Shown in pieces: positions 1 through 64,000 of a stretch of 64,000 nt of DNA. Made by a program: the position numbers and the translations under genes. Under the pieces are notes generated by a model. The model did not search any database. It worked only from the letters and a program-made list of their open reading frames with translations, and had not been told where the DNA came from. Every line of letters begins with the position of its first letter. Position 1 is the stretch's first letter. Source of the DNA: Acidobacterium sp. S8 (GTDB taxonomy: Bacteria; Acidobacteriota; Terriglobia; Terriglobales; Acidobacteriaceae); NCBI RefSeq assembly GCF_009765985.1, contig NZ_LMUM01000013.1, positions 1-64,000 on the forward strand, written 5' to 3'.

Positions 1-184
1 TTCATGGGAATAGTCTCTCTCCGTTCCGGAAGACCTGCTCATCCACATTTATCAGGACCTGAGAGCCAATATGTTTCAGGTTGCGGCTGCCGCGATCTTG
101 AAATCATTTCTGTGTATGCGAGACAATCGCTGAGGTATCGCGATTGTGATCATACGGGCAATCCGAAAGGCTGGATAACGCAAG
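1..184. other. Window edge, no gene recognised
   Basis: I see no convincing coding region in this edge stretch. A short open frame on the plus strand has no recognisable protein character and overlaps the start of the next gene. The promoter of the following gene may lie here, but I cannot point to clear -35/-10 boxes. Confidence 0.4.
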
Positions 185-706
185 ATGGATAAAGATGACG
201 CTCTTGCGCTGGTGGAACGCTTGGCAGTTGAAGTGCCAAAGATCGCCAGGGTTTACACGAATGGTGCGTGGACCGAAGCGGTATATCAGAGCCTTACAGA
301 CTTCAAGCAAGAGAAGGGATGGAAGATCTTCTCGTCCGTCAAATGTTATCTCGGCGAGTATCACTGTGACTTCATGCTCTTCGAGGATGGCTACGGATGT
401 CGACTCGCCTGCGAGTCTCAGTGGCAAACGTTCAGATCTAATGCCAACGAGTTGAAGTGGGCTTTTGACAAGCTGCGTGGCGTCAAGTCAGATGTGAAGC
501 TGTTCGTTTTCGAGGGACCCGACACGTGGAAAGACGATATCCGCGAGTATCTGGAGGACTACGCGCAACTCGATCCGGTCGAGACCTTCGTGTTCATGCG
601 TTGGAACTACAAACAATGGGAATGCTCTTGGTGGAAACCATCGGTGGCTGGAGTACAGACGGAAGCATTCAATCCCATTGCGTTTTTAGGGCAACGGATA
701 CCGTAA
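185..706 (+). CDS. Hypothetical protein, possible PD-(D/E)XK-like fold
   Basis: A 173-residue soluble protein with no signal peptide or membrane segment. I do not recognise a named family. The stretch around residues 57-80 has Asp62, then a short hairpin-like segment, then Glu77-Ser-Gln79-Trp. This resembles the D...ExQ/ExK arrangement of PD-(D/E)XK nuclease-like folds, but that is inference from a short pattern. The C-terminal half is rich in aromatic and acidic residues. It is the first of three same-strand genes that look accessory: the next is frameshifted and the third is HEPN-like. The ATG is preceded only by a weak ribosome binding site. The reading frame is probably real because length and composition are protein-like. 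Confidence 0.5.
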   Translation: MDKDDALALVERLAVEVPKIARVYTNGAWTEAVYQSLTDFKQEKGWKIFSSVKCYLGEYHCDFMLFEDGYGCRLACESQWQTFRSNANELKWAFDKLRGVKSDVKLFVFEGPDTWKDDIREYLEDYAQLDPVETFVFMRWNYKQWECSWWKPSVAGVQTEAFNPIAFLGQRIP

Positions 707-724
707 TGGTGCTTTTGGCACACA

Positions 725-1610
725 TTGGTGGTAACAATTCGCTCAAGCACGAAACGAGCTATCGGGAAGTCGGCATATAGGAAGTGGTCATCAGATGATG
801 AGAAGTGCGTTTATGAGGACTACGCGGCATACTCCCCTTTAGGATTTATTGATGCCGCAATCCCCGATCTACGAATTCACATATCTCGGATGCATTCACT
901 GAGCACGATTGGTGACGCCAGCTCGATGCCGAACTTCAAACAAGAGCCGGCTTACCGAGAACTTGACGAACGCGGGCTAACGGCATTCCCGAATCCGGGT
1001 GCCTCCGCATTGGGTGAGTTTTTTATTCGGTTAGATCGCAGATGGATGGGGAATCCATTCGAACGTGGATTCCAAGAGCTCATTCCCATTTCCCGAGCCG
1101 CAGCTCGACCAGGTTCACTCTCAGCCTTTACGGGTGCGGGTGCCCAACCCATGCATACAGATGCGGCCTACTTCGCGAGCCCTCCACGTTATATAGTTTT
1201 CGAGTGTCTTAACCCCGGAGAGGTCTCTTGCAGAACGGAAGTGTGGGTGACAAACCAGGCAAAATTGCTTGAGGAGGCCGCGCCTTCTGACTGATCCTAA
1301 ATGGGTGTTCCTAGGGGGAGGGCGGTCGAGATTTTACTCTCCCGTGTTGGATACGGTACTAGGGATAGCAAGAATTCGCTTCGATCCGTGCTGCATGTCA
1401 GTAGCTTACGGAGACGAAGCAGGGCTAGGTGAGGTTTCCAGACTTCTCGCCAGCTATACCCGACGCGTATCTTTCGAATGGACATTAGGAGCGTTTGTGG
1501 TAATCGACAACTGGCGCTGCATGCATGCCCGAGGGAGTGGGGGAGAATCCGCTCCATCACGTCGGCTGCGCCGGTGGTATCTTGGAGCGCAAAATGGATT
1601 GGGCATCTGA
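725..1610 (+). pseudogene. Frameshifted TauD/clavaminate-synthase-like 2-oxoglutarate Fe(II) oxygenase
   Basis: Two overlapping frames together make one protein of this family. The first (to 1294) carries the HxD iron-ligand motif within MHTDAAYF. The second (from about 1269 to 1610) carries the distal His in IDNWRCMHARG and the 2-oxoglutarate-binding Arg in RRLRRWYLG. Read as one, the join near 1285-1294 would run from ...LLEEAAPSD into LLTDPKWVFL, so a single-base loss there explains the break. All three iron ligands and the co-substrate Arg survive, so the break is recent, a sequencing error, or (less likely) a programmed shift. The start is uncertain: the 725 start is TTG, and in-frame ATGs occur at 890 and 926. 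The 3' end overlaps the next gene by 17 nt. Confidence 0.65.
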
Positions 1611-2556
1611 TTCCCTCTACAACAAGGCGAAGTTATTCGCGCAGCGGGCGCATAACGAACCAGTCAACTCTGCGTTGTTTGCTTTCTGGATGAGCTTGTC
1701 TCTTGAGCTTCTGGCGCGTTCTGCCCTATCCCAGATCCATCCCGTATTGCTTGCCGATCCTAAGGAGCCCGACAATCTTCAGTATGCCTTCGGAATCGAA
1801 CCAAAGGGGATACCGAAGTCGATTGCGGCAAAGGCAATTTTTGCGAGATGTAGCGTATTCGTCAAGGACTTCACTGACAAAATGTCCGGTCACTGTCTGA
1901 TTGTTGCAGACCGGCGAAACTCCGAGCTTCATACAGGTGCAGCGGCATTTGAAGGCATTGACAATGCCAAATGGCTTCCGGCAACTTATGAAGTCATTCA
2001 GGTTCTACTCGCTCATCTTGATAGGGATTTCAGAGACTTTCTTGGAGATCATGGTCAAGTTGCGCTCGAAGTTATCAAGGATCGGCGCGACACAATCAAA
2101 AAGGAAGTCCACGACAAACTGTCCGCCGCGAAGAAGGCTTACGAAGAGCTCAGTCCTGAAGAAAAACTTGATCGAGACACTATGGCATACGCAGCAATAA
2201 CTTCCTGGATGCAGGGGACAAAGCTACGTCGCGAATGTTCGTGTCCGGCGTGTCAAAAAGTCGCAGTTTTGGGTGGAGAGACTGTAAGTCGAAGCCCAGT
2301 TAAGATCGACGAGGATGATAATGTTATCCGCCGTGAAGTCCGCGTTCTTCCGAATAGGCTCCGGTGCGCCTATTGCGGGCTTTCTCTCGTCAGCTACCAA
2401 GAATTGAAGGAGGCTGAGCTAGGCGGAATCTACACCATCGCGGAGGAGGAAGATCCCATAGAGTACTTTGGTATTGAACCGGAGGACTACATTGACGTTG
2501 AGGATGTGGTTCGTCGCTATGGCGAAGATATGGAGGCGGGATATCGGAACGAGTAG
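1594..2556 (+). CDS. HEPN-like protein with C-terminal zinc ribbon
   Basis: This 320-residue protein has no family name I can assign with certainty. Residues 20-55 form a strongly helical segment (ALFAFWMSLSLELL). Residues 107-115 read RRNSELHTG, giving R108-x4-H113, the Rx4-6H signature of HEPN domains, many of which are RNases in toxin-antitoxin or defence systems. Residues 160-200 look like a charged coiled coil. The C-terminal part has CSCPAC and, about 48 residues later, CAYC, a plausible four-Cys zinc ribbon, followed by a very acidic tail. The start was set at ATG 1594 because GGAG lies 6 nt upstream; an upstream start at 1525 would read through the preceding oxygenase remnant. No antitoxin-like partner was recognised. 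Confidence 0.6.
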   Translation: MDWASDSLYNKAKLFAQRAHNEPVNSALFAFWMSLSLELLARSALSQIHPVLLADPKEPDNLQYAFGIEPKGIPKSIAAKAIFARCSVFVKDFTDKMSGHCLIVADRRNSELHTGAAAFEGIDNAKWLPATYEVIQVLLAHLDRDFRDFLGDHGQVALEVIKDRRDTIKKEVHDKLSAAKKAYEELSPEEKLDRDTMAYAAITSWMQGTKLRRECSCPACQKVAVLGGETVSRSPVKIDEDDNVIRREVRVLPNRLRCAYCGLSLVSYQELKEAELGGIYTIAEEEDPIEYFGIEPEDYIDVEDVVRRYGEDMEAGYRNE

Positions 2557-2900
2557 CGCCTCAGACCAGACGCACGATTCTATCAAACGTCCCGACGTAT
2601 AAACTCGAGTCAAACAAGGTTCTCGCGGATCGGACTTTTTAGACAACCGCAATCCTCCCAATGGGTCAAGACTGCCAATTAGTGCTGTGAAGTTGCATAG
2701 CGGAAGCCACCTGCGATTCTCCCCACGCGCAAGCCACCCCGTTTCAATCTTGTCAAGTAGCAAACTGAATTGAGACTCTGGAAATAGCTGATTTCATTAA
2801 ACAATCGTGACAACAATGAATGTCAGAGTATTATGCCTCAAAAAGCTAAAATGGAAGTAGGAGCCAAACAATTAAGAGTGAAGCCCGAGCCAAATGAGAC
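2557..2900. other. Non-coding spacer, AT-richer than surroundings
   Basis: No supported gene. A minus-strand open frame overlaps the end of the HEPN-like gene but has no recognisable protein features. The sequence near 2740-2760 contains CTTGTCAAG; a related stretch, GGGGCTTGACAAG, occurs in the other repeat-rich spacer near 50170, so this may be the edge of the repeat element described next. Confidence 0.4.
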
Positions 2901-3038
2901 CCCCTCGTAAGTGATTGAAAACACTATAAACAGCCTAAACCGCTTCGTTTCAACCACTTAGCGGGGGATGATCCCCCGCTAAGTGGTTGAAAAATAAAGA
3001 AACTAGAAGCTACATAGGGAGGAGGGGGAGGGGGGTAG
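2901..3038 (-). repeat. Dispersed repeat element, copy 1 (about 135 bp)
   Basis: This stretch matches the reverse complement of 49735-49866 in the same internal order. 2908-2926 is an exact 19-base match to the complement of 49840-49858. A CACTTAGCGGGG / CCCCCGCT core is shared with 49781-49806. The purine-rich 3021-3038 segment matches the complement of 49735-49751 except for one extra G. The less conserved linkers differ, so this is a family of related elements rather than a recent duplication. No reading frame or transposase is associated. Confidence 0.75.
2948..2992. repeat. Perfect long palindrome, 22-bp arms with 1-nt centre
   Basis: The left arm 2948-2969 (TTTCAACCACTTAGCGGGGG plus AT) is the exact complement of the right arm 2971-2992, with a single G at 2970 between them. 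It lies within the dispersed element. The T-rich/A-rich outer arms would let either strand form a hairpin. The convergent position between a plus gene ending at 2556 and a minus gene ending at 3054 also allows a terminator role. Confidence 0.85.
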
Positions 3039-3053
3039 GCCCCGGTAATCCCC

Positions 3054-3872
3054 TCACCGCAACTGGATGGGAGCAGCCAGCTTGAAGTTCACCACCGATT
3101 CCGCCGGAATGGTGATGTCCTTGTTGCCGGTAAAAGCAGCGATTCCGGTCCCGGCGCCCGCGCCAGCCAGTCCGCCCACCAGCAAACCCACTCCGCCCGT
3201 GGCAACACCGCCGATCAGCATGCCCAACCCGGCGCCGCCGCCGATAAAGGCTGCGGAGCGCTTGCCTTTGCCTTTTTTCGTGCGCGTCAGGCTGCCGGTA
3301 TCGATGCGGTAATGCTGCCCATTCAGGTTAAGGCTGGTGAGTGTCAGCTGGATGTAGGACTTGCCTTTGAAGTGGCCGCGTTTGTGCGCGCTCACCACCA
3401 TGCCCTCAGCCGTCGCGCCGGAAGGAATGACTGTACTTCCATCTACCTGGACCGGATTGACAATCGTACCTGTGAAAGGCTGCCCAGCCTGCGCATGCTT
3501 CACGTTGATCGTCTGGCTCATGCGGATACTGAGGACGGTTCCCGCCGGAACCTCAGGCAGCGCCGGAGCGGGCGCGGTAGCATTCGTCGCCTGTTGCGGC
3601 GAAACCGGCTGGTCCGGTGTGGGCGTGACCGCTCCGGACGTGGGTGAGGAAGCCGCTGAAGACGGGGCCGGCGTGCCGGCAGGTGCGGGCTGGCTCGGTG
3701 CCGTCGACGGATTCGCCGGGGCTGCCGCCGCGCTTTGCGCCTGGTCAGGCGAGGCAGGCTGGGTCGAAGCCGAAGTCGATGCGGGCGGTTTCTCCGCGTC
3801 CGAAGGATTTTTGTGGCATCCCGCAATCAACGAAACTGCCAGCAAAAGTGCGATCTGCGCATGATTTTTCAT
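3054..3872 (-). CDS. Lipoprotein with Pro/Ala linker and glycine-zipper segment
   Basis: A 272-residue exported lipoprotein. The N-terminus is a lipoprotein signal peptide ending in the lipobox LIAGC (Cys19). Residues 25-105 are a low-complexity Pro/Ala/Ser/Gln spacer, followed by a compact domain starting near PEVPAGTVLSIRM. A Gly-rich hydrophobic segment around residues 205-245 (GGGAGLGMLIGGVATGGVG) resembles glycine-zipper membrane-associating segments. Similar 'spacer plus beta-domain plus glycine zipper' lipoproteins are common in Acidobacteria, but no biochemical role is established. It is transcribed divergently from kbl with about 140 bp between them. Confidence 0.75.
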   Translation of the reverse strand: MKNHAQIALLLAVSLIAGCHKNPSDAEKPPASTSASTQPASPDQAQSAAAAPANPSTAPSQPAPAGTPAPSSAASSPTSGAVTPTPDQPVSPQQATNATAPAPALPEVPAGTVLSIRMSQTINVKHAQAGQPFTGTIVNPVQVDGSTVIPSGATAEGMVVSAHKRGHFKGKSYIQLTLTSLNLNGQHYRIDTGSLTRTKKGKGKRSAAFIGGGAGLGMLIGGVATGGVGLLVGGLAGAGAGTGIAAFTGNKDITIPAESVVNFKLAAPIQLR

Positions 3873-4013
3873 CTTTATCGTTCTCCTTACGCTGCTCGAA
3901 TGCCCTCATTCAGATGCAATGCCCGGACAATCAGGCGGTCCGGCTTGCCTCCTCCGCGCCTCTCCACGATACGATGTTTAGTTACGTATTTTCATTCAGT
4001 GAGGCAAGTTTTT

Positions 4014-5231
4014 ATGTCGACAACGCTCTCCCAGCGTCCGCAGCTCAGGCACTTAACCGCTCAACTCGACGACCTGAAACAGCGCGGCACCTACTTCAGG
4101 CTCCGCGTGCTCGACGATGCGCAGGCCCCCGTCTGCACCTACGACGGCAAGAAAGTCATCAACCTCGCCTCCAATAACTACCTCGGCCTCTGCGATCACC
4201 CCAAGCTGCGCGAAGCCGCCATCGAAGCGACGAAAACGTACGGAGTCGGCTCCGGCGCGGTGCGCACCATCGCCGGAACCATGAAGATCCATATGGAGCT
4301 GGAAGAGAAGATCGCCGCCTTCAAGAATGTCGAAGCTTGCGTCGTCTTCCAGAGCGGATTCACCGCCAACGCCGGAACCGTCTCGTCGATCCTCGGCAAG
4401 GAAGACTTCATCATCTCCGACGAGCTGAACCACGCCAGCATCATCGACGGCGCGCGTCTTTCCCGCGCGAAGATCAAGGTCTTCCGCCACAAGGATGTAG
4501 CCCACGCCGAGGAGATATTGAAGGAGATCGCAAATGAGCCCGGACACAAGCTCATCATCACCGATGGCGTCTTCTCCATGGATGGCGACATCGGCCCGGT
4601 CGACAAGCTCAGCGACCTCGCCGACAAATACGGCGCCATCATGATGGTCGACGACGCCCACGCCTCCGGCGTACTCGGACGCAACGGACGAGGCTCCATC
4701 GACCACTTCAACTGCCACGGCCGCGTCGACATTCAGGTTGGCACGCTCTCAAAGGCCATCGGTGCCCTCGGCGGCTACGTCTGCGGAAGCCGCGACCTCA
4801 TCGACTACCTCTACCACCGCGCCCGCCCATTCCTCTTCTCGACATCCCATCCGCCATCTGTCACGGCCACCTGCATTGCAGCCTTCGACCTGCTGGAGAA
4901 TGAGCCGGAGCGTATCGAGCGCCTATGGGACAACACCCGCTACTTCAAGTCTGAGCTGGGCCGTGTTGGCTTCGACATCGGCGGCGTAACAACGCCCGCG
5001 AGCGAAACCCCCATCACCCCCATCATCATCGGTGACGGCAAGAAGACCATGGAGTTCTCGAAGGCGCTCTTCGACGCAGGCGTGATGGCCACCGGCATCG
5101 CCTTCCCCACCGTTGCCGAGGGCAAAGCACGCATCCGCACCATCATGACGAGCGAACACACGAAGGAGCAGTTAGATCAGGCGCTGCAGACACTGGAAAC
5201 AGTAGCGAAGAAATTGGGGATTCTGGGATAG
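4014..5231 (+). CDS. kbl: 2-amino-3-ketobutyrate CoA ligase (glycine C-acetyltransferase)
   Basis: A 405-residue PLP enzyme of the alpha-oxoamine synthase family. Kbl condenses acetyl-CoA and glycine reversibly, cleaving 2-amino-3-ketobutyrate during threonine breakdown. The family pattern is clear: ASNNYLGL near residue 52, DELNHAS with His140, DDAHASG with Asp214/His216, and the PLP-binding Lys247 in GTLSKAIGALGG. An upstream start would add about 90 Arg-rich residues unlike the family, so ATG 4014 was chosen; GAGG lies 9 nt upstream. BioF and serine palmitoyltransferase are close relatives. Kbl is favoured by the sequence pattern and by a tdh gene elsewhere in the window. Confidence 0.88.
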   Translation: MSTTLSQRPQLRHLTAQLDDLKQRGTYFRLRVLDDAQAPVCTYDGKKVINLASNNYLGLCDHPKLREAAIEATKTYGVGSGAVRTIAGTMKIHMELEEKIAAFKNVEACVVFQSGFTANAGTVSSILGKEDFIISDELNHASIIDGARLSRAKIKVFRHKDVAHAEEILKEIANEPGHKLIITDGVFSMDGDIGPVDKLSDLADKYGAIMMVDDAHASGVLGRNGRGSIDHFNCHGRVDIQVGTLSKAIGALGGYVCGSRDLIDYLYHRARPFLFSTSHPPSVTATCIAAFDLLENEPERIERLWDNTRYFKSELGRVGFDIGGVTTPASETPITPIIIGDGKKTMEFSKALFDAGVMATGIAFPTVAEGKARIRTIMTSEHTKEQLDQALQTLETVAKKLGILG

Positions 5232-5265
5232 CGCAATCAGAAATGAATTTTTGCTCTGCTGAATC

Positions 5266-5305
5266 GCGCGGATTTGCAGCTATCTCTTTTTAAGCAAATC
5301 CGCGC
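5266..5305. terminator. Hairpin between convergent kbl and SnoaL-like gene
   Basis: Perfect 12-bp arms GCGCGGATTTGC (5266-5277) and GCAAATCCGCGC (5294-5305) with a 16-nt T-rich loop. The position, 35 nt after kbl and 18 nt after the convergent gene's stop, suits a bidirectional terminator, although there is no clean U-run after the stem. Confidence 0.55.
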
Positions 5306-5322
5306 ACACAATGTGAGGCCGA

Positions 5323-5694
5323 TTAAGCCCCTGGATTGTAGTAGAAGTGCTCGTGCACAATTTTGCCGTCCTTAACGGTATACAGTCCCATTTCAGCCAA
5401 TTTGAAACGTTTGCCGGAAGGCTTGTGGGTAACGTCATATTTGAATTCGACGGCAAACTGGTCTTCACCGATGAACGGCCCGTTGGCGTCTCCGCTGTGG
5501 ACCTCGTGATTATCCATCCACCACTTGTTCTTGCCGCGAATCGCTTCGATGCCTTTCGTTTCGGCAGGCATCTCCGGGCCGCTGGCTGACTCGACACTGA
5601 CGATATCGTCGGCGTAATACTTATCAACGGCTTCCAGGTTTTTGCCTTCGCGGCACAGCTTGACCAGGTCATTGGCAATATCGGCAATCGACAT
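5323..5694 (-). CDS. SnoaL/NTF2-like protein
   Basis: A 123-residue single-domain protein of the NTF2-like superfamily (SnoaL/ketosteroid-isomerase-like fold). The sequence shows the usual helical N-terminus (ANDLVKLCREGKNLEAVDKY), then YYADDIVSVE and a C-terminal beta sheet with VKDGKIVHEHFYY. The family includes isomerases, cyclases and many proteins of unknown role, so no substrate is assigned. The start at 5694 is supported by AGAGGA 6 nt upstream; an in-frame upstream ATG would add five residues. It faces kbl convergently and the VOC gene divergently. Confidence 0.75.
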   Translation of the reverse strand: MSIADIANDLVKLCREGKNLEAVDKYYADDIVSVESASGPEMPAETKGIEAIRGKNKWWMDNHEVHSGDANGPFIGEDQFAVEFKYDVTHKPSGKRFKLAEMGLYTVKDGKIVHEHFYYNPGA

Positions 5695-5863
5695 ATTTCC
5701 TCTTTGCATCCGGAAGTATCCGGCGAACCGCTGAAGTCTAGCACACGCATGTGAAATTCAGAGGTGCGGATCGACGCGACGCGCTGCGCGCTGGAGAGCT
5801 TTAGCCGCTATCTGGATCAACGATGATGTTTGCATTCCTTATCGTGCCTGTCGCAGTTCATAA

Positions 5864-6253
<390 letters not shown>

Positions 6254-6603
6254 CCGCTATTGGTATAGTGAAACGGAATCTGCCTGAAATTCCCGGATTG
6301 GCGCGGAATATCGTTGCAGTTAAGCGAATGACTGTCTCGATTCGCCGCCCCATTGAACCGCCTTATGCCCGAATTCCAGCGGTTTGGCTCAATTATTTTG
6401 ACGATCAAGTTGCACTGAAGCCTTTCCTTTCTCGATAAGCCTATAATGTTGGGCCAAAGGCCGTCCGGTCTGGACACCGCCCTGTGTGGCATGCCAATGC
6501 TGACGGATGAACTGGCTGCGAGTCACGAAACTCCCAGGCGCCCGGCCCCAATGCCTGATGGTCCGTCCCATCCATCTGGACTTAGTTCCAGGAGGAGGCC
6601 GTT
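6254..6603 (+). promoter_or_regulatory. 350-bp leader with candidate -10 box
   Basis: No gene is supported here. A perfect TATAAT lies at 6442-6447 but a good -35 at 17 bp is lacking. A TTGACG at 6398-6403 is too far upstream to pair with it. The next gene has a strong AGGAGG site about 7 nt before its ATG at 6604. If the -10 is real, the transcript would have a leader of about 150 nt. Confidence 0.35.
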
Positions 6604-7404
6604 ATGAATCGACGCCGCTTGTTTTCCCTTCCGGCGCTCGTTACTCTCACCGGCGCGTTCACTCTGGGAGCACTGGCGCAAACACCGAATTCATTCCTAG
6701 CTGCTATTGGAAGCTATGCTCAACAGTCTCCAGTGCGAGGCATGGAGGACCAACCGCACTTTTCTGTCGGACCGGAGATGCAGGGAGACATCATGATGGC
6801 GCACCAGCGCTACGTCGCTGCGTTGGACGCTTATCGCCAATGTCCGCCAGATTCAGCCGTGCTGTGGAACAAGATGGGAATAGCAAATCACCATATGTTT
6901 AACCTGCGCGAAGCCGAGAAAGATTATGAGAAGGCCCTCAAGCTGAATCCCAGCTATCCCGAAGCATGGAATAACCTCGGCGCCGTCTACTATGGGCAAA
7001 AACTCTATCACGATGCAGAGAAGGCCTATAAGAAAGCAATCAAGCTCAATACCAAATCAGCGATGTTCTACAGCAACTTAGGCACGGCTTACCTCGCCGA
7101 GCATAAGTATAAGAAAGGCGCAGAGTCTTATCGCACGGCACTGTCTCTCGACCCGAATGTCTTCGAAGCTGATCCTGCCAGCCGTATCTCTGAGATGGGG
7201 CCGACGCATGAAATGGCAACCCTCAACTATCTTCTGGCAAAAACCTATGCAGAGGCAGGCCGCAAAAACGAGGCTCTGATTTATCTGCGCAAGGCTATTG
7301 ATGAAGGGTATGCCGACCGCAAGAAGATACAGGAAGAGAAAGAGTTCGCCATCTTGCGCGATGTGCCGGAGTTTCAGCGCATGATGTCAGACAAGCGTGA
7401 ATAA
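6604..7404 (+). CDS. Exported tetratricopeptide-repeat protein
   Basis: A 266-residue protein with a Sec-type signal peptide (residues 1-26, ending near GALAQ). At least three TPR units follow at about residues 83-185, recognisable from LWNKMGIANHHMFNLREAE, AWNNLGAVYYGQKLYHDAE and FYSNLGTAYLAEHKYKKGAE. A fourth degenerate repeat is near the C-terminus. TPRs are protein-interaction modules; an envelope scaffold role is inference. The ATG has a strong AGGAGG site. It precedes the sensor kinase gene by about 100 bp with a hairpin between, so co-transcription is possible but not certain. Confidence 0.8.
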   Translation: MNRRRLFSLPALVTLTGAFTLGALAQTPNSFLAAIGSYAQQSPVRGMEDQPHFSVGPEMQGDIMMAHQRYVAALDAYRQCPPDSAVLWNKMGIANHHMFNLREAEKDYEKALKLNPSYPEAWNNLGAVYYGQKLYHDAEKAYKKAIKLNTKSAMFYSNLGTAYLAEHKYKKGAESYRTALSLDPNVFEADPASRISEMGPTHEMATLNYLLAKTYAEAGRKNEALIYLRKAIDEGYADRKKIQEEKEFAILRDVPEFQRMMSDKRE

Positions 7405-7436
7405 CGAGGCCCGTATAGAGCTTAAAGTGCCGAAAT

Positions 7437-7454
7437 CTCCACCTTTTGGTGGAG
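7437..7454. other. Small hairpin upstream of sensor kinase gene
   Basis: CTCCACC-TTTT-GGTGGAG is a perfect 7-bp stem with a 4-nt loop, 33 nt after the TPR gene and 48 nt before the kinase. No U-run follows, so it may be a weak terminator, a 5' UTR structure or an operator. Confidence 0.35.
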
Positions 7455-7501
7455 TATGCACTCGTGCGATGGATGTGTAGTATTCGTGGTAGTCCCCAAG
7501 G

Positions 7502-10500
7502 ATGCCCATTCATCGCCATTTCTGGTGCGCAGCTCTTCTTCTGCTGGCCACACTCCACGCAGTTGCGCTGGACCCGCATTATCCGTTGCAGCATTACGGC
7601 TTCCAATCATGGCAAGCCGATGACGGGCTCCCGCAGAACACAGTACATACAGTGCTGCAGACACGAGACGGCTATATCTGGCTTGGGACCGAAGCTGGAC
7701 TGGTCCGCTTCGATGGTGTGCAGTTTACCGTTTTCGACAAGAAAAGCTCGCCCCTGCTCGGCAGCGATCTGATCAGCAGCTTGCTGGAAGATCGAAACGG
7801 CACACTGTGGATTGGCACTTCCGGTGGTCTTACGCGTCTCGAACGGGGTGAGTTTCATACTTTCACCGCGCATGACGGATTACCCGCTGTCTCTGTCCTG
7901 TCACTCCATTTGAGTCGCGACGGAAGCTTGTGGGCTTTGACGGCTGCGGGGCTTGCGAAATACGCTGAAGGGCGTTTTCAGCCAGTCGCCGTGCCGCAGG
8001 GGTTGTCAGATGACAGCGCGGTTGCAGAAACACCAGATGGCTCGCTGTGGGTGAACTCAGGCAATAGCCTCATGAGAGTGGATGTGCAAAAACTGTCTGC
8101 ACAGACCGTGTCTACTTTCACTGATCAGATCGAGACGCTGGCCGCTGATTCGCACGGGACGTTCTGGATTGGGCTTTCTGGCGGTTTGAAACGTGTTTCG
8201 CAAAATGGGAAGCCGATCTATGTTCCTTCGTTAGAAACGCTGAGAACGGATGTCACCGCACTTTTGAGTGCGACCGATGGGCGCCTCTGGATTGGCACAG
8301 CAAACGGAGTCGCTGTATTTGACGGTAATAACGCGCATTTCTTTACGCAGCGCGATGGCCTGCCTGGCAATCGCGTTCTCAAGCTATTTGAAGATCGTGA
8401 ACATGCTATCTGGACTGCTACAAATCACGGAATTGCGCGCGTTGCGGACGGACGTGTCTCTGCACTGGCTTCGAAAGAAGGACTCTCCACCGATCAAGTG
8501 TTGTCTTTCTTTGAAGATCGCGAAGGAAGCCTCTGGCTGGGAACAGAATCGGGCGGCCTTTCCATTCTGCGCGACCGCAAATTTACCACCTACACAACCG
8601 ACGACGGACTGACAGATGAACTCGTACGGTCAGTATTTCAGGAGCGCAATGGCGCGATGCTGATCGGCACGAATGGCGGTGGGGTCAATCAATGGATGTC
8701 GAGCCGGTTTTCCAGTCTTGCACCCTCTGGTCATCTATCGAGCAACGTGGTGCTTGCGCTGACCGATGATCCGGACGGAAATCTCTGGATCGGTACACCT
8801 GATGGATTGAATCGCGTAAAAGGTAACCAGACGACTGTGTTTACCTCGGCGGATGGGCTTGCTGATGATTTTGTACGGTCGCTCTATACCGATCGCAGCG
8901 GAGCCGTTTGGATAGGAACACGTCGTGGTTTGTCTCGCTATAAAGACGGGGCATTTACCTCCTATGCGGCAACAGATGGATTAGGCAATGATCTGGTGGG
9001 CGCGATCCTTCAGGACAAAGACGGAAGTATGTGGATCGGTACACTCGGTGGGTTATCTCACTTCACACACGGGAAGTTCCAAAACTTTTCTACACAGCAG
9101 GGGCTTTCAAGTGACATTATTACCGCTCTTCATCAGGATGCGGATGGAAATCTCTGGATTGGGACGAGCGGCGGCGGCCTCAGCGTGCGGCATAACGGGA
9201 AATTCGTCAGCTTGCCTCCAGATAAAACCGGCCTGCCGGAAGATATCTACGGGATTCTCGACGATGGACAAGGAAACCTCTGGCTCGGATCCAAGAAAGG
9301 CATTTTCCGAGCGAGCAAGAATAAATTACTTATGCTGGCGACAGGAAATATCGACACGATCTCGCCTGATGTGTTCGGCACCGCAGATGGTATGCGCATC
9401 AGTGAATGCAGTAGCGGTGGTCATCCAGCGGCGTGGAGGGCAAAAGATGGCTCTCTGTGGTTTGCGACATTGCGCGGTGTTTCCACCGTCGACCCGGCGC
9501 ACATGCCGGTGAATCGTGTAGCTCCTCTGGTCGCGATGGAACAGGTGTCTGTGGATGAGACTGCAATACCGCTGCAACGCGATGCGAAGTTCGGACCCGG
9601 TCACACTCGATTTGCATTCCAGTATGCGGGATTAAGTTTTGTAGTTCCGCAAAAGGTTCGCTTCCGCTACAAGCTGGAAGGACTGGACCGCGAATGGGTG
9701 GATGCCGGCACGCGTCGGATAGCTTATTACACAAATATTCCGCCGGGGCGGCACACCTTTCGCGTGATGGCGTGCAACAACGATGGGGTATGGAGCGAGC
9801 AGGCTGCTGCATTTAGTTTTCAGCTGAAGCCGCGGTTCTATCAAACTTATTGGTTCTATATTGCCGTGCTGCTCTGTCTGGCCGTGTTGACATATGAAGC
9901 GTACCGATGGAGAGTGCGTAGCGTGGAATCACGGTTCAGCGCCGTGCTTGCAGAACGCAATCGGATTGCGCGCGAAATTCACGACACGTTGGCACAGGGC
10001 TTTGTAGCTGTATCCGTACAGATTGAGGTTGTGTCCCGTCTGCTGAATACGTCAACAGATGCTGCACGCATCCACCTCGAACAGGCACGAAAATTAACTC
10101 AGGAATCGCTGGCAGAAGCGCGCAGCTCGATCTGGAATTTGCGCTCGCAGCCTGCGGCGCAGAATGATCTGCCAGCCAGACTGACAGACGCGGTTGCGCG
10201 CATTACAGCCAATACCGATGTTCAGGCTCGCGTGCAAGTGAGCGGAACCTTCAGGCCGCTTAATCCGAACATGGAAGCTGAACTTCTACGCATAGGGCAG
10301 GAGGCCATGACAAATATTGTCCGGCATGCGGAGGCTCGTCATGCCGACGTGACGTTGCTGTTTCAAGAGAATCGGCTACGCATGACGATTCAGGATGATG
10401 GTCGCGGCTTTGAAGGCAGCCCCGAAGAATATCGGAAGAATGGACACTTTGGAATCACCGGAATGCGGGAGCGTGCAGAGCAAATCGGAGCGCGCTTTAC

Positions 10501-10555
10501 CGTGACTAGCAAGCAAGATGAAGGAACTGCAATCCAAGTCGAAGTACCGTTGTAA
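7502..10555 (+). CDS. Hybrid beta-propeller sensor histidine kinase
   Basis: A 1017-residue membrane sensor. A signal peptide (about residues 1-22) is followed by a long set of Reg_prop beta-propeller repeats to about residue 640, visible as recurring 'D.G.LWIGT..GL.R' units. A Y_Y_Y domain spans about 700-780, a membrane span about 783-803 (YWFYIAVLLCLAVLTYEAY), then a HisKA_3 domain with the phospho-acceptor His827 in REIHDTLAQGF. The C-terminal HATPase has N, G1 and G2 boxes (EAMTNIVRHA, DDGRGF, GITGMRERA). The periplasmic propeller probably senses a ligand such as a polysaccharide fragment; the ligand is unknown. The cognate regulator starts 11 nt downstream. Confidence 0.92.
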   Translation: MPIHRHFWCAALLLLATLHAVALDPHYPLQHYGFQSWQADDGLPQNTVHTVLQTRDGYIWLGTEAGLVRFDGVQFTVFDKKSSPLLGSDLISSLLEDRNGTLWIGTSGGLTRLERGEFHTFTAHDGLPAVSVLSLHLSRDGSLWALTAAGLAKYAEGRFQPVAVPQGLSDDSAVAETPDGSLWVNSGNSLMRVDVQKLSAQTVSTFTDQIETLAADSHGTFWIGLSGGLKRVSQNGKPIYVPSLETLRTDVTALLSATDGRLWIGTANGVAVFDGNNAHFFTQRDGLPGNRVLKLFEDREHAIWTATNHGIARVADGRVSALASKEGLSTDQVLSFFEDREGSLWLGTESGGLSILRDRKFTTYTTDDGLTDELVRSVFQERNGAMLIGTNGGGVNQWMSSRFSSLAPSGHLSSNVVLALTDDPDGNLWIGTPDGLNRVKGNQTTVFTSADGLADDFVRSLYTDRSGAVWIGTRRGLSRYKDGAFTSYAATDGLGNDLVGAILQDKDGSMWIGTLGGLSHFTHGKFQNFSTQQGLSSDIITALHQDADGNLWIGTSGGGLSVRHNGKFVSLPPDKTGLPEDIYGILDDGQGNLWLGSKKGIFRASKNKLLMLATGNIDTISPDVFGTADGMRISECSSGGHPAAWRAKDGSLWFATLRGVSTVDPAHMPVNRVAPLVAMEQVSVDETAIPLQRDAKFGPGHTRFAFQYAGLSFVVPQKVRFRYKLEGLDREWVDAGTRRIAYYTNIPPGRHTFRVMACNNDGVWSEQAAAFSFQLKPRFYQTYWFYIAVLLCLAVLTYEAYRWRVRSVESRFSAVLAERNRIAREIHDTLAQGFVAVSVQIEVVSRLLNTSTDAARIHLEQARKLTQESLAEARSSIWNLRSQPAAQNDLPARLTDAVARITANTDVQARVQVSGTFRPLNPNMEAELLRIGQEAMTNIVRHAEARHADVTLLFQENRLRMTIQDDGRGFEGSPEEYRKNGHFGITGMRERAEQIGARFTVTSKQDEGTAIQVEVPL

Positions 10556-10566
10556 GAAGGAAGAAC

Positions 10567-11193
10567 ATGTCTGAATCGATCCAAATTATGGTGGTCGACG
10601 ATCACCACATCGTGCGACAGGGCTTAGTGGCTCTTATCGCAACCATGCCGGACATGAAGGTAGTTGCTGAAGCTGCCGATGGCATGCAAGCGATCGAGTT
10701 GCATCGTAGGTACCGTCCTGACATTACACTCATGGATCTGCGTCTACCGCATAAGAATGGCGTGGAAGCCATCGCACAAATCCGCACAGAGTTTCCGACG
10801 GCCCGCATCATTGTGCTGACAACTTTCGACGGAGATGAAGATATTTATCGCGCGTTGCAGGCGGGCGCCAAAGGCTATCTGTTGAAGGGCATGACCGCCG
10901 ATGAGCTGACACAAGCCATTCGCACAGTTCATTCCGGCAAATCACGCATTCCTGCTGTCGTGGCGGAGCGTCTCGCTGAGCGCATGGGTGGACCTTCACT
11001 CACGAGCCGTGAGCTGGACGTATTGAAACGCATTGTTGGCGGACGCAGCAACAAAGAGATTGCCAGCGATCTCTTCATCTCAGAAGCGACAGTCAAGACT
11101 CATATCAACAGCATTCTTAGCAAGTTGGGCGTGAGCGACCGAACGCAGGCTGCAACCACGGCGCTACAACGGGGGATCGTTCACCTTGACTAA
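10567..11193 (+). CDS. NarL/LuxR-family response regulator
   Basis: A 208-residue two-domain regulator. The receiver domain has the acidic pair Asp11/Asp12, phospho-acceptor Asp57 in TLMDLRLP and the conserved Lys107 in KGYLLKG. The C-terminal GerE/LuxR helix-turn-helix runs from about LTSRELDVLKRI to the recognition helix SEATVKTHINSIL. It is the obvious partner of the HisKA_3 kinase just upstream, this being the usual NarL-type pairing. Its stop codon overlaps the TTG start of the next gene, so the small exported protein is probably translated with it. Target promoters are not evident. Confidence 0.93.
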   Translation: MSESIQIMVVDDHHIVRQGLVALIATMPDMKVVAEAADGMQAIELHRRYRPDITLMDLRLPHKNGVEAIAQIRTEFPTARIIVLTTFDGDEDIYRALQAGAKGYLLKGMTADELTQAIRTVHSGKSRIPAVVAERLAERMGGPSLTSRELDVLKRIVGGRSNKEIASDLFISEATVKTHINSILSKLGVSDRTQAATTALQRGIVHLD

Positions 11194-11722
11194 AATCTCA
11201 GCTCGAAAAAATCTGTTGCTTGCTTTTTGTGTATCGCTTGCTGTCCTCTGCCCATTGGTTGCGCAGGAAGCCAAATCCGGAGCCTGGCGGTCCGCAACGG
11301 ACGCGGAATTGAAATCGCTCATTCCGGCACGCGCCCCCGTAATACAGGAGCGCATTGAAACAGAGTTGCGTACCGCATCCGGGATTACCAACAGCAAAGG
11401 AAAATTCGTGGCGGGAGTGGTCCTGATTACCGCAGGCTACTCGGCAGAAGGCAAGTATTCCCACTTCTTCATCGCACAGGTCCCCTTAAAGATCGGTACC
11501 ATGCGGCTGAATGCAGGCGAATATCTGATTGGCTGGAAGCACAACGAAGACTCGTTAACGGTGAATTTCTACGAAGCTATGAGCGGGAAATTTCTGGGAA
11601 GTGTTGAGGCAGTGAAGAACGAAAGCGTTACGCGAGTAGAGTCATTCCGGATATGGCCCCCGGGGGACAAATCCGTCATACAAATTGGACGTTTTACGTT
11701 TTCTTATCAGTTAGAGAACTAA
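11186..11722 (+). CDS. Exported hypothetical protein coupled to the two-component system
   Basis: A 178-residue protein of unknown function. It begins with a clear signal peptide (KNLLLAFCVSLAVLCPLVAQ), so it acts outside the cytoplasm. The mature part is beta-rich with no recognised domain; segments such as GEYLIGWKHNEDSLTVNFYE suggest a sandwich fold, which is inference. The start is TTG at 11186, overlapping the last codons of the regulator by 8 nt. GGGGGA lies about 9 nt upstream and no ATG is available before the signal peptide. Coupling suggests it is an accessory or output of the sensor system. A strong hairpin follows the stop. Confidence 0.7.
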   Translation: MTKISARKNLLLAFCVSLAVLCPLVAQEAKSGAWRSATDAELKSLIPARAPVIQERIETELRTASGITNSKGKFVAGVVLITAGYSAEGKYSHFFIAQVPLKIGTMRLNAGEYLIGWKHNEDSLTVNFYEAMSGKFLGSVEAVKNESVTRVESFRIWPPGDKSVIQIGRFTFSYQLEN

Positions 11723-11765
11723 GAGATCGAGGCCGGATATATAAGCATCCGGCCTCGATCTTCTC
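11723..11765. terminator. Bidirectional terminator hairpin
   Basis: Perfect 14-bp arms GATCGAGGCCGGAT (11725-11738) and ATCCGGCCTCGATC (11747-11760) with an 8-nt loop. It fills the whole gap between convergent genes ending at 11722 and 11767. The right flank TTCTC on plus and left flank on minus are only weakly U-rich. Confidence 0.75.
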
Positions 11766-11766
11766 G

Positions 11767-13680
11767 CTATGGCTGAGGGAGGACCAGCACTTCCACTCCA
11801 GATGCGGCATCGTGGTTGTGAAAGACCATCTCAGTGGCCTTCTTGAAGTCTTCCGGTTTTGCGTTGGGAATGTCGGTGAAAGTCTGCGGGTTGCGATCTG
11901 TAAGCGGAAACCACGAGCTCTGCACCTGCACCATGATGCGGTGTCCTTTGCGGAAGGTGTGATTGAGATCAGGCATGGTGAAGTCCACTTCCGCCATCTT
12001 TCCCGGCGTAAAGGCTTCTGGCTTCTCCCAGCTATTGCGGAATTTGCCTCGCATCGGCTCGCCGCGAAGCAATTGCTGATAGCCGCCCATATGAAGCGGG
12101 GGCGCATCCAGAACGCGCTTTCCTGCATGATTATCCTCTTCAGGATCGGGATAGTCAGCGGGATAAACGTCAATCAGTTTCACAACGAAATCTGAATCCG
12201 TGCCTGTGGTTGCTACTTTTAGCTTGGGCGAGATCGGGCCGGCAATGGTTACATCTTCCGTCAGTGGATCTGTTTGATAAGTGAGAACGTCCGTGCGGGT
12301 GGATGCGAACCGCTGATCATCGACCATATACCGCTGAGGAACGGTGTCTGTTGTGTATCCGACAAAAGGCACGGGATGCGCGGGATCGCTGACGTATTCA
12401 TCCGAGCCTTCTTTTTCAGAAGGAGGATCGAATGAGAGCTTCCCACCAGCGTGAAGATAGAGCGTCTTCGCTTTTGCGGGCGCGGGAGGCCATGTGTCAT
12501 AGGTGCGCCATGCGTTCGTACCAGTTTCGAAGACATAGGCCTTTGGCATCGGCGAGCCCTTGCCTTTCAGGTAATACTCGAAGAACGGGAACTGAATGCT
12601 TCTGCGAAAAAATTCGCCGGTCTTCGCGTTGAACTGCGCATCGCCAAGATGATCCCCACTGCCGCGGGCCCAGCCGCCATGCACCCACGGACCTTCGACC
12701 AGGGTCGTCGTAGTTCCGGGATTGAATTTATTAATTGCGTAGAAGGTCTTGTAGGGTCCGGATAGATCCTCCGCGTCGAACCATCCACCGACAACCAGCA
12801 CCGCACATTTCACATTTTTCATGTGCTGGGAGAGATCGCGTGCCTTCCAGTAATCGTCGTAAGTGGTGTGATACATCTGATCGTTATAAAGCGGATTGGA
12901 ACCCTTCAGATATAGCTTGTCGAGGTTCGAGGTAGGCCCGGCATGCAGATAAAAATCGTACACATTCGGTGTGCCCATATCGAAGGGCACTTCATGCTTC
13001 GGCAGCGATGGCTCATCAAATGGCTTGAAAAAGGTGTAGAAGCCGAAATTCGCATCCAGCATAAACGCCCCGCCATGGTAGGCGTCGTCACCCATAAAGA
13101 GATCTGTCATCGGCGCTTGCGGTGACGCGGCCTTGATGGACGGATGCGAATCGATAATGCTGGCCGAAGTGTAGAAGCCTGGATAGGATATGCCCCATAT
13201 TCCTGCTTTGCCGTTGTTGTTGGCCACATGCTTCAGCAGGAATTCCATCGTGTCGTACATGTCAGAGCTGTCGTCTACATCTTGCGGCGATTTTTTATCG
13301 TCAATGTGGGGGTGCATCTCGACGAACTTACCCTCGGAAAGATACCGTCCGCGCACATCCTGATAGACGAAGATGTACCCCGACTTCTCAAATTCGTCAG
13401 AGGGGCCGAGGGCTTTCTTATACTGGTCTTCACCGTAAGGAGCGACACTGTAGGGCGTCCGGTCAACCATGAACGGATACTGCTGCGAAGTGTCTTTGGG
13501 AACATACACCGATGTGAAGAGGTGAACACCGTCGCGCATGGGAATGCGATATTCGTACTTTGTGTAATGCGCCTTGACGTAATCTTCTTCAGGTGCGGGC
13601 TTTTCCTGCGCAAAAGAACCAGTCGCGAATGCGCCAGTACAGGCGCACAACAGTATTCCGAGTAGACTGCCTTTCCTCAT
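11767..13680 (-). CDS. Secreted CocE/NonD-family alpha/beta hydrolase
   Basis: A 637-residue exported hydrolase resembling alpha-amino-acid ester hydrolases and cocaine esterase. After a signal peptide (residues 1-24), the X-Pro dipeptidyl-peptidase-like catalytic domain carries RTPYS (Tyr77, oxyanion-hole position) and the nucleophile Ser165 in GISYPGF. Asp and His of the triad fit GGWFDAED and GPWVHGGWA. The C-terminal third is the jelly-roll domain, with the late motif FRKGHRIMVQVQSSWFP. Family members hydrolyse acylated amino acid esters and amides; the natural substrate here is unknown. Length is typical. It stands alone, convergent with the sensor cluster. Confidence 0.87.
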   Translation of the reverse strand: MRKGSLLGILLCACTGAFATGSFAQEKPAPEEDYVKAHYTKYEYRIPMRDGVHLFTSVYVPKDTSQQYPFMVDRTPYSVAPYGEDQYKKALGPSDEFEKSGYIFVYQDVRGRYLSEGKFVEMHPHIDDKKSPQDVDDSSDMYDTMEFLLKHVANNNGKAGIWGISYPGFYTSASIIDSHPSIKAASPQAPMTDLFMGDDAYHGGAFMLDANFGFYTFFKPFDEPSLPKHEVPFDMGTPNVYDFYLHAGPTSNLDKLYLKGSNPLYNDQMYHTTYDDYWKARDLSQHMKNVKCAVLVVGGWFDAEDLSGPYKTFYAINKFNPGTTTTLVEGPWVHGGWARGSGDHLGDAQFNAKTGEFFRRSIQFPFFEYYLKGKGSPMPKAYVFETGTNAWRTYDTWPPAPAKAKTLYLHAGGKLSFDPPSEKEGSDEYVSDPAHPVPFVGYTTDTVPQRYMVDDQRFASTRTDVLTYQTDPLTEDVTIAGPISPKLKVATTGTDSDFVVKLIDVYPADYPDPEEDNHAGKRVLDAPPLHMGGYQQLLRGEPMRGKFRNSWEKPEAFTPGKMAEVDFTMPDLNHTFRKGHRIMVQVQSSWFPLTDRNPQTFTDIPNAKPEDFKKATEMVFHNHDAASGVEVLVLPQP

Positions 13681-13821
13681 AAAACCTCGATTGAAAGAGT
13701 GGAGAAAAACAGTCTACTTGATCACCGCTTAAATAGCTTTCTTTATATCGATACGCTTATTCGGCCCTCTGCCCGGGGGTGACCTTTCCAGAACGCCAAC
13801 GCCTTACTATTTGCACAGATT

Positions 13822-14703
13822 TCAGGGTTTCTGTGCCGTTCCAAGACGGAAGCGGTTCGCCAGTTCAAACTCGTTTCGGAGTTCCGGGGTCTTGAGATGT
13901 TCACGCAGATGCGTCAATCGTTGCTCAAGCGCGAGCAGCGTAGCTGCTACTGCTTCTGAGTTGGTATGCGCAATGTCACGCCACATGGAATACGGACTCG
14001 CTCCCAGCCTTGTCATCTCCCGCAAGGCGCGGCCGCCTATGGCGCGTAAATCTTCGTCATCTGGAAATTTGTCTTCGAGCAGCGCGCTCAGAGCGGTTGA
14101 AACAAACTGCGGAAGATGGCTCACCCAGGCACAAAGCTCATCATGCCGTGCGGGTTCAAGGTCGAGTGCCCTACACCCGAATCTCTGTACCCACTTTCGC
14201 CACTCGGATACATTCTCGCGTGCCACGGGCGACATGTTACTGCTGTCAGGACACTCGGTGAACAGCCATACCGCATCACGAAACAAATTCGCATCGGCAT
14301 GAGCCGCACCGCTTACTTCCTTGCCCGCCATTGGATGCCCGGGGAGGAAGCCGGGCTTATCCGGCTCGTTGTAACACCCAGCAGCTTGGCGGCATAGAAC
14401 AGCCTTCACGCTGCCTACGTCAGTGACAAGCTGGTTCGCTTTGAGAATCGGGGCGAGCTGAGCCAACCATTCCAGGATGCTGAAGACCGGGCCACTGAGT
14501 ATCACCAGATCGCACTCGACAGCGGCGGTCAGCGGCTCTTCAGCAATGACGTGGACGGCACCACGGCTCAAAGCAATCGCCGCCTGCGCCGGATCTCGAT
14601 CCCATCCGACAATCGTTCCTTCAAAGCCCTTCTCGCACAGCGCCATTCCCACCGAGCTGCCAATCAGCCCTGTACCGAGAATGGCGATGCGTTCGATTGG
14701 CAT
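13822..14703 (-). CDS. tyrA: Prephenate dehydrogenase
   Basis: A 293-residue NAD(P)-dependent enzyme converting prephenate to 4-hydroxyphenylpyruvate in tyrosine synthesis. The Rossmann motif GTGLIG starts at residue 10. The prephenate-binding region follows in PGFLPGHPMAGKEVSG (His-Pro-Met-x-Gly). An all-helical dimerisation domain completes it, with AWVSHLPQFVSTALS. There is no C-terminal ACT domain, so feedback control by tyrosine through ACT is not expected. It is the last gene of the minus-strand trp/aro run, starting 2 nt after aroF. Confidence 0.92.
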   Translation of the reverse strand: MPIERIAILGTGLIGSSVGMALCEKGFEGTIVGWDRDPAQAAIALSRGAVHVIAEEPLTAAVECDLVILSGPVFSILEWLAQLAPILKANQLVTDVGSVKAVLCRQAAGCYNEPDKPGFLPGHPMAGKEVSGAAHADANLFRDAVWLFTECPDSSNMSPVARENVSEWRKWVQRFGCRALDLEPARHDELCAWVSHLPQFVSTALSALLEDKFPDDEDLRAIGGRALREMTRLGASPYSMWRDIAHTNSEAVAATLLALEQRLTHLREHLKTPELRNEFELANRFRLGTAQKP

Positions 14704-14705
14704 AT

Positions 14706-15725
14706 TTACCCGATAGTCCTCTCAACAGCCGAGGCTATCATGCGCAGCTCCTGCATCAACTTTGCGAACTGCTCCGGAAAGAGTGTCTGCGCGCCATCGG
14801 AAACTGCTTTATCCGGGTTTGGGTGCACTTCGATCAATAAGCCGTCAGCGCCCGCGGCCACCGCTGCGCGCGCCATCGCCGGAACCTTGTCGCGTAAACC
14901 CACGCCATGCGAAGGATCGCCGAGCATTGGCAGATGCGAGAGCTTCTTGATTACCGGAATGGCTGAAATATCCATGGTGTTCCGCGTATACGTTTCAAAA
15001 GTTCGGATGCCGCGTTCGCACAACATCACTTCGTAATTGCCGCCGGAAAGAATGTACTCAGCCGAGAGCAGCAGCTCTTCAATGGTAGCTGCAATACCGC
15101 GTTTCAGCAGCACAGGTTTGCGGATGGCCCCAAGTTCGCGCAGCAGGTTGAAGTTCTGCATGTTGCGCGCACCAACCTGGAAAACATCGACATATGGCAG
15201 CATCAACTCTATCTGCGAAATTTCCATCACTTCGCTGATGATGAGTAGTCCCGTGGCATCGCCGACTTCGCGCAACAGTTTGAGCCCATCAAGACCCATG
15301 CCCTGAAAGGAATACGGCGAACTGCGTGGCTTGAAAGCACCGCCGCGAAGGAATTTAGCGCCTGCTGCCTTTACTTTTTCTGCGGCGGCGAAGATCTGCT
15401 CGCGGCCTTCCACTGAGCAAGGCCCAGCCATTACAACTACTTCGTTTCCGCCTACAGTAACTCCATTGGGGAAACGAATGATCGTGCCCTCAGGGCGAAA
15501 ACCGCGGCCAGCCAGCTTGTAGGGAGACGAGATGCGATAGGCCTCGGCAACTCCGGAGAGCACCTCGAAATCTTTTACATCGAAAGCAGCCGGCGTTCCA
15601 ACACCGGCAAGAATAGTTTGAATGGCGCCCGTAGTGCGATGAACTTTGAAGCCAAGCTCTAAAAGTCGTTCCGTAATGTTTTGTATCTGCTCTTCTGTAG
15701 CATGCTCCTGCATGGCAACGATCAT
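14706..15725 (-). CDS. aroF: 3-deoxy-7-phosphoheptulonate synthase
   Basis: A 339-residue DAHP synthase of the AroA-I-beta type, joining phosphoenolpyruvate and erythrose 4-phosphate as the first step to chorismate. Residues 1-75 form a ferredoxin-like N-terminal domain ([20 protein letters not shown]...), typical of the Thermotoga-type enzyme and a site for allosteric control. The barrel has [36 protein letters not shown] and [15 protein letters not shown], which carry the metal and substrate residues. Its start overlaps the chorismate mutase stop by 4 nt, an arrangement that in other bacteria accompanies mutase-synthase complexes. Confidence 0.95.
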
Positions 15726-16051
15726 GATTGCTTTCCTGTCTCCCCTGTTGCTGCGTCCTGCTTCTGAGCAGACGCGGATTTCTGTGAGGCTAACTCATCT
15801 GACTGCAGCGCTCGCATCACGTCGATAATGCGTTCATAGATATGCACCAGCTCAATGTCGGGCAGGGGTCCCTTATTGGCTGCGCGCACTCGCTCGAAGA
15901 TCGTGCGCTCACGGTTGGGCTCATACACAGGCAGACTTGTGGCCTCTTTCAGCTTGCCAATGGCTTGCGCCGCAACGGCGCGCTCGCTCAGAAGCGCCAC
16001 AATCTGAAGGTCGATAGCATCAATTTTCTTACGCCAGTCTGCAATGTCCAT
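15722..16051 (-). CDS. Chorismate mutase (AroQ class)
   Basis: A 109-residue all-helical AroQ domain that rearranges chorismate to prephenate. The opening [20 protein letters not shown] with Arg, Lys and Asp, then [13 protein letters not shown] and the late [11 protein letters not shown] helix, match the family. The last 25 residues are a Ser/Ala/Gln tail with no known role. The start was placed at ATG 16051, just downstream of GGAAGG, rather than the GTG five codons earlier, which would overlap that site. It overlaps aroF by ATGA, so the two are translationally coupled. Confidence 0.9.
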
Positions 16052-16125
16052 GTATGTCCCTTCCACCGAGCGCGTGAATGCAAGTCTACGCCGGAGTTGA
16101 ATTTGCCTGGAATCTTGTAACGGAA

Positions 16126-16905
16126 TTAACGGGCCAGCGCCACAGGTTGACGCAGGCCCTTGATAAATCGCGCAATCGAGCTCGGCGCTTCTTCGCGCGT
16201 TGACTGTTCGATCAAGGATACGATTGCGCTACCGATGACGGCCGCGTCCGCGAATTCTCCCACGGCGGCGAAATGTTCAGCGTTCGATACGCCAAAGCCG
16301 ACAGCTATGGGAAGATCGGTAAACTTGCGCAGGCGTTGAACTAGTTGCTCAGCGTCAGATGCAAGCTTTTGCTGTGTGCCCGTGATGCCTGTACGCGAAA
16401 TGGCGTAAACGAAGCCTTGGGATGCCTGCGCAATGCGCTGGAGGCGATCATCCGGACTGGTTGGCGCAGCAAGGAAAATTGGCGCAAGCTGATAACGGTG
16501 CAGATGCACGAGATAATCATCAGCCTCTTCGACGATCATGTCAGTAATCAACACGCCATCGACACCTGCTTCTTTTGCCGCAGCGCAGAAGCGATCAAGC
16601 CCGAAACGCAACACAGGATTGAAGTAGGAAAAAATCACGAGGCCAGCATCCGGCCGCTCGCGGCGCAGGTCAGCCGCCAGGGCGAGCACATCAGAGAGGG
16701 TCGTTCCACCCTTCACGGCTCGCTCGCTGGCTCGTTGAATCACGGGGCCATCTGCCAGCGGATCGCTGAAGGGCACGCCTAGTTCGAGCACATCTGCGCC
16801 CGCGTCAATAGCTGCCAGCGCAATCTCGCGAGTTGTCGGCAGATCGGGATCGCCAGCCGTGAAATAGGCCACCAGTCCCGGCTTGCTCTGAAAACGAATC
16901 GGCAT
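16126..16905 (-). CDS. trpA: Tryptophan synthase alpha subunit
   Basis: A 259-residue TIM barrel that cleaves indole-3-glycerol phosphate to indole and glyceraldehyde 3-phosphate; indole passes to the beta subunit. The signature LELGVPFSDPLADGP contains catalytic Glu41 and Asp52. YAISRTGITG provides the flexible loop, and VGFGVSNAEH and IGSAIV form the phosphate site. Length is normal. It begins 4 nt after trpB, as expected for a coupled alpha2-beta2 enzyme pair. A 74-nt gap separates it from the chorismate mutase gene. Confidence 0.97.
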   Translation of the reverse strand: MPIRFQSKPGLVAYFTAGDPDLPTTREIALAAIDAGADVLELGVPFSDPLADGPVIQRASERAVKGGTTLSDVLALAADLRRERPDAGLVIFSYFNPVLRFGLDRFCAAAKEAGVDGVLITDMIVEEADDYLVHLHRYQLAPIFLAAPTSPDDRLQRIAQASQGFVYAISRTGITGTQQKLASDAEQLVQRLRKFTDLPIAVGFGVSNAEHFAAVGEFADAAVIGSAIVSLIEQSTREEAPSSIARFIKGLRQPVALAR

Positions 16906-16909
16906 AACT

Positions 16910-18118
16910 CTAAGCGCCCTTAAGATTCAGTTCGCGCGAGAGGATGCCCATGTCTTTATCACCGCGCCCTGAGATATTGATTATTAGTATGTCATGACGT
17001 GAAAGTGTTGGCGCAAGCTTGATGCATTCGGCTACCGCGTGCGCGCTCTCAAGTGCAGGCAGAATTCCTTCTGTGCGCGCCAGAGTTACAGTTGCCTTCA
17101 ACGCTTCGTCATCGGTCGCAGAGGTGTATGTGGCCCGGCCGGAATCATGCAGCATAGCGTGTTCGGGACCAATCGAAGCGTAGTCGAGTCCGGCTGACAC
17201 GGAATGTGTCAAAGCTATTTGCCCGGCGTCGTCCTGCAGTACATAAGAAAAAGTTCCCTGCAGCACGCCCGGCGAGCCGCCCTGGAAACGCGCCGCATGC
17301 TCACCAAGCACCGCCCCGCGGCCACCCGCTTCAACCCCAATCAGACGGACATCTTTGTCTTGGATAAATTCATAAAAAGCACCAATGGCATTCGAGCCTC
17401 CACCAACGCAGGCAATTACAGTGTCTGGCAGCCGGCCTTCTTTTTCGAGAATTTGCGCCCTTGCCTCTTTACTGATGACACGATGAAAATCGCGCACCAT
17501 CATCGGATAAGGATGCGCGCCGAGCACACTGCCTAACAAATAATGCGTGGTGCGAACATTCGTGACCCAGTCTCGCATCGCCTCGTTAATCGCGTCTTTC
17601 AATGTGCGCGAACCAGAGCTGACGCCATGCACCTCGGCACCTAACAGCCGCATGCGATAGACATTCAACTCCTGCCGCCGCATGTCTTCTTCGCCCATGT
17701 AGACGACGCACTCGAAACCAAAGAGAGCACAGACCGTTGCCGTTGCTACGCCATGTTGGCCAGCTCCGGTTTCGGCAATAATACGCTTCTTGCCCATGCG
17801 CTTGGCCAACAGTCCTTGGCCGATGCAGTTGTTGATCTTGTGCGCACCGGTGTGAAGCAGATCTTCACGCTTGAGATAAATCTTCGCGCCACCAAGCTGC
17901 TCTGTCAGGCGCGAGGCAAAGTAAAGTGGCGTGGGACGGCCGACATAATCACGCAGCAGAGAGTCCAGCTCCGCATGAAAAGCAGGATCGGCCTGAGCCT
18001 GATCGTAGGCCAGCTCTAGCTCCTGAAGCGCAGCCATCAGCGTCTCAGGCACGTAGCGCCCACCATAGGCACCAAATCGGCCGGTTGCGTTTATCGCTGG
18101 ATGTGTCGCCGTGCTCAT
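16910..18118 (-). CDS. trpB: Tryptophan synthase beta subunit
   Basis: A 402-residue PLP enzyme condensing indole with serine. The PLP Lys94 lies in [15 protein letters not shown]. The [10 protein letters not shown] segment contributes the catalytic Glu, the glycine-rich phosphate loop is [10 protein letters not shown], and the C-terminal Ser is in NISGRGDKD. This is the TrpB1 type that partners TrpA, in line with the adjacent gene. Residues 10-25 ([18 protein letters not shown]) are the standard start. trpF ends 19 nt upstream. Confidence 0.97.
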
Positions 18119-18137
18119 ATCGATTACCCTTGTCCTT

Positions 18138-18806
18138 TCAGCTTACGCCCTCAACCTTATAGGATGCGATTCTAGCCGCCTGAACAAATGCTCGCACGCG
18201 TTGAGGGTCTTTCTTTCCGGGCACAGATTCAACGCCGCTGGCTACATCCACGCCCCAGGGCTCCAGCGTGCGAATGGCTTCCGCAACGTTATCCGGACTC
18301 AAGCCGCCGGCCGCGATCAGTCGTAGCTGTGACGCTGCATCGAGAAAGCTGCTGCGCGCTGCCTGCCAATCGAAGCGCATGCCCGTGCCGCCAACGGCGG
18401 TCGCCGTGCGCGAATCAATCAGCACACCATCAACGACGTCGTCTTTCGGCAACGTTTGCAGTTGGGTTTCCAGATTCTGCGCGTAGTGAATCACGCGCAG
18501 AATTCGAAGCGTCGACCCAAAATGCTCGCGCAATTTTGCTGCAAGCAGCGCGTCGTTCCCAGCGTGCAGTTGCACGCCGCTCAGACCGCCCTCTTTTACA
18601 CTGTGCACGATTTCTTCAAAACTCGCATCGACAAATACGCCAATTTTCTCGACAGCATTGGGAAGGTGTTTCGTAATGCTGGTCACCTGTGCAACGTTGA
18701 CCCTTCGCGGACTCGCAGCAAAAACAAAGCCGACAGCATCCGCTCCGGCATCTACCGCAAGCAACGCGTCTTCAAGGTTGGTGTTGGCGCAAATTTTGAC
18801 CCACAT
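18138..18806 (-). CDS. trpF: Phosphoribosylanthranilate isomerase
   Basis: A 222-residue TIM-barrel enzyme of tryptophan synthesis acting before indole-3-glycerol phosphate synthase. The catalytic Cys lies in WVKICANTN at the start, and the Asp general acid in [25 protein letters not shown] and [11 protein letters not shown] are family motifs, and the phosphate site follows in DVASGVES. The ATG at 18806 directly follows the trpC stop (TAA, 4 nt earlier). A TTG seven codons upstream lies inside trpC and was not preferred. Confidence 0.94.
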
Positions 18807-18810
18807 GGTC

Positions 18811-19605
18811 TTATACCCGAGTCGCAAATGGTTGCAGTAGATTGGCCAGGGCCTCGCCCGGTGAGGGTTGGCGCATCAACGATTCACCGACTAGAAATGC
18901 GTGAAATCCAGCGGACCGCAGCCGTTGAATGTCCTCGGCTGTATGGATTCCGCTCTCCGCCACACGGACCGCATCGCGAGGCAGGCTCGCAGCAAGATCG
19001 ACGGAATTTTCCAGTCTGACTTCAAATGTCTTAAGGTTGCGGTTGTTCACACCATAGGCATCGCAGCCCAGATCAAGCACGCGCTCCAGTTCTTCTGCCG
19101 AATGCACCTCGCACAGTACATTGAGTTCATAACGATGGGCAGCGTCATTCAGACTTTTCAGTTCGGCATCAGTCAGCGCCGCAACAATCAACAAAATTGC
19201 ATCTGCACAATGTGCTCGCGCCTCGGCGATCTGGTACTCGTCCACCATAAAATCTTTGCGCAAGCAGGGAATCGTAACCGAGGCTGAAGCAATTTCCAGA
19301 TTCTCGAGGCTACCCTGGAAGAACGGCTCGTCTGTCAGCACAGACAAAGCGGTTGCACCCGCGCCAGCCAGCTCCGAGGCGAGGCTCCGCACATGAAATT
19401 CAGGCCGAATGAGCCCTTTCGAAGGCGAAGCCTTCTTGAGTTCAGCAATGATGGCAGGCGCCTCCTGAGCCCTCGCATGCAATGCGCGAGCAAACCCGCG
19501 CGGTTTATGCTGCGCGGCACGCTGCTCCAGTTCGCGGAGAGGCACACGCCGCTTTCGTTCAACGACTGTCTCTCGAGTTTTGGCAAGAATGCGTTCTAGA
19601 TGCAC
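18811..19605 (-). CDS. trpC: Indole-3-glycerol phosphate synthase
   Basis: A 264-residue TIM barrel that closes the indole ring. Key segments are IIAELKKASPSKG (catalytic Lys), SVLTDEPFFQGS, CLRKDFMVDEYQI (second Lys), DAYGVNNRNL, RVAESGIHT and FLVGESLMR. A much longer open frame exists upstream, but its extra 107 residues do not resemble the family and run under the divergent M61 gene. GTG 19605 gives HLERILAKTRE, the usual start, with GGA about 7 nt upstream. It is the first gene of the trpCFBA-aroQ-aroF-tyrA run; trpE, trpG and trpD are not in the window. Confidence 0.94.
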   Translation of the reverse strand: MHLERILAKTRETVVERKRRVPLRELEQRAAQHKPRGFARALHARAQEAPAIIAELKKASPSKGLIRPEFHVRSLASELAGAGATALSVLTDEPFFQGSLENLEIASASVTIPCLRKDFMVDEYQIAEARAHCADAILLIVAALTDAELKSLNDAAHRYELNVLCEVHSAEELERVLDLGCDAYGVNNRNLKTFEVRLENSVDLAASLPRDAVRVAESGIHTAEDIQRLRSAGFHAFLVGESLMRQPSPGEALANLLQPFATRV

Positions 19606-19663
19606 GAAAATTCCAGTCAAAATAGCTACATATAGTATAGCTTTCAGAAAAGGACTCACCGCT
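19606..19663. promoter_or_regulatory. Divergent promoter region of trpC and M61 peptidase genes
   Basis: Only 58 bp separate the GTG of trpC from the ATG of the M61 gene. The central ACATATAGTATAGCT is AT-rich and offers -10-like hexamers on both strands (TATAGT on plus, TATACT on minus). No leader peptide, terminator/antiterminator pair or T-box was found, so trp attenuation is not apparent here. Confidence 0.4.
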
Positions 19664-21544
19664 ATGCCCTGGTTCTCCTGCAAGGCTTCGTTGCCTCTAT
19701 TCCTCCTTGCCACATCGATCTCTGCTTTTGCTGCAACGCCAATCACGATTACAGCCGATCTGTCTGAGGCACCGAGAAAACTATGGCATGCGGACATCAC
19801 AATTCCAGTGCAGCCAGGCCCCCTCACGCTGACAGCGGTCAAGTGGGTACCCGGCAACCATCGTCCCACGGGACCGATTTCCGATCTAACCGGGATCGTC
19901 TTCCGCGCGAACGGGCAAGTACTCACCTGGCGGCGGGATGATGTTGATCTCTATGCCTTCCATCTCACCGTGCCCCAGGGAGTTTCGACATTGCAGGTGC
20001 ATGTCGATGCGATCGTAACGGCCCGGGTCTCCGACAAGCTCGCCATGCTGGAGTGGGAAAAGTTTCTGCTCTATCCCACCGGCGTTCCGGTGCGTGAGAT
20101 TCAGATTCAGCCTTCCGTCAAAGTTCCCTCCGGCTGGGGTGTGGGTACGGCGCTTACGCCTACCGGAACGGAGGGAAGCACTACGCATTTCGCTCCTGTC
20201 ACCGTGGAAATGCTCGAAGATTCACCTGTCCTTACAGGACAATACTTCAAAGAAATTCCTCTGGCTGCAGATGTCACGCCAAAGCACTTTCTAGACGTGG
20301 CCGGCGATGCGCCGGAAGATGTTGAACTGCGCCCGCAATTCCTCGCTTCGCTCAACAATCTCGTTCACGAAGCAGGAGCGATGTACAGTTCGCATCATTA
20401 CAACAGTTACCATTTCCTGCTGACGCTATCGGATTATGCGGGCGGCGAGGGACTGGAACATCACCAGTCATCCGACAATGGCGTCGGCGAAAAAGGCTTT
20501 GCTAACGATCAGCACGCCATGTTGGATGGAGACCTGCTGGCACATGAGTTCACGCACTCCTGGAACGGCAAATATCGCCGTCCGGCAGGATTAGCAACGC
20601 CTGATTACGCCACGCCAATGCAGGGCCAGTTGCTGTGGGTGTATGAAGGCATGACGCAGTATCTTGGCAACGTTCTCGCTGCTCGTTCCGGCTTGCTTAC
20701 TCCCGCGCAGTACCGCGAGGCGCTCGCATATTCTGCGGCAAACCTGGATAACAAACCTGGTCGGACCTGGCGTAACACTGAAGATACAGCCGTCGCCGCT
20801 TCTATTCTTCGCGGTGGAAACCCGGCATGGTCAAACTGGCGTCGCGGTCAGGATTATTACGACGAAGGCGAGCTTCTCTGGCTGGATGTTGATACTACAA
20901 TCCGCCAGCTTACACACGATCAGAAATCATTGCACGACTTCCTCGTATTGTTCGTGGGCAATGGCCTCGACACAGGGCCGATAGTTGTCCCATATACCTT
21001 TGATGATGTGGCGAAAACGCTCAACAAAGTCGTCCCAAATGACTGGGCTGCTTTTCTTCACGAGCGCATTACGACCCTCAACCCTCACGCCAATCTCGCC
21101 GGCATTGAACGTGGCGGCTATAAGCTGATCTACACAGACAAACCCACCAGCTACGAACAAGCGATGCTCTCAATCAGCGGCAACATTGATGCCTGGTTCT
21201 CAGCCGGCCTGCGCCTGCGTCACGACGGAACAATCGCTGACGTACGCATCTACTCCGCAGCGGATGAAGCGAAGCTCGCTCCCGGCGAAAAGATCATTGC
21301 AGTAAACGGACGAGCCTTCTCTCCGGAAATACTCCACGATGCCATCAAAAGCGCAAAAGGAAGCACCGAACCGATTCACCTGATCGTTCAGTCGGATACA
21401 TATATCTATCAAATCAGCCTGAATTACCATGAAGGCGACAAGTATCCGGCGTTCCAACGGGTTGAGGGAACACCAGCAGTCCTGGATGAGATTATTCAAT
21501 CCATGATTTCGAATAAGACAGCTCCAGCCGGCAGAAAGCCTTAA
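19664..21544 (+). CDS. Exported M61-family metallopeptidase with PDZ domain
   Basis: A 626-residue exported peptidase. The signal peptide is residues 1-23 (LPLFLLATSISAFA). An N-terminal beta domain (about 25-180) precedes the gluzincin-type catalytic domain with zinc motif HEFTH (His294, Glu295, His298) and the third ligand Glu328 in WVYEGMTQYLG. A PDZ domain lies near residues 510-590 (LAPGEKIIAVNGRAF). M61 enzymes are glycyl aminopeptidase-like, with a preference for small N-terminal residues in studied members. The start at 19664 has AGGA 9 nt upstream; a longer frame would remove the signal peptide from the terminus. Confidence 0.9.
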   Translation: MPWFSCKASLPLFLLATSISAFAATPITITADLSEAPRKLWHADITIPVQPGPLTLTAVKWVPGNHRPTGPISDLTGIVFRANGQVLTWRRDDVDLYAFHLTVPQGVSTLQVHVDAIVTARVSDKLAMLEWEKFLLYPTGVPVREIQIQPSVKVPSGWGVGTALTPTGTEGSTTHFAPVTVEMLEDSPVLTGQYFKEIPLAADVTPKHFLDVAGDAPEDVELRPQFLASLNNLVHEAGAMYSSHHYNSYHFLLTLSDYAGGEGLEHHQSSDNGVGEKGFANDQHAMLDGDLLAHEFTHSWNGKYRRPAGLATPDYATPMQGQLLWVYEGMTQYLGNVLAARSGLLTPAQYREALAYSAANLDNKPGRTWRNTEDTAVAASILRGGNPAWSNWRRGQDYYDEGELLWLDVDTTIRQLTHDQKSLHDFLVLFVGNGLDTGPIVVPYTFDDVAKTLNKVVPNDWAAFLHERITTLNPHANLAGIERGGYKLIYTDKPTSYEQAMLSISGNIDAWFSAGLRLRHDGTIADVRIYSAADEAKLAPGEKIIAVNGRAFSPEILHDAIKSAKGSTEPIHLIVQSDTYIYQISLNYHEGDKYPAFQRVEGTPAVLDEIIQSMISNKTAPAGRKP

Positions 21545-21564
21545 AGAGGAGTTGTTGCACGCGA

Positions 21565-22509
21565 TCAATGCGGCTCAAGGCATTGGCCGATTCCGTACTT
21601 GTCGGCCAAGAACCTTCGCAAAGCGATAGGAAGAACCGCAGCTAGCTCCTGCCACGTCAGGAGGTTCAATCTGCACCTCAGTTCCATCGGCCTCACAGCC
21701 CGAATGATGTCATACCAGGCTTCTATTAAATCAGGCCGGCGATGATCACAAAAAACACAGAATGAACGCCCTTCTCCATAGGCAGCGAGAACATTTCGTA
21801 ATAATTGACAGGACAGGAGCAAGCCGCTCGACGAAGGTAATAGATCTTCATCGAATACTTCTCTGAAATCGCGATAACGCTCCATGCAAGAGAAAGCGCA
21901 TTTCTGGAAATCTGCTTCGGTGAGCTTCGCTTCGACCAGGAGGTCTCCAAGTTTCATATCGACCTCCGTTCGGTCGAATTTACCCGTTTTGAGAGGAATG
22001 CGAGGCTTATAGCCAAATATTGCCCTTACGCCGTCGTCCACCCCGAGCAGCGCCAGGACTCCTCGATTTGCTGCCAATTCGGGATAACAAAAAATATTCA
22101 TCAGGAGTGCATCCGAACTGGTGGCGCAATCGAGCTCCCGCCAGCGTCGATCCATCTTCGGTAACGAAGTTCGCGCAGTCGTATGGACCTTATTCAGCCT
22201 CCGGCTCCAGCTTGGATCCGCACAAATTGCGTTATAGGACTCTGAAATAAAATTTCCGTGACGATTATCTTCGTCGGGCGGATACACAATCGATGGCATC
22301 TGGCCGTACGAGAGTTCATGCGACAGCCGGTTTTCCGTCGCATATCTCCGATTGCTCTCATTGAGTTCCCGACGAAGAGCTGCAGCATAGCAACGCATGT
22401 GAGTAACGCTGTTGACTGGATCGCTGACGCTGTCTGCGTCATCCGATTCGATTTCCTGAGAAAAACCTCTGACTACTCGTCTCATGGGACTTATGCGACT
22501 GAACTTCAA
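21565..22509 (-). CDS. PD-(D/E)XK nuclease-like protein (PGN_0703-like)
   Basis: A 314-residue cytoplasmic protein resembling the putative restriction-endonuclease group named PGN_0703-like. The segment from HGNFISESYNAI through RRWRELDCATSSDALLMNIF precedes the active-site-like stretch FDRTEVDMKLGDLLVEAK, with Asp in TEVDM and Glu-x-Lys in VEAK, matching D...ExK. The C-terminal half has several Cys residues (FSCME, FCVFCDH) and ends in a helical region. No methyltransferase or partner gene is adjacent, so a classical restriction system is not supported. The tRNA-Leu gene lies about 210 nt upstream, a typical place for acquired genes. The family assignment is from memory of the motif pattern. 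Confidence 0.6.
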   Translation of the reverse strand: MKFSRISPMRRVVRGFSQEIESDDADSVSDPVNSVTHMRCYAAALRRELNESNRRYATENRLSHELSYGQMPSIVYPPDEDNRHGNFISESYNAICADPSWSRRLNKVHTTARTSLPKMDRRWRELDCATSSDALLMNIFCYPELAANRGVLALLGVDDGVRAIFGYKPRIPLKTGKFDRTEVDMKLGDLLVEAKLTEADFQKCAFSCMERYRDFREVFDEDLLPSSSGLLLSCQLLRNVLAAYGEGRSFCVFCDHRRPDLIEAWYDIIRAVRPMELRCRLNLLTWQELAAVLPIALRRFLADKYGIGQCLEPH

Positions 22510-22722
22510 GCTGGCTGTGGGCTTGAGCGAGGCATCTTCGCCTTATGTTCGCTATAAAATTACACGCGTCATTCCCTCGCGTCAATGCCCACCCTGAGCG
22601 CTCTAAAAATCCGTACTCTTGGAGGTAGTCCCACCACAATCCCGCTAAGCCCGCTATCCTGGCGTTGCAGATAAACGCTACGTGGTCAGCTTCAGATGAA
22701 AATCTTGGATTTGTTTCTGATT

Positions 22723-22809
22723 TGGTGCCGAAGAAGGGACTCGAACCCCCACACCCTTGCGAGTACATGGACCTGAACCATGCGCGTCTGCCAATTCCGC
22801 CACTTCGGC
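22723..22809 (-). tRNA. tRNA-Leu (anticodon CAG), CCA encoded
   Basis: The minus strand folds as a class II tRNA of 87 nt with the CCA. Acceptor arms are GCCGAAG (5' end at 22809) and CTTCGGC. The D-arm region is GGCGGAATTGGCAGACGC. The anticodon stem CATGG/CCATG encloses the loop TTCAGGT, giving anticodon CAG. A long variable arm (TACTCGCAAGGGTGT) and the T arm GGGGGTTCGAGTCCC follow. The discriminator A and encoded CCA are at 22726-22723. Confidence 0.95.
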
Positions 22810-22953
22810 ACGGGAAGAAGTCCAGCGCGAACGGCTGGACGAGCAGTAATTCCTAGGGTACTTTGTCGTTAAAATTGTGTCAACGCAGCGACTCAACTTC
22901 GCACCCGATAGAATTGAGCCTGCACAGGACATCCCCTCAGGACAAATGCATTC

Positions 22954-23202
22954 ATGACTCAACAAAATAATGCAACGCTCATTCCCGCCGATACTGCAAC
23001 TCAACTTCGCCGTCTTTCACACGACCTGAGCAACGCACTCGAGGTCATTCTGCAGACCAGCTACCTGCTTGGCACAGTAAATCTGGATGACAACGGGCGG
23101 CAGTGGCACCAGATGCTCGATCAGGGAGTGCAGCAGGCGACGAGCATCAATCGCGACCTTCGCGAATTTCTTCGCGCTCACAGTGAAAACGCCGCCGGGT
23201 AA
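22954..23202 (+). CDS. Small protein resembling a lone histidine-kinase DHp helix pair
   Basis: An 82-residue, mostly helical protein. Residues 18-42 (LRRLSHDLSNALEVILQTSY) look like the first helix of a HisKA dimerisation domain, where 'LSHDLSN' occupies the place of the usual phospho-His motif. A second helix (QWHQMLDQGVQQATSINRDLREFL) would complete a hairpin. There is no ATPase domain. It could be a phosphotransfer or dimerisation module, or a simple coiled-coil remnant. No kinase gene is adjacent. Its stop overlaps a hairpin terminator shared with the convergent osmC-like gene. Confidence 0.6.
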   Translation: MTQQNNATLIPADTATQLRRLSHDLSNALEVILQTSYLLGTVNLDDNGRQWHQMLDQGVQQATSINRDLREFLRAHSENAAG

Positions 23203-23217
23203 GATCCCGACGGCGTT
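23188..23217. terminator. Hairpin between convergent genes
   Basis: Arms AACGCCGCCGGG (23188-23199) and CCCGACGGCGTT (23206-23217) pair with one mismatch around a 6-nt loop. It overlaps the end of the small helical-protein gene and precedes the convergent OsmC stop by 15 nt, so it probably serves both. Confidence 0.6.
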
Positions 23218-23232
23218 GTATAGAAGAAAATA

Positions 23233-23661
23233 TTAGGCCAGCTTTGCGTCCAGAGTGACCTCGGTATTTCCTTTGAAGAGCCGCGAAATCGGGCAGCCGT
23301 TCTTGGCATTCTGCGCTGCCGTCTCAAAAGCAGATTCAGTTGCGCCCGGAACCTTCGCCCGCGTTGTCAGGTGGATGGCCGTAATCGTAAACCCGGCATC
23401 CGTCTTTTCGAATTTGACCGACGCTGTTGTTTCCAGCGATTCGGGCGTCAGATTCGCATTTCCCAGCTGTGCGCTTAATGCCATGGTGAAACATCCAGCA
23501 TGTGCAGCGGCAATCAGTTCTTCCGGATTCGTTCCGATTCCATCTTCGAATCGTGTGCTGAAAGAGTATTGTGTCTCCTTCAAAACTCCGCTCTGCGAGG
23601 AAATGGTGCCTTTGCCTTCCTTCAAGCCGCCCTTCCAGACGGCGCTTGCCGTACGCTCCAT
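23233..23661 (-). CDS. OsmC-family peroxiredoxin
   Basis: A 142-residue OsmC-type thiol peroxidase that reduces organic hydroperoxides. The two catalytic Cys residues are in AHAGCFTMALS and AKNGCPISRLF. The N-terminal WKGGLKEGKGTIS and NPEELIAAAHA motifs are characteristic. The length equals the OsmC subgroup, and lipoylated or dithiol reductants are used by studied members. It stands alone as a minus-strand gene and no OhrR-type MarR regulator is adjacent. Confidence 0.92.
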   Translation of the reverse strand: MERTASAVWKGGLKEGKGTISSQSGVLKETQYSFSTRFEDGIGTNPEELIAAAHAGCFTMALSAQLGNANLTPESLETTASVKFEKTDAGFTITAIHLTTRAKVPGATESAFETAAQNAKNGCPISRLFKGNTEVTLDAKLA

Positions 23662-23831
23662 AATTGCTCCTTTCGGGGAAAAGTCTCCGCGTTGCTACGT
23701 GCGCCTTTTCTTCAGTGCAGCTTCGAGCATATCAATCCAACTCAGCCGAGTCGAATGAGTATCCCGGGAGCACAATGCCGTGAAAGGGAGTGCCTTAGTT
23801 CTTGAAAATTTGATTTAATGTTCTGGTGTAC

Positions 23832-23999
23832 ATGCAAGCGCCAAACGCGGATGAAACTCCTGCCGGGCTGCAGGGCGACAGTGAACCGAAGCATCATTCC
23901 GTATACTGCCCTAACTGCTCGACGCAGTTGAGCAGCCACCGCTGTAAGCTGGTATGCAATCATTGCGGTTATTACCTCAGTTGCGCAGACTATTACTGA
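23832..23999 (+). CDS. 55-residue zinc-ribbon protein
   Basis: A very short gene. The translation contains CPNC, then RCKLVCNHCGYY and SCADYY, i.e. two CxxC knuckles expected to bind one zinc, with extra Cys residues. The N-terminal 20 residues are polar and probably disordered. The dense, regularly spaced Cys pattern in one frame makes a chance frame unlikely. Role unknown; small proteins ending 'YYLSCADYY' appear familiar from other acidobacterial genomes, but I cannot verify this. It ends 7 bp into the convergent coiled-coil gene. Confidence 0.7.
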   Translation: MQAPNADETPAGLQGDSEPKHHSVYCPNCSTQLSSHRCKLVCNHCGYYLSCADYY

Positions 24000-24217
24000 T
24001 CCAAGGTCTGCTTCTCCGCCGCAACTTTACGTCGTAGTTGTTCGTTTTTATCCAGAAGCTCTACTACCAGCGATTGAAGGTACAAATTACTGGCCTCAAG
24101 CTCGTTGACTCGTTCCTGCATGTCCACAGCATTCTCTCCCTTCGCCGCAAGCCTCCGGTAGTCAGAATTTTCCGCGGACGTCGGCTCAAATGGATTCAAT
24201 TCCCTTGGCGGCAGCAT
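23993..24217 (-). CDS. Small coiled-coil protein downstream of padR
   Basis: A 74-residue protein with a disordered N-terminus followed by a heptad-like helix (VNELEASNLYLQSLVVELL). No family recognised. It overlaps the 3' end of the PadR gene by about 32 nt. ATG 24217 was chosen because GGAG lies 8 nt upstream; an in-frame start five codons earlier is possible. Co-expression with the PadR repressor is likely from the overlap. A helper or oligomerisation role is speculation. Confidence 0.55.
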   Translation of the reverse strand: MLPPRELNPFEPTSAENSDYRRLAAKGENAVDMQERVNELEASNLYLQSLVVELLDKNEQLRRKVAAEKQTLDQ

Positions 24218-24788
24218 CGATAATCTCCGCAATTTTGCTCACCTGTTCTTTCGTAAGGTCCCCCTGGGCAAACCGCAGCTTCAGGGCAAGTTTGAAATTG
24301 TGCATTGCGCGCATGATCTGAGGCGAGCGGCCACGGCCAAACGCTGATCCGATCTGCTCAATCCGCGAAAAAATCGCTTCGACCTGCGCCTTATGTGCCT
24401 TCAGCTCCTCCATCCCAGCTTCGGTAATGGCATACAGCTTCTTGGCGCCATCCGTTGTGCTGACAGTGGCAAAGCCTTCCTCTTCCAGCATCGTCAGCGT
24501 CGGATAAACTACGCCGGGGCTGGGGGCATAAACGCCGGATAGCTTTTCTCCGATAGCCTTGATGATCTCGTAGCCATAACTCGGCTTCTCTGTAATCAGT
24601 TGCAGAATCACAAAGCGCAGCTCACCATTATCAAAAAGGCGTCCACTCATCTCTCCGCCAAAGCGATGTCCCTGTCGGCCCCAGAGGTCGCCCATTTCCG
24701 CAAAAAAACCATGCCGGCCGCCGCGGAAGTGCTTTCCATAGTGCGATCTACCCCCGCACCCCTCATCATTGTTTCTGTGTCCGAACAT
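24186..24788 (-). CDS. PadR-family transcriptional repressor with His/Gly-rich N-terminus
   Basis: A 200-residue regulator. The PadR winged helix starts near residue 52 (RLFDNGELRFVILQLI) and includes KPSYGYEIIKAI and SPGVVYPTLTMLEEEGFA, both diagnostic. The C-terminal part is the helical dimerisation arm. The first 50 residues are unusual: rich in His, Gly and Arg with one Cys (GGRSHYGKHFRGGRHGFF), as in PadR/VirR-like proteins associated with metal- or flavin-responsive repression. Three TTAGATATATCTAA-type sites directly upstream suggest autoregulation. Confidence 0.9.
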   Translation of the reverse strand: MFGHRNNDEGCGGRSHYGKHFRGGRHGFFAEMGDLWGRQGHRFGGEMSGRLFDNGELRFVILQLITEKPSYGYEIIKAIGEKLSGVYAPSPGVVYPTLTMLEEEGFATVSTTDGAKKLYAITEAGMEELKAHKAQVEAIFSRIEQIGSAFGRGRSPQIMRAMHNFKLALKLRFAQGDLTKEQVSKIAEIIDAAAKGIESI

Positions 24789-24811
24789 ATTTAATTCCTT
24801 TCATGGACTTA

Positions 24812-24875
24812 TTTAGATATATCTAAAAATATATCTAATATCTAAAGGGGTCAAACTATTTTAGATATATCTTAG
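24812..24875. promoter_or_regulatory. PadR operator cluster (TAGATATATCTA palindromes)
   Basis: TTTAGATATATCTAAA at 24812-24827 is a perfect 16-bp palindrome. An incomplete site follows (ATATATCTAATATCTAAA, about 24829-24846), and TTTAGATATATCTTA at 24860-24874 is a near copy. They lie 24-86 bp upstream of the PadR start and before a divergent small gene at 24921, so one repressor could control both promoters. The stretch is far more AT-rich than its neighbours. Confidence 0.75.
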
Positions 24876-24920
24876 TAAATTAAAGGCAACCGCTTATTCC
24901 ACTAACCCGTCTTACATGAA

Positions 24921-25127
24921 ATGATTCAACGTATCGATTATTGGAGAGGATTCACTGGCGGGTTCCTGGCCGGAGTAGCGATCGGGACACTGATCTATTT
25001 ATCTCAAGACCTGACGAGCAAAATCACAGAGGAAGATGCCGATTTTTTCGCGGCAGAGTCGGCTGGACCAAGCGGCGTTCCGGCAGAAGTTGAGGAATTT
25101 CAGCTTCCCCTCCGCAAACGCGCTTAG
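24921..25127 (+). CDS. Small single-span membrane protein
   Basis: A 68-residue protein with one hydrophobic Gly-rich segment (WRGFTGGFLAGVAIGTLIYL) near the N-terminus, then an acidic tail (ITEEDADFF). It resembles YtxH/YtxH-like small membrane proteins in layout, without a firm match. It is divergent from the PadR gene across the operator cluster, so PadR may repress it. It ends 2 bp before the convergent gene's stop. Confidence 0.6.
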   Translation: MIQRIDYWRGFTGGFLAGVAIGTLIYLSQDLTSKITEEDADFFAAESAGPSGVPAEVEEFQLPLRKRA

Positions 25128-25129
25128 TT

Positions 25130-25657
25130 TTAGCTGAATTGGCGACCCGATTTTAGGCTCACGGAGCGGCGTATTTCCGTCTTTTCTACGGCATTATGCT
25201 GCACTAATTCGCCCTCCAGCAGATAATAGCCTTCATCCTCTTTCGTTTTTCCGGGACCACGCACAATGGTCCCTTGAAACGAATACCAGATTCCATGTAT
25301 CTGGCGGGTTGCAAAACGAAGTTCCTGGCCATGCATGGATGTCTGGTCGAAGAAGAAGGTCAGGGGAGTTCCGCTGTCGCTTTCGCCGTCTCCCTGACGT
25401 GAGATATAACCGCTCAAGTCGCCAAACTGCATCGTAATCTCGACCGCTTCGCCCGGATGGCCAAGCATATATTCGCCGGACGCGTCCTCGGGGATGAGCG
25501 AATTCGTTCTGGCCTTTTTCACCACAATGGGACGATCCGAAGTATCCGGATCGCCTCTGTGGTGCAGTGCCGGCTCGGTACTACTCTGGCCTATCAGGGG
25601 CGGCCAGGAAAGGAGCATTAGGAGAGCCACTCCTTCCCATAACGTCCGCTGCCTCAT
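25130..25657 (-). CDS. Exported hypothetical protein downstream of M28 peptidase
   Basis: A 175-residue protein with a signal peptide (LWEGVALLMLLSWPPLIGQS). The mature part is beta-rich, with GEAVEITMQFGDLSGYIS and SFQGTIVRGPGKTKEDEGYY. No family recognised. A much longer frame reaches back into the peptidase gene, but its extra part is the peptidase sequence in another frame. ATG 25657 has AGGAG 6 nt upstream and puts the signal peptide at the terminus. It starts 16 nt after the M28 stop, so co-transcription is likely. Confidence 0.65.
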   Translation of the reverse strand: MRQRTLWEGVALLMLLSWPPLIGQSSTEPALHHRGDPDTSDRPIVVKKARTNSLIPEDASGEYMLGHPGEAVEITMQFGDLSGYISRQGDGESDSGTPLTFFFDQTSMHGQELRFATRQIHGIWYSFQGTIVRGPGKTKEDEGYYLLEGELVQHNAVEKTEIRRSVSLKSGRQFS

Positions 25658-25673
25658 CTCATCTCCTGAATTT

Positions 25674-27341
25674 TCACTGGCTCTTTTTTCGAGCGGCCTC
25701 AAATTCATCGCCAGGCTGCCAGCCGACGCTCTTCGGCGACGACGACGCTTCCCACCCAAGTATGAACCCGAACTGCGCCATTCTGGCATTGCCTCGAAAA
25801 TCCATTCCGGCGTTATATTCATCCGAAGGCTGGTGGTATCGGTGAGCGACGAAATCTTCCATCTGCTGCTTTCCCCACTCCGGCGTATGCCCTTCGAAAG
25901 TGGTGCCTTGGCCAATGGAGAAGGCTGGAACGCCGACGCGCGCGAAACTGAAGTGATCGGAACGATAGTAGTGCCCTGCTCCGGGAAATTGATCCGTCTC
26001 AATCGTCAGCTGGAACGCCTGGGCCATCTTCTCCACTTCGGGATAAAACGTCGTACGCTCGGCTCCATTTACATCGGTCGCAGTGGGAATACCGATGGGA
26101 TTCAACATGTCATAGTTCAAATCGAGAGCGATCTGCGAAGCCGCTACCGGTGGATGCATGCCGAGCCATTGCGATCCCAATAGTCCCTGCTCCTCTGCCG
26201 TGACCGCAGAAAAATAGACGCTATGGGGAGGATGCACTTGCGACCATGCTCGCGCCATCTCAAGCAATATGCCGCAACCGGTGCCATTGTCGGCGGCTCC
26301 GTTATAAATCTGATCGCCCTTCGCGTCATGATCGATGCCGAGATGATCGTAATGCGCGGAATAAAGCACCGCCTGCCCCGGCTGCGCTCCCGGCACTTCC
26401 GCGATCACGTTGTCTGACTGGTAGCGGCGAACTTTGCTGACAATGTGCGCCTTGAAACGTACTGGCAGCTCTACGGCATGGAAGCCGGGTTTGCCGGCGG
26501 CTTCAATCATGGCATCCACATTGCCCTGTCCGGCGGCGGTGAGCAGCTTCTGCGCTACATCGTGCTGGATCCAGCTCGCGGCCTTCAATGTTGCCGTGGG
26601 ATCACCCTGCAGGTACGACTTCTCGATCGCCTGAGAATCGCGCACAACGTGCCACGGATAACTGGCGAGATCGGTCCGATGGATAATGAGCACACCTAAA
26701 GCACCCTGTCGCGATGCTTCCTCGTATTTGTAGGTCCAGCGGCCGTAATACGTCATTGTCTTGCCTTTGAAGAAGCTCTCGTCGGTCGAAGGCGGCTCAT
26801 TCACAATGACCAGCAGTATCTTCCCCTTTACATCGACACCGGCGTAGTCATTCCAGTGGTATTCCGGAGCATTAATGCCATACCCGACAAAAACGATGGG
26901 AGCGTCTATCTCTGCCGATTCCAGTCCAGTCTGATCCTTGGCGACAAAGTCTTCTCCATAAGCAATTGAAATGGGCTGGCCGCTTTTCGGAACGAATGCG
27001 GCTGTGGTCTGGTCTTCCACAGTATGCACAGCATAGAGCGGAACCTTTTGGAAATAGCTGCCGTTGTCACCTGCGGGCTTCAAACCCTCAAGCGCAAATT
27101 GCGTCGCAATGTAATCCGCAGCAATTTCAGCTCCGCGTTGTCCAGGACCGCGCCCTTCCAGCAGGTCGCTCGATAGAAAGCGCACATGGGCTCGTATCCT
27201 CTCCGCATCAATGCTCGACGCCGCCCGCTGGGCGTCCTGCGGCACGCCGGCGATGGCGGGAACCTGCGTCTGGCTGAAAATGGCAGTGGCAGAACAGAGG
27301 ACAATGAGAGAAACCCCGGCGAGGCGAAACGGTCGAAACAT
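25674..27341 (-). CDS. Exported M28-family metallopeptidase with PA domain
   Basis: A 555-residue exported di-zinc peptidase. A signal peptide (residues 1-23) precedes HVRFLSSDLLEGRGPGQRG, typical of this group. A protease-associated insert spans about 130-290 (ESAEIDAPIVFVGYGINAPE...). The catalytic core carries YSAHYDHLG (zinc His/Asp), NGAADNGTGCGILLE (bridging Asp), VTAEEQGLLGS (catalytic Glu-Glu), LNYDMLNP (Asp) and YRSDHFSFAR (final His). All metal ligands are present. These enzymes are aminopeptidase-like; the substrate is unknown. Confidence 0.9.
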   Translation of the reverse strand: MFRPFRLAGVSLIVLCSATAIFSQTQVPAIAGVPQDAQRAASSIDAERIRAHVRFLSSDLLEGRGPGQRGAEIAADYIATQFALEGLKPAGDNGSYFQKVPLYAVHTVEDQTTAAFVPKSGQPISIAYGEDFVAKDQTGLESAEIDAPIVFVGYGINAPEYHWNDYAGVDVKGKILLVIVNEPPSTDESFFKGKTMTYYGRWTYKYEEASRQGALGVLIIHRTDLASYPWHVVRDSQAIEKSYLQGDPTATLKAASWIQHDVAQKLLTAAGQGNVDAMIEAAGKPGFHAVELPVRFKAHIVSKVRRYQSDNVIAEVPGAQPGQAVLYSAHYDHLGIDHDAKGDQIYNGAADNGTGCGILLEMARAWSQVHPPHSVYFSAVTAEEQGLLGSQWLGMHPPVAASQIALDLNYDMLNPIGIPTATDVNGAERTTFYPEVEKMAQAFQLTIETDQFPGAGHYYRSDHFSFARVGVPAFSIGQGTTFEGHTPEWGKQQMEDFVAHRYHQPSDEYNAGMDFRGNARMAQFGFILGWEASSSPKSVGWQPGDEFEAARKKSQ

Positions 27342-27414
27342 TCCTGCTCCTGAAATCGATGTAGTTTCCTATTTTGCTACAGAGGCTGTCGAAGTTCGTC
27401 AGTAAAAACTTGCT

Positions 27415-28002
27415 TCACAAGCTCTCAGCATCATCCAGCCTGAATTTTGTGGTTTCATTCCACCGCGCTACCGCCTCAGAGATGGGTGGCGAAGCGAATC
27501 CCGGCGAAACCAGATCGACGATCGACTGCGGCGGAATATTCCCATTTCTGCTGCGAAAGAGCCCCTTTACCCACGCCAAAGCGGCAAGACCGTGCTTCGA
27601 GTGAAATCTCTGCTCCATGTAGAACCACTTCTCGTCCCAGCAAAGGGTGCGGGTTCTCAGCTCGAAGACTGCAAAAAGATCCAGGGATCGGCGATAGGTG
27701 ATATCCACAGACCCGACGAGCGGTATCCAGCGGGCTTTCAACGCATGGGTGAGAAGTCCGTTGACCGCCAGCATATGGATACGGCCGTAATCCATACAGC
27801 TGAGATATCTCGAATTGTTGAGATGAAAATTGAAGTCGATGTCGTTCGGCCAAACGCGCATACGGACGCAATCCTCGTCGAGAAGGCCAATACGCGGAAG
27901 CGGACGAATGCGCTGACGCACGGTCAACAGCGGAATGCGGACGAAGCTATTGATGTGCGCCATCAGTGTCTTGGGAGAGTCTATCGTGTCCAAGGTTGGC
28001 AC
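27415..28002 (-). CDS. Hotdog-fold thioesterase (THEM6-like)
   Basis: A 195-residue protein of the acyl-CoA thioesterase superfamily. The hotdog domain covers about residues 45-165. WPNDIDFNFHLNNSRYLSCMD matches the 4HBT-2/THEM6 pattern, where Asp and the following His-Leu-Asn-Asn-Ser mark the active-site helix start. SVDITYRRSLDLFAVFELRT forms the central strands. Substrate unknown. It is a single minus-strand gene, about 70 bp upstream of the M28 gene. Confidence 0.75.
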   Translation of the reverse strand: MPTLDTIDSPKTLMAHINSFVRIPLLTVRQRIRPLPRIGLLDEDCVRMRVWPNDIDFNFHLNNSRYLSCMDYGRIHMLAVNGLLTHALKARWIPLVGSVDITYRRSLDLFAVFELRTRTLCWDEKWFYMEQRFHSKHGLAALAWVKGLFRSRNGNIPPQSIVDLVSPGFASPPISEAVARWNETTKFRLDDAESL

Positions 28003-28138
28003 ACCGAATCGACCTCCGGTAACTGAAAACGATTACCAGTTTGTACCTCTTTAGAAACGAATCGGGGATTGGCGGCCCTAAGGGATGAGGTTAGAGTCTA
28101 AACATTGAGTAGCACTTGGGGGAGGGCTACACAGTTGT

Positions 28139-28180
28139 AACGCCCGTGGACATAACGGTCCACGGGCGTTTTACATTTTG
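28139..28180 (+). terminator. Strong hairpin with plus-oriented T tract
   Basis: AACGCCCGTGGAC (28139-28151) and GTCCACGGGCGTT (28158-28170) are perfect 13-bp arms with a 6-nt loop. A T-rich run (TTACATTTT) follows only on the plus strand. It sits 20 nt after the minus-strand 49-residue ORF, so it may end that transcript. The orientation better fits a plus transcript, for which I see no gene. Confidence 0.6.
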
Positions 28181-28190
28181 CGCTCTATTT

Positions 28191-28340
28191 TTAGTGCTTC
28201 TTGAAATACTGCACTTCCCGCTCGTGCTGCTTTGCCTTTTCCAACGAAGCAAAGGTGCCCAGATTGCGCCGCTTGCCAGTGGACGCATCCTTTTTGCGGG
28301 AATAGAGCCTGTATTCACCGGATTTGAGTTTGCGAATCAT
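28191..28340 (-). CDS. 49-residue basic protein coupled to lgt-like gene
   Basis: A short gene with the start ATG overlapping the stop of the lgt-like gene (ATGA). The protein is strongly basic (MIRKLKSGEYRLYSRK, then TGKRRNLGTF, then a charged helix ending REVQYFKKH). The SGEYRLYSRKK...GKRRNLGTF pattern looks like a three-stranded sheet with nucleic-acid-binding character, and similar small hypothetical proteins seem widespread in soil bacteria. Function unknown. Coupling and the downstream hairpin support a real gene. Confidence 0.65.
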   Translation of the reverse strand: MIRKLKSGEYRLYSRKKDASTGKRRNLGTFASLEKAKQHEREVQYFKKH

Positions 28341-29134
28341 ATCTGCATGGATGCCGGTGAGGCCAATGTGGGTTTTCGCCCTAACCAGAGTGCTCCCCCG
28401 ACAAGAATCAGGCCGGTTGCCAGCAGCTGTGCGCTGGAGATGGCTCCTCCGAACAAAAACGTGCGATCTCCGCGATAAAAATCCAGAAAAAACAGCATGA
28501 CCCCGTAGACGAAGAAAAACCCGCCTGCTAGATCGCCGTCCTGACGCCTGCGAGGAAGCCACACGAGCAAGAAAACAAAGAGCAGACTGAGAAAAAGCGC
28601 TTCATAAATCTGCACCGGGTGTAGGCGCACTCCAATCGGGGTGCCGGACCAAAGTGTCGCAAGCCGGTGCCTGTAAATCACGCCCCAGGGCTTTATAGTG
28701 GAAACGCCATAGTCCGACCCGGCCAGGAAAGCTCCAAGACTGTGGATTGCGAGAAAAAGCGCGGCCGCAGGGACCACGCAATCGAGCGTGCGAAGAATCG
28801 GCAATCCAGCGGAAAGCATGTATACGAGACACACCAAGGCCGCCATCAGCACACCGCCATAAAAGACCCCGTGGCTTCGGATCGTCACCAGACCCAATAT
28901 CCAGAACGGATGAGCCAGAAAATCTTGCAGGTGAAAGAGTGCCAGCAACAGTCGTGAGCCAAGCAGTGCGGTGAAAATTCCCAGCAGGCTCAGATTCCAG
29001 ATTTTATTTGGATCAAGATTCAGGCGCCGCGCCGTGTCCGAGGCCAGCACAAGAGCTGCGACCAATGCAATGGCCGCGAAAACTCCGTAAGTAGGAATGG
29101 CAACATGGCCGAACTGGAAAAGGCGTGGATACAA
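28337..29134 (-). CDS. Prolipoprotein diacylglyceryl transferase-like protein
   Basis: A 265-residue inner-membrane protein with about seven membrane spans. Lgt transfers diacylglycerol from phosphatidylglycerol to the lipobox Cys. Family traits include IPTYGVFAAIAL near the start, RSHGVFYGG, LHPVQIYEALF and the late FYRGDRT, whose Arg is catalytically important. The signature normally reading GRxGxFxxGxxxG is here HSLGAFLAGSDYG, so the conserved Gly-Arg pair is replaced by His-Ser. It may be a working variant or a paralogue with another role. It lies downstream of zapA and the 6S RNA gene. Confidence 0.78.
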   Translation of the reverse strand: MYPRLFQFGHVAIPTYGVFAAIALVAALVLASDTARRLNLDPNKIWNLSLLGIFTALLGSRLLLALFHLQDFLAHPFWILGLVTIRSHGVFYGGVLMAALVCLVYMLSAGLPILRTLDCVVPAAALFLAIHSLGAFLAGSDYGVSTIKPWGVIYRHRLATLWSGTPIGVRLHPVQIYEALFLSLLFVFLLVWLPRRRQDGDLAGGFFFVYGVMLFFLDFYRGDRTFLFGGAISSAQLLATGLILVGGALWLGRKPTLASPASMQI

Positions 29135-29205
29135 GCGGATTCTTGCTTTATTGCGTGCTGGCTCACGATTCAGCCCTCAGCCAGAGTAACGATTCGTTTG
29201 CAAAG

Positions 29206-29385
29206 CAAAACCGACCCGCGGGGCCGTGGAACGATGCGTCGGTGAACCCGTCCTAAGACGGTGGGAACTCTCCGCGGCTCTTTAGGCATTCCGAACTGGC
29301 GGACACTGCACACCGAGCCGATTTGTCGAGTCGAGCTCCCTGTTCAATGAATGTAGGTTCAACCGACGATTATCGCATCCACCTG
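29206..29385 (-). ncRNA. ssrS: 6S RNA
   Basis: The gene follows zapA on the same strand, the usual neighbour of 6S RNA. The minus strand forms a long interrupted rod. CGTCGGTTGAACC (29368-29356) pairs with GGTTCACCGACG (29248-29237) with one bulge. GGGAGCTC (29340-29333) pairs with GAGAGTTCCC, CGGCTC pairs with GAGCCG, and TCCG/CGGA caps the end. Between the first two stems is the central bubble: 15 unpaired nt on the 5' side (29355-29341), and on the 3' side a small CGTC-TTAG-GACG hairpin, as in known 6S RNAs. A GC hairpin with TTTTGC at about 29206-29226 looks like its terminator. 6S RNA binds sigma-70 RNA polymerase in the bubble. Confidence 0.78.
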
Positions 29386-29480
29386 CTTTGCAGGCCGGTT
29401 CTATTTTGGATGCTAGCGGCAGATGGCGAGGATTGCAAGTCGCGTCCGGAAGCACATTGTAACCAGAAGACTTAAGTCGC

Positions 29481-29819
29481 TTAACTGATCTTCCGTTCTT
29501 CGCTCAGCACAGCATCCAGCAGGCCGTTGAGACGGCTGGCACGGTCACGCACGTTTTCCTTCTGCGCCCCCATCAGCGAGTTATAGCGCTGTTCGAGCGA
29601 GGCCAGCTCGTCGGCGATATTCAGCGCGGCCAGCACGGCAACACGCAGCGAATCCACGGACTTGCCCTGCACCGCCACCGCGCGCATCTTCGTATCGACA
29701 ACATCGGCGAGCTGGTGGATATACTCCGGGTCCTGTCCACGCAGCCGATAGGTCTGGTCGTAGATGTCTACCGTGACAAACTGCGTGGCGTCGATGTTTT
29801 CATTCTGAGAATCGGCCAT
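29481..29819 (-). CDS. zapA: Cell division protein ZapA
   Basis: A 112-residue FtsZ-ring stabiliser. The N-terminal head (FVTVDIYDQTYRLRGQDPEY) and HQLADVVDTKMRAVA are typical, followed by a long coiled coil (ALNIADELASLEQRYNSLM) that drives tetramer formation. Length is normal. It lies downstream of a coiled-coil gene and pheST, a gene order frequently seen around zapA, and directly upstream of 6S RNA. Confidence 0.9.
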   Translation of the reverse strand: MADSQNENIDATQFVTVDIYDQTYRLRGQDPEYIHQLADVVDTKMRAVAVQGKSVDSLRVAVLAALNIADELASLEQRYNSLMGAQKENVRDRASRLNGLLDAVLSEERKIS

Positions 29820-29847
29820 AGGTACTGCTTCTCCTGTTCGATAAATC

Positions 29848-30129
29848 TCAGGCAGAAATTTCGTCCAGCTGGTTCAACAGGCGCTCTACGCGCTGACGTA
29901 CGGCTTCGCGCTCCTGCTCAAAGGTCTTGACCTGCTCCTGCACTGCCGTCAGTTGTGCGGATTGCTCGTCAAGAAGTTGCTGCAAGGTTGCAGAATTCTG
30001 CTCGGCGGTGGCGCGCGCTTCGCGCTCTTTTTTGAGCAGCTCGACCGTGCGCAATACCCGTTGTTCGAGTGCGCTGAGATCATCGGCAGCAAGATTCAGT
30101 TCAGCATCATGGAGTGCTAGGGTGGACAT
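29848..30129 (-). CDS. Coiled-coil protein, ZapB-like position
   Basis: A 93-residue protein that is almost entirely coiled coil from residue 15 to 90 (LSALEQRVLRTVELLKKERE...). There is no signal peptide. It directly precedes zapA with a 28-nt gap; small coiled-coil proteins in this place are often annotated as cell division or ZapB-like proteins. The sequence alone shows only the coiled coil, so the division role rests on context. Confidence 0.65.
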   Translation of the reverse strand: MSTLALHDAELNLAADDLSALEQRVLRTVELLKKEREARATAEQNSATLQQLLDEQSAQLTAVQEQVKTFEQEREAVRQRVERLLNQLDEISA

Positions 30130-30386
30130 CGAAATACCTCATTTACCGGAGAAAATTCAAGCGTTCTTCGCGCAGTATAGCTGGTTTCGCATAGAGGAAA
30201 ATGCCAGAAAACCCGAGAATACAAGAAAGCGCAACCAGTTTGTTACACAGAGCGCGTTTGTCTTGAGTGGATAGCTTTGAAATGTGTAAGTTGCTTTGCC
30301 GGTCTCACAAGAAAGATGACCACGAAAAGAGTGAGCCGCCATTTCAGAATAACGGCGACTCATAACAAGAAAAAGTAAGAGAGCGA
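30130..30386. other. Spacer between pheT and the coiled-coil/zapA pair
   Basis: About 257 bp without a supported gene. It is AT-richer than the surrounding genes and probably contains the promoter of the coiled-coil/zapA/6S unit. I see no strong hairpin directly after the pheT stop and no clear -35/-10 pair. Confidence 0.4.
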
Positions 30387-32552
30387 TCAGCCGCGCAATT
30401 TTCCACCCAGCTTTTCCACGGCCGTCACCACCCGCTGCGCATAATTTTGCAATTCTTCTTCCTGCAGCGTGCGATCCGTAGCCTGAAAGACCGTTCGCAG
30501 CAAAAGAGAAATATGACCGGCAGGAACGAGCTTCGAGTCCTTGTCGCTGAGAATTTCCCCGACTTCAAAGTTCTGTAGCTCAGGAATTCCCAGCGCGCTA
30601 AGCGCTTCGGCTACCCGCGCCCATGGTGTGGTCTCGCTGAGGATGAAGGAGAAATCACGCCGCACAGCCTGGAAGCGCGACAACTCGCGTACGACAGGCT
30701 GCCGCAGATTCTGCCGGTATAGACGATCAACGTAAATTTCACCAACAAAAACTAACTGCTTCAGCTTGCGCCGTTGAGCCTCCGCCGGATGAAGCTGGCC
30801 AAAGTATCCAACAGTGGCACCATCGATCACTGCGCGGGCCGAGCGGCCAGGATGCAGCCATGCCGGCATCAGTCCCGAGTCCGACGGAAAGCGGTCGAAA
30901 TAGATCGACTTCGAAGAGAATTTGCCTAGTAGTGCTTCGATGCTGCCCTTCATGTCGTAGAAGTCGAGCTCACGCGATGGCTGGTGCGGCCCTTCAAGTG
31001 GCAGCTTGCCAGTGGCGCCAATCGAGAGTGACGGCTTTTCCTCAACTCTGTCTGTGGAACCGTGGAATACCGTACCCAATTCGAAGAGCATCACGTCTTC
31101 CATGTCACGGTTCAGGTTGAGCGCAAGCATCCCGAGCATTCCCGAGGCCAGGGAAGGCCGCAGCATGCCAGCCTCTTCGCTCAGCGGATTGCCAAGCGGG
31201 ACTGCAGAGTTCGGCTGAGGTGCAAATGCGGCTGCGTCTGCTGCGGAGCAGAACGTGCTGGAAACAGCCTCTGTCCAGCCAAGACCGCGCAACGTGGTGC
31301 GGATGGTCGATTCTTTTTCTGCCCACGGCAGCTCGACAACTGCGCCTTCAAATGACGGCAGCGTGTTCTGAAAACGGTTATAGCCGTAGACGCGCGCGAT
31401 CTCTTCAATCAGATCGATCTCGCGTTCCAGGTCAAGACGCCAGCTGGGCAGTTTGACCGGGTATTCCACAACGTTCGCAATGGGCGAAGAAACCGCGCGC
31501 GATGGATCGAGATTCTTTTCCACGGATGAAGTAACCACCGTTGCGTCTGCGCTCACCTCGCAGCCAAGCCCAGTGAGAATGGCTTTGGCGGCCGAAGCGG
31601 TGATCCCTTTCCTATCTTCGGTCGCACCCAGAATGCGCTGCGCTTCACTTACCGCAAAGGCGATTGCCGGACGCTTCGCCGTTCGACGTTCCGCCTCTGG
31701 AATGACGATATCCACAAAGTCGCCTCCGATTTCGCCGCCAGCTTCGAGAATGATACTGCTGACCAACGCCGATGCTACTGGTGGCGCATTGAAATCCGCT
31801 CCTCGTTCAAAGCGGTGCGAGGCATCAGTATGCAGCAGATGGCGCTTCGAGCTGCGACGCACGGTGCCAGGATCGAACCATGCCGCTTCAACGAGAATGT
31901 TCGTCGTCTCGGGCGTAATCATCGTGTCCCAGCCGCCCATCACACCGGCGATGGCGAGCGCCTTCTTTTCGTCAGCTACAACGAGATCGTCGGGATCAAG
32001 CGTGCGGTCTATTCCGTCGAGAGTCTTGAGCTTTTCACCCTTGCGCGCGCGGCGCAGCAGGATGCCGCCTTCTACCTTATCCAGATCAAACGCATGCGTC
32101 GGATGGCCCATTGCCATGGTGACGAAGTTTGTAGCGTCCACAGCGTTAGAAATGAGCTTCTGTTCGAGCAGGTGGAAGCGCTCCGCCACAATGCCGGTCG
32201 ATTGCGTGATCTTCACGTTGCGCAGCACGCGGGCGGTGAAGCGCCCGCAAAGCTCAGGAGCTTCAATCTTGATCGGATACGGCTTTAGTGCTGGCGTCGC
32301 TTGCGGGAGTGTCGGATGAAGCGGGTTCAACTTCAGGCCATAGATCGTCGCCGCTTCACGCGCAATGCCGTAATGATTCATCGCATCTACGCGATTCGTC
32401 GTGATGTCCATCTCAAAGAGCGAGCCATCCGCTCCAAGATCAAACACACCTTCAACAGCAATGCCGCGCAGGGTCAAATCATCAGCGAGCTGGCGATCGG
32501 TGACATTAAATTGCGGCAGATACGAGCGGAGCCATTTGGAAAGAATCTTCAT
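30387..32552 (-). CDS. pheT: Phenylalanyl-tRNA synthetase beta subunit, short form
   Basis: A 721-residue subunit, about 70-80 residues shorter than most bacterial PheT. After LRGIAVEGVFDLG the sequence goes straight to LFEMDITTNRVDAMNHYG, so the EMAP/OB-fold tRNA-binding domain (about residues 40-150 in E. coli PheT) is missing. The B3/B4 editing domain (e.g. RFHLLEQKLISNAVDATNF, GHPTHAFDLD), B5 domain (EIARVYGYNRFQ) and C-terminal anticodon-binding FDX-ACB domain (SRFQAVRRDFSFIL to the end) are present. Its start overlaps the pheS stop by 4 nt. Confidence 0.95.
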   Translation of the reverse strand: MKILSKWLRSYLPQFNVTDRQLADDLTLRGIAVEGVFDLGADGSLFEMDITTNRVDAMNHYGIAREAATIYGLKLNPLHPTLPQATPALKPYPIKIEAPELCGRFTARVLRNVKITQSTGIVAERFHLLEQKLISNAVDATNFVTMAMGHPTHAFDLDKVEGGILLRRARKGEKLKTLDGIDRTLDPDDLVVADEKKALAIAGVMGGWDTMITPETTNILVEAAWFDPGTVRRSSKRHLLHTDASHRFERGADFNAPPVASALVSSIILEAGGEIGGDFVDIVIPEAERRTAKRPAIAFAVSEAQRILGATEDRKGITASAAKAILTGLGCEVSADATVVTSSVEKNLDPSRAVSSPIANVVEYPVKLPSWRLDLEREIDLIEEIARVYGYNRFQNTLPSFEGAVVELPWAEKESTIRTTLRGLGWTEAVSSTFCSAADAAAFAPQPNSAVPLGNPLSEEAGMLRPSLASGMLGMLALNLNRDMEDVMLFELGTVFHGSTDRVEEKPSLSIGATGKLPLEGPHQPSRELDFYDMKGSIEALLGKFSSKSIYFDRFPSDSGLMPAWLHPGRSARAVIDGATVGYFGQLHPAEAQRRKLKQLVFVGEIYVDRLYRQNLRQPVVRELSRFQAVRRDFSFILSETTPWARVAEALSALGIPELQNFEVGEILSDKDSKLVPAGHISLLLRTVFQATDRTLQEEELQNYAQRVVTAVEKLGGKLRG

Positions 32553-33652
32553 GCGAACTGCTCCAGAAAGCGCGCATCACCGGAATACAACAAGCTGATG
32601 TCACTGATGCCATACTTCATCATGGCAATGCGATCGACACCCATGCCGAAGGCGAAGCCACTAATCTTCTTCGGATCGTAGGCAGGCTGTTTCTGCTGCA
32701 CAAATCCAAAGACCGCAGGGTCGACCATGCCACAGCCCAGCAGCTCAATCCAGCCCGAGTGCTTACACTTGCGACAGCCCTTGCCGCCGCAGAAAGGACA
32801 GCTGATCTGCACGTCGGCGCTCGGCTCGGTGAAAGGGAAAAACGACGGAAAGAAACGCGTCTTCACGCTGGAGCCGAAAAACTCCTTCATGGCATGATCG
32901 AGCGTGCCCTTCAGGTCAGAGAATGTGACATCGATATCGACGCAGAGACCTTCAATCTGATGAAAGATCGGCGAGTGCGTGGCATCGGCTGCATCGTTGC
33001 GATGCACCTTGCCCGGGATGACGATGCGCACCGGAGGCGGCTGTTGTTCCATCGTCCGGATCTGCACAGGCGAGGTATGCGTGCGCATCAACAGGCGGTC
33101 ACGCAACGGCTTGCGCTCCTGATTAGCCACGACCAGCGTGTCTTGCGTGTCGCGTGCTGGATGCCCCGGCGGAAAGTTCAGCGATTCGAAGTTGTAGAAA
33201 TCCGTCTCAACCTCAGGTCCGACGCCGACCGAGTAGCCCATGCGCTGGAAGACCGCGACCATTTCGTGCATTGTCTTGATCAGCGGGTGTTCGGCGCCAA
33301 GAGCGCGATGTGTGCCCGGCAGCGTAATGTCGATGGCTTCAGCGTCGAGCGCATTCTGGCTACTTGCGCCGGTGGCGCTTTCGAGACGCGATTCAATCTG
33401 TGCCTTGAGCTGATTGAATCGCTGCCCGATAAGCTTTTTCGCCTCAACGGGCGCGGATTTAAGCCACGCATCGCTAATCGACTTGAGACGGCCCTGCTTG
33501 CGGCCCAGCCAGTGCAGGCGAAATGCCTCAACGGCTTCGGCAGACGTAAGCGATTGCGCTGAGGCCTCTACCTCATGCGCCAATGCGGCAAACGCCTGGT
33601 CTAATGCGGCTTCGCTATAGCCGCCTAAGGATGGAATGGCTTCTTGCGACAT
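32549..33652 (-). CDS. pheS: Phenylalanyl-tRNA synthetase alpha subunit
   Basis: A 367-residue class II synthetase catalytic subunit. The N-terminal coiled coil (about 1-95) contacts tRNA. Motif 2 falls around GKVHRNDAADATHSPIFHQIEG, with the Phe pocket downstream in FFPSFFPFTEPS. Motif 3 is GFAFGMGVDRIAMMKYG. A zinc-binding-type insert CPFCGGKGCRKCKHSGW with four Cys residues lies in the catalytic domain, as in many PheS proteins. The gene is followed by pheT with an ATGA overlap, giving the alpha2-beta2 enzyme. Confidence 0.96.
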   Translation of the reverse strand: MSQEAIPSLGGYSEAALDQAFAALAHEVEASAQSLTSAEAVEAFRLHWLGRKQGRLKSISDAWLKSAPVEAKKLIGQRFNQLKAQIESRLESATGASSQNALDAEAIDITLPGTHRALGAEHPLIKTMHEMVAVFQRMGYSVGVGPEVETDFYNFESLNFPPGHPARDTQDTLVVANQERKPLRDRLLMRTHTSPVQIRTMEQQPPPVRIVIPGKVHRNDAADATHSPIFHQIEGLCVDIDVTFSDLKGTLDHAMKEFFGSSVKTRFFPSFFPFTEPSADVQISCPFCGGKGCRKCKHSGWIELLGCGMVDPAVFGFVQQKQPAYDPKKISGFAFGMGVDRIAMMKYGISDISLLYSGDARFLEQFA

Positions 33653-33711
33653 GATCTCTTTGAGGATAAATCAGGCGAAGGCACGAGTATGTCCGCGCCT
33701 CCGATTCAGCT

Positions 33712-34752
33712 CTAGGGAAACAGCACGATCTTGCTGGCCTCGCCGCTCTTGAGCAGGTCCATGCCTTTGGCAAAATCCTTCATCGGAAGGCGGTGTGTAA
33801 TCACCGGCGACAGATCGAGCTTGCCCGTCTTCAATAGAGCTTCCATCTGATACCAGGTCTCGTACATCTTTCGTCCATTAATACCTTGAACAATCGCGCC
33901 CTTGAAGATGATGTCATTGGCAAAGTCGATTTCAACCGGCTTCGACGGAATACCCAGCAGTGAAACTCGACCTCCCGTGCGCAGAATGCGAAAGCCCTGG
34001 CGCATGGCATCCGGATGACCCGACATCTCAAGCACCACATCGACACCAACGCCATTCGTCTGTTCTTGAATCAATGTCAGCACGTCATCCTTTGCAGGAT
34101 TCAGAGCTTCATTTGCTCCCATTTGTTTCGCAAGAGCACGACGATGCTCATTGACTTCGAGCGCATAGACGGAAGCTGCACCACAGGCCTGCGCCACGGC
34201 GATGGCAAATAACCCGATAGGTCCGCAGCCGATCACGGCGACGGTCTTCGCCGCAATGTCTCCTGCGAGAACCGTGTGAACCGCATTTCCCAGCGGATCA
34301 AGGATCGATGCGTACTCGCACGGGAGTGCTGGATCAAGCTTCCAGATATTCGTCTCTGGGATGGTTACAAATTCAGCGAATGCGCCGTCGGCATCGACGC
34401 CGATGATCTTCACATACTGACAGATATGCGCCTGCCCGGTTCGGCACTGCAGACATTTACCGCAGGCCACATGCATTTCCGCGGAGACGAAATCGCCTTC
34501 TTTCACTGTGGTTACATCCTTGCCCACAGCGGCGACTACGCCGCAGAACTCGTGGCCGGGAATAAGCGGCGGCTGAATGCGTCCCTGCGCCCACTGGTCC
34601 CAGTTATAGATATGCAGATCGGTGCCGCACACAGAGGCAGCTTCCACTTTCACCAGTACATCAGAAGGTCCAAAAGTGGGTACCGGTACCTCCCGCATTT
34701 CGATTCCGGCTTTCGCCTCAGGCTTTACGATCGCCTGCATCGTTTGTGACAT
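33712..34752 (-). CDS. tdh: L-threonine 3-dehydrogenase
   Basis: A 346-residue zinc-dependent medium-chain dehydrogenase oxidising threonine to 2-amino-3-ketobutyrate. The catalytic zinc site uses Cys in SVCGTDLHIYNWDQW, where the last residues mark threonine dehydrogenases, plus GHEFCG. The structural zinc loop has four Cys in ACGKCLQCRTGQAHIC. NAD is bound by VIGCGPIGLFAIAVA. The product is the substrate of Kbl, encoded at 4014-5231, completing a threonine-to-glycine path in two loci. It lies between pheS (59 nt) and miaA (72 nt). Confidence 0.93.
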   Translation of the reverse strand: MSQTMQAIVKPEAKAGIEMREVPVPTFGPSDVLVKVEAASVCGTDLHIYNWDQWAQGRIQPPLIPGHEFCGVVAAVGKDVTTVKEGDFVSAEMHVACGKCLQCRTGQAHICQYVKIIGVDADGAFAEFVTIPETNIWKLDPALPCEYASILDPLGNAVHTVLAGDIAAKTVAVIGCGPIGLFAIAVAQACGAASVYALEVNEHRRALAKQMGANEALNPAKDDVLTLIQEQTNGVGVDVVLEMSGHPDAMRQGFRILRTGGRVSLLGIPSKPVEIDFANDIIFKGAIVQGINGRKMYETWYQMEALLKTGKLDLSPVITHRLPMKDFAKGMDLLKSGEASKIVLFP

Positions 34753-34824
34753 GCTTTCACTCCATCTCGCAAAACATTTCAGTGTACCAAGCTATTGGTG
34801 AAACAGCCTGGATTGCATTGGCAA

Positions 34825-35763
34825 TCAACAGACCGCTTCTTCCACCATCCCGATAGCCTTTTGTCTGATCCGCTGCTCATCGCCAAAGCCATGCAGCCAG
34901 TACATTTCCGGCTCCCGTCGAAACCAAGTCAGCTGGCGCTTGGCATAGTTGCGGTGCCCTTGCTGCGCGAGCGCAATCGCGTCGGTCTCGCGCAGATCTC
35001 CGCTTAATAACGATCGCGCCTGTTTATATCCCAACGAGTCGAAGGGTCGCGCCTCGCCATACTTTTCCAGCAGCAAGCGCGTCTCCTCCACCAGCCCATT
35101 CTGGAACATTTCCGCAGCACGCCTATTAATGCGCTGATACAGACAGTCGCGGTCCGGCTCAAGTCCGACGCGCAGAATGCGAAAGCCCTTGAGCGCATCG
35201 CGCCCCTGCTCCCATACCTGCGACATTGGCTGTTTGGCAGCAATACAAACCTCAAGCGCGCGGATTAGCTTAGGCTTGTCGTTCGGATGAATACGCTCAG
35301 CGGATTTCGGATCGAGCCGCATCAGGACTTTGTAGAGCCAACCGGGACCGCGCCGCTTGTCGCTTAACTTCAGCCGCTCGCGCAGTGATTCGGATCTCTG
35401 CGGTCCGGCGAAGAGTCCATCGACGAGAGCACGGAGATAAAGCCCCGTTCCTCCAGTAATGATCGGTAGGTGCCCTCGCGCAACGATCGCCGAGAGCGCA
35501 GCACGGGCGTCGCGGCTATAGTCGCCTGCGGTGTAGTTCTCCGTCGGATCGACAACATCGATCAGGTGGTGGGGCAGCCGCTCACGATCCGCCTTATCCG
35601 GCTTAGCGGTGCCGATCTCCATATCGCGATACACAGCGACCGAATCGCAGCTTACGATTTCCCCGCCAAAGCGCTCTGCCAGATGCAACGACAGCGATGT
35701 CTTGCCGCTGGCTGTCGGTCCGGCCAGCACGATCACAAGAGGTTCTACCAAACGTGCCACCAT
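34825..35763 (-). CDS. miaA: tRNA dimethylallyltransferase
   Basis: A 312-residue enzyme that prenylates A37 of tRNAs reading codons that begin with U. The P-loop AGPTASGKTSLSL, the DSVAVYRDMEIGTAKP substrate loop, LIDVVDP, and TGGTGLYLRAL are diagnostic. GHRNYAKRQLTWFRRE near the C-terminus is also conserved. The length is typical. The 44-residue ORF upstream ends within the first codons of miaA, suggesting coupled translation. Confidence 0.96.
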   Translation of the reverse strand: MVARLVEPLVIVLAGPTASGKTSLSLHLAERFGGEIVSCDSVAVYRDMEIGTAKPDKADRERLPHHLIDVVDPTENYTAGDYSRDARAALSAIVARGHLPIITGGTGLYLRALVDGLFAGPQRSESLRERLKLSDKRRGPGWLYKVLMRLDPKSAERIHPNDKPKLIRALEVCIAAKQPMSQVWEQGRDALKGFRILRVGLEPDRDCLYQRINRRAAEMFQNGLVEETRLLLEKYGEARPFDSLGYKQARSLLSGDLRETDAIALAQQGHRNYAKRQLTWFRREPEMYWLHGFGDEQRIRQKAIGMVEEAVC

Positions 35764-35879
35764 CCCTGAGGAAAGATGGTATGCGCCGGGGCGCGCAGCA
35801 GTGCGATGCCCAGCAGCACGGCGGCAATCAGAAGCAGGCCGACGATCTGCCGCTTGCGGTATGCGTGCGCGTTACTCAT
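35745..35879 (-). CDS. 44-residue membrane peptide linking tonB-like gene and miaA
   Basis: A short ORF: a basic N-terminus (MSNAHAYRKRQ), then one membrane span (IVGLLLIAAVLLGIALL), then a Trp-rich end (GWWHVW). Its ATG overlaps the last codons of the TonB-like gene (ATGAGTAA), and its stop lies 18 nt inside miaA. Such tight overlap on both sides suggests a genuine, translationally coupled gene, although chance cannot be excluded. Function unknown. Confidence 0.55.
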   Translation of the reverse strand: MSNAHAYRKRQIVGLLLIAAVLLGIALLRAPAHTIFPQGWWHVW

Positions 35880-36969
35880 CCCCGGGCTTGATGTTGTAAA
35901 GGAAATAGAACCGCAGTTCGAGATATGGACCTTTGAACTGCTTGGGCAGCGGAGGATAAGGCGACGCTCCTGTGATGCCGCCCCATGCGGCGTGATCGAG
36001 CGCTACATCTCCTGAAGGGAATTCAAGAATCATCTGCTTCACGCTGCCGTCGGCCAGGATGCGGAAACGAATACCGACCTTGCCCTGTTTCATCAGCGGA
36101 GGCCGCGCCGACTCAGGAATAATCGGCCACCAGGAGCGCTCTGTATCGTAGATCACGCGACGGATATAGGGGCCGAAATCGACGCCCATCGTGTCGCTGA
36201 GAATATCGACGGCGCCACTCGTACCTGGATGCTGCGAGGGCGCGTTCTGTCCCATATCGCCGCCCCCGCCAATCGGGCCCGGCTGCATTGCATTTCGTGC
36301 TGCCTGCTGGATTGCCTGAGCCGCTGTTGTTGCTCCCGTATTAAAGTTCGGCTGCGTGGGTGCGGGCTTTGGAGCTTCCATTTGCGCTTGCTGCTGCGTC
36401 TGCAACGGCTGTGTGGGCCGCTGCTGCGGCATGGGCTGCGGTGGGGGTGGTGTCTGCTGCGCCTGTTGTGGCGCCGCAGGTTGCGGGGCCTGTCCTATTT
36501 GCGGCGCCGGCTGTGGAGCCGGAGCAGGCGGTCCGGCACGCTTCATGGCTTCAAGTTCCCGCAGAGTCTTCTTATCCAGTGTTGGATTTTTCGACTGAGC
36601 TGTGCGGTTTTTGTCCGAAATAACGTCCGATTGCTTCGGTTTTGCCTGCTTTAATGCATCTGGCGGCAGATCGAGATAGGTCAGCTCTTTTTCACGCTGC
36701 TTCAGAATTGAAGATGGATCGACGACGCGGACATGGCGGTTCCAGACATATTTCGGTCCATAAAGCAGGAGCCAGAAAATGATCATGTGGACAATGATCG
36801 AAATCCAGAAAAACTCGCGGCGCCGTGCGCGCGAACGCTCGTCCTCCAGATCGTCCATGACCTGCAACAATTCGTGGCGTTCAAGGGTTTCGTATCTTGC
36901 GCGTTTCGGATTCCGCGGCGGCTCGGGTGGCGCGCCAACAGGACTGGTTGGGACTTCAGTGATGGGCAT
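35872..36969 (-). CDS. TonB-like energy-transducing protein
   Basis: A 365-residue inner-membrane protein. A cytoplasmic N-terminus of about 55 charged residues precedes one membrane span (FFWISIIVHMIIFWLLLYG). A long Pro/Gln-rich periplasmic spacer (about 140-225) and a TonB C-terminal-type domain (about 275-360) follow, with KVGIRFRILADGSVKQMILE and PYPPLPKQFKG. This layout matches TonB/TolA proteins that span the periplasm. TonB-dependent receptors such as that at 50295-53687 are plausible clients, but no ExbB/ExbD genes are nearby. The long cytoplasmic start differs from classical TonB. Confidence 0.75.
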   Translation of the reverse strand: MPITEVPTSPVGAPPEPPRNPKRARYETLERHELLQVMDDLEDERSRARRREFFWISIIVHMIIFWLLLYGPKYVWNRHVRVVDPSSILKQREKELTYLDLPPDALKQAKPKQSDVISDKNRTAQSKNPTLDKKTLRELEAMKRAGPPAPAPQPAPQIGQAPQPAAPQQAQQTPPPPQPMPQQRPTQPLQTQQQAQMEAPKPAPTQPNFNTGATTAAQAIQQAARNAMQPGPIGGGGDMGQNAPSQHPGTSGAVDILSDTMGVDFGPYIRRVIYDTERSWWPIIPESARPPLMKQGKVGIRFRILADGSVKQMILEFPSGDVALDHAAWGGITGASPYPPLPKQFKGPYLELRFYFLYNIKPGDE

Positions 36970-37129
36970 TCGAGGACGGTTTCAGACCGCTGACGCTGGC
37001 TCTGGGACAGCTTTTATTCTCTCACAGACGGGGGAAACCTTATGTATTCAGACGTTCCCGGGAAGAAAAAGTTCTGCCTTCTGATTCATTTGCATTGCCT
37101 TTGTCGTGCCGACATTACAATCAAAAGTA

Positions 37130-37633
37130 ATGTTTACGGCAGCCGTCATTACAGTCAGCGACTCCTGTTATCAGGGCAAACGCGTCGATCTTTCCGGGCC
37201 GGCCGTAGAGAAAATCCTTGCCGCCAGCGGCTTCGAAGTTGTTGAAAGGCTGACGATTCCGGACGATCAGCCGGCCATCGAAGATGCTTTACGGGACTGC
37301 GCCAGCCGTCATGATTTTGTCGTCACAACCGGTGGCACCGGTATTGCTCCGCGTGACGTCACTCCTGAATCTACACGGAATGTGTGCGAACGGCTGCTCG
37401 ACGGCATTCCTGAAGTCATGCGGGCCGAAGGCCGCCGAGAGACAGAATACGCTGCGCTGAGCCGGGCTCTGTGCGGCACCGTGGGGCGGTCTCTCATTCT
37501 GAACCTGCCGGGAAGTCCGCGTGGCGCTGCCACTTCCCTTACCGCAGTCCTTCCGCTGATCTCACACGCTCTGACGCTGCTCGGCGGGACGGAGACGCCG
37601 CATCTGGAGCCGGAAGAAAAGACGGCCGGATGA
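37130..37633 (+). CDS. MogA/MoaB-family molybdopterin adenylyltransferase
   Basis: A 167-residue protein of molybdenum cofactor synthesis. The start AAVITVSDSCYQGKRVDLSG, the nucleotide-binding TTGGTGIAPRDVTPE and LNLPGSPRGA are diagnostic. Members adenylate molybdopterin before metal insertion (MogA) or are of less defined role (MoaB). No other moa/moe genes are in the window. ATG 37130 is preferred; a GTG eight codons upstream is possible and neither has a strong ribosome binding site. Confidence 0.88.
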   Translation: MFTAAVITVSDSCYQGKRVDLSGPAVEKILAASGFEVVERLTIPDDQPAIEDALRDCASRHDFVVTTGGTGIAPRDVTPESTRNVCERLLDGIPEVMRAEGRRETEYAALSRALCGTVGRSLILNLPGSPRGAATSLTAVLPLISHALTLLGGTETPHLEPEEKTAG

Positions 37634-37664
37634 GACACTGGAAACAGGAAAGTACACAAAGATC

Positions 37665-38300
37665 TTGAAACATCTCTCAGCCCTATTTCTGAAATTCAGC
37701 ACCTGGCTTTTCGCCTTTCTCAAGCCGCTCGGCTTCTGGGGCGCGGGCGCTATCGCTCTGCTCGATTCGAGCAGCATCCCGATGCCAATGGACATCCTCA
37801 TCTCGGGATATGTATGGGAGGACCGGCATCACTTTTTCCTTTACTGCCTCATGGCCGCTGTCGGCTCCTCCATTGGAGGGCTTCTACCCTTTTACCTGGG
37901 ACGCGCCGGTGGCGAACTGTTTCTCCTGAAGCGTGTGGACCGCGCGCGTTATGAGCAGCTTAGAGACCGTTTTGAACGACAGGAATTCATCGCCTTATTC
38001 ATTCCGTCGATGATGCCTCCGCCGACTCCGTGGAAGCTCTTTGTCTTCGGAGCCGGAGTCTTTGAGATGAAGGTCCGGGATTTTCTTGCCGCCGTCTTTC
38101 TCGGCAGATTGGTACGATTCACCGTCGAAGGACTGCTGGTTCTCTACTACGGTCCAGAGATTGTCACCGTCGTTCATGACCTGATGAAACGGCACCTGGT
38201 GATGTTGCTGGTTGGTATTGGAGCGGCGCTGGGACTGTTGGTTTTCTTTGCCGTCCGCAAGGGAATGAGCAAGCGGCGGACGGGCGAATTCGAGAACTAG
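37665..38300 (+). CDS. DedA/VTT-family membrane protein
   Basis: A 211-residue membrane protein of the DedA (SNARE-associated/VTT) superfamily. Typical segments are LLDSSSIPMPMDILISGY, GSSIGGLLPFYLGRAGG and the re-entrant-loop region FIPSMMPPPTPWKLFVFGAG with FLGRLVRF. DedA proteins affect lipid (undecaprenyl phosphate or phospholipid) flipping and membrane homeostasis; the exact substrate here is not known. The start is TTG at 37665, about 31 nt after the mogA-type gene, so an operon is likely. Confidence 0.78.
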   Translation: MKHLSALFLKFSTWLFAFLKPLGFWGAGAIALLDSSSIPMPMDILISGYVWEDRHHFFLYCLMAAVGSSIGGLLPFYLGRAGGELFLLKRVDRARYEQLRDRFERQEFIALFIPSMMPPPTPWKLFVFGAGVFEMKVRDFLAAVFLGRLVRFTVEGLLVLYYGPEIVTVVHDLMKRHLVMLLVGIGAALGLLVFFAVRKGMSKRRTGEFEN

Positions 38301-38366
38301 CCCTCCGTCTAAATCCTGAATCCGGAGAAGTTGCCTCGTCAACAAGGCATGGATGCACAGCAGTCG

Positions 38367-38972
38367 TCACGCTCGGGCAGACGTGATTAACGCGTGCGAC
38401 GCCGCCAGAAGGACGGGAGTCGCTTCATCCGCCGAGAACATCTGTGAACTGACGAAGGCGCCGTTGATGAGCAGCGACAACTGCGCTGACAGTTCATCGG
38501 GACGCTTCGCGCGAAGACGTTCGGCAAGAGATCTCAGCCGTCGCCTCAATTCTTTTTTGTGCGCAGTTGCGACCGCGCGAGCGGGATGATCCAGGGCAGG
38601 AAACTCCGCGGCGACATTGAGCTGCGGGCACCCGCGATAGTTTGGCCGGCTAACGCGTTCTCCGATCCATTTTAGTTGCGCTTCGAGTTCGGCCTCGGGG
38701 TCGGAAAGATGGCCCTGCGTCGTGTTGTCCCAGCACCGCCAGAAGTCCTCGTCTTCACGATGAAGAAACGCGGCAATCAGGTCATCCTTGGTTCGAAAAT
38801 GACGATAGAGGCTGGTTTTGGCAACGCCGGCTTCTTCCACGATGAGGTCAACGCCTACAGCACGCACGCCGTGGCGATAAAAGAGAGCGGATGCTGTTTC
38901 GAGGATGCGTTCTCTTACATCCACCGCGCTGTGGAGCGGACTGGCTGTGTCGGCCACTGCACTATTTCGCAT
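38367..38972 (-). CDS. TetR/AcrR-family transcriptional repressor
   Basis: A 201-residue regulator. The N-terminal helix-turn-helix runs from RERILETASALFYRHGVRAV to VAKTSLYRHFRTKDDLIAAFL. The C-terminal ligand-binding domain includes RGCPQLNVAAEFPALDHPAR, a Cys-containing pattern common in a TetR subgroup linked to oxidoreductase genes. It is divergent from the dehydrogenase-like gene at 39075 and two 14-bp dyads lie between them, so it likely represses both itself and that gene. Confidence 0.92.
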   Translation of the reverse strand: MRNSAVADTASPLHSAVDVRERILETASALFYRHGVRAVGVDLIVEEAGVAKTSLYRHFRTKDDLIAAFLHREDEDFWRCWDNTTQGHLSDPEAELEAQLKWIGERVSRPNYRGCPQLNVAAEFPALDHPARAVATAHKKELRRRLRSLAERLRAKRPDELSAQLSLLINGAFVSSQMFSADEATPVLLAASHALITSARA

Positions 38973-39019
38973 TCGAGAACCCTCCTGATCGGATTCTTTA
39001 GCAGATATTCTTTCACGCT

Positions 39020-39059
39020 ACAGACCTGTTTGTATTATATAAGAAACAGACAGGTCTGT
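39020..39059. promoter_or_regulatory. Tandem TetR operators (ACAGACnnGTCTGT)
   Basis: ACAGACAGGTCTGT at 39046-39059 is a perfect dyad and ACAGACCTGTTTGT at 39020-39033 is the same dyad with one mismatch. Centres are 26 bp apart. The AT-rich TATTATATAA between them looks like -10 sequence for a divergent promoter. The dehydrogenase ATG follows 16 bp after the second site. Confidence 0.8.
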
Positions 39060-39074
39060 ATCGCTGGAAGATAG

Positions 39075-40124
39075 ATGACTGTACGAAATAGAATAAGCTC
39101 TGAATCGGGGCGTTTCGTCACTGTATTTGGAGCTTCGGGTCACACAGGGCGTTTCGTCGTGGCGGAGCTGCGGCGGCGCGGATTCACACCAATCCCAATT
39201 GGCCGCGATGCGGGGCGGCTGGCCGCGTCTGGTTTTCAAGAGCTGGGCATGGAGAGCAGGACCGCGAATATTGAAGACCCGGCATCGCTCGATCGGGCTC
39301 TCGTAGGCGGGGCTGCGGTGATCAATTGCGCAGGGCCGTTTCTCGACACGGCGCAGCCCCTGATTGAGGCGGCGCTGCGTGCGGGCATGCACTATCTGGA
39401 TGTAACTGCCGAACAGCCCAGCGCGCTTGCCACCTTCGAGCGATTTGCCGCATCGGCGCGGGAGGCCAAAATCGTTGTTGTCCCCGCGATGGGCTTTTAT
39501 GGCGGTCTTGGCGACCTTCTGGCCACGGCTGCCATGGGAGACTGGAAGTCGGCCGATGAAATCCGCATTGGGATCGCTCTGGATAGCTGGCGGCCAACGT
39601 TGGGGACGCGGCTCACCGGGCAGCGGAACACCGCTCCACGGCTTGTCATCACCGATGGCAAACTGACACCGCTCGGCAATCCGGCGCCGACATCCTCATG
39701 GGCGTTTCCTGAACCATTCGGCGCTCAGGATGTGATGGAACTGCCATTGACGGAAAGTATCGTGATCGGCCGCCACCTGCGGGTGTCTCATCTCCATAAC
39801 TACATCAACCTGGCGCCGCTCCGCGATCTTCGCGATTCCACCACACCTCCGCCCGAAGCGGCTGACGAGACGGGACGCTCGGCCCAGATCTTTTTGGTAG
39901 ACGTGATCGTTCGAAATGGAATGGAGACACGCCGCGCGATTGCGCGGGGCCGCGACATTTATGCCTTCACGGCACCGCTGGTCGTCGAAGCCACTCAGCG
40001 CATACTCGATGGCAGTGCTAAGGGCGTCGGAGTACTCGCACCGGGTGAGATGTTCGATGCGCCAAGTTTCTTACGCGCCCTTGCTCCGGAGCTGACCTTC
40101 GAAAGGTTGGGCGCCAAGCGATAA
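39075..40124 (+). CDS. Saccharopine-dehydrogenase-like NAD(P)-binding protein
   Basis: A 349-residue oxidoreductase-like protein. The Rossmann motif GASGHTGRFV starts near residue 19. VINCAGPFLDTAQPLIEAAL and YLDVTAEQ match the saccharopine dehydrogenase NADP-binding family, which includes trans-acting enoyl reductases and uncharacterised proteins; VVPAMGFYGGLGDLLAT follows. True lysine-pathway function is unlikely because the C-terminal catalytic domain differs. It is divergent from a TetR gene and probably induced by its ligand. Confidence 0.78.
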   Translation: MTVRNRISSESGRFVTVFGASGHTGRFVVAELRRRGFTPIPIGRDAGRLAASGFQELGMESRTANIEDPASLDRALVGGAAVINCAGPFLDTAQPLIEAALRAGMHYLDVTAEQPSALATFERFAASAREAKIVVVPAMGFYGGLGDLLATAAMGDWKSADEIRIGIALDSWRPTLGTRLTGQRNTAPRLVITDGKLTPLGNPAPTSSWAFPEPFGAQDVMELPLTESIVIGRHLRVSHLHNYINLAPLRDLRDSTTPPPEAADETGRSAQIFLVDVIVRNGMETRRAIARGRDIYAFTAPLVVEATQRILDGSAKGVGVLAPGEMFDAPSFLRALAPELTFERLGAKR

Positions 40125-40167
40125 CGGCAGTGGGCTGATACAGGTTCCGTATGCCGGATCGTGGAAG

Positions 40168-40203
40168 ATGATCAGGGCGATTCTTGCGTATCGCCCTGAT
40201 CAT
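40168..40203. terminator. Bidirectional terminator hairpin
   Basis: Perfect 14-bp arms ATGATCAGGGCGAT (40168-40181) and ATCGCCCTGATCAT (40190-40203) with an 8-nt loop, abutting the stop codon of the convergent membrane-protein gene at 40204. Confidence 0.75.
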
Positions 40204-40752
40204 TTAGGCTGCTTTGTCGCTATGCATTTCCCCATTATGACCGCGGAACTGGCGTACCAGCGCGGGCAAACCGAAGGCCAATCCGGCAACGAGGCCGGTG
40301 GAGATCAGGTCATTGCGGTAGAAGGGTAATCCGGCTGCGTAAGCGGTCATGAGGCCGCTGAAGGTGTGGGGATAGAAGCCGCGCAGCAGCGTCCAGCTGG
40401 CGAAGTTGCTTGCCAGGAAAAACGACGTCGATGAGAGCAAGACGGCTGCGGCGACACGTCCGACGGAGCGGTGATCACGCAGGAGCAGATGGCCGAGGAC
40501 GACCACGGCTGCATACCATGCCCAGGTGATGAGGTAGTCCTGCGCCGCGAAGGGATAGCTGTAGACGTAAACGGTCATGTAGTAGTCGAGCGCTGCAAGA
40601 GCGATGACTGGCAGAGCAGCCTGACGCAGCGAACGGCGCGCGCCGAAGAAGAGCAGTGAGCCCCCGATGGCGGTAAAGTTCAGCCAGCTGTGATGCGAGG
40701 CCACGGTGACGCGGCTCAGAATTGCAAACAGGACCAGAAGATACGCAGACAT
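40204..40752 (-). CDS. DUF6580-like membrane protein
   Basis: A 182-residue membrane protein with five or six spans, which I recognise as resembling the DUF6580 group of putative transport proteins. Characteristic pieces are NFTAIGGSLLFFGARRSLRQ, YSYPFAAQDYLITWAWYAAV, STSFFLASNFASW and AAGLPFYRNDLIST. The layout resembles ECF transporter S components, which is inference. ATG 40752 has GAGG 8 nt upstream and gives the usual MSAYLLVLFAILSRV start; an upstream frame would add 18 polar residues. The 41229 gene precedes it on the same strand. Confidence 0.72.
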   Translation of the reverse strand: MSAYLLVLFAILSRVTVASHHSWLNFTAIGGSLLFFGARRSLRQAALPVIALAALDYYMTVYVYSYPFAAQDYLITWAWYAAVVVLGHLLLRDHRSVGRVAAAVLLSSTSFFLASNFASWTLLRGFYPHTFSGLMTAYAAGLPFYRNDLISTGLVAGLAFGLPALVRQFRGHNGEMHSDKAA

Positions 40753-40809
40753 CTTTCTCACCTCGGCAGGACTTGAGAAAGCTATTATTTCACGTTCACG
40801 TCCCAACCA

Positions 40810-41229
40810 TCATCGTACAGGGCGGTAAATCAATCCGATAGAAATGCCCACAGCAATCCACTCGATCAAATAAGCTACGGCCTGTTCGACTGTAAGTTTG
40901 AGGCCGATGTTCAGGTTGACGTAATTGTGGATGACGAAAGCGCAGACGGCAAAGATGCCGATGAGCAGACCAAAACGCGCGCCTTCGATGAAGCCTGATC
41001 CGCCTTGATAGATCATTGCGTAGAGAATGGCCAGGACAAGGATTCCGACAAAGATGGCGACCATGCCGTAGGGCATCACGCTCTTGATACCTTCCTCTGA
41101 GCGATATACGGCAGGGTATTTGCGGAACTCGCGAACCAGGAACGGCATAACGGCAAAGGTAAGAAAGCCGATGACGAAGTAAGCGGCGGTCGCGCCCAAG
41201 GCCGCAAGAACAATACGTGAGTAGTTCAT
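40810..41229 (-). CDS. Four-span membrane protein of unknown function
   Basis: A 139-residue protein with four predicted membrane segments: ALGATAAYFVIGFLTFAV, MVAIFVGILVLAILYAM, FGLLIGIFAVCAFVIHN and LIEWIAVGISIGLIY. I do not assign a family. It is followed by the DUF6580-like gene after about 57 nt in the same direction, so they may share a transcript. Confidence 0.7.
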   Translation of the reverse strand: MNYSRIVLAALGATAAYFVIGFLTFAVMPFLVREFRKYPAVYRSEEGIKSVMPYGMVAIFVGILVLAILYAMIYQGGSGFIEGARFGLLIGIFAVCAFVIHNYVNLNIGLKLTVEQAVAYLIEWIAVGISIGLIYRPVR

Positions 41230-41315
41230 GAGCGGTACCTCCCCAGCTCTTGCTGGCAGGAAGAGATTTTAATCAGAACCAGCGGAGCATGGCACCTGAA
41301 ATATCTCGTGCTAAT

Positions 41316-42374
41316 TTATTTCTGCTCCTTTCCGCTCATGAACATGCCTTCGATCTCCTGCTGAGGGCCGACGTACACCCAGCCCGAGAGGACGGATTCA
41401 CTCGGTTTCTGGGAAAAGATTGGATAGTCGAATCGCAGATCGCGGAATTGCACAGTGTGCCAGTCCTGATTGGGTGGATCGATGTTGTAGCCGGGAGGCG
41501 TGATCGGACCCTTATCTTCGACGACGGGCCAGCTTGCCCAATCGAGATAGACCCGGCCCAGCCAGGAGCACTTGGCGGCGAGGGTAGCCATGGTCACTGG
41601 CGGCTTGTAGAAGACATCTCCCTCAGAGTCGGTCTCGACCTGATCGGAGCGGGTATGCACGGTGGCACTCTGGTAGTAGTCAGGCGTCTCTATGACGGCA
41701 TGCCATAAAAATGGGTTGATCGGCTCGGGCTCGGCGGCGACACGCAGAATGGGTGCGCTGGTTACGCCCGTATTTCGGACGAGGCTGAGGGCATGGGCGT
41801 GTTCGGCATTGCGCACCGCATAGAGAAGCGCCACGAAGACAAGCGCGCCGATGGCCCATCCCCGACCGCGAAACTGGACGCGTTTGGCTCCGATCTCACG
41901 GTCGGCGAGACCGAAGAGCCAGGGCATGACGAGGGCGAGCAATAGCGCGACAAGAAGCAGAGGCTCGATAATGAAGACGATATCCCACGAGTACCAGCGC
42001 GGATTAAACGGAAAGAACGGCCGGATACCATAGTTATTGGTGAAGTCGAGCAGGAGATGACTGAGATCCGCGATGAGAGCGAAGCACCAGAGCAGCTGCC
42101 ATCGAATGGGAGCTTTGGTTGGCTTGCCCCTGGCTTTATGGATGAGCCAGACGACAATGACCGTGACCAGCGCGATGACAGGAGCTGCGATGAAAGTGTG
42201 CGTGATGCCGCGATGATGCTGGAAACCCGCGACGGGGCCGCGAAAGGCTCCTACAACATCAAGGTCGGGCGCTTCGGCGGCCAAGGTCATGGCCAGCGTG
42301 GCATAGGCGGTTTTTCGATTGAAGCCAGCGCGACCGAGGCAAGCTCCGGTAAGGAAGTGGGTGACGGGATCCAT
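41316..42374 (-). CDS. YdjM-like membrane-bound metal-dependent hydrolase
   Basis: A 352-residue membrane protein. The start MDPVTHFLTGACLGRAGF, then EAPDLDVV and HHRGITHTFIAAPV, are the hallmark of the YdjM/DUF457 family, whose His and Asp residues suggest a metal site. Several membrane spans follow (to about residue 200), then a soluble C-terminal domain (about 210-345) with IETPDYYQSATVHTRSDQVE. Family members are linked to membrane stress and SOS response in E. coli; the reaction is unproven. It stands as a single gene. Confidence 0.82.
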   Translation of the reverse strand: MDPVTHFLTGACLGRAGFNRKTAYATLAMTLAAEAPDLDVVGAFRGPVAGFQHHRGITHTFIAAPVIALVTVIVVWLIHKARGKPTKAPIRWQLLWCFALIADLSHLLLDFTNNYGIRPFFPFNPRWYSWDIVFIIEPLLLVALLLALVMPWLFGLADREIGAKRVQFRGRGWAIGALVFVALLYAVRNAEHAHALSLVRNTGVTSAPILRVAAEPEPINPFLWHAVIETPDYYQSATVHTRSDQVETDSEGDVFYKPPVTMATLAAKCSWLGRVYLDWASWPVVEDKGPITPPGYNIDPPNQDWHTVQFRDLRFDYPIFSQKPSESVLSGWVYVGPQQEIEGMFMSGKEQK

Positions 42375-42510
42375 AGGCTCGAAGCCAACGTAACATATCG
42401 AGCTGGACGTCTTAGCGGAGAGCTTATCGAGCGCGAAAAAAAGCAGGCGTCAGGCCAGGCAGCTGCGAATATCCTCTCTGAGCTGAAGAACGACGGGGCT
42501 TTTTTATTCG

Positions 42511-42753
42511 TTACATGACGAGCGCCACGCGTTCCAGCTGAGACTGCATGCAATCGACAGAGCAGCCGGAGCCTTCGAGGCGCAGAAGAACCTCGGAGAC
42601 CAGGTCCGATTTAACACCGTATCCGTGCGCGGAAAGGAAGGCTGTGACCATTTCCGCGGACTGCCAGGAGTCGAGGCCCGACTGCATCAGTTCCTGGCGC
42701 AAACGGGTCAGTTCTGCCGTGGAAAACTTTTCGATTCTTTCCGGATTCGGCAT
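42511..42753 (-). CDS. Small hypothetical helical protein
   Basis: An 80-residue protein without signal peptide or membrane span. It appears mostly helical (FSTAELTRLRQELMQSGLDS), with two Cys residues near the end (GCSVDCMQSQ). No family recognised. It lies between the glucan phosphorylase gene and the YdjM-like gene in the same direction, with about 130 nt on each side, so it is probably its own unit. Confidence 0.5.
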   Translation of the reverse strand: MPNPERIEKFSTAELTRLRQELMQSGLDSWQSAEMVTAFLSAHGYGVKSDLVSEVLLRLEGSGCSVDCMQSQLERVALVM

Positions 42754-42884
42754 GATTGCTCCTCTGGCTGTTTAGAGATGGAAACGCTACCAAGCGAGTT
42801 GTATCACAGCCTTTTTCGATATCAACCTGTCTCTTTGGTAATGAAAGCACGGAAGCAATAAACACTTCCGTGCCACGAATTTCA

Positions 42885-44639
42885 TTACCGCGCGAGAACT
42901 GCGTCGGGCTTCTCGACCGTCTGCTGGACCCGCTCTTCCGGAAAGTAGGCGTTGACCACGTACTGCTCGAGCATGCGCTGCGTGTTGAAGAACGAACCGT
43001 TGAGGGCAATGGTGGAACGCATGATGCGTCTCCACTGCTGCGGCTGGCTATAAAAGAGCGGTAGCAGGACACGTTCAAGGTGATCGTAGAGCGAACCGGC
43101 TTCATCGGCCTCGTCATCGTTGTCTTCGATAGCCCATCCGGTGACGCCCTCGATCCAGCCTTCGATCCACCAGCCATCAAGAATGCTGAGGCTAGGTACT
43201 CCGTTGAGCGCTGCCTTCATGCCACTGGTTCCAGAGGCTTCATAGGGCCGCTTGGGGGTATTGAGCCAGACGTCAACGCCGCTGGTCAGCAGCGCACCCA
43301 GCTCCCATTCGTAATTTTCGAGATAGATAATGCGAATCGCATCGGAATTGAGCTCTTTCGCCAGCTCGATGACGTGGCGAATCTTTGCCTTGCCAGGCTC
43401 GTCGGCGGGATGAGCCTTACCGCTGTAGAGAATCTGCAGGCCGCCCTGTTCGTGGGCGCAACGGACGAGGCGTTCAGGGTCTGTGAAGAGGAGATCTGCA
43501 CGCTTGTACGTCGCGGCACGGCGGGCAAAGCCGATGGTGAAGACGTCGGCCTTCAAAGTGATTCCGGTGCGCTGCGCGACCGTGTCGATGAGGAGTTGCT
43601 TTGCCTGGGTATGAGCGCTTTCGATCTCCTCCTCGGAAATGTCGATGGCATAGCGAAGGGTGACGTTATCCTGCCGCCAGCGGGGCATGTGGCGGTCGAA
43701 GATGCTCTGGAAAGGTGCGGAAGTCCAGGTCGCTGCGTGTACGCCGTTGGTGATGGCGCTGATGTTGTACTCCGGAAACATTTCCCGGGAGACCTTGCCG
43801 TGCTGCATGGCTACGCCGTTCACAAATCGCGAGAAACGGAGGGCGATGTAAGTCATATTCAGCAGGCCTTCGTGCGTGCAGTCTTTCTTCTCAAGAAAAG
43901 AGGTGCGCTTATCGCCCAGAATACGGTGGGCCTGTTCGAGCGAGAAGCGATCGTGGCCGGCAGGCACGGGCGTATGCGTAGTGAAGACGCACTTCTGGCG
44001 GACGACGGCGATATCCTGATCGTTGGCTGTGGCCAGCGGCTGACCCTGTAACTGGTCTTCAAGCAGCGCCAGTGTAAGCAACGCGGCGTGACCCTCGTTC
44101 ATGTGATAGACGGCAGCCTTGTAGTCCAGAGCGTCAAGGATTCGCACGCCGCCAATACCGAGGATGATTTCCTGACGGAGGCGATAGTCGCTATCGCCAC
44201 CGTAAAGCCGATCCGTGAGGACGCGGTCGCGGGGGTCATTCTGGTCGAGGTCGGCATCGAGAAAATAGATCGCGATGCTGTGGCCGGTGACGCCGTGAAG
44301 GTCATAACGCCAGGCCCGAACTGCTACCGGGCGGCCTTCGATTTCGATGGTGATGACAGGCGCTTCCGGTGAGAGCCTCTCCTCGATATTCCAAGGCTGC
44401 GGCTCTTCGGTCTGAACGCCATTTGCATCGAGGTACTGGCGGAAATAGCCTTTGCGATGTGCCAGGGTTACAGCTGCCAGAGGCAGCCCCATGTCGGCAG
44501 CAGAACGCAGTGTGTCGCCGGCGAGGACGCCCAGTCCACCGCTGTAGGTAGGCATGTCCGGAGCTACTGCAATTTCCATGGAAAAGTAAGCAATGCGAGA
44601 GTTCTCGCTACAGGAAGAGATAGTAGTCAACAGGCTCAT
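42885..44639 (-). CDS. glgP: Alpha-glucan phosphorylase, short form
   Basis: A 584-residue PLP-dependent phosphorylase that releases glucose 1-phosphate from glycogen or maltodextrin. The start RIAYFSMEIAVAPDMPTYSGG is typical of the alpha-glucan family phosphorylases (TIGR02094 type). YHMNEGHAALLTL, FTTHTPVPAGHDRF, NISAITNGVHAATW and GFARRAATYKRADL follow. The PLP Lys is in GTSGMKAALNGVPSLS. It is shorter than E. coli-type enzymes (about 800) because the N- and C-terminal extensions of that type are absent. It is followed upstream by galK and a mutarotase-like gene on the same strand, a small sugar-use cluster. Confidence 0.9.
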   Translation of the reverse strand: MSLLTTISSCSENSRIAYFSMEIAVAPDMPTYSGGLGVLAGDTLRSAADMGLPLAAVTLAHRKGYFRQYLDANGVQTEEPQPWNIEERLSPEAPVITIEIEGRPVAVRAWRYDLHGVTGHSIAIYFLDADLDQNDPRDRVLTDRLYGGDSDYRLRQEIILGIGGVRILDALDYKAAVYHMNEGHAALLTLALLEDQLQGQPLATANDQDIAVVRQKCVFTTHTPVPAGHDRFSLEQAHRILGDKRTSFLEKKDCTHEGLLNMTYIALRFSRFVNGVAMQHGKVSREMFPEYNISAITNGVHAATWTSAPFQSIFDRHMPRWRQDNVTLRYAIDISEEEIESAHTQAKQLLIDTVAQRTGITLKADVFTIGFARRAATYKRADLLFTDPERLVRCAHEQGGLQILYSGKAHPADEPGKAKIRHVIELAKELNSDAIRIIYLENYEWELGALLTSGVDVWLNTPKRPYEASGTSGMKAALNGVPSLSILDGWWIEGWIEGVTGWAIEDNDDEADEAGSLYDHLERVLLPLFYSQPQQWRRIMRSTIALNGSFFNTQRMLEQYVVNAYFPEERVQQTVEKPDAVLAR

Positions 44640-44826
44640 TCAACTCATTTCCCTGCGCACGCAACGGCCGATGAAAAGCCCGCTGACCGACAAGGGCGGC
44701 GCAGATGCAGTTGCCTTCGCCGGTCTTCTGAAGATAATTCGGCGTGGCAACCATGGGGATAGTGAAATCTTAACGGCGCACTTGCAATCTGAGTGAGGGA
44801 AATTTCCTCAGCTTATTACTTCGGGT

Positions 44827-45996
44827 TCAATTCGTGCCTGAATGTTCCACTTTGTGTGCGCCTGCCGACGCGCGGCTCATATAGATTTCGGGGCGGATAC
44901 TTGTTTCTTTTTCATAGCCCTCCGCGATCCGGGAAGCAAACTGTTCGGCATAAATGGACTCCACCAGATTGACCGTGCAACCTCCAAATCCTCCGCCGGT
45001 GAGACGAGCGCCAATACAGCCTTCCAGTGGCAGGGCGAGCTGCACCATGATGTCGGCTTCGGGGCAGCTTGCCTCGAAATCGTCGCGATAGCTGGCGTGG
45101 GCTTCGGCCATCAGGCGGCCCAGTGTCTTCAGATCGCCGGCTTCAAGAGCATCGGCTGCGGCTACGGTGCGGACGTTTTCGGTCACGATGTGGCGGCAGC
45201 GCTTGAGCACGTTCGCGGGCATCTCGTGACCCCAGCGGTCAAGGTCTTCCATAGTAGCGTCCCGCAGAAAACGAATCTCGGGGCGGTGGCTATGGAGAAT
45301 TGCTGTGCCTTCTTCCACTTCGGCGCGGCGGATTCCGTATTCGCCGCCGGCGTGCGAATGCTTGACCATGGTGTTGCAGATGACCAGGCTGAGGTGCTTT
45401 GGGATGGGAGCGAGGCGGAAATCGAGGCTGCGGCAATCGAGCAGCAGGGCTGAATCGGCGGCACCGCAGCAGGAGACGAACTGATCCATAATGCCGCAGG
45501 GCGCGCCGACGTAGTCGTTTTCAGCACGCTGGCAGAGCAGGGCGATCTTCGGCAACGGCAGGGTGGTTCGGGCAAGGTGCAGCATGGCCAGCATAGTGGC
45601 TACTTCAATCGATGCCGAAGAGCTGAGGCCAGCACCCAGGGGAACATTGCCTTCGAGCGTCAGGTGAAAGCCGGGAACGTTAATACCTTCCTGCTGCAGG
45701 ATGGAAACGACGCCGAAGGGATAATCGCTCCAATGATGTGAACCCTGAGTGCCGATGTCTTGCATCTTGCGCTCGATTGTCTGGCCAAAATTTCTGGACA
45801 AAATTGTGCCATTCGCATCGTTGCTGGGCGAGATGGCAGCGACGGTGGCAAAGTCGATCGCTGCAGGCATGACGAAACCGTCTGCATAATCGGTATGCTC
45901 GCCGATGAGATTGACGCGACCCGGCGCGATGAAGACCGCGGGCTCATGGCCAAACCTTTCCTTATGGATTTTTCTGATACCGTTTACATCCAACAT
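44827..45996 (-). CDS. galK: Galactokinase
   Basis: A 389-residue GHMP kinase phosphorylating galactose at C1, the entry to the Leloir pathway. The galactokinase signature GRVNLIGEHTDYADGF is at about residue 30. The GHMP ATP loop PLGAGLSSSAS and the C-terminal motif RLTGGGFGGCTVNL are complete. GIMDQFVSCCG carries the catalytic Asp. ATG 45996 was chosen over a TTG three codons earlier because AAGGGA is better placed for it. It starts about 38 nt after the mutarotase-like gene. Confidence 0.95.
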   Translation of the reverse strand: MLDVNGIRKIHKERFGHEPAVFIAPGRVNLIGEHTDYADGFVMPAAIDFATVAAISPSNDANGTILSRNFGQTIERKMQDIGTQGSHHWSDYPFGVVSILQQEGINVPGFHLTLEGNVPLGAGLSSSASIEVATMLAMLHLARTTLPLPKIALLCQRAENDYVGAPCGIMDQFVSCCGAADSALLLDCRSLDFRLAPIPKHLSLVICNTMVKHSHAGGEYGIRRAEVEEGTAILHSHRPEIRFLRDATMEDLDRWGHEMPANVLKRCRHIVTENVRTVAAADALEAGDLKTLGRLMAEAHASYRDDFEASCPEADIMVQLALPLEGCIGARLTGGGFGGCTVNLVESIYAEQFASRIAEGYEKETSIRPEIYMSRASAGAHKVEHSGTN

Positions 45997-46034
45997 TCGC
46001 GCCAATCCCTTGCCAAAAAATTAAAAACCCGTGT

Positions 46035-47024
46035 TTACGATACACCACTTACCTGCAATTCGAGCGTCCAGTTATCTTCTGACTGTGGAGAAAGCCGGCG
46101 GGCACGGCCTTCCTGCATGGCTGTGGCGAGAGAATCGCCCTGAGCGGTGCATGGCTCAAGGGCAACGCAGTGCTGACGAACGCTCTGGTGCTCGGGCCAG
46201 CCGCCATAACAGAGCCATAATCCCAGATACGGAAGCTGCTTCGGATCGAATTGGAAGGCCACGCGGCGATTCAGGCGCTTGCGCTCAATCGCGCACCAGC
46301 CTTCGGCTGGAGAGTGCGTGAACAGCTTGTCTCCGATGCCATCTTCCGCGCCGCCAGCGATGCTGAGGTCGATGGCTTGTCTTGGGATCGTTGTTTGCGG
46401 CCATGTATGCTGCGTTCCCTGCTGGCCGAGGCGATTCTGGCCTGAGCCTTCGACTATGACGTCGGTCACGGAAGAAGGGAGAACGATGAGGTCGCCCTTC
46501 TCGACAGCAAATCCGGGGTGGGCTGACCAGAGATATTCCACCGAATCAGAGCCGCGGTTGCACACGCTGTAAGAGACACGGAGACGATTGTCGTCCAGCC
46601 GCAGGGTTTTGCGAAAGCTGAGCGGCAGGCTGAAGCCTTCGGCTGAAAGCGTGACTTCGCTGCCGCTTTGCGAGTCCACTACCCAGGGCACTTGCCAGAA
46701 ATCGCCGTGATCAGGGACTACGACTTTGCCGGATGCGGTTTGCACTTCACAGCCTGCGACGGAAGGCAGGCATTCGTCCCATCCGCTGGCGTCGCCTGCG
46801 TCGAAATTCAAGTATCGAGTGCGCGGAGCATAGGGGCGGAGAGGTTGCTGCAGCAGTTCTTCGTTTTCGGGCAGGATTTGGATCGATCCGATTTTACCGC
46901 CAAGCGATGGCAGGACGGTCACGCGCAGAGCATGGCTTTCAAGTATCAGCTGCTCTATCGACGGATGGGATGACGCGCTGTCTCTCAACTTGTCCGATCC
47001 TGATTTTGCTGCCGCCGCTGTCAT
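46035..47024 (-). CDS. Galactose mutarotase-like protein
   Basis: A 329-residue beta-sandwich protein of the galactose mutarotase-like superfamily. VLPSLGGKIGSIQIL at the start, GWDECLPSVAGCEV, VPDHGDFWQVPW (catalytic-His region) and YLWSAHPGFAVEKGD fit the aldose 1-epimerase fold. It is more divergent than true GalM, so interconversion of sugar anomers is probable but not certain. It lies directly upstream of galK, which supports a role in galactose use. An in-frame GTG two codons earlier is an alternative start. Confidence 0.78.
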   Translation of the reverse strand: MTAAAAKSGSDKLRDSASSHPSIEQLILESHALRVTVLPSLGGKIGSIQILPENEELLQQPLRPYAPRTRYLNFDAGDASGWDECLPSVAGCEVQTASGKVVVPDHGDFWQVPWVVDSQSGSEVTLSAEGFSLPLSFRKTLRLDDNRLRVSYSVCNRGSDSVEYLWSAHPGFAVEKGDLIVLPSSVTDVIVEGSGQNRLGQQGTQHTWPQTTIPRQAIDLSIAGGAEDGIGDKLFTHSPAEGWCAIERKRLNRRVAFQFDPKQLPYLGLWLCYGGWPEHQSVRQHCVALEPCTAQGDSLATAMQEGRARRLSPQSEDNWTLELQVSGVS

Positions 47025-47151
47025 TTCCACCGGATATGACTCCTTCCGAATGTATGCGCTTTCATCAGGGATAACAGAAACTCCCTGCCAACAGCAATAG
47101 TCTGTTCAGCCTGTGCGCCGTATTCTTCAAATCTTTACGAGACCGGATTGA

Positions 47152-47415
47152 TTAAACGTAAGTCTCGTCGATGTAACACCAGCGCCAGTCTTCGCCGCGC
47201 TCGGCCGATTGCATGATGGGGTGCTGGGTGGCATGGAAATGCGCTGTCGCGTGGCGATTCTTCGACGAGTCGCAGCAGCCGACGTGGCCGCATTCGAGGC
47301 ACATACGCAGGTGCACCCAGCTGTCGCCTGTCTTCAGGCACTCTTCGCAGCCCTTGCTGCCGGGCTTTACCTTCTTTACGTGGTCTTTGACGTGAGTACA
47401 GGCTGTTTGCGGCAT
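47152..47415 (-). CDS. UBP-type zinc-finger protein
   Basis: An 87-residue protein made of one UBP-type zinc finger. Cys/His ligands are visible in GCEECLKTGDSWVHLRMCLE, CGHVGCCDSS, HATAHFHATQHP and WCYIDE. In eukaryotes this domain binds the ubiquitin C-terminus; bacterial stand-alone versions are widespread but unexplained. It follows mnmG by 20 nt on the same strand, so co-transcription is likely. All expected metal ligands seem present. Confidence 0.85.
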   Translation of the reverse strand: MPQTACTHVKDHVKKVKPGSKGCEECLKTGDSWVHLRMCLECGHVGCCDSSKNRHATAHFHATQHPIMQSAERGEDWRWCYIDETYV

Positions 47416-47435
47416 TTCATCTCCATGATTTGCGA

Positions 47436-49688
47436 TTAGACGCTCTTTGCTAATCCACGCTTCGCCTGGATTTCAATGTACACGTTGATGAGGGAGAGCG
47501 CAGCCGGGGTGACGCCGGGGATGCGGCTCGCCTGCCCGATGGTCTGGGGACGGACGCGCAGGAGCTTCTCCTGCATCTCGCGGGAGAGGCCGCTGACGTT
47601 CTTGTAGTCGAACCAGTCGGGGATGGCACGCTCTTCGGCCTTCTTGAGCTTCTCGATGGCCTTCTTCTGTTGGTCGAGATAGCCGGAGTATTTGATCTCG
47701 GTTTCGACGGATTTGAGCTCGTTGCGGACTTGCGCGGATAAGACCGGGCCTGAAGGCCCTTTTTCGGTGGCCGCTGGATTCACCGGCCTAAAGGCCGGTG
47801 CTTCTATCGAGCCTTGCTGCGCAAGACTTACGGAAACTGCAGGTTCCTCGACTGCGCCGCTATACGGCTTCGCTCGGAATGACAATTCGTCAGCGTTTGC
47901 GAGCCAAGCGGCGAAGAGCGTGCTCTCGGAGGCGGTCAGTTCTTCGCGGATCACCGGGAAGAGCAGATCGATGGTCACTTCAGGGCGCTTGAGCAGTTGC
48001 GCATAGGTCTGCCCGGCGATGTTGCCTAGTTGCCCGGCAAGTTCAGGCAGGAGCGCTTGCAGGCGTTCGACGTTGGTCTTCTTCGTAGCGAGAAGCTTTT
48101 CCAGCGCTACGGCGCGGGCTTGCTTCTGCTCGTAGTCGGTCCAGGCTTCATCGGCGATGAGGCCGAGGCGGCGGCCGTGCGGCGTGAGGCGGCGGTCGGC
48201 GTTGTCGATGCGGAGATGGAGGCGGAACTCTGCGCGCGAGGTGAACATGCGGTAGGGCTCGTTGGTGCCCTTGCTGATGAGGTCGTCGATGAGGATGCCG
48301 GTGTAGGCTTCGGTGCGGTCGAGGGTGAATGGCGCTTCGCCCTTGACATAAAGGGCGGCGTTGATTCCGGCCATCAGGCCCTGGCAGGCGGCTTCTTCAT
48401 AGCCGGAGGTTCCGTTGATCTGTCCGGCAAGATAGAGGCCTTGGAACTGCTTTACGCGCAGGCTCCGGTCGAGTTCGGTAGGGTCGATGGCGTCGTACTC
48501 AATGGCGTAGCCGGGGCGCAGCATCTCGGCGTTCTCGAGGCCGGGAATGGAGTGGACGATCTCCCACTGGACTTCCATCGGCAGCGAGGTGGACATGCCG
48601 TTGACGTAGACTTCGTGCGTGTTGAGGCCTTCGGGTTCGAGGAAGAACTGGTGCTGCTCCTTGTCGGGGAACTTGACGACTTTGTCCTCGATCGAGGGGC
48701 AGTAGCGCGGGCCGGTCGCGGTGATCTGGCCGGAGTACATGGGCGAACGCATGACGTTCTCGCGGATCAAACGTAGCGTTTCCGGCGTTGTGTGCGCGAT
48801 ATGGCAGGAGATCTGGCGCTGCTTGATCTCTTTGGTGCGGAAGCTGAAGGGCGTCGGATCTTTGTCTCCAGGCTGCTCTTCGAACTGCTTCCAGTTAATC
48901 GTGCGGCCGTCGAGACGCGGCGGTGTTCCGGTCTTCAGGCGGCAGCCGCGCAGGCCGAGGCGCTTCAGTGCTTCGCCTAACAGGACCGATGGCGGTTCGC
49001 CGCTTCGGCCTGCGGGGTAGTTCTCTTCGCCGCAGTGGATGAGGCCGTTGAGGAATGTTCCGGTGGTGATCACGACTGCGCCTGCGTGCACGATGCGGTT
49101 GTCGCGGAGTTTTACGCCGATGATGCGGAGTGAAGGATGCGCTTCGCGCAACTGAGACGCAGCTTGCGCTGCGGGTCCTTCGACTGCGACGCGCTCATGC
49201 GCGTCTCCGCTCAGGATGACATCGGTTGGTGGAACTGCAGGTCCCTCCGCTTCGGTCGGGATGACAATTCCGTTTATTCCATCTGCATTTGCGGGAGCGA
49301 AAACAACATCCGCGACTTCGGCTTGTTTGATGAACAAATTTGGCTGCGATTCGAGCATTTCGCGCATTTTTACGCGGTATTGCTGCTTGTCGCATTGCGC
49401 TCGGGGCGACCATACGGCCGGGCCGCGGGAGGTGTTCAGCAGGCGGAACTGGATGCCGACCGCATCCGCCATTTCGCCCATGATGCCGCCCAAAGCGTCG
49501 ACTTCGCGGACGAGATGGCCTTTGGCAATGCCGCCGATGGCGGGGTTGCAGGACATCTGCGCGATGAGGTCGAGGTTCAGCGTGAACAGGGCTGTGCGCA
49601 GGCCCATGCGGGCCGCCGCCATGGCCGCTTCGCAGCCGGCGTGTCCGGCTCCGACGACGACTACATCGTACTGTTCGGTGAATGGCAT
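47436..49688 (-). CDS. mnmG: tRNA uridine-5-carboxymethylaminomethyl modification enzyme, enlarged
   Basis: A 750-residue FAD enzyme that with MnmE installs the cmnm5 group on U34 of several tRNAs. The FAD site [72 protein letters not shown] and [17 protein letters not shown] are intact. The C-terminal MnmE-binding region is also complete ([10 protein letters not shown] ... [15 protein letters not shown]). It exceeds the usual length (about 630) by roughly 115 residues, in two blocks: about 130-189 and 600-651. Both are low-similarity and encoded by dispersed-repeat DNA. Whether these loops affect activity is unknown. Confidence 0.95.
47736..47891. repeat. Repeat insertion 2 inside mnmG
   Basis: This block encodes MnmG residues about 600-651. 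It holds GGGCCTGAAGGCCC (47746-47759), the perfect hairpin CACCGGCCTAAAGGCCGGTG (47781-47800) followed by CTTCTA, and at 47837-47885 a unit starting CTGCAGGTTCCTCGACTGCG and ending CTTCGCTCGGAATGACAA. The same hairpin pair occurs at 49886-49937; the second unit recurs at 49169-49221 and 49235-49267. Confidence 0.8.
49122..49303. repeat. Repeat insertion 1 inside mnmG
   Basis: This block encodes MnmG residues about 130-189. It contains two copies of the motif that begins CTGCRGGTCC and ends GGATGACA: 49169-49221 (long form, including CGCTCATGCGCGTC) and 49235-49267 (short form CTGCAGGTCCCTCCGCTTCG...). The reading frame passes through without stops. The rest of the block has low similarity to MnmG. 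Confidence 0.7.
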
Positions 49689-49734
49689 AACTGTCCAGCT
49701 TTATTCTAGCTGGTTGGTGGTGTCGGCGGGGTGA

Positions 49735-49866
49735 CTACCCCCTCCCCCTCCGGGGGATCTATCTTTTGTGTATTTTCAAACACTTAGCGGGGCATCATCC
49801 CCCGCTATCCCACTGATATGACGTGGTTTAGATGGTTTCTAGTGTTTTCAATCACTTAGCGGGGGT
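49735..49866 (+). repeat. Dispersed repeat element, copy 2
   Basis: Reverse-oriented relative of 2901-3038. It begins with CTACCCCCTCCCCCTCC (49735-49751), has the palindromic core CACTTAGCGGGG...CCCCCGCTA at about 49781-49807 and an exact 19-base match (49840-49858) to the other copy's complement. In this copy the long palindrome is degraded on its right side, so arms are shorter. Confidence 0.7.
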
Positions 49867-49885
49867 CTGCGTCCCAAATATTCCC

Positions 49886-50060
49886 GGGCCTGAAGGCCCT
49901 TTTGAAATTGTCTTGGTCACCGGGCTAAAGCCCGGTGCTTCTACCCGGTCTTGCCTTCGTCACCAAACTAACGCCCGTGCTTCTCACTAGACCAAAGCCC
50001 AAGTGTTTCCACCTGTTCTTACGTTTGTTGCCGGGCTAAAGGCCGATGCTTCCACCCTGT
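49886..50060 (+). repeat. Tandem degenerate hairpin array
   Basis: GGGCCTGAAGGCCC (49886-49899) and the perfect hairpin CACCGGGCTAAAGCCCGGTG (49918-49937) are followed by three decayed relatives at about 49961, 49990 and 50028, each ending in a GCTTCT/GCTTCC or GTTTCC tail. Spacing varies (about 30-43 nt). No coding frame. It lies in the spacer between mnmG and the TonB-dependent receptor gene. Confidence 0.7.
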
Positions 50061-50249
50061 TTATTGGTCCTATATTCAGGATATCAATTTTGTGCGAAAT
50101 ACTCTGCCAAGTTTTTTACGGCGGTAAGTGATTTTATGCGTTTCACTTAGGCGATTTATGAGGCGCACAGGGGGCTTGACAAGAAATTTCACAAATCTGC
50201 CCGGACCTAACTTCGTGGAGGCGATGCCGGGATTTTTATTGCAAAGAAA
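50061..50249. other. Spacer after repeat array
   Basis: No gene supported. It contains GGGGCTTGACAAG near 50170, related to CTTGTCAAG near 2750 in the other repeat-rich spacer, and an AT-rich stretch around 50100-50150 with TAAGTGATTTTATGCG resembling parts of the dispersed element. Confidence 0.4.
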
Positions 50250-50273
50250 ATGCGGCAGCCGAAGCTGCCGCAT
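50250..50273 (-). terminator. Rho-independent terminator of the TonB-dependent receptor gene
   Basis: On the minus strand ATGCGGCAGC-TTCG-GCTGCCGCAT is a perfect 10-bp stem with a stable UUCG tetraloop, followed by TTTTCTTTGC. It lies 22 nt after the receptor stop. Confidence 0.9.
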
Positions 50274-50294
50274 GGTTGGAGAGCGTTTCAGCGA

Positions 50295-53200
50295 CTAGAA
50301 CTCAAAGCGCACGGCTACCTGCACCTGACGCGGGCTGTATGCGTAGTTGCTGTTTACGTTTGTTACCGATGCAAACGATGGGTTGTAGGTCAGCGGAGTG
50401 GTGTAAGTCTGCGGACCGGTGTAACCCTTGGCCGAGACGGCCGGCGTGGAGCTGCCGAACGTGTAACCAAGAGTGTTCACGCTGGTCGTATTCTCGTGAT
50501 TGAAGACGTTGAAGCACTCCGCGATGAGCTGCAGGGTGTACTTTTCGTGGAATTGGATATCCTTCTGACCGCGAAGGTCGAAGACCTCGGCACGGCGATA
50601 GTTGAAGGTATTTCTGCCTAAGACAGGGATATAGGCCGGGCTTCCACCCGCTCCATTCCATCCGGTACTGGGTGAAGTGCCGTTGGGGTAGCTGCTGGTC
50701 GTCAGGCTGTAAGGAAGTCCATTCTGCAACTGAACGAGCGGATTGAGTCTCCAACCATCGAGCAGATAGCTCTCCCAACCCTGGAACTGGTTCGGATACT
50801 TTACGACAGCGTAAGCCACGAAACGATTGGGAACGTTGAAGTTGGAGTTTCCATATTGCGAGGCTTCGCTGGAGTTGGGATCGAGCGGCTGATTCGCGGA
50901 TGCCTGCGTGGACTGGTTCTGGTTGAAGTCCAGTGAGTGCGACCAGGTGTAGCTGGCATCGAAGGTCACGTAGCGCGAGGTCTGGTTGTTGATCTCGGCC
51001 ACGAGAGCGTTGTAGCTGGCGTTAATGTTGCTGACCACGTCTGTAATTGCGGCGAAGTTCGGATTGGCATAGCCGTTGTAGACCTTTGCCGCATAGGTGC
51101 TTCCACAAGCCAGAGGTCCGCAGCTGCCATTGCTGGCGGCCTGAATCGTGTAATTGACCGTGGTGTAGCCATCGCCATTGTTGGTGTTGTTGTCAGGGGC
51201 AGCCGTGTTGACCAGATTGGTGTTCACGAAGTTGGTCAGCTCGCGGCTCTGCGTGCCGAGATAGCTCAGTGAGAATACCGTCTGCGGCCCGAACTGCTGC
51301 TGCAGGGTCAGGTCATACTCCATGGCCTGCGGATTCTGCAGATGCTTGTCGAGATACTGAACGCTGGCTGCGGCGAGGGCCGTCGGCGAGTAGTTGGAAG
51401 GAAGAATCGATGGGAACTGCGGGCCAGCCTGGTAGTTTCTGAAGCTCGAAGAGAACTGAGCGTTCGGTGAGCCTGTCTGAGAGTAGGCGGTGAGCAGGAT
51501 CGCGTTGGGGATGCGGCCGTAGTACATGCCGAAGCCACCGCGTAGTACGGTTGTGCCTTTTCCGTAGACGTTCCAAGCGAAGCCGGCACGCGGGCCGAAG
51601 TTATTTTTGTCATCCGGATGCTGGAGCATCTCCGGAATCGAAGTATAGGACCCGACGGGTTGCTGCAGGTTTTTGTAAGGACCCGGGATGCTCTGGAAGT
51701 CATAACGCAACCCGAGGTTAAGCGTGAGGTTCGGCAGAATCTTCCAGTCATCCTGCCCGAAGAAGCCGTAATCGACGGTGCTCAGGTTGAAGGTGGACTG
51801 GCCGAAGTTCTGACTGAAGGACGAGTAGCAAGGCAGCGTTCCGACGTTGTACTCGTTGGCGCTCGATCCGCAGGTGCCGCTCGGCTTGGCCTGGTCGGCA
51901 AAGAAGTTGCCCAGATATGTATAGGTGAAATCGCCGTTCGGGCTGCTTGCGGCAAGACCCAGACTGTTAATGAGATCGAAATTGTGGACGACGTCGACAC
52001 CGAACTTGAGCGAGTGCTGATTACGAATCCAGCTCACAGTGTCGGCAATCTGCCACTTGCGCTCGTCAGGATACGCGGGACGGAACGCGTAGTACTGGAC
52101 GCCGCTGCTGAAGCCGTTCGAGCTTTGCAGAGAGATGGTGGGAGGCAAGCCCTGGAAGGAGGTTGAGTTCACGAACTGTGCATCATAGGCGCTGACAGGC
52201 TGTGAGTTTTCATCGTTCAACTCGCGGCCATACTGATAGCGAAGCTCGTTAGCGATGGTTGGAGTCAGCACCGAATCAAGCTTAGCCAGACCGTAGTCGA
52301 GCTTTACGAAGTCGTTGCCGAAACCATCGATGCCGTAGGTGTTTGTGGCCTGGGTCTGCACGCCGCCGGGTGAATCCCAGCGCAAGCGGTTGTAGATGAA
52401 GCTGGCGTGATTCTTTCCGTTGATCTGCCAGTCAATCTTCGGCATGTTGATGGTCTGGTCGCCGGTGCGGTGCACGGGGCCGAGGTTTGTGGCGACTGCG
52501 GCGAGGTCAGTGTTGTAGAGGCTGACGGCGGCCGAGTAGCTCGACAGGCCAAGACGCGCCTGGAGTACGCAAGCCTGTGCATCGACGGGGTTCGAAGGAG
52601 CAGTCTTGCCTTGCGAGGAGATGATGGTGGCGCAGTCATAGCCGCCGGGAATATTTGGATCGGGCGCCTGAAAGAATGCGCCGGGATTGGAAGCTACTGC
52701 AGTGCCGGGGAAGTTACGGCGATAGCCGTCATAGGCGTAGAACCAGAAGAGCTTGTCCTTGATGAGCGGACCGCCCACGCCAAGGCCCCACTGCTTACGC
52801 CAGTCTTTCGGCTTGTACTGAATGGTGTTGGTGGTGCCGCTAGCTGCGTCGAAAGTGGTCAGCTTGGTGAAGGGGTTCTTCGCGCCCCAGTCATTGTCGC
52901 GGTCATAGAAGTAAAGCTGACCGTGAATCTGGTTTGTGCCGCTCTTGGTGACGGAGTTGATGACACCGCCGAGGGCGCGTCCATATTCGGCGGAGTAGAC
53001 GCCGGTGTTTACCTGGAACTCCTGCACGGCAACCTGCGGCGTGGAGTAGCCTTCACGGGTGCGGCCACGCTCTTCAGAGAAGTAAGCCTGATTGTCGTCG
53101 GCGCCATCGATCTGGACATTATTCAGCAACGGGCTGATGCCGCGAATGCTGAGAAGTCCGAAGCCGTTTGAATCGGCTACGACACCCGGCGTCAACAGCG

Positions 53201-53687
53201 TGAGATCGGACCAGCGGCGGCCGTTGATGGGCAGGTTGTTGATGGTGGTCAGAGACAGATTGGAAGAAAAGTCAGGCGATTCGGTGTTGATGATGGGCGC
53301 TGCGCCGGAGACGGTGACGGTGCTCGAAACAGCGCCTACGGTCAGATGCGGCTGCAGGGTGGTGAGCTGGCCGACACCTACGACGACCGAAGTCAGGCGG
53401 AGATCATTGAATCCTGACGCGGAAACGGAGACGGTGTAGGTGCCGGGCGGCAGAAGCGGGGCCTTGAAGTAGCCGCTTTCATCTGCGGTTACGTCGAATT
53501 CGGCATTGGTGCCGTCGTTGTGAATCTTGACGGCGGCATTGCTGACGACTGAGCTGTTGGCATCGAGGACTGTGCCTGCGATTGCGCCTTCTGTGGTGCT
53601 TTGCGCTGAGACCGCGATGGTTGCGGCGAAGGCAAGGCAGAGCACAAGGGTGAGGCGACGCCAGAAACGTTGCATCATGTCTGACAC
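50295..53687 (-). CDS. TonB-dependent receptor with carboxypeptidase-regulatory-like domain
   Basis: An 1130-residue outer-membrane protein of the Oar-like type frequent in Acidobacteria. A signal peptide (1-28) is followed by a CarboxypepD_reg-like beta sandwich (about 32-120, GAIAGTVLDANSSVVSNAAV). The plug domain (about 140-260) has INNLPINGRRWSDLTLLTPG, SIRGISPLLNNVQIDGADD and SAEYGRALGGVINSVTKSG. A large beta barrel reaches the C-terminus, ending in the aromatic VAVRFEF. Such receptors take up carbohydrates or peptides using TonB energy; the ligand is unknown. AAGGAG precedes the start. A strong terminator follows, so it is monocistronic. Confidence 0.92.
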   Translation of the reverse strand: MSDMMQRFWRRLTLVLCLAFAATIAVSAQSTTEGAIAGTVLDANSSVVSNAAVKIHNDGTNAEFDVTADESGYFKAPLLPPGTYTVSVSASGFNDLRLTSVVVGVGQLTTLQPHLTVGAVSSTVTVSGAAPIINTESPDFSSNLSLTTINNLPINGRRWSDLTLLTPGVVADSNGFGLLSIRGISPLLNNVQIDGADDNQAYFSEERGRTREGYSTPQVAVQEFQVNTGVYSAEYGRALGGVINSVTKSGTNQIHGQLYFYDRDNDWGAKNPFTKLTTFDAASGTTNTIQYKPKDWRKQWGLGVGGPLIKDKLFWFYAYDGYRRNFPGTAVASNPGAFFQAPDPNIPGGYDCATIISSQGKTAPSNPVDAQACVLQARLGLSSYSAAVSLYNTDLAAVATNLGPVHRTGDQTINMPKIDWQINGKNHASFIYNRLRWDSPGGVQTQATNTYGIDGFGNDFVKLDYGLAKLDSVLTPTIANELRYQYGRELNDENSQPVSAYDAQFVNSTSFQGLPPTISLQSSNGFSSGVQYYAFRPAYPDERKWQIADTVSWIRNQHSLKFGVDVVHNFDLINSLGLAASSPNGDFTYTYLGNFFADQAKPSGTCGSSANEYNVGTLPCYSSFSQNFGQSTFNLSTVDYGFFGQDDWKILPNLTLNLGLRYDFQSIPGPYKNLQQPVGSYTSIPEMLQHPDDKNNFGPRAGFAWNVYGKGTTVLRGGFGMYYGRIPNAILLTAYSQTGSPNAQFSSSFRNYQAGPQFPSILPSNYSPTALAAASVQYLDKHLQNPQAMEYDLTLQQQFGPQTVFSLSYLGTQSRELTNFVNTNLVNTAAPDNNTNNGDGYTTVNYTIQAASNGSCGPLACGSTYAAKVYNGYANPNFAAITDVVSNINASYNALVAEINNQTSRYVTFDASYTWSHSLDFNQNQSTQASANQPLDPNSSEASQYGNSNFNVPNRFVAYAVVKYPNQFQGWESYLLDGWRLNPLVQLQNGLPYSLTTSSYPNGTSPSTGWNGAGGSPAYIPVLGRNTFNYRRAEVFDLRGQKDIQFHEKYTLQLIAECFNVFNHENTTSVNTLGYTFGSSTPAVSAKGYTGPQTYTTPLTYNPSFASVTNVNSNYAYSPRQVQVAVRFEF

Positions 53688-54078
53688 TCCTTAAAAAGTA
53701 AAACTTTTGCGTTCTTGAACGCCCTTCTGAGAAGGCGTACCTGTGTGCCGCATTCCGACGCTCAAAGGGGAGAAGGTTGAGCATAATAAGCCGGGAGCAG
53801 CCAGTATTAGATTCCCATGGATACGTTACAACTTTATAAACGGGTCTCTTCTTTGTTCTTTGTTCCATAAAGATAGCAAGCTTTCGTACATGCAGGTAAA
53901 GCAGGATTTATTTCTTCGCGCATTTTCGGGCTGTTCACTTATGGACATCGCTCTGCATTTCCAGACAACCGGTTCGCTGGATTCTCGAAAAAGAACTGTT
54001 AATCGACTGAAAAGAATACGGTAAGATCGCATCAACTGCGGCGTTCAGCTGCAGATTCCGCCATTCATCGAGTGCTCT
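53688..54078. other. Divergent spacer between receptor and permease genes
   Basis: About 390 bp. The open frame on plus has no protein character. GCGTTCTTGAACGC (53709-53722) is a dyad with 6-bp arms, and beside it ACGCCTTCT/AGAAGGGCGT forms a bulged hairpin, both in the receptor's likely 5' UTR. The promoters of the two divergent genes should be here, but I cannot place them firmly. Confidence 0.4.
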
Positions 54079-56568
54079 ATGGGAACCCTTTCTCTTGATT
54101 TGAAATTTGCTCTTCGCCAGCTGCGCAAGAGTCCCGGCTTTACCGTAACGGCTGTGCTCATGCTGGCCTTCGGTATTGGGGCGACGACGGCGATCTTTTC
54201 GATTGTGAATGGCGTGCTGCTGCGGCCGCTGCCCTTTCCGGAGCCGGACCGCCTGGTGGTGCTCGCCGATAAGCTTCAGGGCTTCCACGTAAATAATGGC
54301 AACAGTGAAGTGGGAGTGACCGCTCCGGATATTCGTGCGTACACGCGCGATACACATTCATTCGAGAGCATGGGCGGATACCAGTTTGCGTCCTATGAGT
54401 TGTCGGGCTCGGGCGAACCGGCTTTCCTGACCGGTGCCCGCATGACGGCGGGCGTCTTTCCGGCCTTGCGCGTGGCGCCTTTGATGGGCCGTTTTTTTAC
54501 GGTGCAGGAGGATGAGCAGAACCAGCAGGTGGTGATGCTGAGCTATTCCGTGTGGCAGGAGCGTTTCCATGGGGATCCGCATATTCTGGGCACGAAAGTT
54601 CTGCTGGATCGAAAGCCATATGTGGTGATTGGCGTAATGCCGCGGAATTTTGAGTTTCCGCTACAGGCCGGTCAGTTGAACCGTGTACAGCTCTGGGTGC
54701 CGATGAGCTTTCAGCAGGACGAACTTACGCGCGGAGCTGCTTCATGGAGCTACCAGACGGTAGGGCGGCTGCGGCATGGGGTCACTGCGGCGCAGGCACA
54801 GAGCGATGCGGAGCGGGTGGCGCAGGACATTATGCGGAGCTATCCGGCGTTTATGGCGAGTCTGCGTATCAGTTCGTCGGTGCGTCCGTTGCATGAAGAG
54901 ACGATAGAAGACGCTAAACCGCTGGTGCGGACATTATTTCTGGCGGTCGCGGTGGTGCTGCTGATTGCATGCGCGAACCTGGCAGGGTTGCTGCTTGTGC
55001 GGGCGATTCGCAGGCAGCGCGAGATGGCGGTGCGGCAGGCGCTGGGCGCTCCGGCATCGGCGCTGGTGCGGCAGACTTTGATGGAGAGCCTGCTGTTGAG
55101 CGTGAGCGGTGGCGTGCTGGGAGTTGTGCTGGCAGGAGTGGCGCTGCAGCTGGGCAAAGGATTGCTGCCGGAGAGTCTGCCGCGCATCGATGAGATCGGG
55201 TTGGACTGGATGGTGGTTGTATTTGCGCTCGGCCTGGCGATTTTGACGGGAGTGCTGTGCGGGCTGGCTCCGGCATTTGCGGCGTTGCGCACGAATGTAA
55301 ACGAGACGCTGAAAGAGGGCGGACGCAGCGGATCGGCGGGCGGCGTCCATGCGCGTTTGCGCTCGGCACTGGTGGTGGCGGAGATTGCAGTTGCGCTGGT
55401 GCTGCTTACCGCGTCCGGGCTGCTGTTGCGCAGCTTTGAGAAGATGCGCGCGGTGAATCTTGGCTACGATCCTGAGCATGTGACGACTGCTTCGTATTCC
55501 CTGCCGCAGAAACAGTATTCGACGCAGGCGCAGGTGGACACTTTCGATAAGGAGTTGCTGCGGAGGATGCGGCAGATTCCGGGGGCGAAATATGCGGCGC
55601 TGGTCAGCATGCTACCCGCGTCGAACCACAATAACAATCAGGCTTTTATTCCCGAAGGATATGTGCCGCAGGGCAATAATCTGAATCTGGCCACGAGCGC
55701 GGTGGTAGTGGGCGATTACTTCGAGAGTATGGGCATTCCGCTGGTGCGGGGGAGGTTCTTTACCGAAGCGGACCAAGCGACGACGCAGCTGGTGGTCATT
55801 GTGAACCGTAAACTTGCCGACCATTACTGGCCGGGGCAAAGCCCCGTCGGCAAGCGGCTGCACATTGGCACGCAGGATATGCAGATGCCGTGGCTGACGA
55901 TTGTGGGCGAGGTGGACGATGTGAAGCTGAGCTCGCCGGACGAAGAGACGAAGGCCCAGTTTTATTTTCCGGTGACACAAATGGAAACGGATATTGGCTC
56001 GCTTGCTTCACCCAATGATCTCAATGGCAATGGCGGTTACCTCGTACTGCGCAGCATGCTTCCGCCGGAGCACATGGAGAATGCACTGCGGCAGACGGTG
56101 CAGTCGATCGATCCGCAACTACCCCTGACAGAAGTGCAGACGATGGTGCAGGCGGTTTCGGAAAGCGAAGCGCCGCGACGCTTCAACACTGCGGTGATCA
56201 CGAGCTTTGCCTTTGCGGCGGTGGTGCTGGCGGTGCTCGGCATCTACAGCGTAATCGCCTTCTCTGTGGCCTCGCGTGTATCGGAGATGGCTATTCGGAT
56301 GGCGCTTGGATCGCAGCGTTCAGGGATTATCCAGCTGGTGCTCATTTCTGCCGGAAAGCTGGCTGCGATTGGCTGCGTGATTGGATTGTTGGGCGCTGCG
56401 GGGGCTTCAGGACTGCTGAGGTCTTTCCTCTTCAATGTCAGCCCGTTCGATCCGATGGTGATGATCCTGGCTGCGTTGTGCGTGCTGGTGCTTGCGCTGG
56501 CGGCATCGGCATTACCAGCGATGCGGGCGGCGGCCATCGATCCGATGAAGGCTCTGCGCTCGGAGTAA
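54079..56568 (+). CDS. ADOP-family ABC-type permease, no prefix domain
   Basis: An 829-residue MacB/FtsX-type permease. The start [20 protein letters not shown] and MLAFGIGATTAIFSIVNGVL is the first membrane span of the family. A large periplasmic MacB_PCD domain precedes the first FtsX core (about 285-400, LIACANLAGLLLVRAIRRQ). A second periplasmic domain precedes the last three spans, with ASRVSEMAIRMALGSQRSGI and ending MRAAAIDPMKALRSE. It is the ADOP arrangement with two FtsX halves, and no ATP-binding gene is adjacent. Unlike the other three copies it lacks the about 80-residue N-terminal prefix. Confidence 0.88.
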   Translation: MGTLSLDLKFALRQLRKSPGFTVTAVLMLAFGIGATTAIFSIVNGVLLRPLPFPEPDRLVVLADKLQGFHVNNGNSEVGVTAPDIRAYTRDTHSFESMGGYQFASYELSGSGEPAFLTGARMTAGVFPALRVAPLMGRFFTVQEDEQNQQVVMLSYSVWQERFHGDPHILGTKVLLDRKPYVVIGVMPRNFEFPLQAGQLNRVQLWVPMSFQQDELTRGAASWSYQTVGRLRHGVTAAQAQSDAERVAQDIMRSYPAFMASLRISSSVRPLHEETIEDAKPLVRTLFLAVAVVLLIACANLAGLLLVRAIRRQREMAVRQALGAPASALVRQTLMESLLLSVSGGVLGVVLAGVALQLGKGLLPESLPRIDEIGLDWMVVVFALGLAILTGVLCGLAPAFAALRTNVNETLKEGGRSGSAGGVHARLRSALVVAEIAVALVLLTASGLLLRSFEKMRAVNLGYDPEHVTTASYSLPQKQYSTQAQVDTFDKELLRRMRQIPGAKYAALVSMLPASNHNNNQAFIPEGYVPQGNNLNLATSAVVVGDYFESMGIPLVRGRFFTEADQATTQLVVIVNRKLADHYWPGQSPVGKRLHIGTQDMQMPWLTIVGEVDDVKLSSPDEETKAQFYFPVTQMETDIGSLASPNDLNGNGGYLVLRSMLPPEHMENALRQTVQSIDPQLPLTEVQTMVQAVSESEAPRRFNTAVITSFAFAAVVLAVLGIYSVIAFSVASRVSEMAIRMALGSQRSGIIQLVLISAGKLAAIGCVIGLLGAAGASGLLRSFLFNVSPFDPMVMILAALCVLVLALAASALPAMRAAAIDPMKALRSE

Positions 56569-56575
56569 AAGTCAT

Positions 56576-56632
56576 CTCCTCTTGCATTCCCATAGGAGTC
56601 GTGCCATGATTCCTATGGCGAACCAAGAGGAG
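56576..56632 (+). promoter_or_regulatory. Nested inverted repeat covering the padR ribosome binding site
   Basis: Outer arms CTCCTCTTG (56576-56584) and CAAGAGGAG (56624-56632) and inner arms CCATAGGA (56590-56597) and TCCTATGG (56611-56618) are all perfect. The outer right arm is the ribosome binding site (AGAGGAG) of the PadR gene at 56640. It could act as a PadR operator in DNA or as a structure hiding the site in RNA. Confidence 0.65.
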
Positions 56633-56639
56633 TAGAAGC

Positions 56640-56981
56640 ATGGGCGAAAAAGCCGACGTCTGGCAAGGCACGCTGGCGTTGATGGTTTTGAAGACGCTGG
56701 AGACGATGGGCGCGCAGCACGGATATGGCATTGCGCGACGCATTGAGCAGGTGAGCGACAATCAGCTGTCGTTGAATTATGGAACCCTATACCCGGCGCT
56801 GTTGAAGCTGGAGCAGGAGGGAGCCATCGCCTCGGAGTGGGGCGTCTCAGAAAACAACCGTAAGGCAAAGTTCTACAAGCTGACGCGCGCCGGCAGAAAG
56901 CAGCTGGAGCGCGAAGCGAAAGGCTGGGAGCAGACCAAGGCGATTGTTGCGCGCTTTCTTTCGCCGGCCGAGGAGGCGTGA
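56640..56981 (+). CDS. PadR-family regulator of the permease array
   Basis: A 113-residue short PadR regulator. The winged helix covers about residues 5-85: [29 protein letters not shown] and [19 protein letters not shown] are diagnostic, with [16 protein letters not shown] as the wing. The short C-terminal helix places it in the small PadR subgroup commonly found before ADOP permease genes. AGGAG lies 8 nt before the ATG. Its stop overlaps the start of the next permease (TGATG), so the two are translationally coupled. Confidence 0.92.
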
Positions 56982-59641
56982 TGCGAAAGCTGAGAGCCTT
57001 GTGGATGCGGCTGCGCGGCATGTTTGCTGGTGCGGCAGCGGAGGACGAACTTTCTGCTGAGCTGGAAAGTCATCTCCAGATGCACATCGAGGACAACCTG
57101 CGCTCCGGCATGACAGCGGAGGAAGCGCGGCGGCAGGCGCTGATTCAGCTCGGCGGTTTCGAACAATCCAAGCAGGCCTACCGCGAGCGGCGGGGACTGC
57201 CGTGGTTAGAAACACTGGGGCAGGATCTTCGATTCGGGATGCGCGTCTTGCGCAAGAGTCCCGGCTTTACGACGATTGCCGTGCTGACGCTTGCGCTGGG
57301 TATCGGCGCGAATACGGCAATCTTCTCCGTAGTGAAGGCTGTGTTGCTGGCTCCGCTGCCTTACAAAGATCCGGGGCGGATTGTCGCGGTGTGGACCGCG
57401 AACGCCGCGCGAGGCGGTCAGCCGCTACCAAGCACAGCCGCTGATTTCGCTATCTGGAAGCAGCGAAGCGGTGTCTTCGAAGATCTGGCGCCATCGTACG
57501 ACAACGAGATGACATTGACCGGACAGGGCGCGCCGCAATTTTTGATTGGGTATGCGGTCGCAGCGAATTATCTTCGGATTCTCGGCGTCGCTCCACAGAT
57601 CGGGCGGCTCTATACCGATCAGGAAGACAGGCCTGGCGGTCCCAAAGTGGTGCTGTTGAGCGATCACCTGTGGAGGACTACATTTCATTCCGACCCAAAC
57701 ATCACGGGCAGGGCGATCACGCTGGACGGACGGTCTTATACCGCGTTGGGCGTGATGCCGCGCGGATTCAACTATCCGCAGTCGGTTGAGATATGGATAC
57801 CGAGCGCCATCGAACCTTCGGCCTTTGACGATTTCAATCACACGTATGTGCGCATCCTTGGGCGGCTCAAGCCGAACGTGACTTTGGCACAGGCGCAGGT
57901 GGCGGTCAATGCGCTTGAAGCACAAGTAGCCAGCGCGCATCCGGACACGGACAGCGGTAATCGTGTTGTCCTCGTCCCGTTGCGAGAGCAGTTGAATGGA
58001 GACATTCGCAAACCGCTGCTGATTCTTATGGGCGCGGTTGGACTTGTGCTGTTGATTGCCTGTGCGAACACGGCAGGCCTGGCGCTGGCGCGCAATGCTG
58101 AGCGGCAGAGAGAAATCTCAGTCCGGCTCGCGCTGGGAGCGACTCGTAAGCGATTGCTGCGGCAATTTGCAACAGAAAGCTGCCTCTTGGCGACGATTGG
58201 CGGTGGACTCGGGATATTGCTGGCAATGGCAGGATCACATTTCCTGCTGACACTTTTCCCGAACGATGTATCGAACCTGAATATTCCGACTGTGACCAGC
58301 ATTCCGATCGATCGCGGCGTGATTTTATTTGCGTTCACGGTGACTGTCGCTGCTGCGCTTTTGTTCGGAACAGCGCCGGTACTGCGCGCGCTGCAGGTGG
58401 AAGCGGATGGCGTGATGAAAGAATCTGGACGCGGAATGACGGCGAGCCGCCGCTCGAACCGGCTGCGGAGTGCCGTTGTTGTCTGCGAGATCGCTTTATC
58501 CCTGATGCTGCTGACTGGCGCAGGGCTGGTCGTTGCGAGTTTTCAGAAGGTCGTAAATGCGGACCTTGGATTTCAGCCGGATCACCTTCTCTCCTTAGAG
58601 TTGTTTCTGCCGCCGGATCGCTATCCGCGCGAAGATCGGACGAGAACGCGCACATTTGTGGAACAAGTTGTGAAAAAGCTGGAGACGACGCCGGGTGTTG
58701 CATCGGCTGCAGCTACGAATTACCTGCCGCTGAGCGGCTTCTGGGGCACAACGAATTTTCTGCTTCGCGGACAGGCGCAGCCGAAGGATGGGCAGGCTCC
58801 GGAAGCGGACAATCGCACGATCACGCCGAATTATTTGCGCACTATGAAGATTCCGCTATTAAGTGGACGCGACTTTACCGACGCTGATCGCGATGGGACC
58901 ATGCACGTCGCGATGATTAACCAGACATTCGCGAAGCAGTATTTCAAGGACAAAGACCCGGTGGGCCAGGAACTGAACCTGGGAAGCATGGAGCAGCCCA
59001 ACTGGTGCGTCATCGTAGGCGTGACCGGCGACGTGAAGGCGTTCGGGCAGGATCAGCCAACGCATGCAGATATATACCAGCCATTCGATCAGCAGCCATA
59101 TCCGATTGTTGCTTTCACGCTTCGTACGCGAACAGATCCGGCGGCGATGGTGAAGGCTGCCGAACAGGTTTTGTGGAGCGTCGATCCCGAACTGCCTGTG
59201 TTCAAGGCTATACCGATGGAGCTGCTGGCCGATCAGAGCTTGGCCGTGCGTCGCGCAAGCTCAGTGCTGATTCTGGCGTTCTCTGTGCTCGCGCTGGTGC
59301 TGGCATGCATTGGGATTTACGGAGTCATGGCTTATGCAGTGGCACAGCGCACGCAGGAAATTGGCGTAAGGATGGCGTTTGGAGCGCGGCGTTCGGATGT
59401 ATTGCGGCTGATCATGAGTTTTGGCGCGAGGCTGGCGCTGTTGGGCATAGCTATTGGGCTGGCTGGCGCGTTGGGATTCACTCGCTTGCTTGCGAGCCTG
59501 TTGTTCGAAGTCAATGCGATGGACCCGGTGATATTTTCTGCTGCCGCAGCTTTGCTGGTACTGATTTTGATCTTTGCATGCTATGTACCGGCGCGGCGTG
59601 CGGCCTCAATTCAACCGACAGAAGCGCTGCGCGCTGAATAG
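56981..59641 (+). CDS. ADOP-family permease with prefix domain
   Basis: An 886-residue permease. The N-terminal 80 residues ([16 protein letters not shown] ... [15 protein letters not shown]) are the 'permease prefix domain', a helical segment found in ADOP members. The MacB_PCD domain then starts at [20 protein letters not shown]. The middle FtsX core contains [20 protein letters not shown] and the C-terminal core contains [20 protein letters not shown], ending [18 protein letters not shown] 56981 overlaps the padR stop by one base. No ATPase gene is present, so transport energy is unexplained. Confidence 0.9.
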
Positions 59642-59649
59642 GAGGCGTG

Positions 59650-62331
59650 ATGAAGAAGCTCAGAGCGCTATGGATGCGACTTGGTGGTGTCTTCAGCGCT
59701 CGCCAGGAGAACGACGAGTTCGATGCGGAGATTGCAAGCCATCTGCAGATGCACATCGATGACAACCTGCGCGCTGGGATGCCTCCGGCGCTGGCGCGGC
59801 GCGATGCGCTGGTGAAGCTGGGAGGTGTGGAGCAGACGCGGCAGGCGTACCGCGAACGGCGGGGACTGCCGTGGCTAGAAACACTGGGACAGGACCTTCG
59901 CTTCGGGCTGCGTGTCTTGCGGAAGAGTCCTGGCTTTACGACGATTGCCGTGCTGACGCTTGCGCTGGGTATCGGCGCGAATACGACGATCTTCTCGATC
60001 GTGAATGCGGTACTGCTGAATCCGCTGCCGTTTCCGCGCGCGGAGCAGCTGGTGGTGCTGCACGAACGCAAGCCTAACTTCGATCACGGCTCGATATCGT
60101 ATCCAAACTTTCTCGACTGGCGGCAGGATAATCACACGTTTTCGTCGATGGCGACCTCGCGCGGATATTACTTCAGCCTCACAGGAGCGGGGCCGGCGGA
60201 GCAGCTCGACGGTCAATTCATGACCTCGGATTTCTTCGAGACCCTGCAAGTCAAGCCGATGCTGGGGCGAACGTTTACCCGGGCGGAAGAGCAGCCAGGC
60301 GCGGCTCCGGTAGTGTTGATCAGCCAGGGGCTGTGGCAACGGAAATTTGGCTCGTCGCCGGATGTGCTGGGAAAAGGGATTGCTCTCGAAGGAAGGGCCT
60401 ACACCATTGTTGGAGTGATTCCGGCGAGCTTTCATTTCTCCGGCGGGATTCTGCCCAGCCGGGATGTTTACGTGCCGATGGGGCAGTGGGCGAATCCATC
60501 GCTCACGGATCGCGCTTCTGGAATGGGAATGCGCGGAATTGCCAGGTTGAAGCCCGGAGTGACCATCGAGCAGGCCAATGCCGATATGGAGCGGGTGACG
60601 CGGGATCTCGAATTGGCCTATCCCGCTGCGGATAAGGGCATCGGGGCAAAACTGGTTCCCTTGAAAGAACAGATGGTGGGGGATGTGCGGCCTTTCCTGC
60701 TGGTTCTGCTGGTGGCGGTGGGATTAGTGTTGTTGATTGCCTGCGTGAACGTTGCCAGCTTGATGCTGGCGCGCTCGACGGGACGGATGCGGGAGTTCGC
60801 TGTACGCACGGCGTTGGGAGCGAGCCGCAAGCGGGTGATTCGGCAACTGCTGACTGAGAGCCTGCTTGTCGCTGCTGCTGCCGGTGTGCTGGGACTTGGA
60901 CTGTCAGTCGCGGGTACACATGCCGGACTCAAACTTCTGCCGGAGGCCCTGCCGCGCGGAGAAGAGATTGGCATGGATTTGCATGTCCTGCTCTTCACCA
61001 TGACAGTTTCGCTGCTGGCTGGCGTGGTGTTTGGATGGATGCCGGCACTGAAGACATCGCAGGCCGATCCGCAATCGGCGCTTAAAGAAGGCGGGCGCGG
61101 GATGAGCGGGATACGCCATCGGGCGCAGAGCATTTTTGTTGCTGCGGAGATGGCGATGGCGCTGGTGCTGCTGATTGGCGCGGGCCTGATGCTGCGCAGC
61201 CTGACGCGGCTCTGGAATGTCGATCCCGGCTTCGATCCGCACCAGGTGCTGACCTTTGGCTACACACTTCCGCCTTCACTACTGCACAGCAGCCCCGATG
61301 CCATTCGCGCCGCATACCATGAATTCGAGGAGAGGCTGACGGCGACGCCGGGAGTGAGAGCGGTTTCGCAGTCGTGGGGCAGCCTTCCCATGAGCGACGA
61401 AGATGACGAGGATATGTTCTGGATGGCAGGGCAGCCGAAGCCAGCCGACGACAGCGGGATGAACTGGGCGCTCACCTATGTTGTCAGTCCCGATTACCTG
61501 AAGATGATGAAGATCCCTCTGCGGCGCGGGCGTTTTTTCAATACCCATGACGATATGAGATCGCCAATGGTAGCTGTGATCGATGATGCATTTGCCCACA
61601 AGTTTTTTCCGAATGAAGACCCCATCGGCAAACGGATTGTATTGAAGAGCGGCGCACGCGAAGTAGAAATTGTCGGCATTATTGGGCATGTGAAGCAGTG
61701 GGGGCTGGATACAGACGACACGTATCCACTACGCGCGGAGCTATATTCGCCGTGGACGCAGGTACAGGATAGCTTTGTGCAGCGTGCTCCATCGGGAATC
61801 AGCGCGGTCGTGCAATTCAACGGCTCCGCAGCGAACGCATCTGCCACAATTCGGCGGGCCATCGGGCAGATGAGCAATGAACAAATCATTTATGACATGC
61901 AGACGATGGAAAGCCTCATCTCAGACTCGCTGGCACAACAACGCTTTGTGATGATCCTGTTGGGGACATTTGCTGCCGTGGCCCTGCTGCTCGCCAGCGT
62001 GGGTATTTATGGGGTGATTGCCTACGTGGCAGGACAGCGCACGCAGGAGATTGGCGTGCGGATGGCTCTGGGTGCGCAGCGAACGGACGTGGTGCGCATG
62101 GTGCTGCTGGAAGGGATGCGGCCTGCCCTCTTCGGGATCGTGGTGGGAGCGGTTGCGGCGATAGGGTTAACACGATTCCTGGTGAAGATGCTTTACGGCG
62201 TCAGCCCGACGGATCCTCTGATTTTTTCCGGCCTTGCGCTGATGCTGGCACTGGTTGCGGTGGCGGCATGTTATCTGCCGGCACGGCGTGCGGCTTCGGT
62301 CGATCCCATGCAGGCCCTGCGCGCTGAATAG
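59650..62331 (+). CDS. ADOP-family permease with prefix domain
   Basis: An 893-residue permease closely related to its neighbours. The prefix domain ([20 protein letters not shown] ... [11 protein letters not shown]) is nearly the same as in the next gene. The first FtsX core has LLIACVNVASLMLARSTGRM and the last has [20 protein letters not shown], ending ARRAASVDPMQALRAE. Start ATG 59650 was preferred to the GTG at 59647 because GGAGG at 59641-59645 is too close to the GTG. A 54-base stretch is identical to one in the preceding gene, which suggests gene conversion or recent duplication. Substrate unknown. Confidence 0.9.
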   Translation: MKKLRALWMRLGGVFSARQENDEFDAEIASHLQMHIDDNLRAGMPPALARRDALVKLGGVEQTRQAYRERRGLPWLETLGQDLRFGLRVLRKSPGFTTIAVLTLALGIGANTTIFSIVNAVLLNPLPFPRAEQLVVLHERKPNFDHGSISYPNFLDWRQDNHTFSSMATSRGYYFSLTGAGPAEQLDGQFMTSDFFETLQVKPMLGRTFTRAEEQPGAAPVVLISQGLWQRKFGSSPDVLGKGIALEGRAYTIVGVIPASFHFSGGILPSRDVYVPMGQWANPSLTDRASGMGMRGIARLKPGVTIEQANADMERVTRDLELAYPAADKGIGAKLVPLKEQMVGDVRPFLLVLLVAVGLVLLIACVNVASLMLARSTGRMREFAVRTALGASRKRVIRQLLTESLLVAAAAGVLGLGLSVAGTHAGLKLLPEALPRGEEIGMDLHVLLFTMTVSLLAGVVFGWMPALKTSQADPQSALKEGGRGMSGIRHRAQSIFVAAEMAMALVLLIGAGLMLRSLTRLWNVDPGFDPHQVLTFGYTLPPSLLHSSPDAIRAAYHEFEERLTATPGVRAVSQSWGSLPMSDEDDEDMFWMAGQPKPADDSGMNWALTYVVSPDYLKMMKIPLRRGRFFNTHDDMRSPMVAVIDDAFAHKFFPNEDPIGKRIVLKSGAREVEIVGIIGHVKQWGLDTDDTYPLRAELYSPWTQVQDSFVQRAPSGISAVVQFNGSAANASATIRRAIGQMSNEQIIYDMQTMESLISDSLAQQRFVMILLGTFAAVALLLASVGIYGVIAYVAGQRTQEIGVRMALGAQRTDVVRMVLLEGMRPALFGIVVGAVAAIGLTRFLVKMLYGVSPTDPLIFSGLALMLALVAVAACYLPARRAASVDPMQALRAE

Positions 62332-62340
62332 GAGGGCGTG

Positions 62341-64000
62341 ATGAAGAAGCTGAGAGTGTTATGGATGCGGCTTGGCGGTGTTTTCAGCGTTCGCCAGGAG
62401 AACGACGAATTCGATGCGGAGATTGCGAGTCATCTACAGATGCACATTGATGACAACCAGCGCGCTGGAATGAGTCCGGTTGAGGCGCGGCGCGATGCAC
62501 TGGTGAAGCTGGGAGGCGTGGAGCAGACGCGGCAGGCGTATCGCGAGCGGCGAGGACTGCCGTGGATGGAGACGCTGGCGCAGGATTTTCGCTTTGCGCT
62601 GCGCATGCTGGCGAAGAGCCCTGGTTTTACTGCGGTGGCGATTGCGACGCTGGCGCTCGGCGTGGGCGCGAATACCGCACTGTTTTCCGTCGTGAATGGC
62701 GTACTGCTTCATCCTTTGCCGTATCCGCATGCGGAGGAGCTGGTGACGGTGCATGCCAGCAAGCAGAACTTCGCCGAAGGATCGATTTCGTATCTCAATT
62801 TTCGCGATTGGCAGCGCGATAACACGACGCTGGCGGCACTGGCGGTTTCGCGCGGCACAGGATTCAGCCTGACTGGCATGGGCGATGCGGAAGAGATGCG
62901 GGGCGAGCTGGTGTCGTCGGATTTCTTTCCGCTGCTGGGCGTGAAGCCGGTGATTGGGCGGCTGTTTGCTCCGCACGAGGATGAGATAGGACGCGAGCCG
63001 TTGGCGATGATCAGCGAAGGCTTCTGGCAGCGGAAATTTGGATCGCGGCCCGATGCTTTGGGCAAAGTGCTGACGCTGGACGGGCGTAACTACACGATTG
63101 TCGGAGTGCTGCCTGCGAATTTCAGCCTTGCGGTCGGGAATTTTCGCGCGGCGGATATCTACGTGCCGATTGGGCAGTTTCGCAATCCGGCGCTGAATGA
63201 GCGGGCGGCTGGACTGGGTATTCATGGTATTGCGCGGCTTAAGCCGCGGGTGACGTTTGAGCAGGCGCAGGCCGATATGCAGCAGGTTTCCGAGCGGCTG
63301 GAGCGGGAATATCCGGAAGAAGATAAGGACATTCGCGCGAAGCTGATTCCTTTTCAATATGCGATGGTGCGCGATGTGAAGCCACTGCTACTGATTCTGA
63401 TGGGCGCGGTGGGCTTTGTGCTGCTGATTGCATGCGTCAATATTGCCAACCTGTTGCTGGTGCGGTCGAATGCGCGGGCGCAGGAATTTGCACTGCGTTC
63501 GGCGCTGGGCGCGAGGCGCGGGCGGCTGCTACGCCAGCTGTTGACGGAGAGCCTGATGCTCTCGCTTGCGGGAGGACTGCTCGGGCTGCTGCTGGCCTCG
63601 TGGGGGACGCGGGTCATCCTGCAGCTGCTGCCGCAGGCAATGCCGCGTGCGGCTGATGTGCATATGAGCGGGACAGTGCTTGGCTTTACGCTGCTGGTTT
63701 CTCTGGCGGCTGGGACCCTCTTTGGACTGATGCCGGGGCTGAAGCTCTTCCGGCAGGATTTGCAGGGCGCGCTGAAAGATGGCGGACGCGGCACCAGCGG
63801 AGCACGGCAGAGAACGCAGAACTGGCTGGTGATCTTCCAGATGGCGACGACGCTGGTGCTGCTGGCTGGGGCGGGGCTGATGATTCGGAGCCTGGAAAAA
63901 CTTTCGCGGGTGGATACCGGCTTCCAGCCGCATGGCGTGATGACGTTTGGGATGGAAGCTTCGCCTTCACTGATGGGAGCAGGGCAGGATGCAACGCGGG
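62341..64000 (+). CDS. ADOP-family permease, cut by window end
   Basis: The open frame continues from ATG 62341 to the last base (553 codons seen) without a stop. It has the prefix domain, the first span SPGFTAVAIATLALGVGANT, the MacB_PCD domain, and the first FtsX core with LLIACVNIANLLLVRSNARA and ALGARRGRLLRQLLTESLML, and is leaving the second-half entry (VIFQMATTLVLLAGAGL) near the edge. It would be of about 890 residues by comparison with its neighbours. GGAGG precedes the ATG. Confidence 0.9.
   Translation, partial: MKKLRVLWMRLGGVFSVRQENDEFDAEIASHLQMHIDDNQRAGMSPVEARRDALVKLGGVEQTRQAYRERRGLPWMETLAQDFRFALRMLAKSPGFTAVAIATLALGVGANTALFSVVNGVLLHPLPYPHAEELVTVHASKQNFAEGSISYLNFRDWQRDNTTLAALAVSRGTGFSLTGMGDAEEMRGELVSSDFFPLLGVKPVIGRLFAPHEDEIGREPLAMISEGFWQRKFGSRPDALGKVLTLDGRNYTIVGVLPANFSLAVGNFRAADIYVPIGQFRNPALNERAAGLGIHGIARLKPRVTFEQAQADMQQVSERLEREYPEEDKDIRAKLIPFQYAMVRDVKPLLLILMGAVGFVLLIACVNIANLLLVRSNARAQEFALRSALGARRGRLLRQLLTESLMLSLAGGLLGLLLASWGTRVILQLLPQAMPRAADVHMSGTVLGFTLLVSLAAGTLFGLMPGLKLFRQDLQGALKDGGRGTSGARQRTQNWLVIFQMATTLVLLAGAGLMIRSLEKLSRVDTGFQPHGVMTFGMEASPSLMGAGQDATR

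Follow-up and report, generated by a model that had tools for sequence, protein, structure and literature searches.

The question raised here is what kind of element is shared, in opposite orientation, by two places in the window (the whole stretch analysed, 64,000 nucleotides, bases 1-64000 of contig 12 in the 5.44-Mb, 38-contig genome of Acidobacterium sp. S8, hereafter G000), and what it might do there. A sequence-only reading had described the two copies as a dispersed, palindromic element with conserved blocks separated by diverged linkers, and a repeat search of the window recovered both as an inverted pair (2901-2993 and 49773-49865) that is 80% complementary across 93 nt. The reported 19-base exact match between the copies, TAAGTGATTGAAAACACTA, was found at 2908-2926 in copy 1, as was the perfect palindrome of copy 1, with 22-bp arms (2948-2969 and 2971-2992) lying 1 nt apart. 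When a 151-bp query was searched against G000, copy 2 was matched at E = 3.6e-20 and 60 matches were obtained at E ≤ 10, which together exclude chance similarity. These came down to 28 places once split hits, hits to the palindrome on the opposite strand, and two isolated hits of 14-15 bases were discarded; the genome thus contains more than the two copies, the case in which the first reading would have been refuted, and genome matches and alignments alike agree with that reading of a dispersed element whose blocks are conserved and whose linkers vary freely.

The 135 bp of similarity correspond to the right half of a composite, ∼290-bp intergenic element. When 27 copies were aligned with their flanks, conservation extended far to the left of the stretch originally noted; the similarity first described is therefore real, but the full unit is about twice as long and starts at TGTCAAG. 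The element opens with an invariant TGTCAA; a promoter-like left module, then a variable linker and a right module follow, and a GGGGGAGGGGGTA-type tract closes it. The right module carries one motif three times (forward, inverted, forward), and the palindrome, initially taken as the unit, is instead formed by the second and third copies of this motif. Its consensus (alignment A1, 26 copies; L016 was omitted because it lacks the palindrome) reads GGACCCCCCGCTAAGTGATTGAAAACACTAGAA, a diverged stretch, AGAATCA, TAGCGGGGGATGATCCCCCGCTAA, ATTGAAAACAAA, and then a GGGGGGAGGGGGTA-type tract. The left-module consensus (alignment A2, 26 copies, L008 omitted) reads TGTCAA, TTGGCAGAGAATT, and a TA...T about 21 nt past TTGGCA, with TGTCAA and TA...T invariant in all 26 rows. 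In sigma-70 promoters, the -35 and -10 boxes are usually 16-18 bp apart, and the 21-bp spacing of the conserved TTGGCA and TANNNT boxes in A2 lies outside that range, which counts against reading the element as a control region. A simple scan of 2560-3060, covering copy 1 only, returned one sigma-70-like site in the left module (GTGACA-16-TATTAT, 2807-2834) that uses boxes other than the conserved pair, and no terminator in that interval. Linkers are mostly 20-90 bases long, with maxima of 760 in G000 (with a gene inside) and 1,843 in G003, a complete single-contig 6.27-Mb genome of the same genus. The parts of both window copies are listed in Table 1. The different repeat family noted there within the linker of copy 2 is a REP-like hairpin (CACCGG..CCGGTGCTTCTACC) that occurs in the window at 47780-47817, 49917-49954, and 50028-50065, the last two inside that linker.

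Table 1. Parts of the two window copies and their right-hand genes (R1 and R2, right- and left-module models; the copy 1 locus is among those used to build R2).
Feature	Position	Strand	Evidence or remark
Copy 1 left module (promoter-like)	2745..2861	+	R2 match E 4.1e-19; alignment A2
Copy 1 TGTCAAG, element start at 2751	2751-2757	+	Within left module
Copy 1 ATGTCAGAGTATT	2820-2832	+	Within left module
Copy 1 TANNNT box TAAAAT	2847-2852	+	Within left module
Copy 1 variable linker	2862..2893	+	Gap between R2 and R1 matches; unconserved
Copy 1 right module	2894..3040	+	R1 match E 4.7e-27; alignments A1, A4
Copy 1 motif 1 (forward), 19-base exact match with copy 2	2908..2926	+	
Copy 1 motif 2 (inverted) and motif 3 (forward), 22-bp-arm palindrome	2948..2992	.	
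Copy 1 purine tract GGGAGGAGGGGGAGGGGGGTA, right end	3017..3037	+	
Gene right of copy 1, convergent, stop codon adjoining right end	3054..3872	-	Gene edges approximate; no Pfam match at 1e-5
Copy 2 left module, element start TGTCAAG at 50181-50175	50069..50188	-	R2 match E 4.6e-17
Copy 2 linker, 196 bases, with two REP-like hairpins of a different repeat family	49873..50068	-	
Copy 2 right module	49726..49872	-	R1 match E 2.5e-28
Copy 2 motif 1	49858-49840	-	In right module
Copy 2 imperfect palindrome	about 49818-49774	-	In right module
Copy 2 purine tract	49751-49736	-	In right module
mnmG (gidA), start codon ∼50 bp right of copy 2	47436..49688	-	PF01134 E 1.3e-165

To count the two modules separately, R1 and the sequence-only model R2 were searched against G000, giving 29 places below E 1e-10 (plus weaker ones) and 43 places below 1e-5, respectively; because 150 of 541 (R1) and 150 of 515 (R2) first-look candidates were scored, weak copies in this genome may be missing from these counts. 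Each of the 29 strong right modules is preceded on its own strand by a left module; 26 of the 29 loci had served to build R2, and the remaining three show the left module as well. G003 provided an independent test, as R2 was trained on G000 alone: of the 35 places in it with a strong R1 match (a weak match near L131 was excluded), 33 are preceded on the same strand by a left module, which is partial in L099 and 1.8 kb distant in L122, and the other two, L128 and L130, have none. Across a sample of 61 related genomes searched under stricter filters, R1 was matched in all four members of the genus (G000 included), in two of 33 other members of the family (best E 2.7e-4), and in none of 24 beyond it. 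An exact 21-base pattern, searched in a named genome collection that may omit the records of G000 itself, retrieved four stretches: two acidobacterial metagenome bins account for three of them, and a gammaproteobacterium for the fourth. A literature search whose reach left out most subscription journals returned no description of the element or of the protein family introduced below. What is solidly established is a composite element that is lineage-specific, has conserved blocks, is linked to a family of protein genes, and has no match in any of the family libraries searched.

The tie to a gene family was evident at two loci of G000 (L155 and L146) and one of G003 (L108), which have a unit in common within unrelated outer flanks. 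Between L155 and L146 this unit is ∼780 bp long and 89.5% identical. It starts ∼45 bp before TGTCAAG, in a stretch resembling a REP-type hairpin of another family, continues through the left module, the right module, and GGGGGAGGGGGAG, and closes with a ∼143-aa ORF whose ATG follows GGGGGAGGGGGAG by ∼9 nt and whose stop codon marks the end of the unit. The encoded protein has the pattern C..H...G..C...C..H and is probably zinc-binding; it reaches the cut-off of no Pfam or NCBIfam family, the best sub-cut-off matches among its relatives being zf-primase (0.0018) and zf-C3Hc3H (0.014), and its AlphaFold model (mean pLDDT 62.5) is too weak for a fold search. The proteins thus form an uncharacterised multicopy family that carries no Pfam or NCBIfam name. 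Matches were found three times in G000 (one broken), 12 times at 11 places in G003, five times in G009, and once in G024. In a phylum-wide sample, the protein was present in 21 of 297 genomes, every one in the family of the window; at most ten candidates were scored per genome, and at least ten listed genomes of that family have no match. Among the 11 G003 homolog loci, an R2 match lies upstream at eight (as it does beside the broken G000 copy) and R1 is matched at L108 only, leaving seven further loci with the left module only. Six gene-bearing copies in G003 are homologous from TGTCAAG onward and preceded by unrelated DNA, except that two share further sequence; they have no three-motif right module. 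The absence of that module from the gene-bearing copies of the larger subfamily in G003, and of an R2 match at three of the 11 loci, counts against a control region. In the G003 loci L206 to L211, the ORF ends of gene-bearing copies extend into unrelated flanking DNA, and the paralogs have their own C-terminal tails after a partly common end of the type L.KI.AVAE.

Tentatively, and with confidence falling a little short of even, we favour the reading that each copy is a solo control region copied from the multicopy Cys/His gene and read by its protein. The left module would serve as an active promoter, followed by a leader and then by the right module with its three GCTA-N6-TTGA-type motifs and the G-rich tract at its end; the small Cys/His protein, or a partner, would bind the motifs and thereby tune transcription from the left module of its own gene. 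The same protein would also act at ∼35 solo sites, which would make them a single regulon. Solo copies may have arisen when the control region was duplicated, either alone or together with the gene, and the ones retained would be under purifying selection. This is the best supported reading, and the evidence that suggests it is one of arrangement and conservation: the region found upstream of the candidate regulator gene, as autoregulation predicts, is the whole region and recurs at three genes, and intact copies are conserved in place in seven (right module) and eight (left module) pairs between two species, as described below.

The palindrome could alternatively be read as RNA, the element being a small RNA gene or a 3′-UTR or terminator element in which the palindrome forms a hairpin. 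The strong hairpin in copy 1 and the terminator-like hairpins detected by a simple rule in 22 of 64 linkers would suit such a role, but the palindrome hairpin is not followed by a U-run, and the RNAalifold consensus contained 8 pairs with a covariation term of 0.06. In 62 copies, pairing at the variable positions of the outer arm occurs at roughly the frequency expected of independent columns, exceeding it slightly at three or four positions (e.g., 25 vs 19.4), and because the outer arm lacks covariation, a DNA motif fits better than an RNA hairpin. The perfect outer arm of copy 1, noted in the first description, is accordingly absent as a property of the family; the core palindrome is conserved sequence, and the outer part of the 22-bp arm is largely due to chance. 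Rfam returned no element match at the gathering score in the window and nothing credible at E ≤ 0.5 for four loci. Overall, an RNA role is improbable, even with the placement of the right end considered next.

That end lies closer to a gene than the left end does in 59 of 65 elements (medians 11 and 169 bp; the left ends of L128 and L130 are assumed in these counts). Genes were called with a custom dicodon script, and their edges are therefore approximate. Convergent right-hand genes were found at 43 of 66 elements (42 of the 65 with both neighbours), and in 40 of the 43 the stop codon of this gene falls -21 to 43 bp from the right end, within the precision of the gene edges, a position that favours the RNA reading. 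That 42 of 65 elements are directed at the 3′ end of a convergent gene is unexpected for promoters and speaks against a control region. The 65 elements comprise 26 in convergent, 7 in divergent, and 16 + 16 in tandem gene arrangements. Right-hand genes were searched for 20 of the 31 G000 elements (that of L145 in part only) and include those for MnmG, topoisomerase I, EPSP synthase, TGT, a kinase, transporters, a DDE transposase, and others, with one of the 20 lacking a family; no common function was found among them, a further point against a control region. With 29 to 35 sites in each of two genomes, and a spacing in G003 that is more even than random (CV 0.708, P 0.024, one of several tests tried), the elements might instead be chromosome-organising sites acting in nucleoid structure or segregation; this is very unlikely, as the statistic is weak, the strands are mixed, and most sites differ between species.

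Conservation in place was assessed from nine G000/G003 element pairs that have a neighbouring orthologous gene in common. Seven strong pairs were used for the right module (L160/L100 and L167/L105 were excluded as weak), with conserved columns defined from the other copies. Conserved columns were identical at 320 of 345 positions (93%), and variable columns at 59 of 194 (30.4%), the same as in random pairs (30.4%). In the left modules of eight pairs, the corresponding values were 184 of 204 for conserved and 122 of 331 for variable columns (36.9%; random 30.4%). Since the blocks are retained at common loci where neutral sites are near saturation, purifying selection in place is indicated, in line with the earlier suggestion of selection on specific blocks, and the sequences suggest that copies common to the two species are under such selection and that the element does something. 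The comparison sees intact copies only, and repeated insertion at one spot or gene conversion could partly mimic its result. Of the 36 G000 loci fetched, only about nine have an element at the orthologous place in G003, which weighs against a control region. In a closer pair of genomes, G151 and G220, all 16 matched places are colinear (coordinates were read by eye, and some matches span only ∼30 bases). One G151 element (G151:C1:3095738-3097899, compared with L256) contains ∼2.2 kb of extra DNA relative to G220, with an 8-base overlap of the alignment ends, and this insert resembles an insertion sequence.

The main rival to the regulatory reading is a non-autonomous, MITE-like mobile element with the ends TGTCAAG and GGGGGTA, moved in trans, whose blocks would be those needed by the mobilising enzyme. 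Several observations agree with it: the copies are dispersed and genus-specific; the ∼780-bp unit has been duplicated between unrelated outer flanks; homology of the six gene-bearing copies begins at TGTCAAG, two sharing further; the element of L138 in G000 is missing after the orthologous gene in G003 (L112), and G003 has none next to its orthologue of the gene that flanks copy 1 on the right; and the gene arrangements fit insertion plus selection against promoters. However, no convincing target-site duplication, a check that the first reading had proposed, was found at any offset across 59 elements; five of 64 were dropped because one end could not be placed, and the largest excess, among 1,058 offset pairs tried at each of five lengths, was three 4-mer matches where 0.36 were expected. 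Terminal inverted repeats were likewise absent by inspection, the ends TGTCAAG and GGGGGAGGGGGTA not being inverse, and a search for Y1 enzymes, the only kind sought, yielded no mobilising enzyme. The shared places of G151 and G220 and the retention of blocks beside saturated linkers in orthologous copies also argue against it. We regard this relic of mobility as possible, if on balance doubtful, and the two readings may both be true, at different times. Two further types of mobile end were considered and set aside: Tn7/Mu-like ends (a motif on both sides, with a TGT start), as a looser fourth motif in the left module is matched in just 22 of 62 copies and the right end has no ACA, and IS200/IS605-type ends, as no terminal hairpins were seen on inspection.

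A more specific mobile origin is that of a REP/BIME/REPIN-type repeat moved by RAYT (Y1) transposases, for which a check was also proposed at the outset. The element is palindromic and extragenic, and two of the three Y1 genes in G000 lie within ∼1 kb of an element, on one side only. All three are, however, situated amid palindromic repeats of other families, and of the five Y1 loci in G000 and G003, a left module is present on one side of two and on both sides of none, with no left-module match at either G003 locus. G287 has matches to the form of the element found in another genus, g51, yet no Y1 match. The unit is ∼290 bp rather than 20-40 bp, and inspection found no strict GTAG or CGTC tag, the tract often being followed by GTA and then variable sequence. 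A RAYT link is therefore disfavoured, and this origin is highly improbable. The palindromic repeats that surround the three RAYT-type genes of G000 (L272, L274, and L276) are each their own: CACCGGCCTAAAGGCCGGTGCTTCTACC, GGTGCCCCAGGTTCGCGAAGCTAACCTGGG, and CCCACCCTTTGCTTCGCAAAGGATGGGGCACCC.

Returning to the favoured control-region reading, the layout was sought at 25 gene loci outside the genus, 15 from g51 and 10 from four more genera. In g51, TGTCAA occurs within 600 nt upstream at 13 of 15 loci, a G tract within 150 nt of the start at 14, and the full TGTCAA-TGGC-N22-TANNNT series at 10. The four other genera have TGTCAA at six of 10 loci (three at unlikely distances), a G tract at five, and the full box series at none of the 10. 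Over all 25 loci, TGTCAA is found upstream at 19, vs four on the reverse strand and one downstream. Solo copies exist in g51 as well. When the g51 region L229 was searched against five g51 genomes, four of them yielded 15 to 21 matches each and the remaining one a single match; many of these matches span the right module alone and end at the tract. Nine g51 solo copies located away from known gene places were examined with their upstream DNA; all nine have the TGGC box, the TANNNT box, and the G tract, and eight have TGTCAA, always 49 nt ahead of TGGC(G/A)TAT. By these sequence comparisons, the box letters are genus-specific and the layout appears common across genera, and its presence upstream of the gene is firm in the genus of the window and in g51 only; in the four others it is weak and less sure, which counts against a control region. 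A broader form of the same idea, that of a lineage-specific global system in which the Cys/His family disperses its entire control region and solo copies at gene ends are kept by selection as its binding and transcription sites, seems somewhat unlikely.

Dispersed repeats in bacteria are mostly regarded as hairpins or as relics of transposons, and the element resembles several known systems in part. MITEs are short, present in many copies, and mostly devoid of an ORF, as is the element, which differs in that no terminal inverted repeat was seen and no target-site duplication found, and in having blocks conserved in place. Putative mobile promoters place promoter-like sequence beside unrelated genes (a literature search found no paper using that phrase); the element is also promoter-like and beside unrelated genes, but it mostly faces convergent genes and is linked to a single gene family. 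An autoregulated regulator with a regulon has its operator motif repeated at its own gene and elsewhere, and here, too, the motif occurs at the candidate regulator's own gene and at other sites, except that the entire control region, with its promoter-like half and G tract, is repeated rather than the operator alone. REP and REPIN sequences with their RAYTs are palindromic, extragenic, dispersed, often downstream of genes, and long-lived (PMC3733652, PMC8049555). The element has these same properties, but it is a ∼290-bp composite, one half of which is promoter-like, and it contains three motifs and a G tract and has no strict GTAG/CGTC tag or clear RAYT link. The TIR families of TIRYT transposases, which have been reported from Koribacter and Terriglobus, among others (PMC3733652), are likewise moderately abundant repeats in Acidobacteria; the element differs in not flanking Y1 genes as inverted pairs. 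With a long composite element that is linked to a family of protein genes and has been kept in place, the question of whether a regulon was built by copying a control region can be asked directly. If the favoured reading is true, a regulon would have been built by copying the control region of its regulator, and the element would be a concrete candidate DNA target for an unnamed multicopy protein family.

Two other features of the window were recorded. A 6S RNA gene (Rfam RF00013, 61.7 bits) is located at 29209-29399 on the minus strand, and four tandem diverged genes of ∼2.5-2.7 kb each, the last cut by the window end, occupy 54079-63999 and are the source of the largest direct-repeat families in the window.
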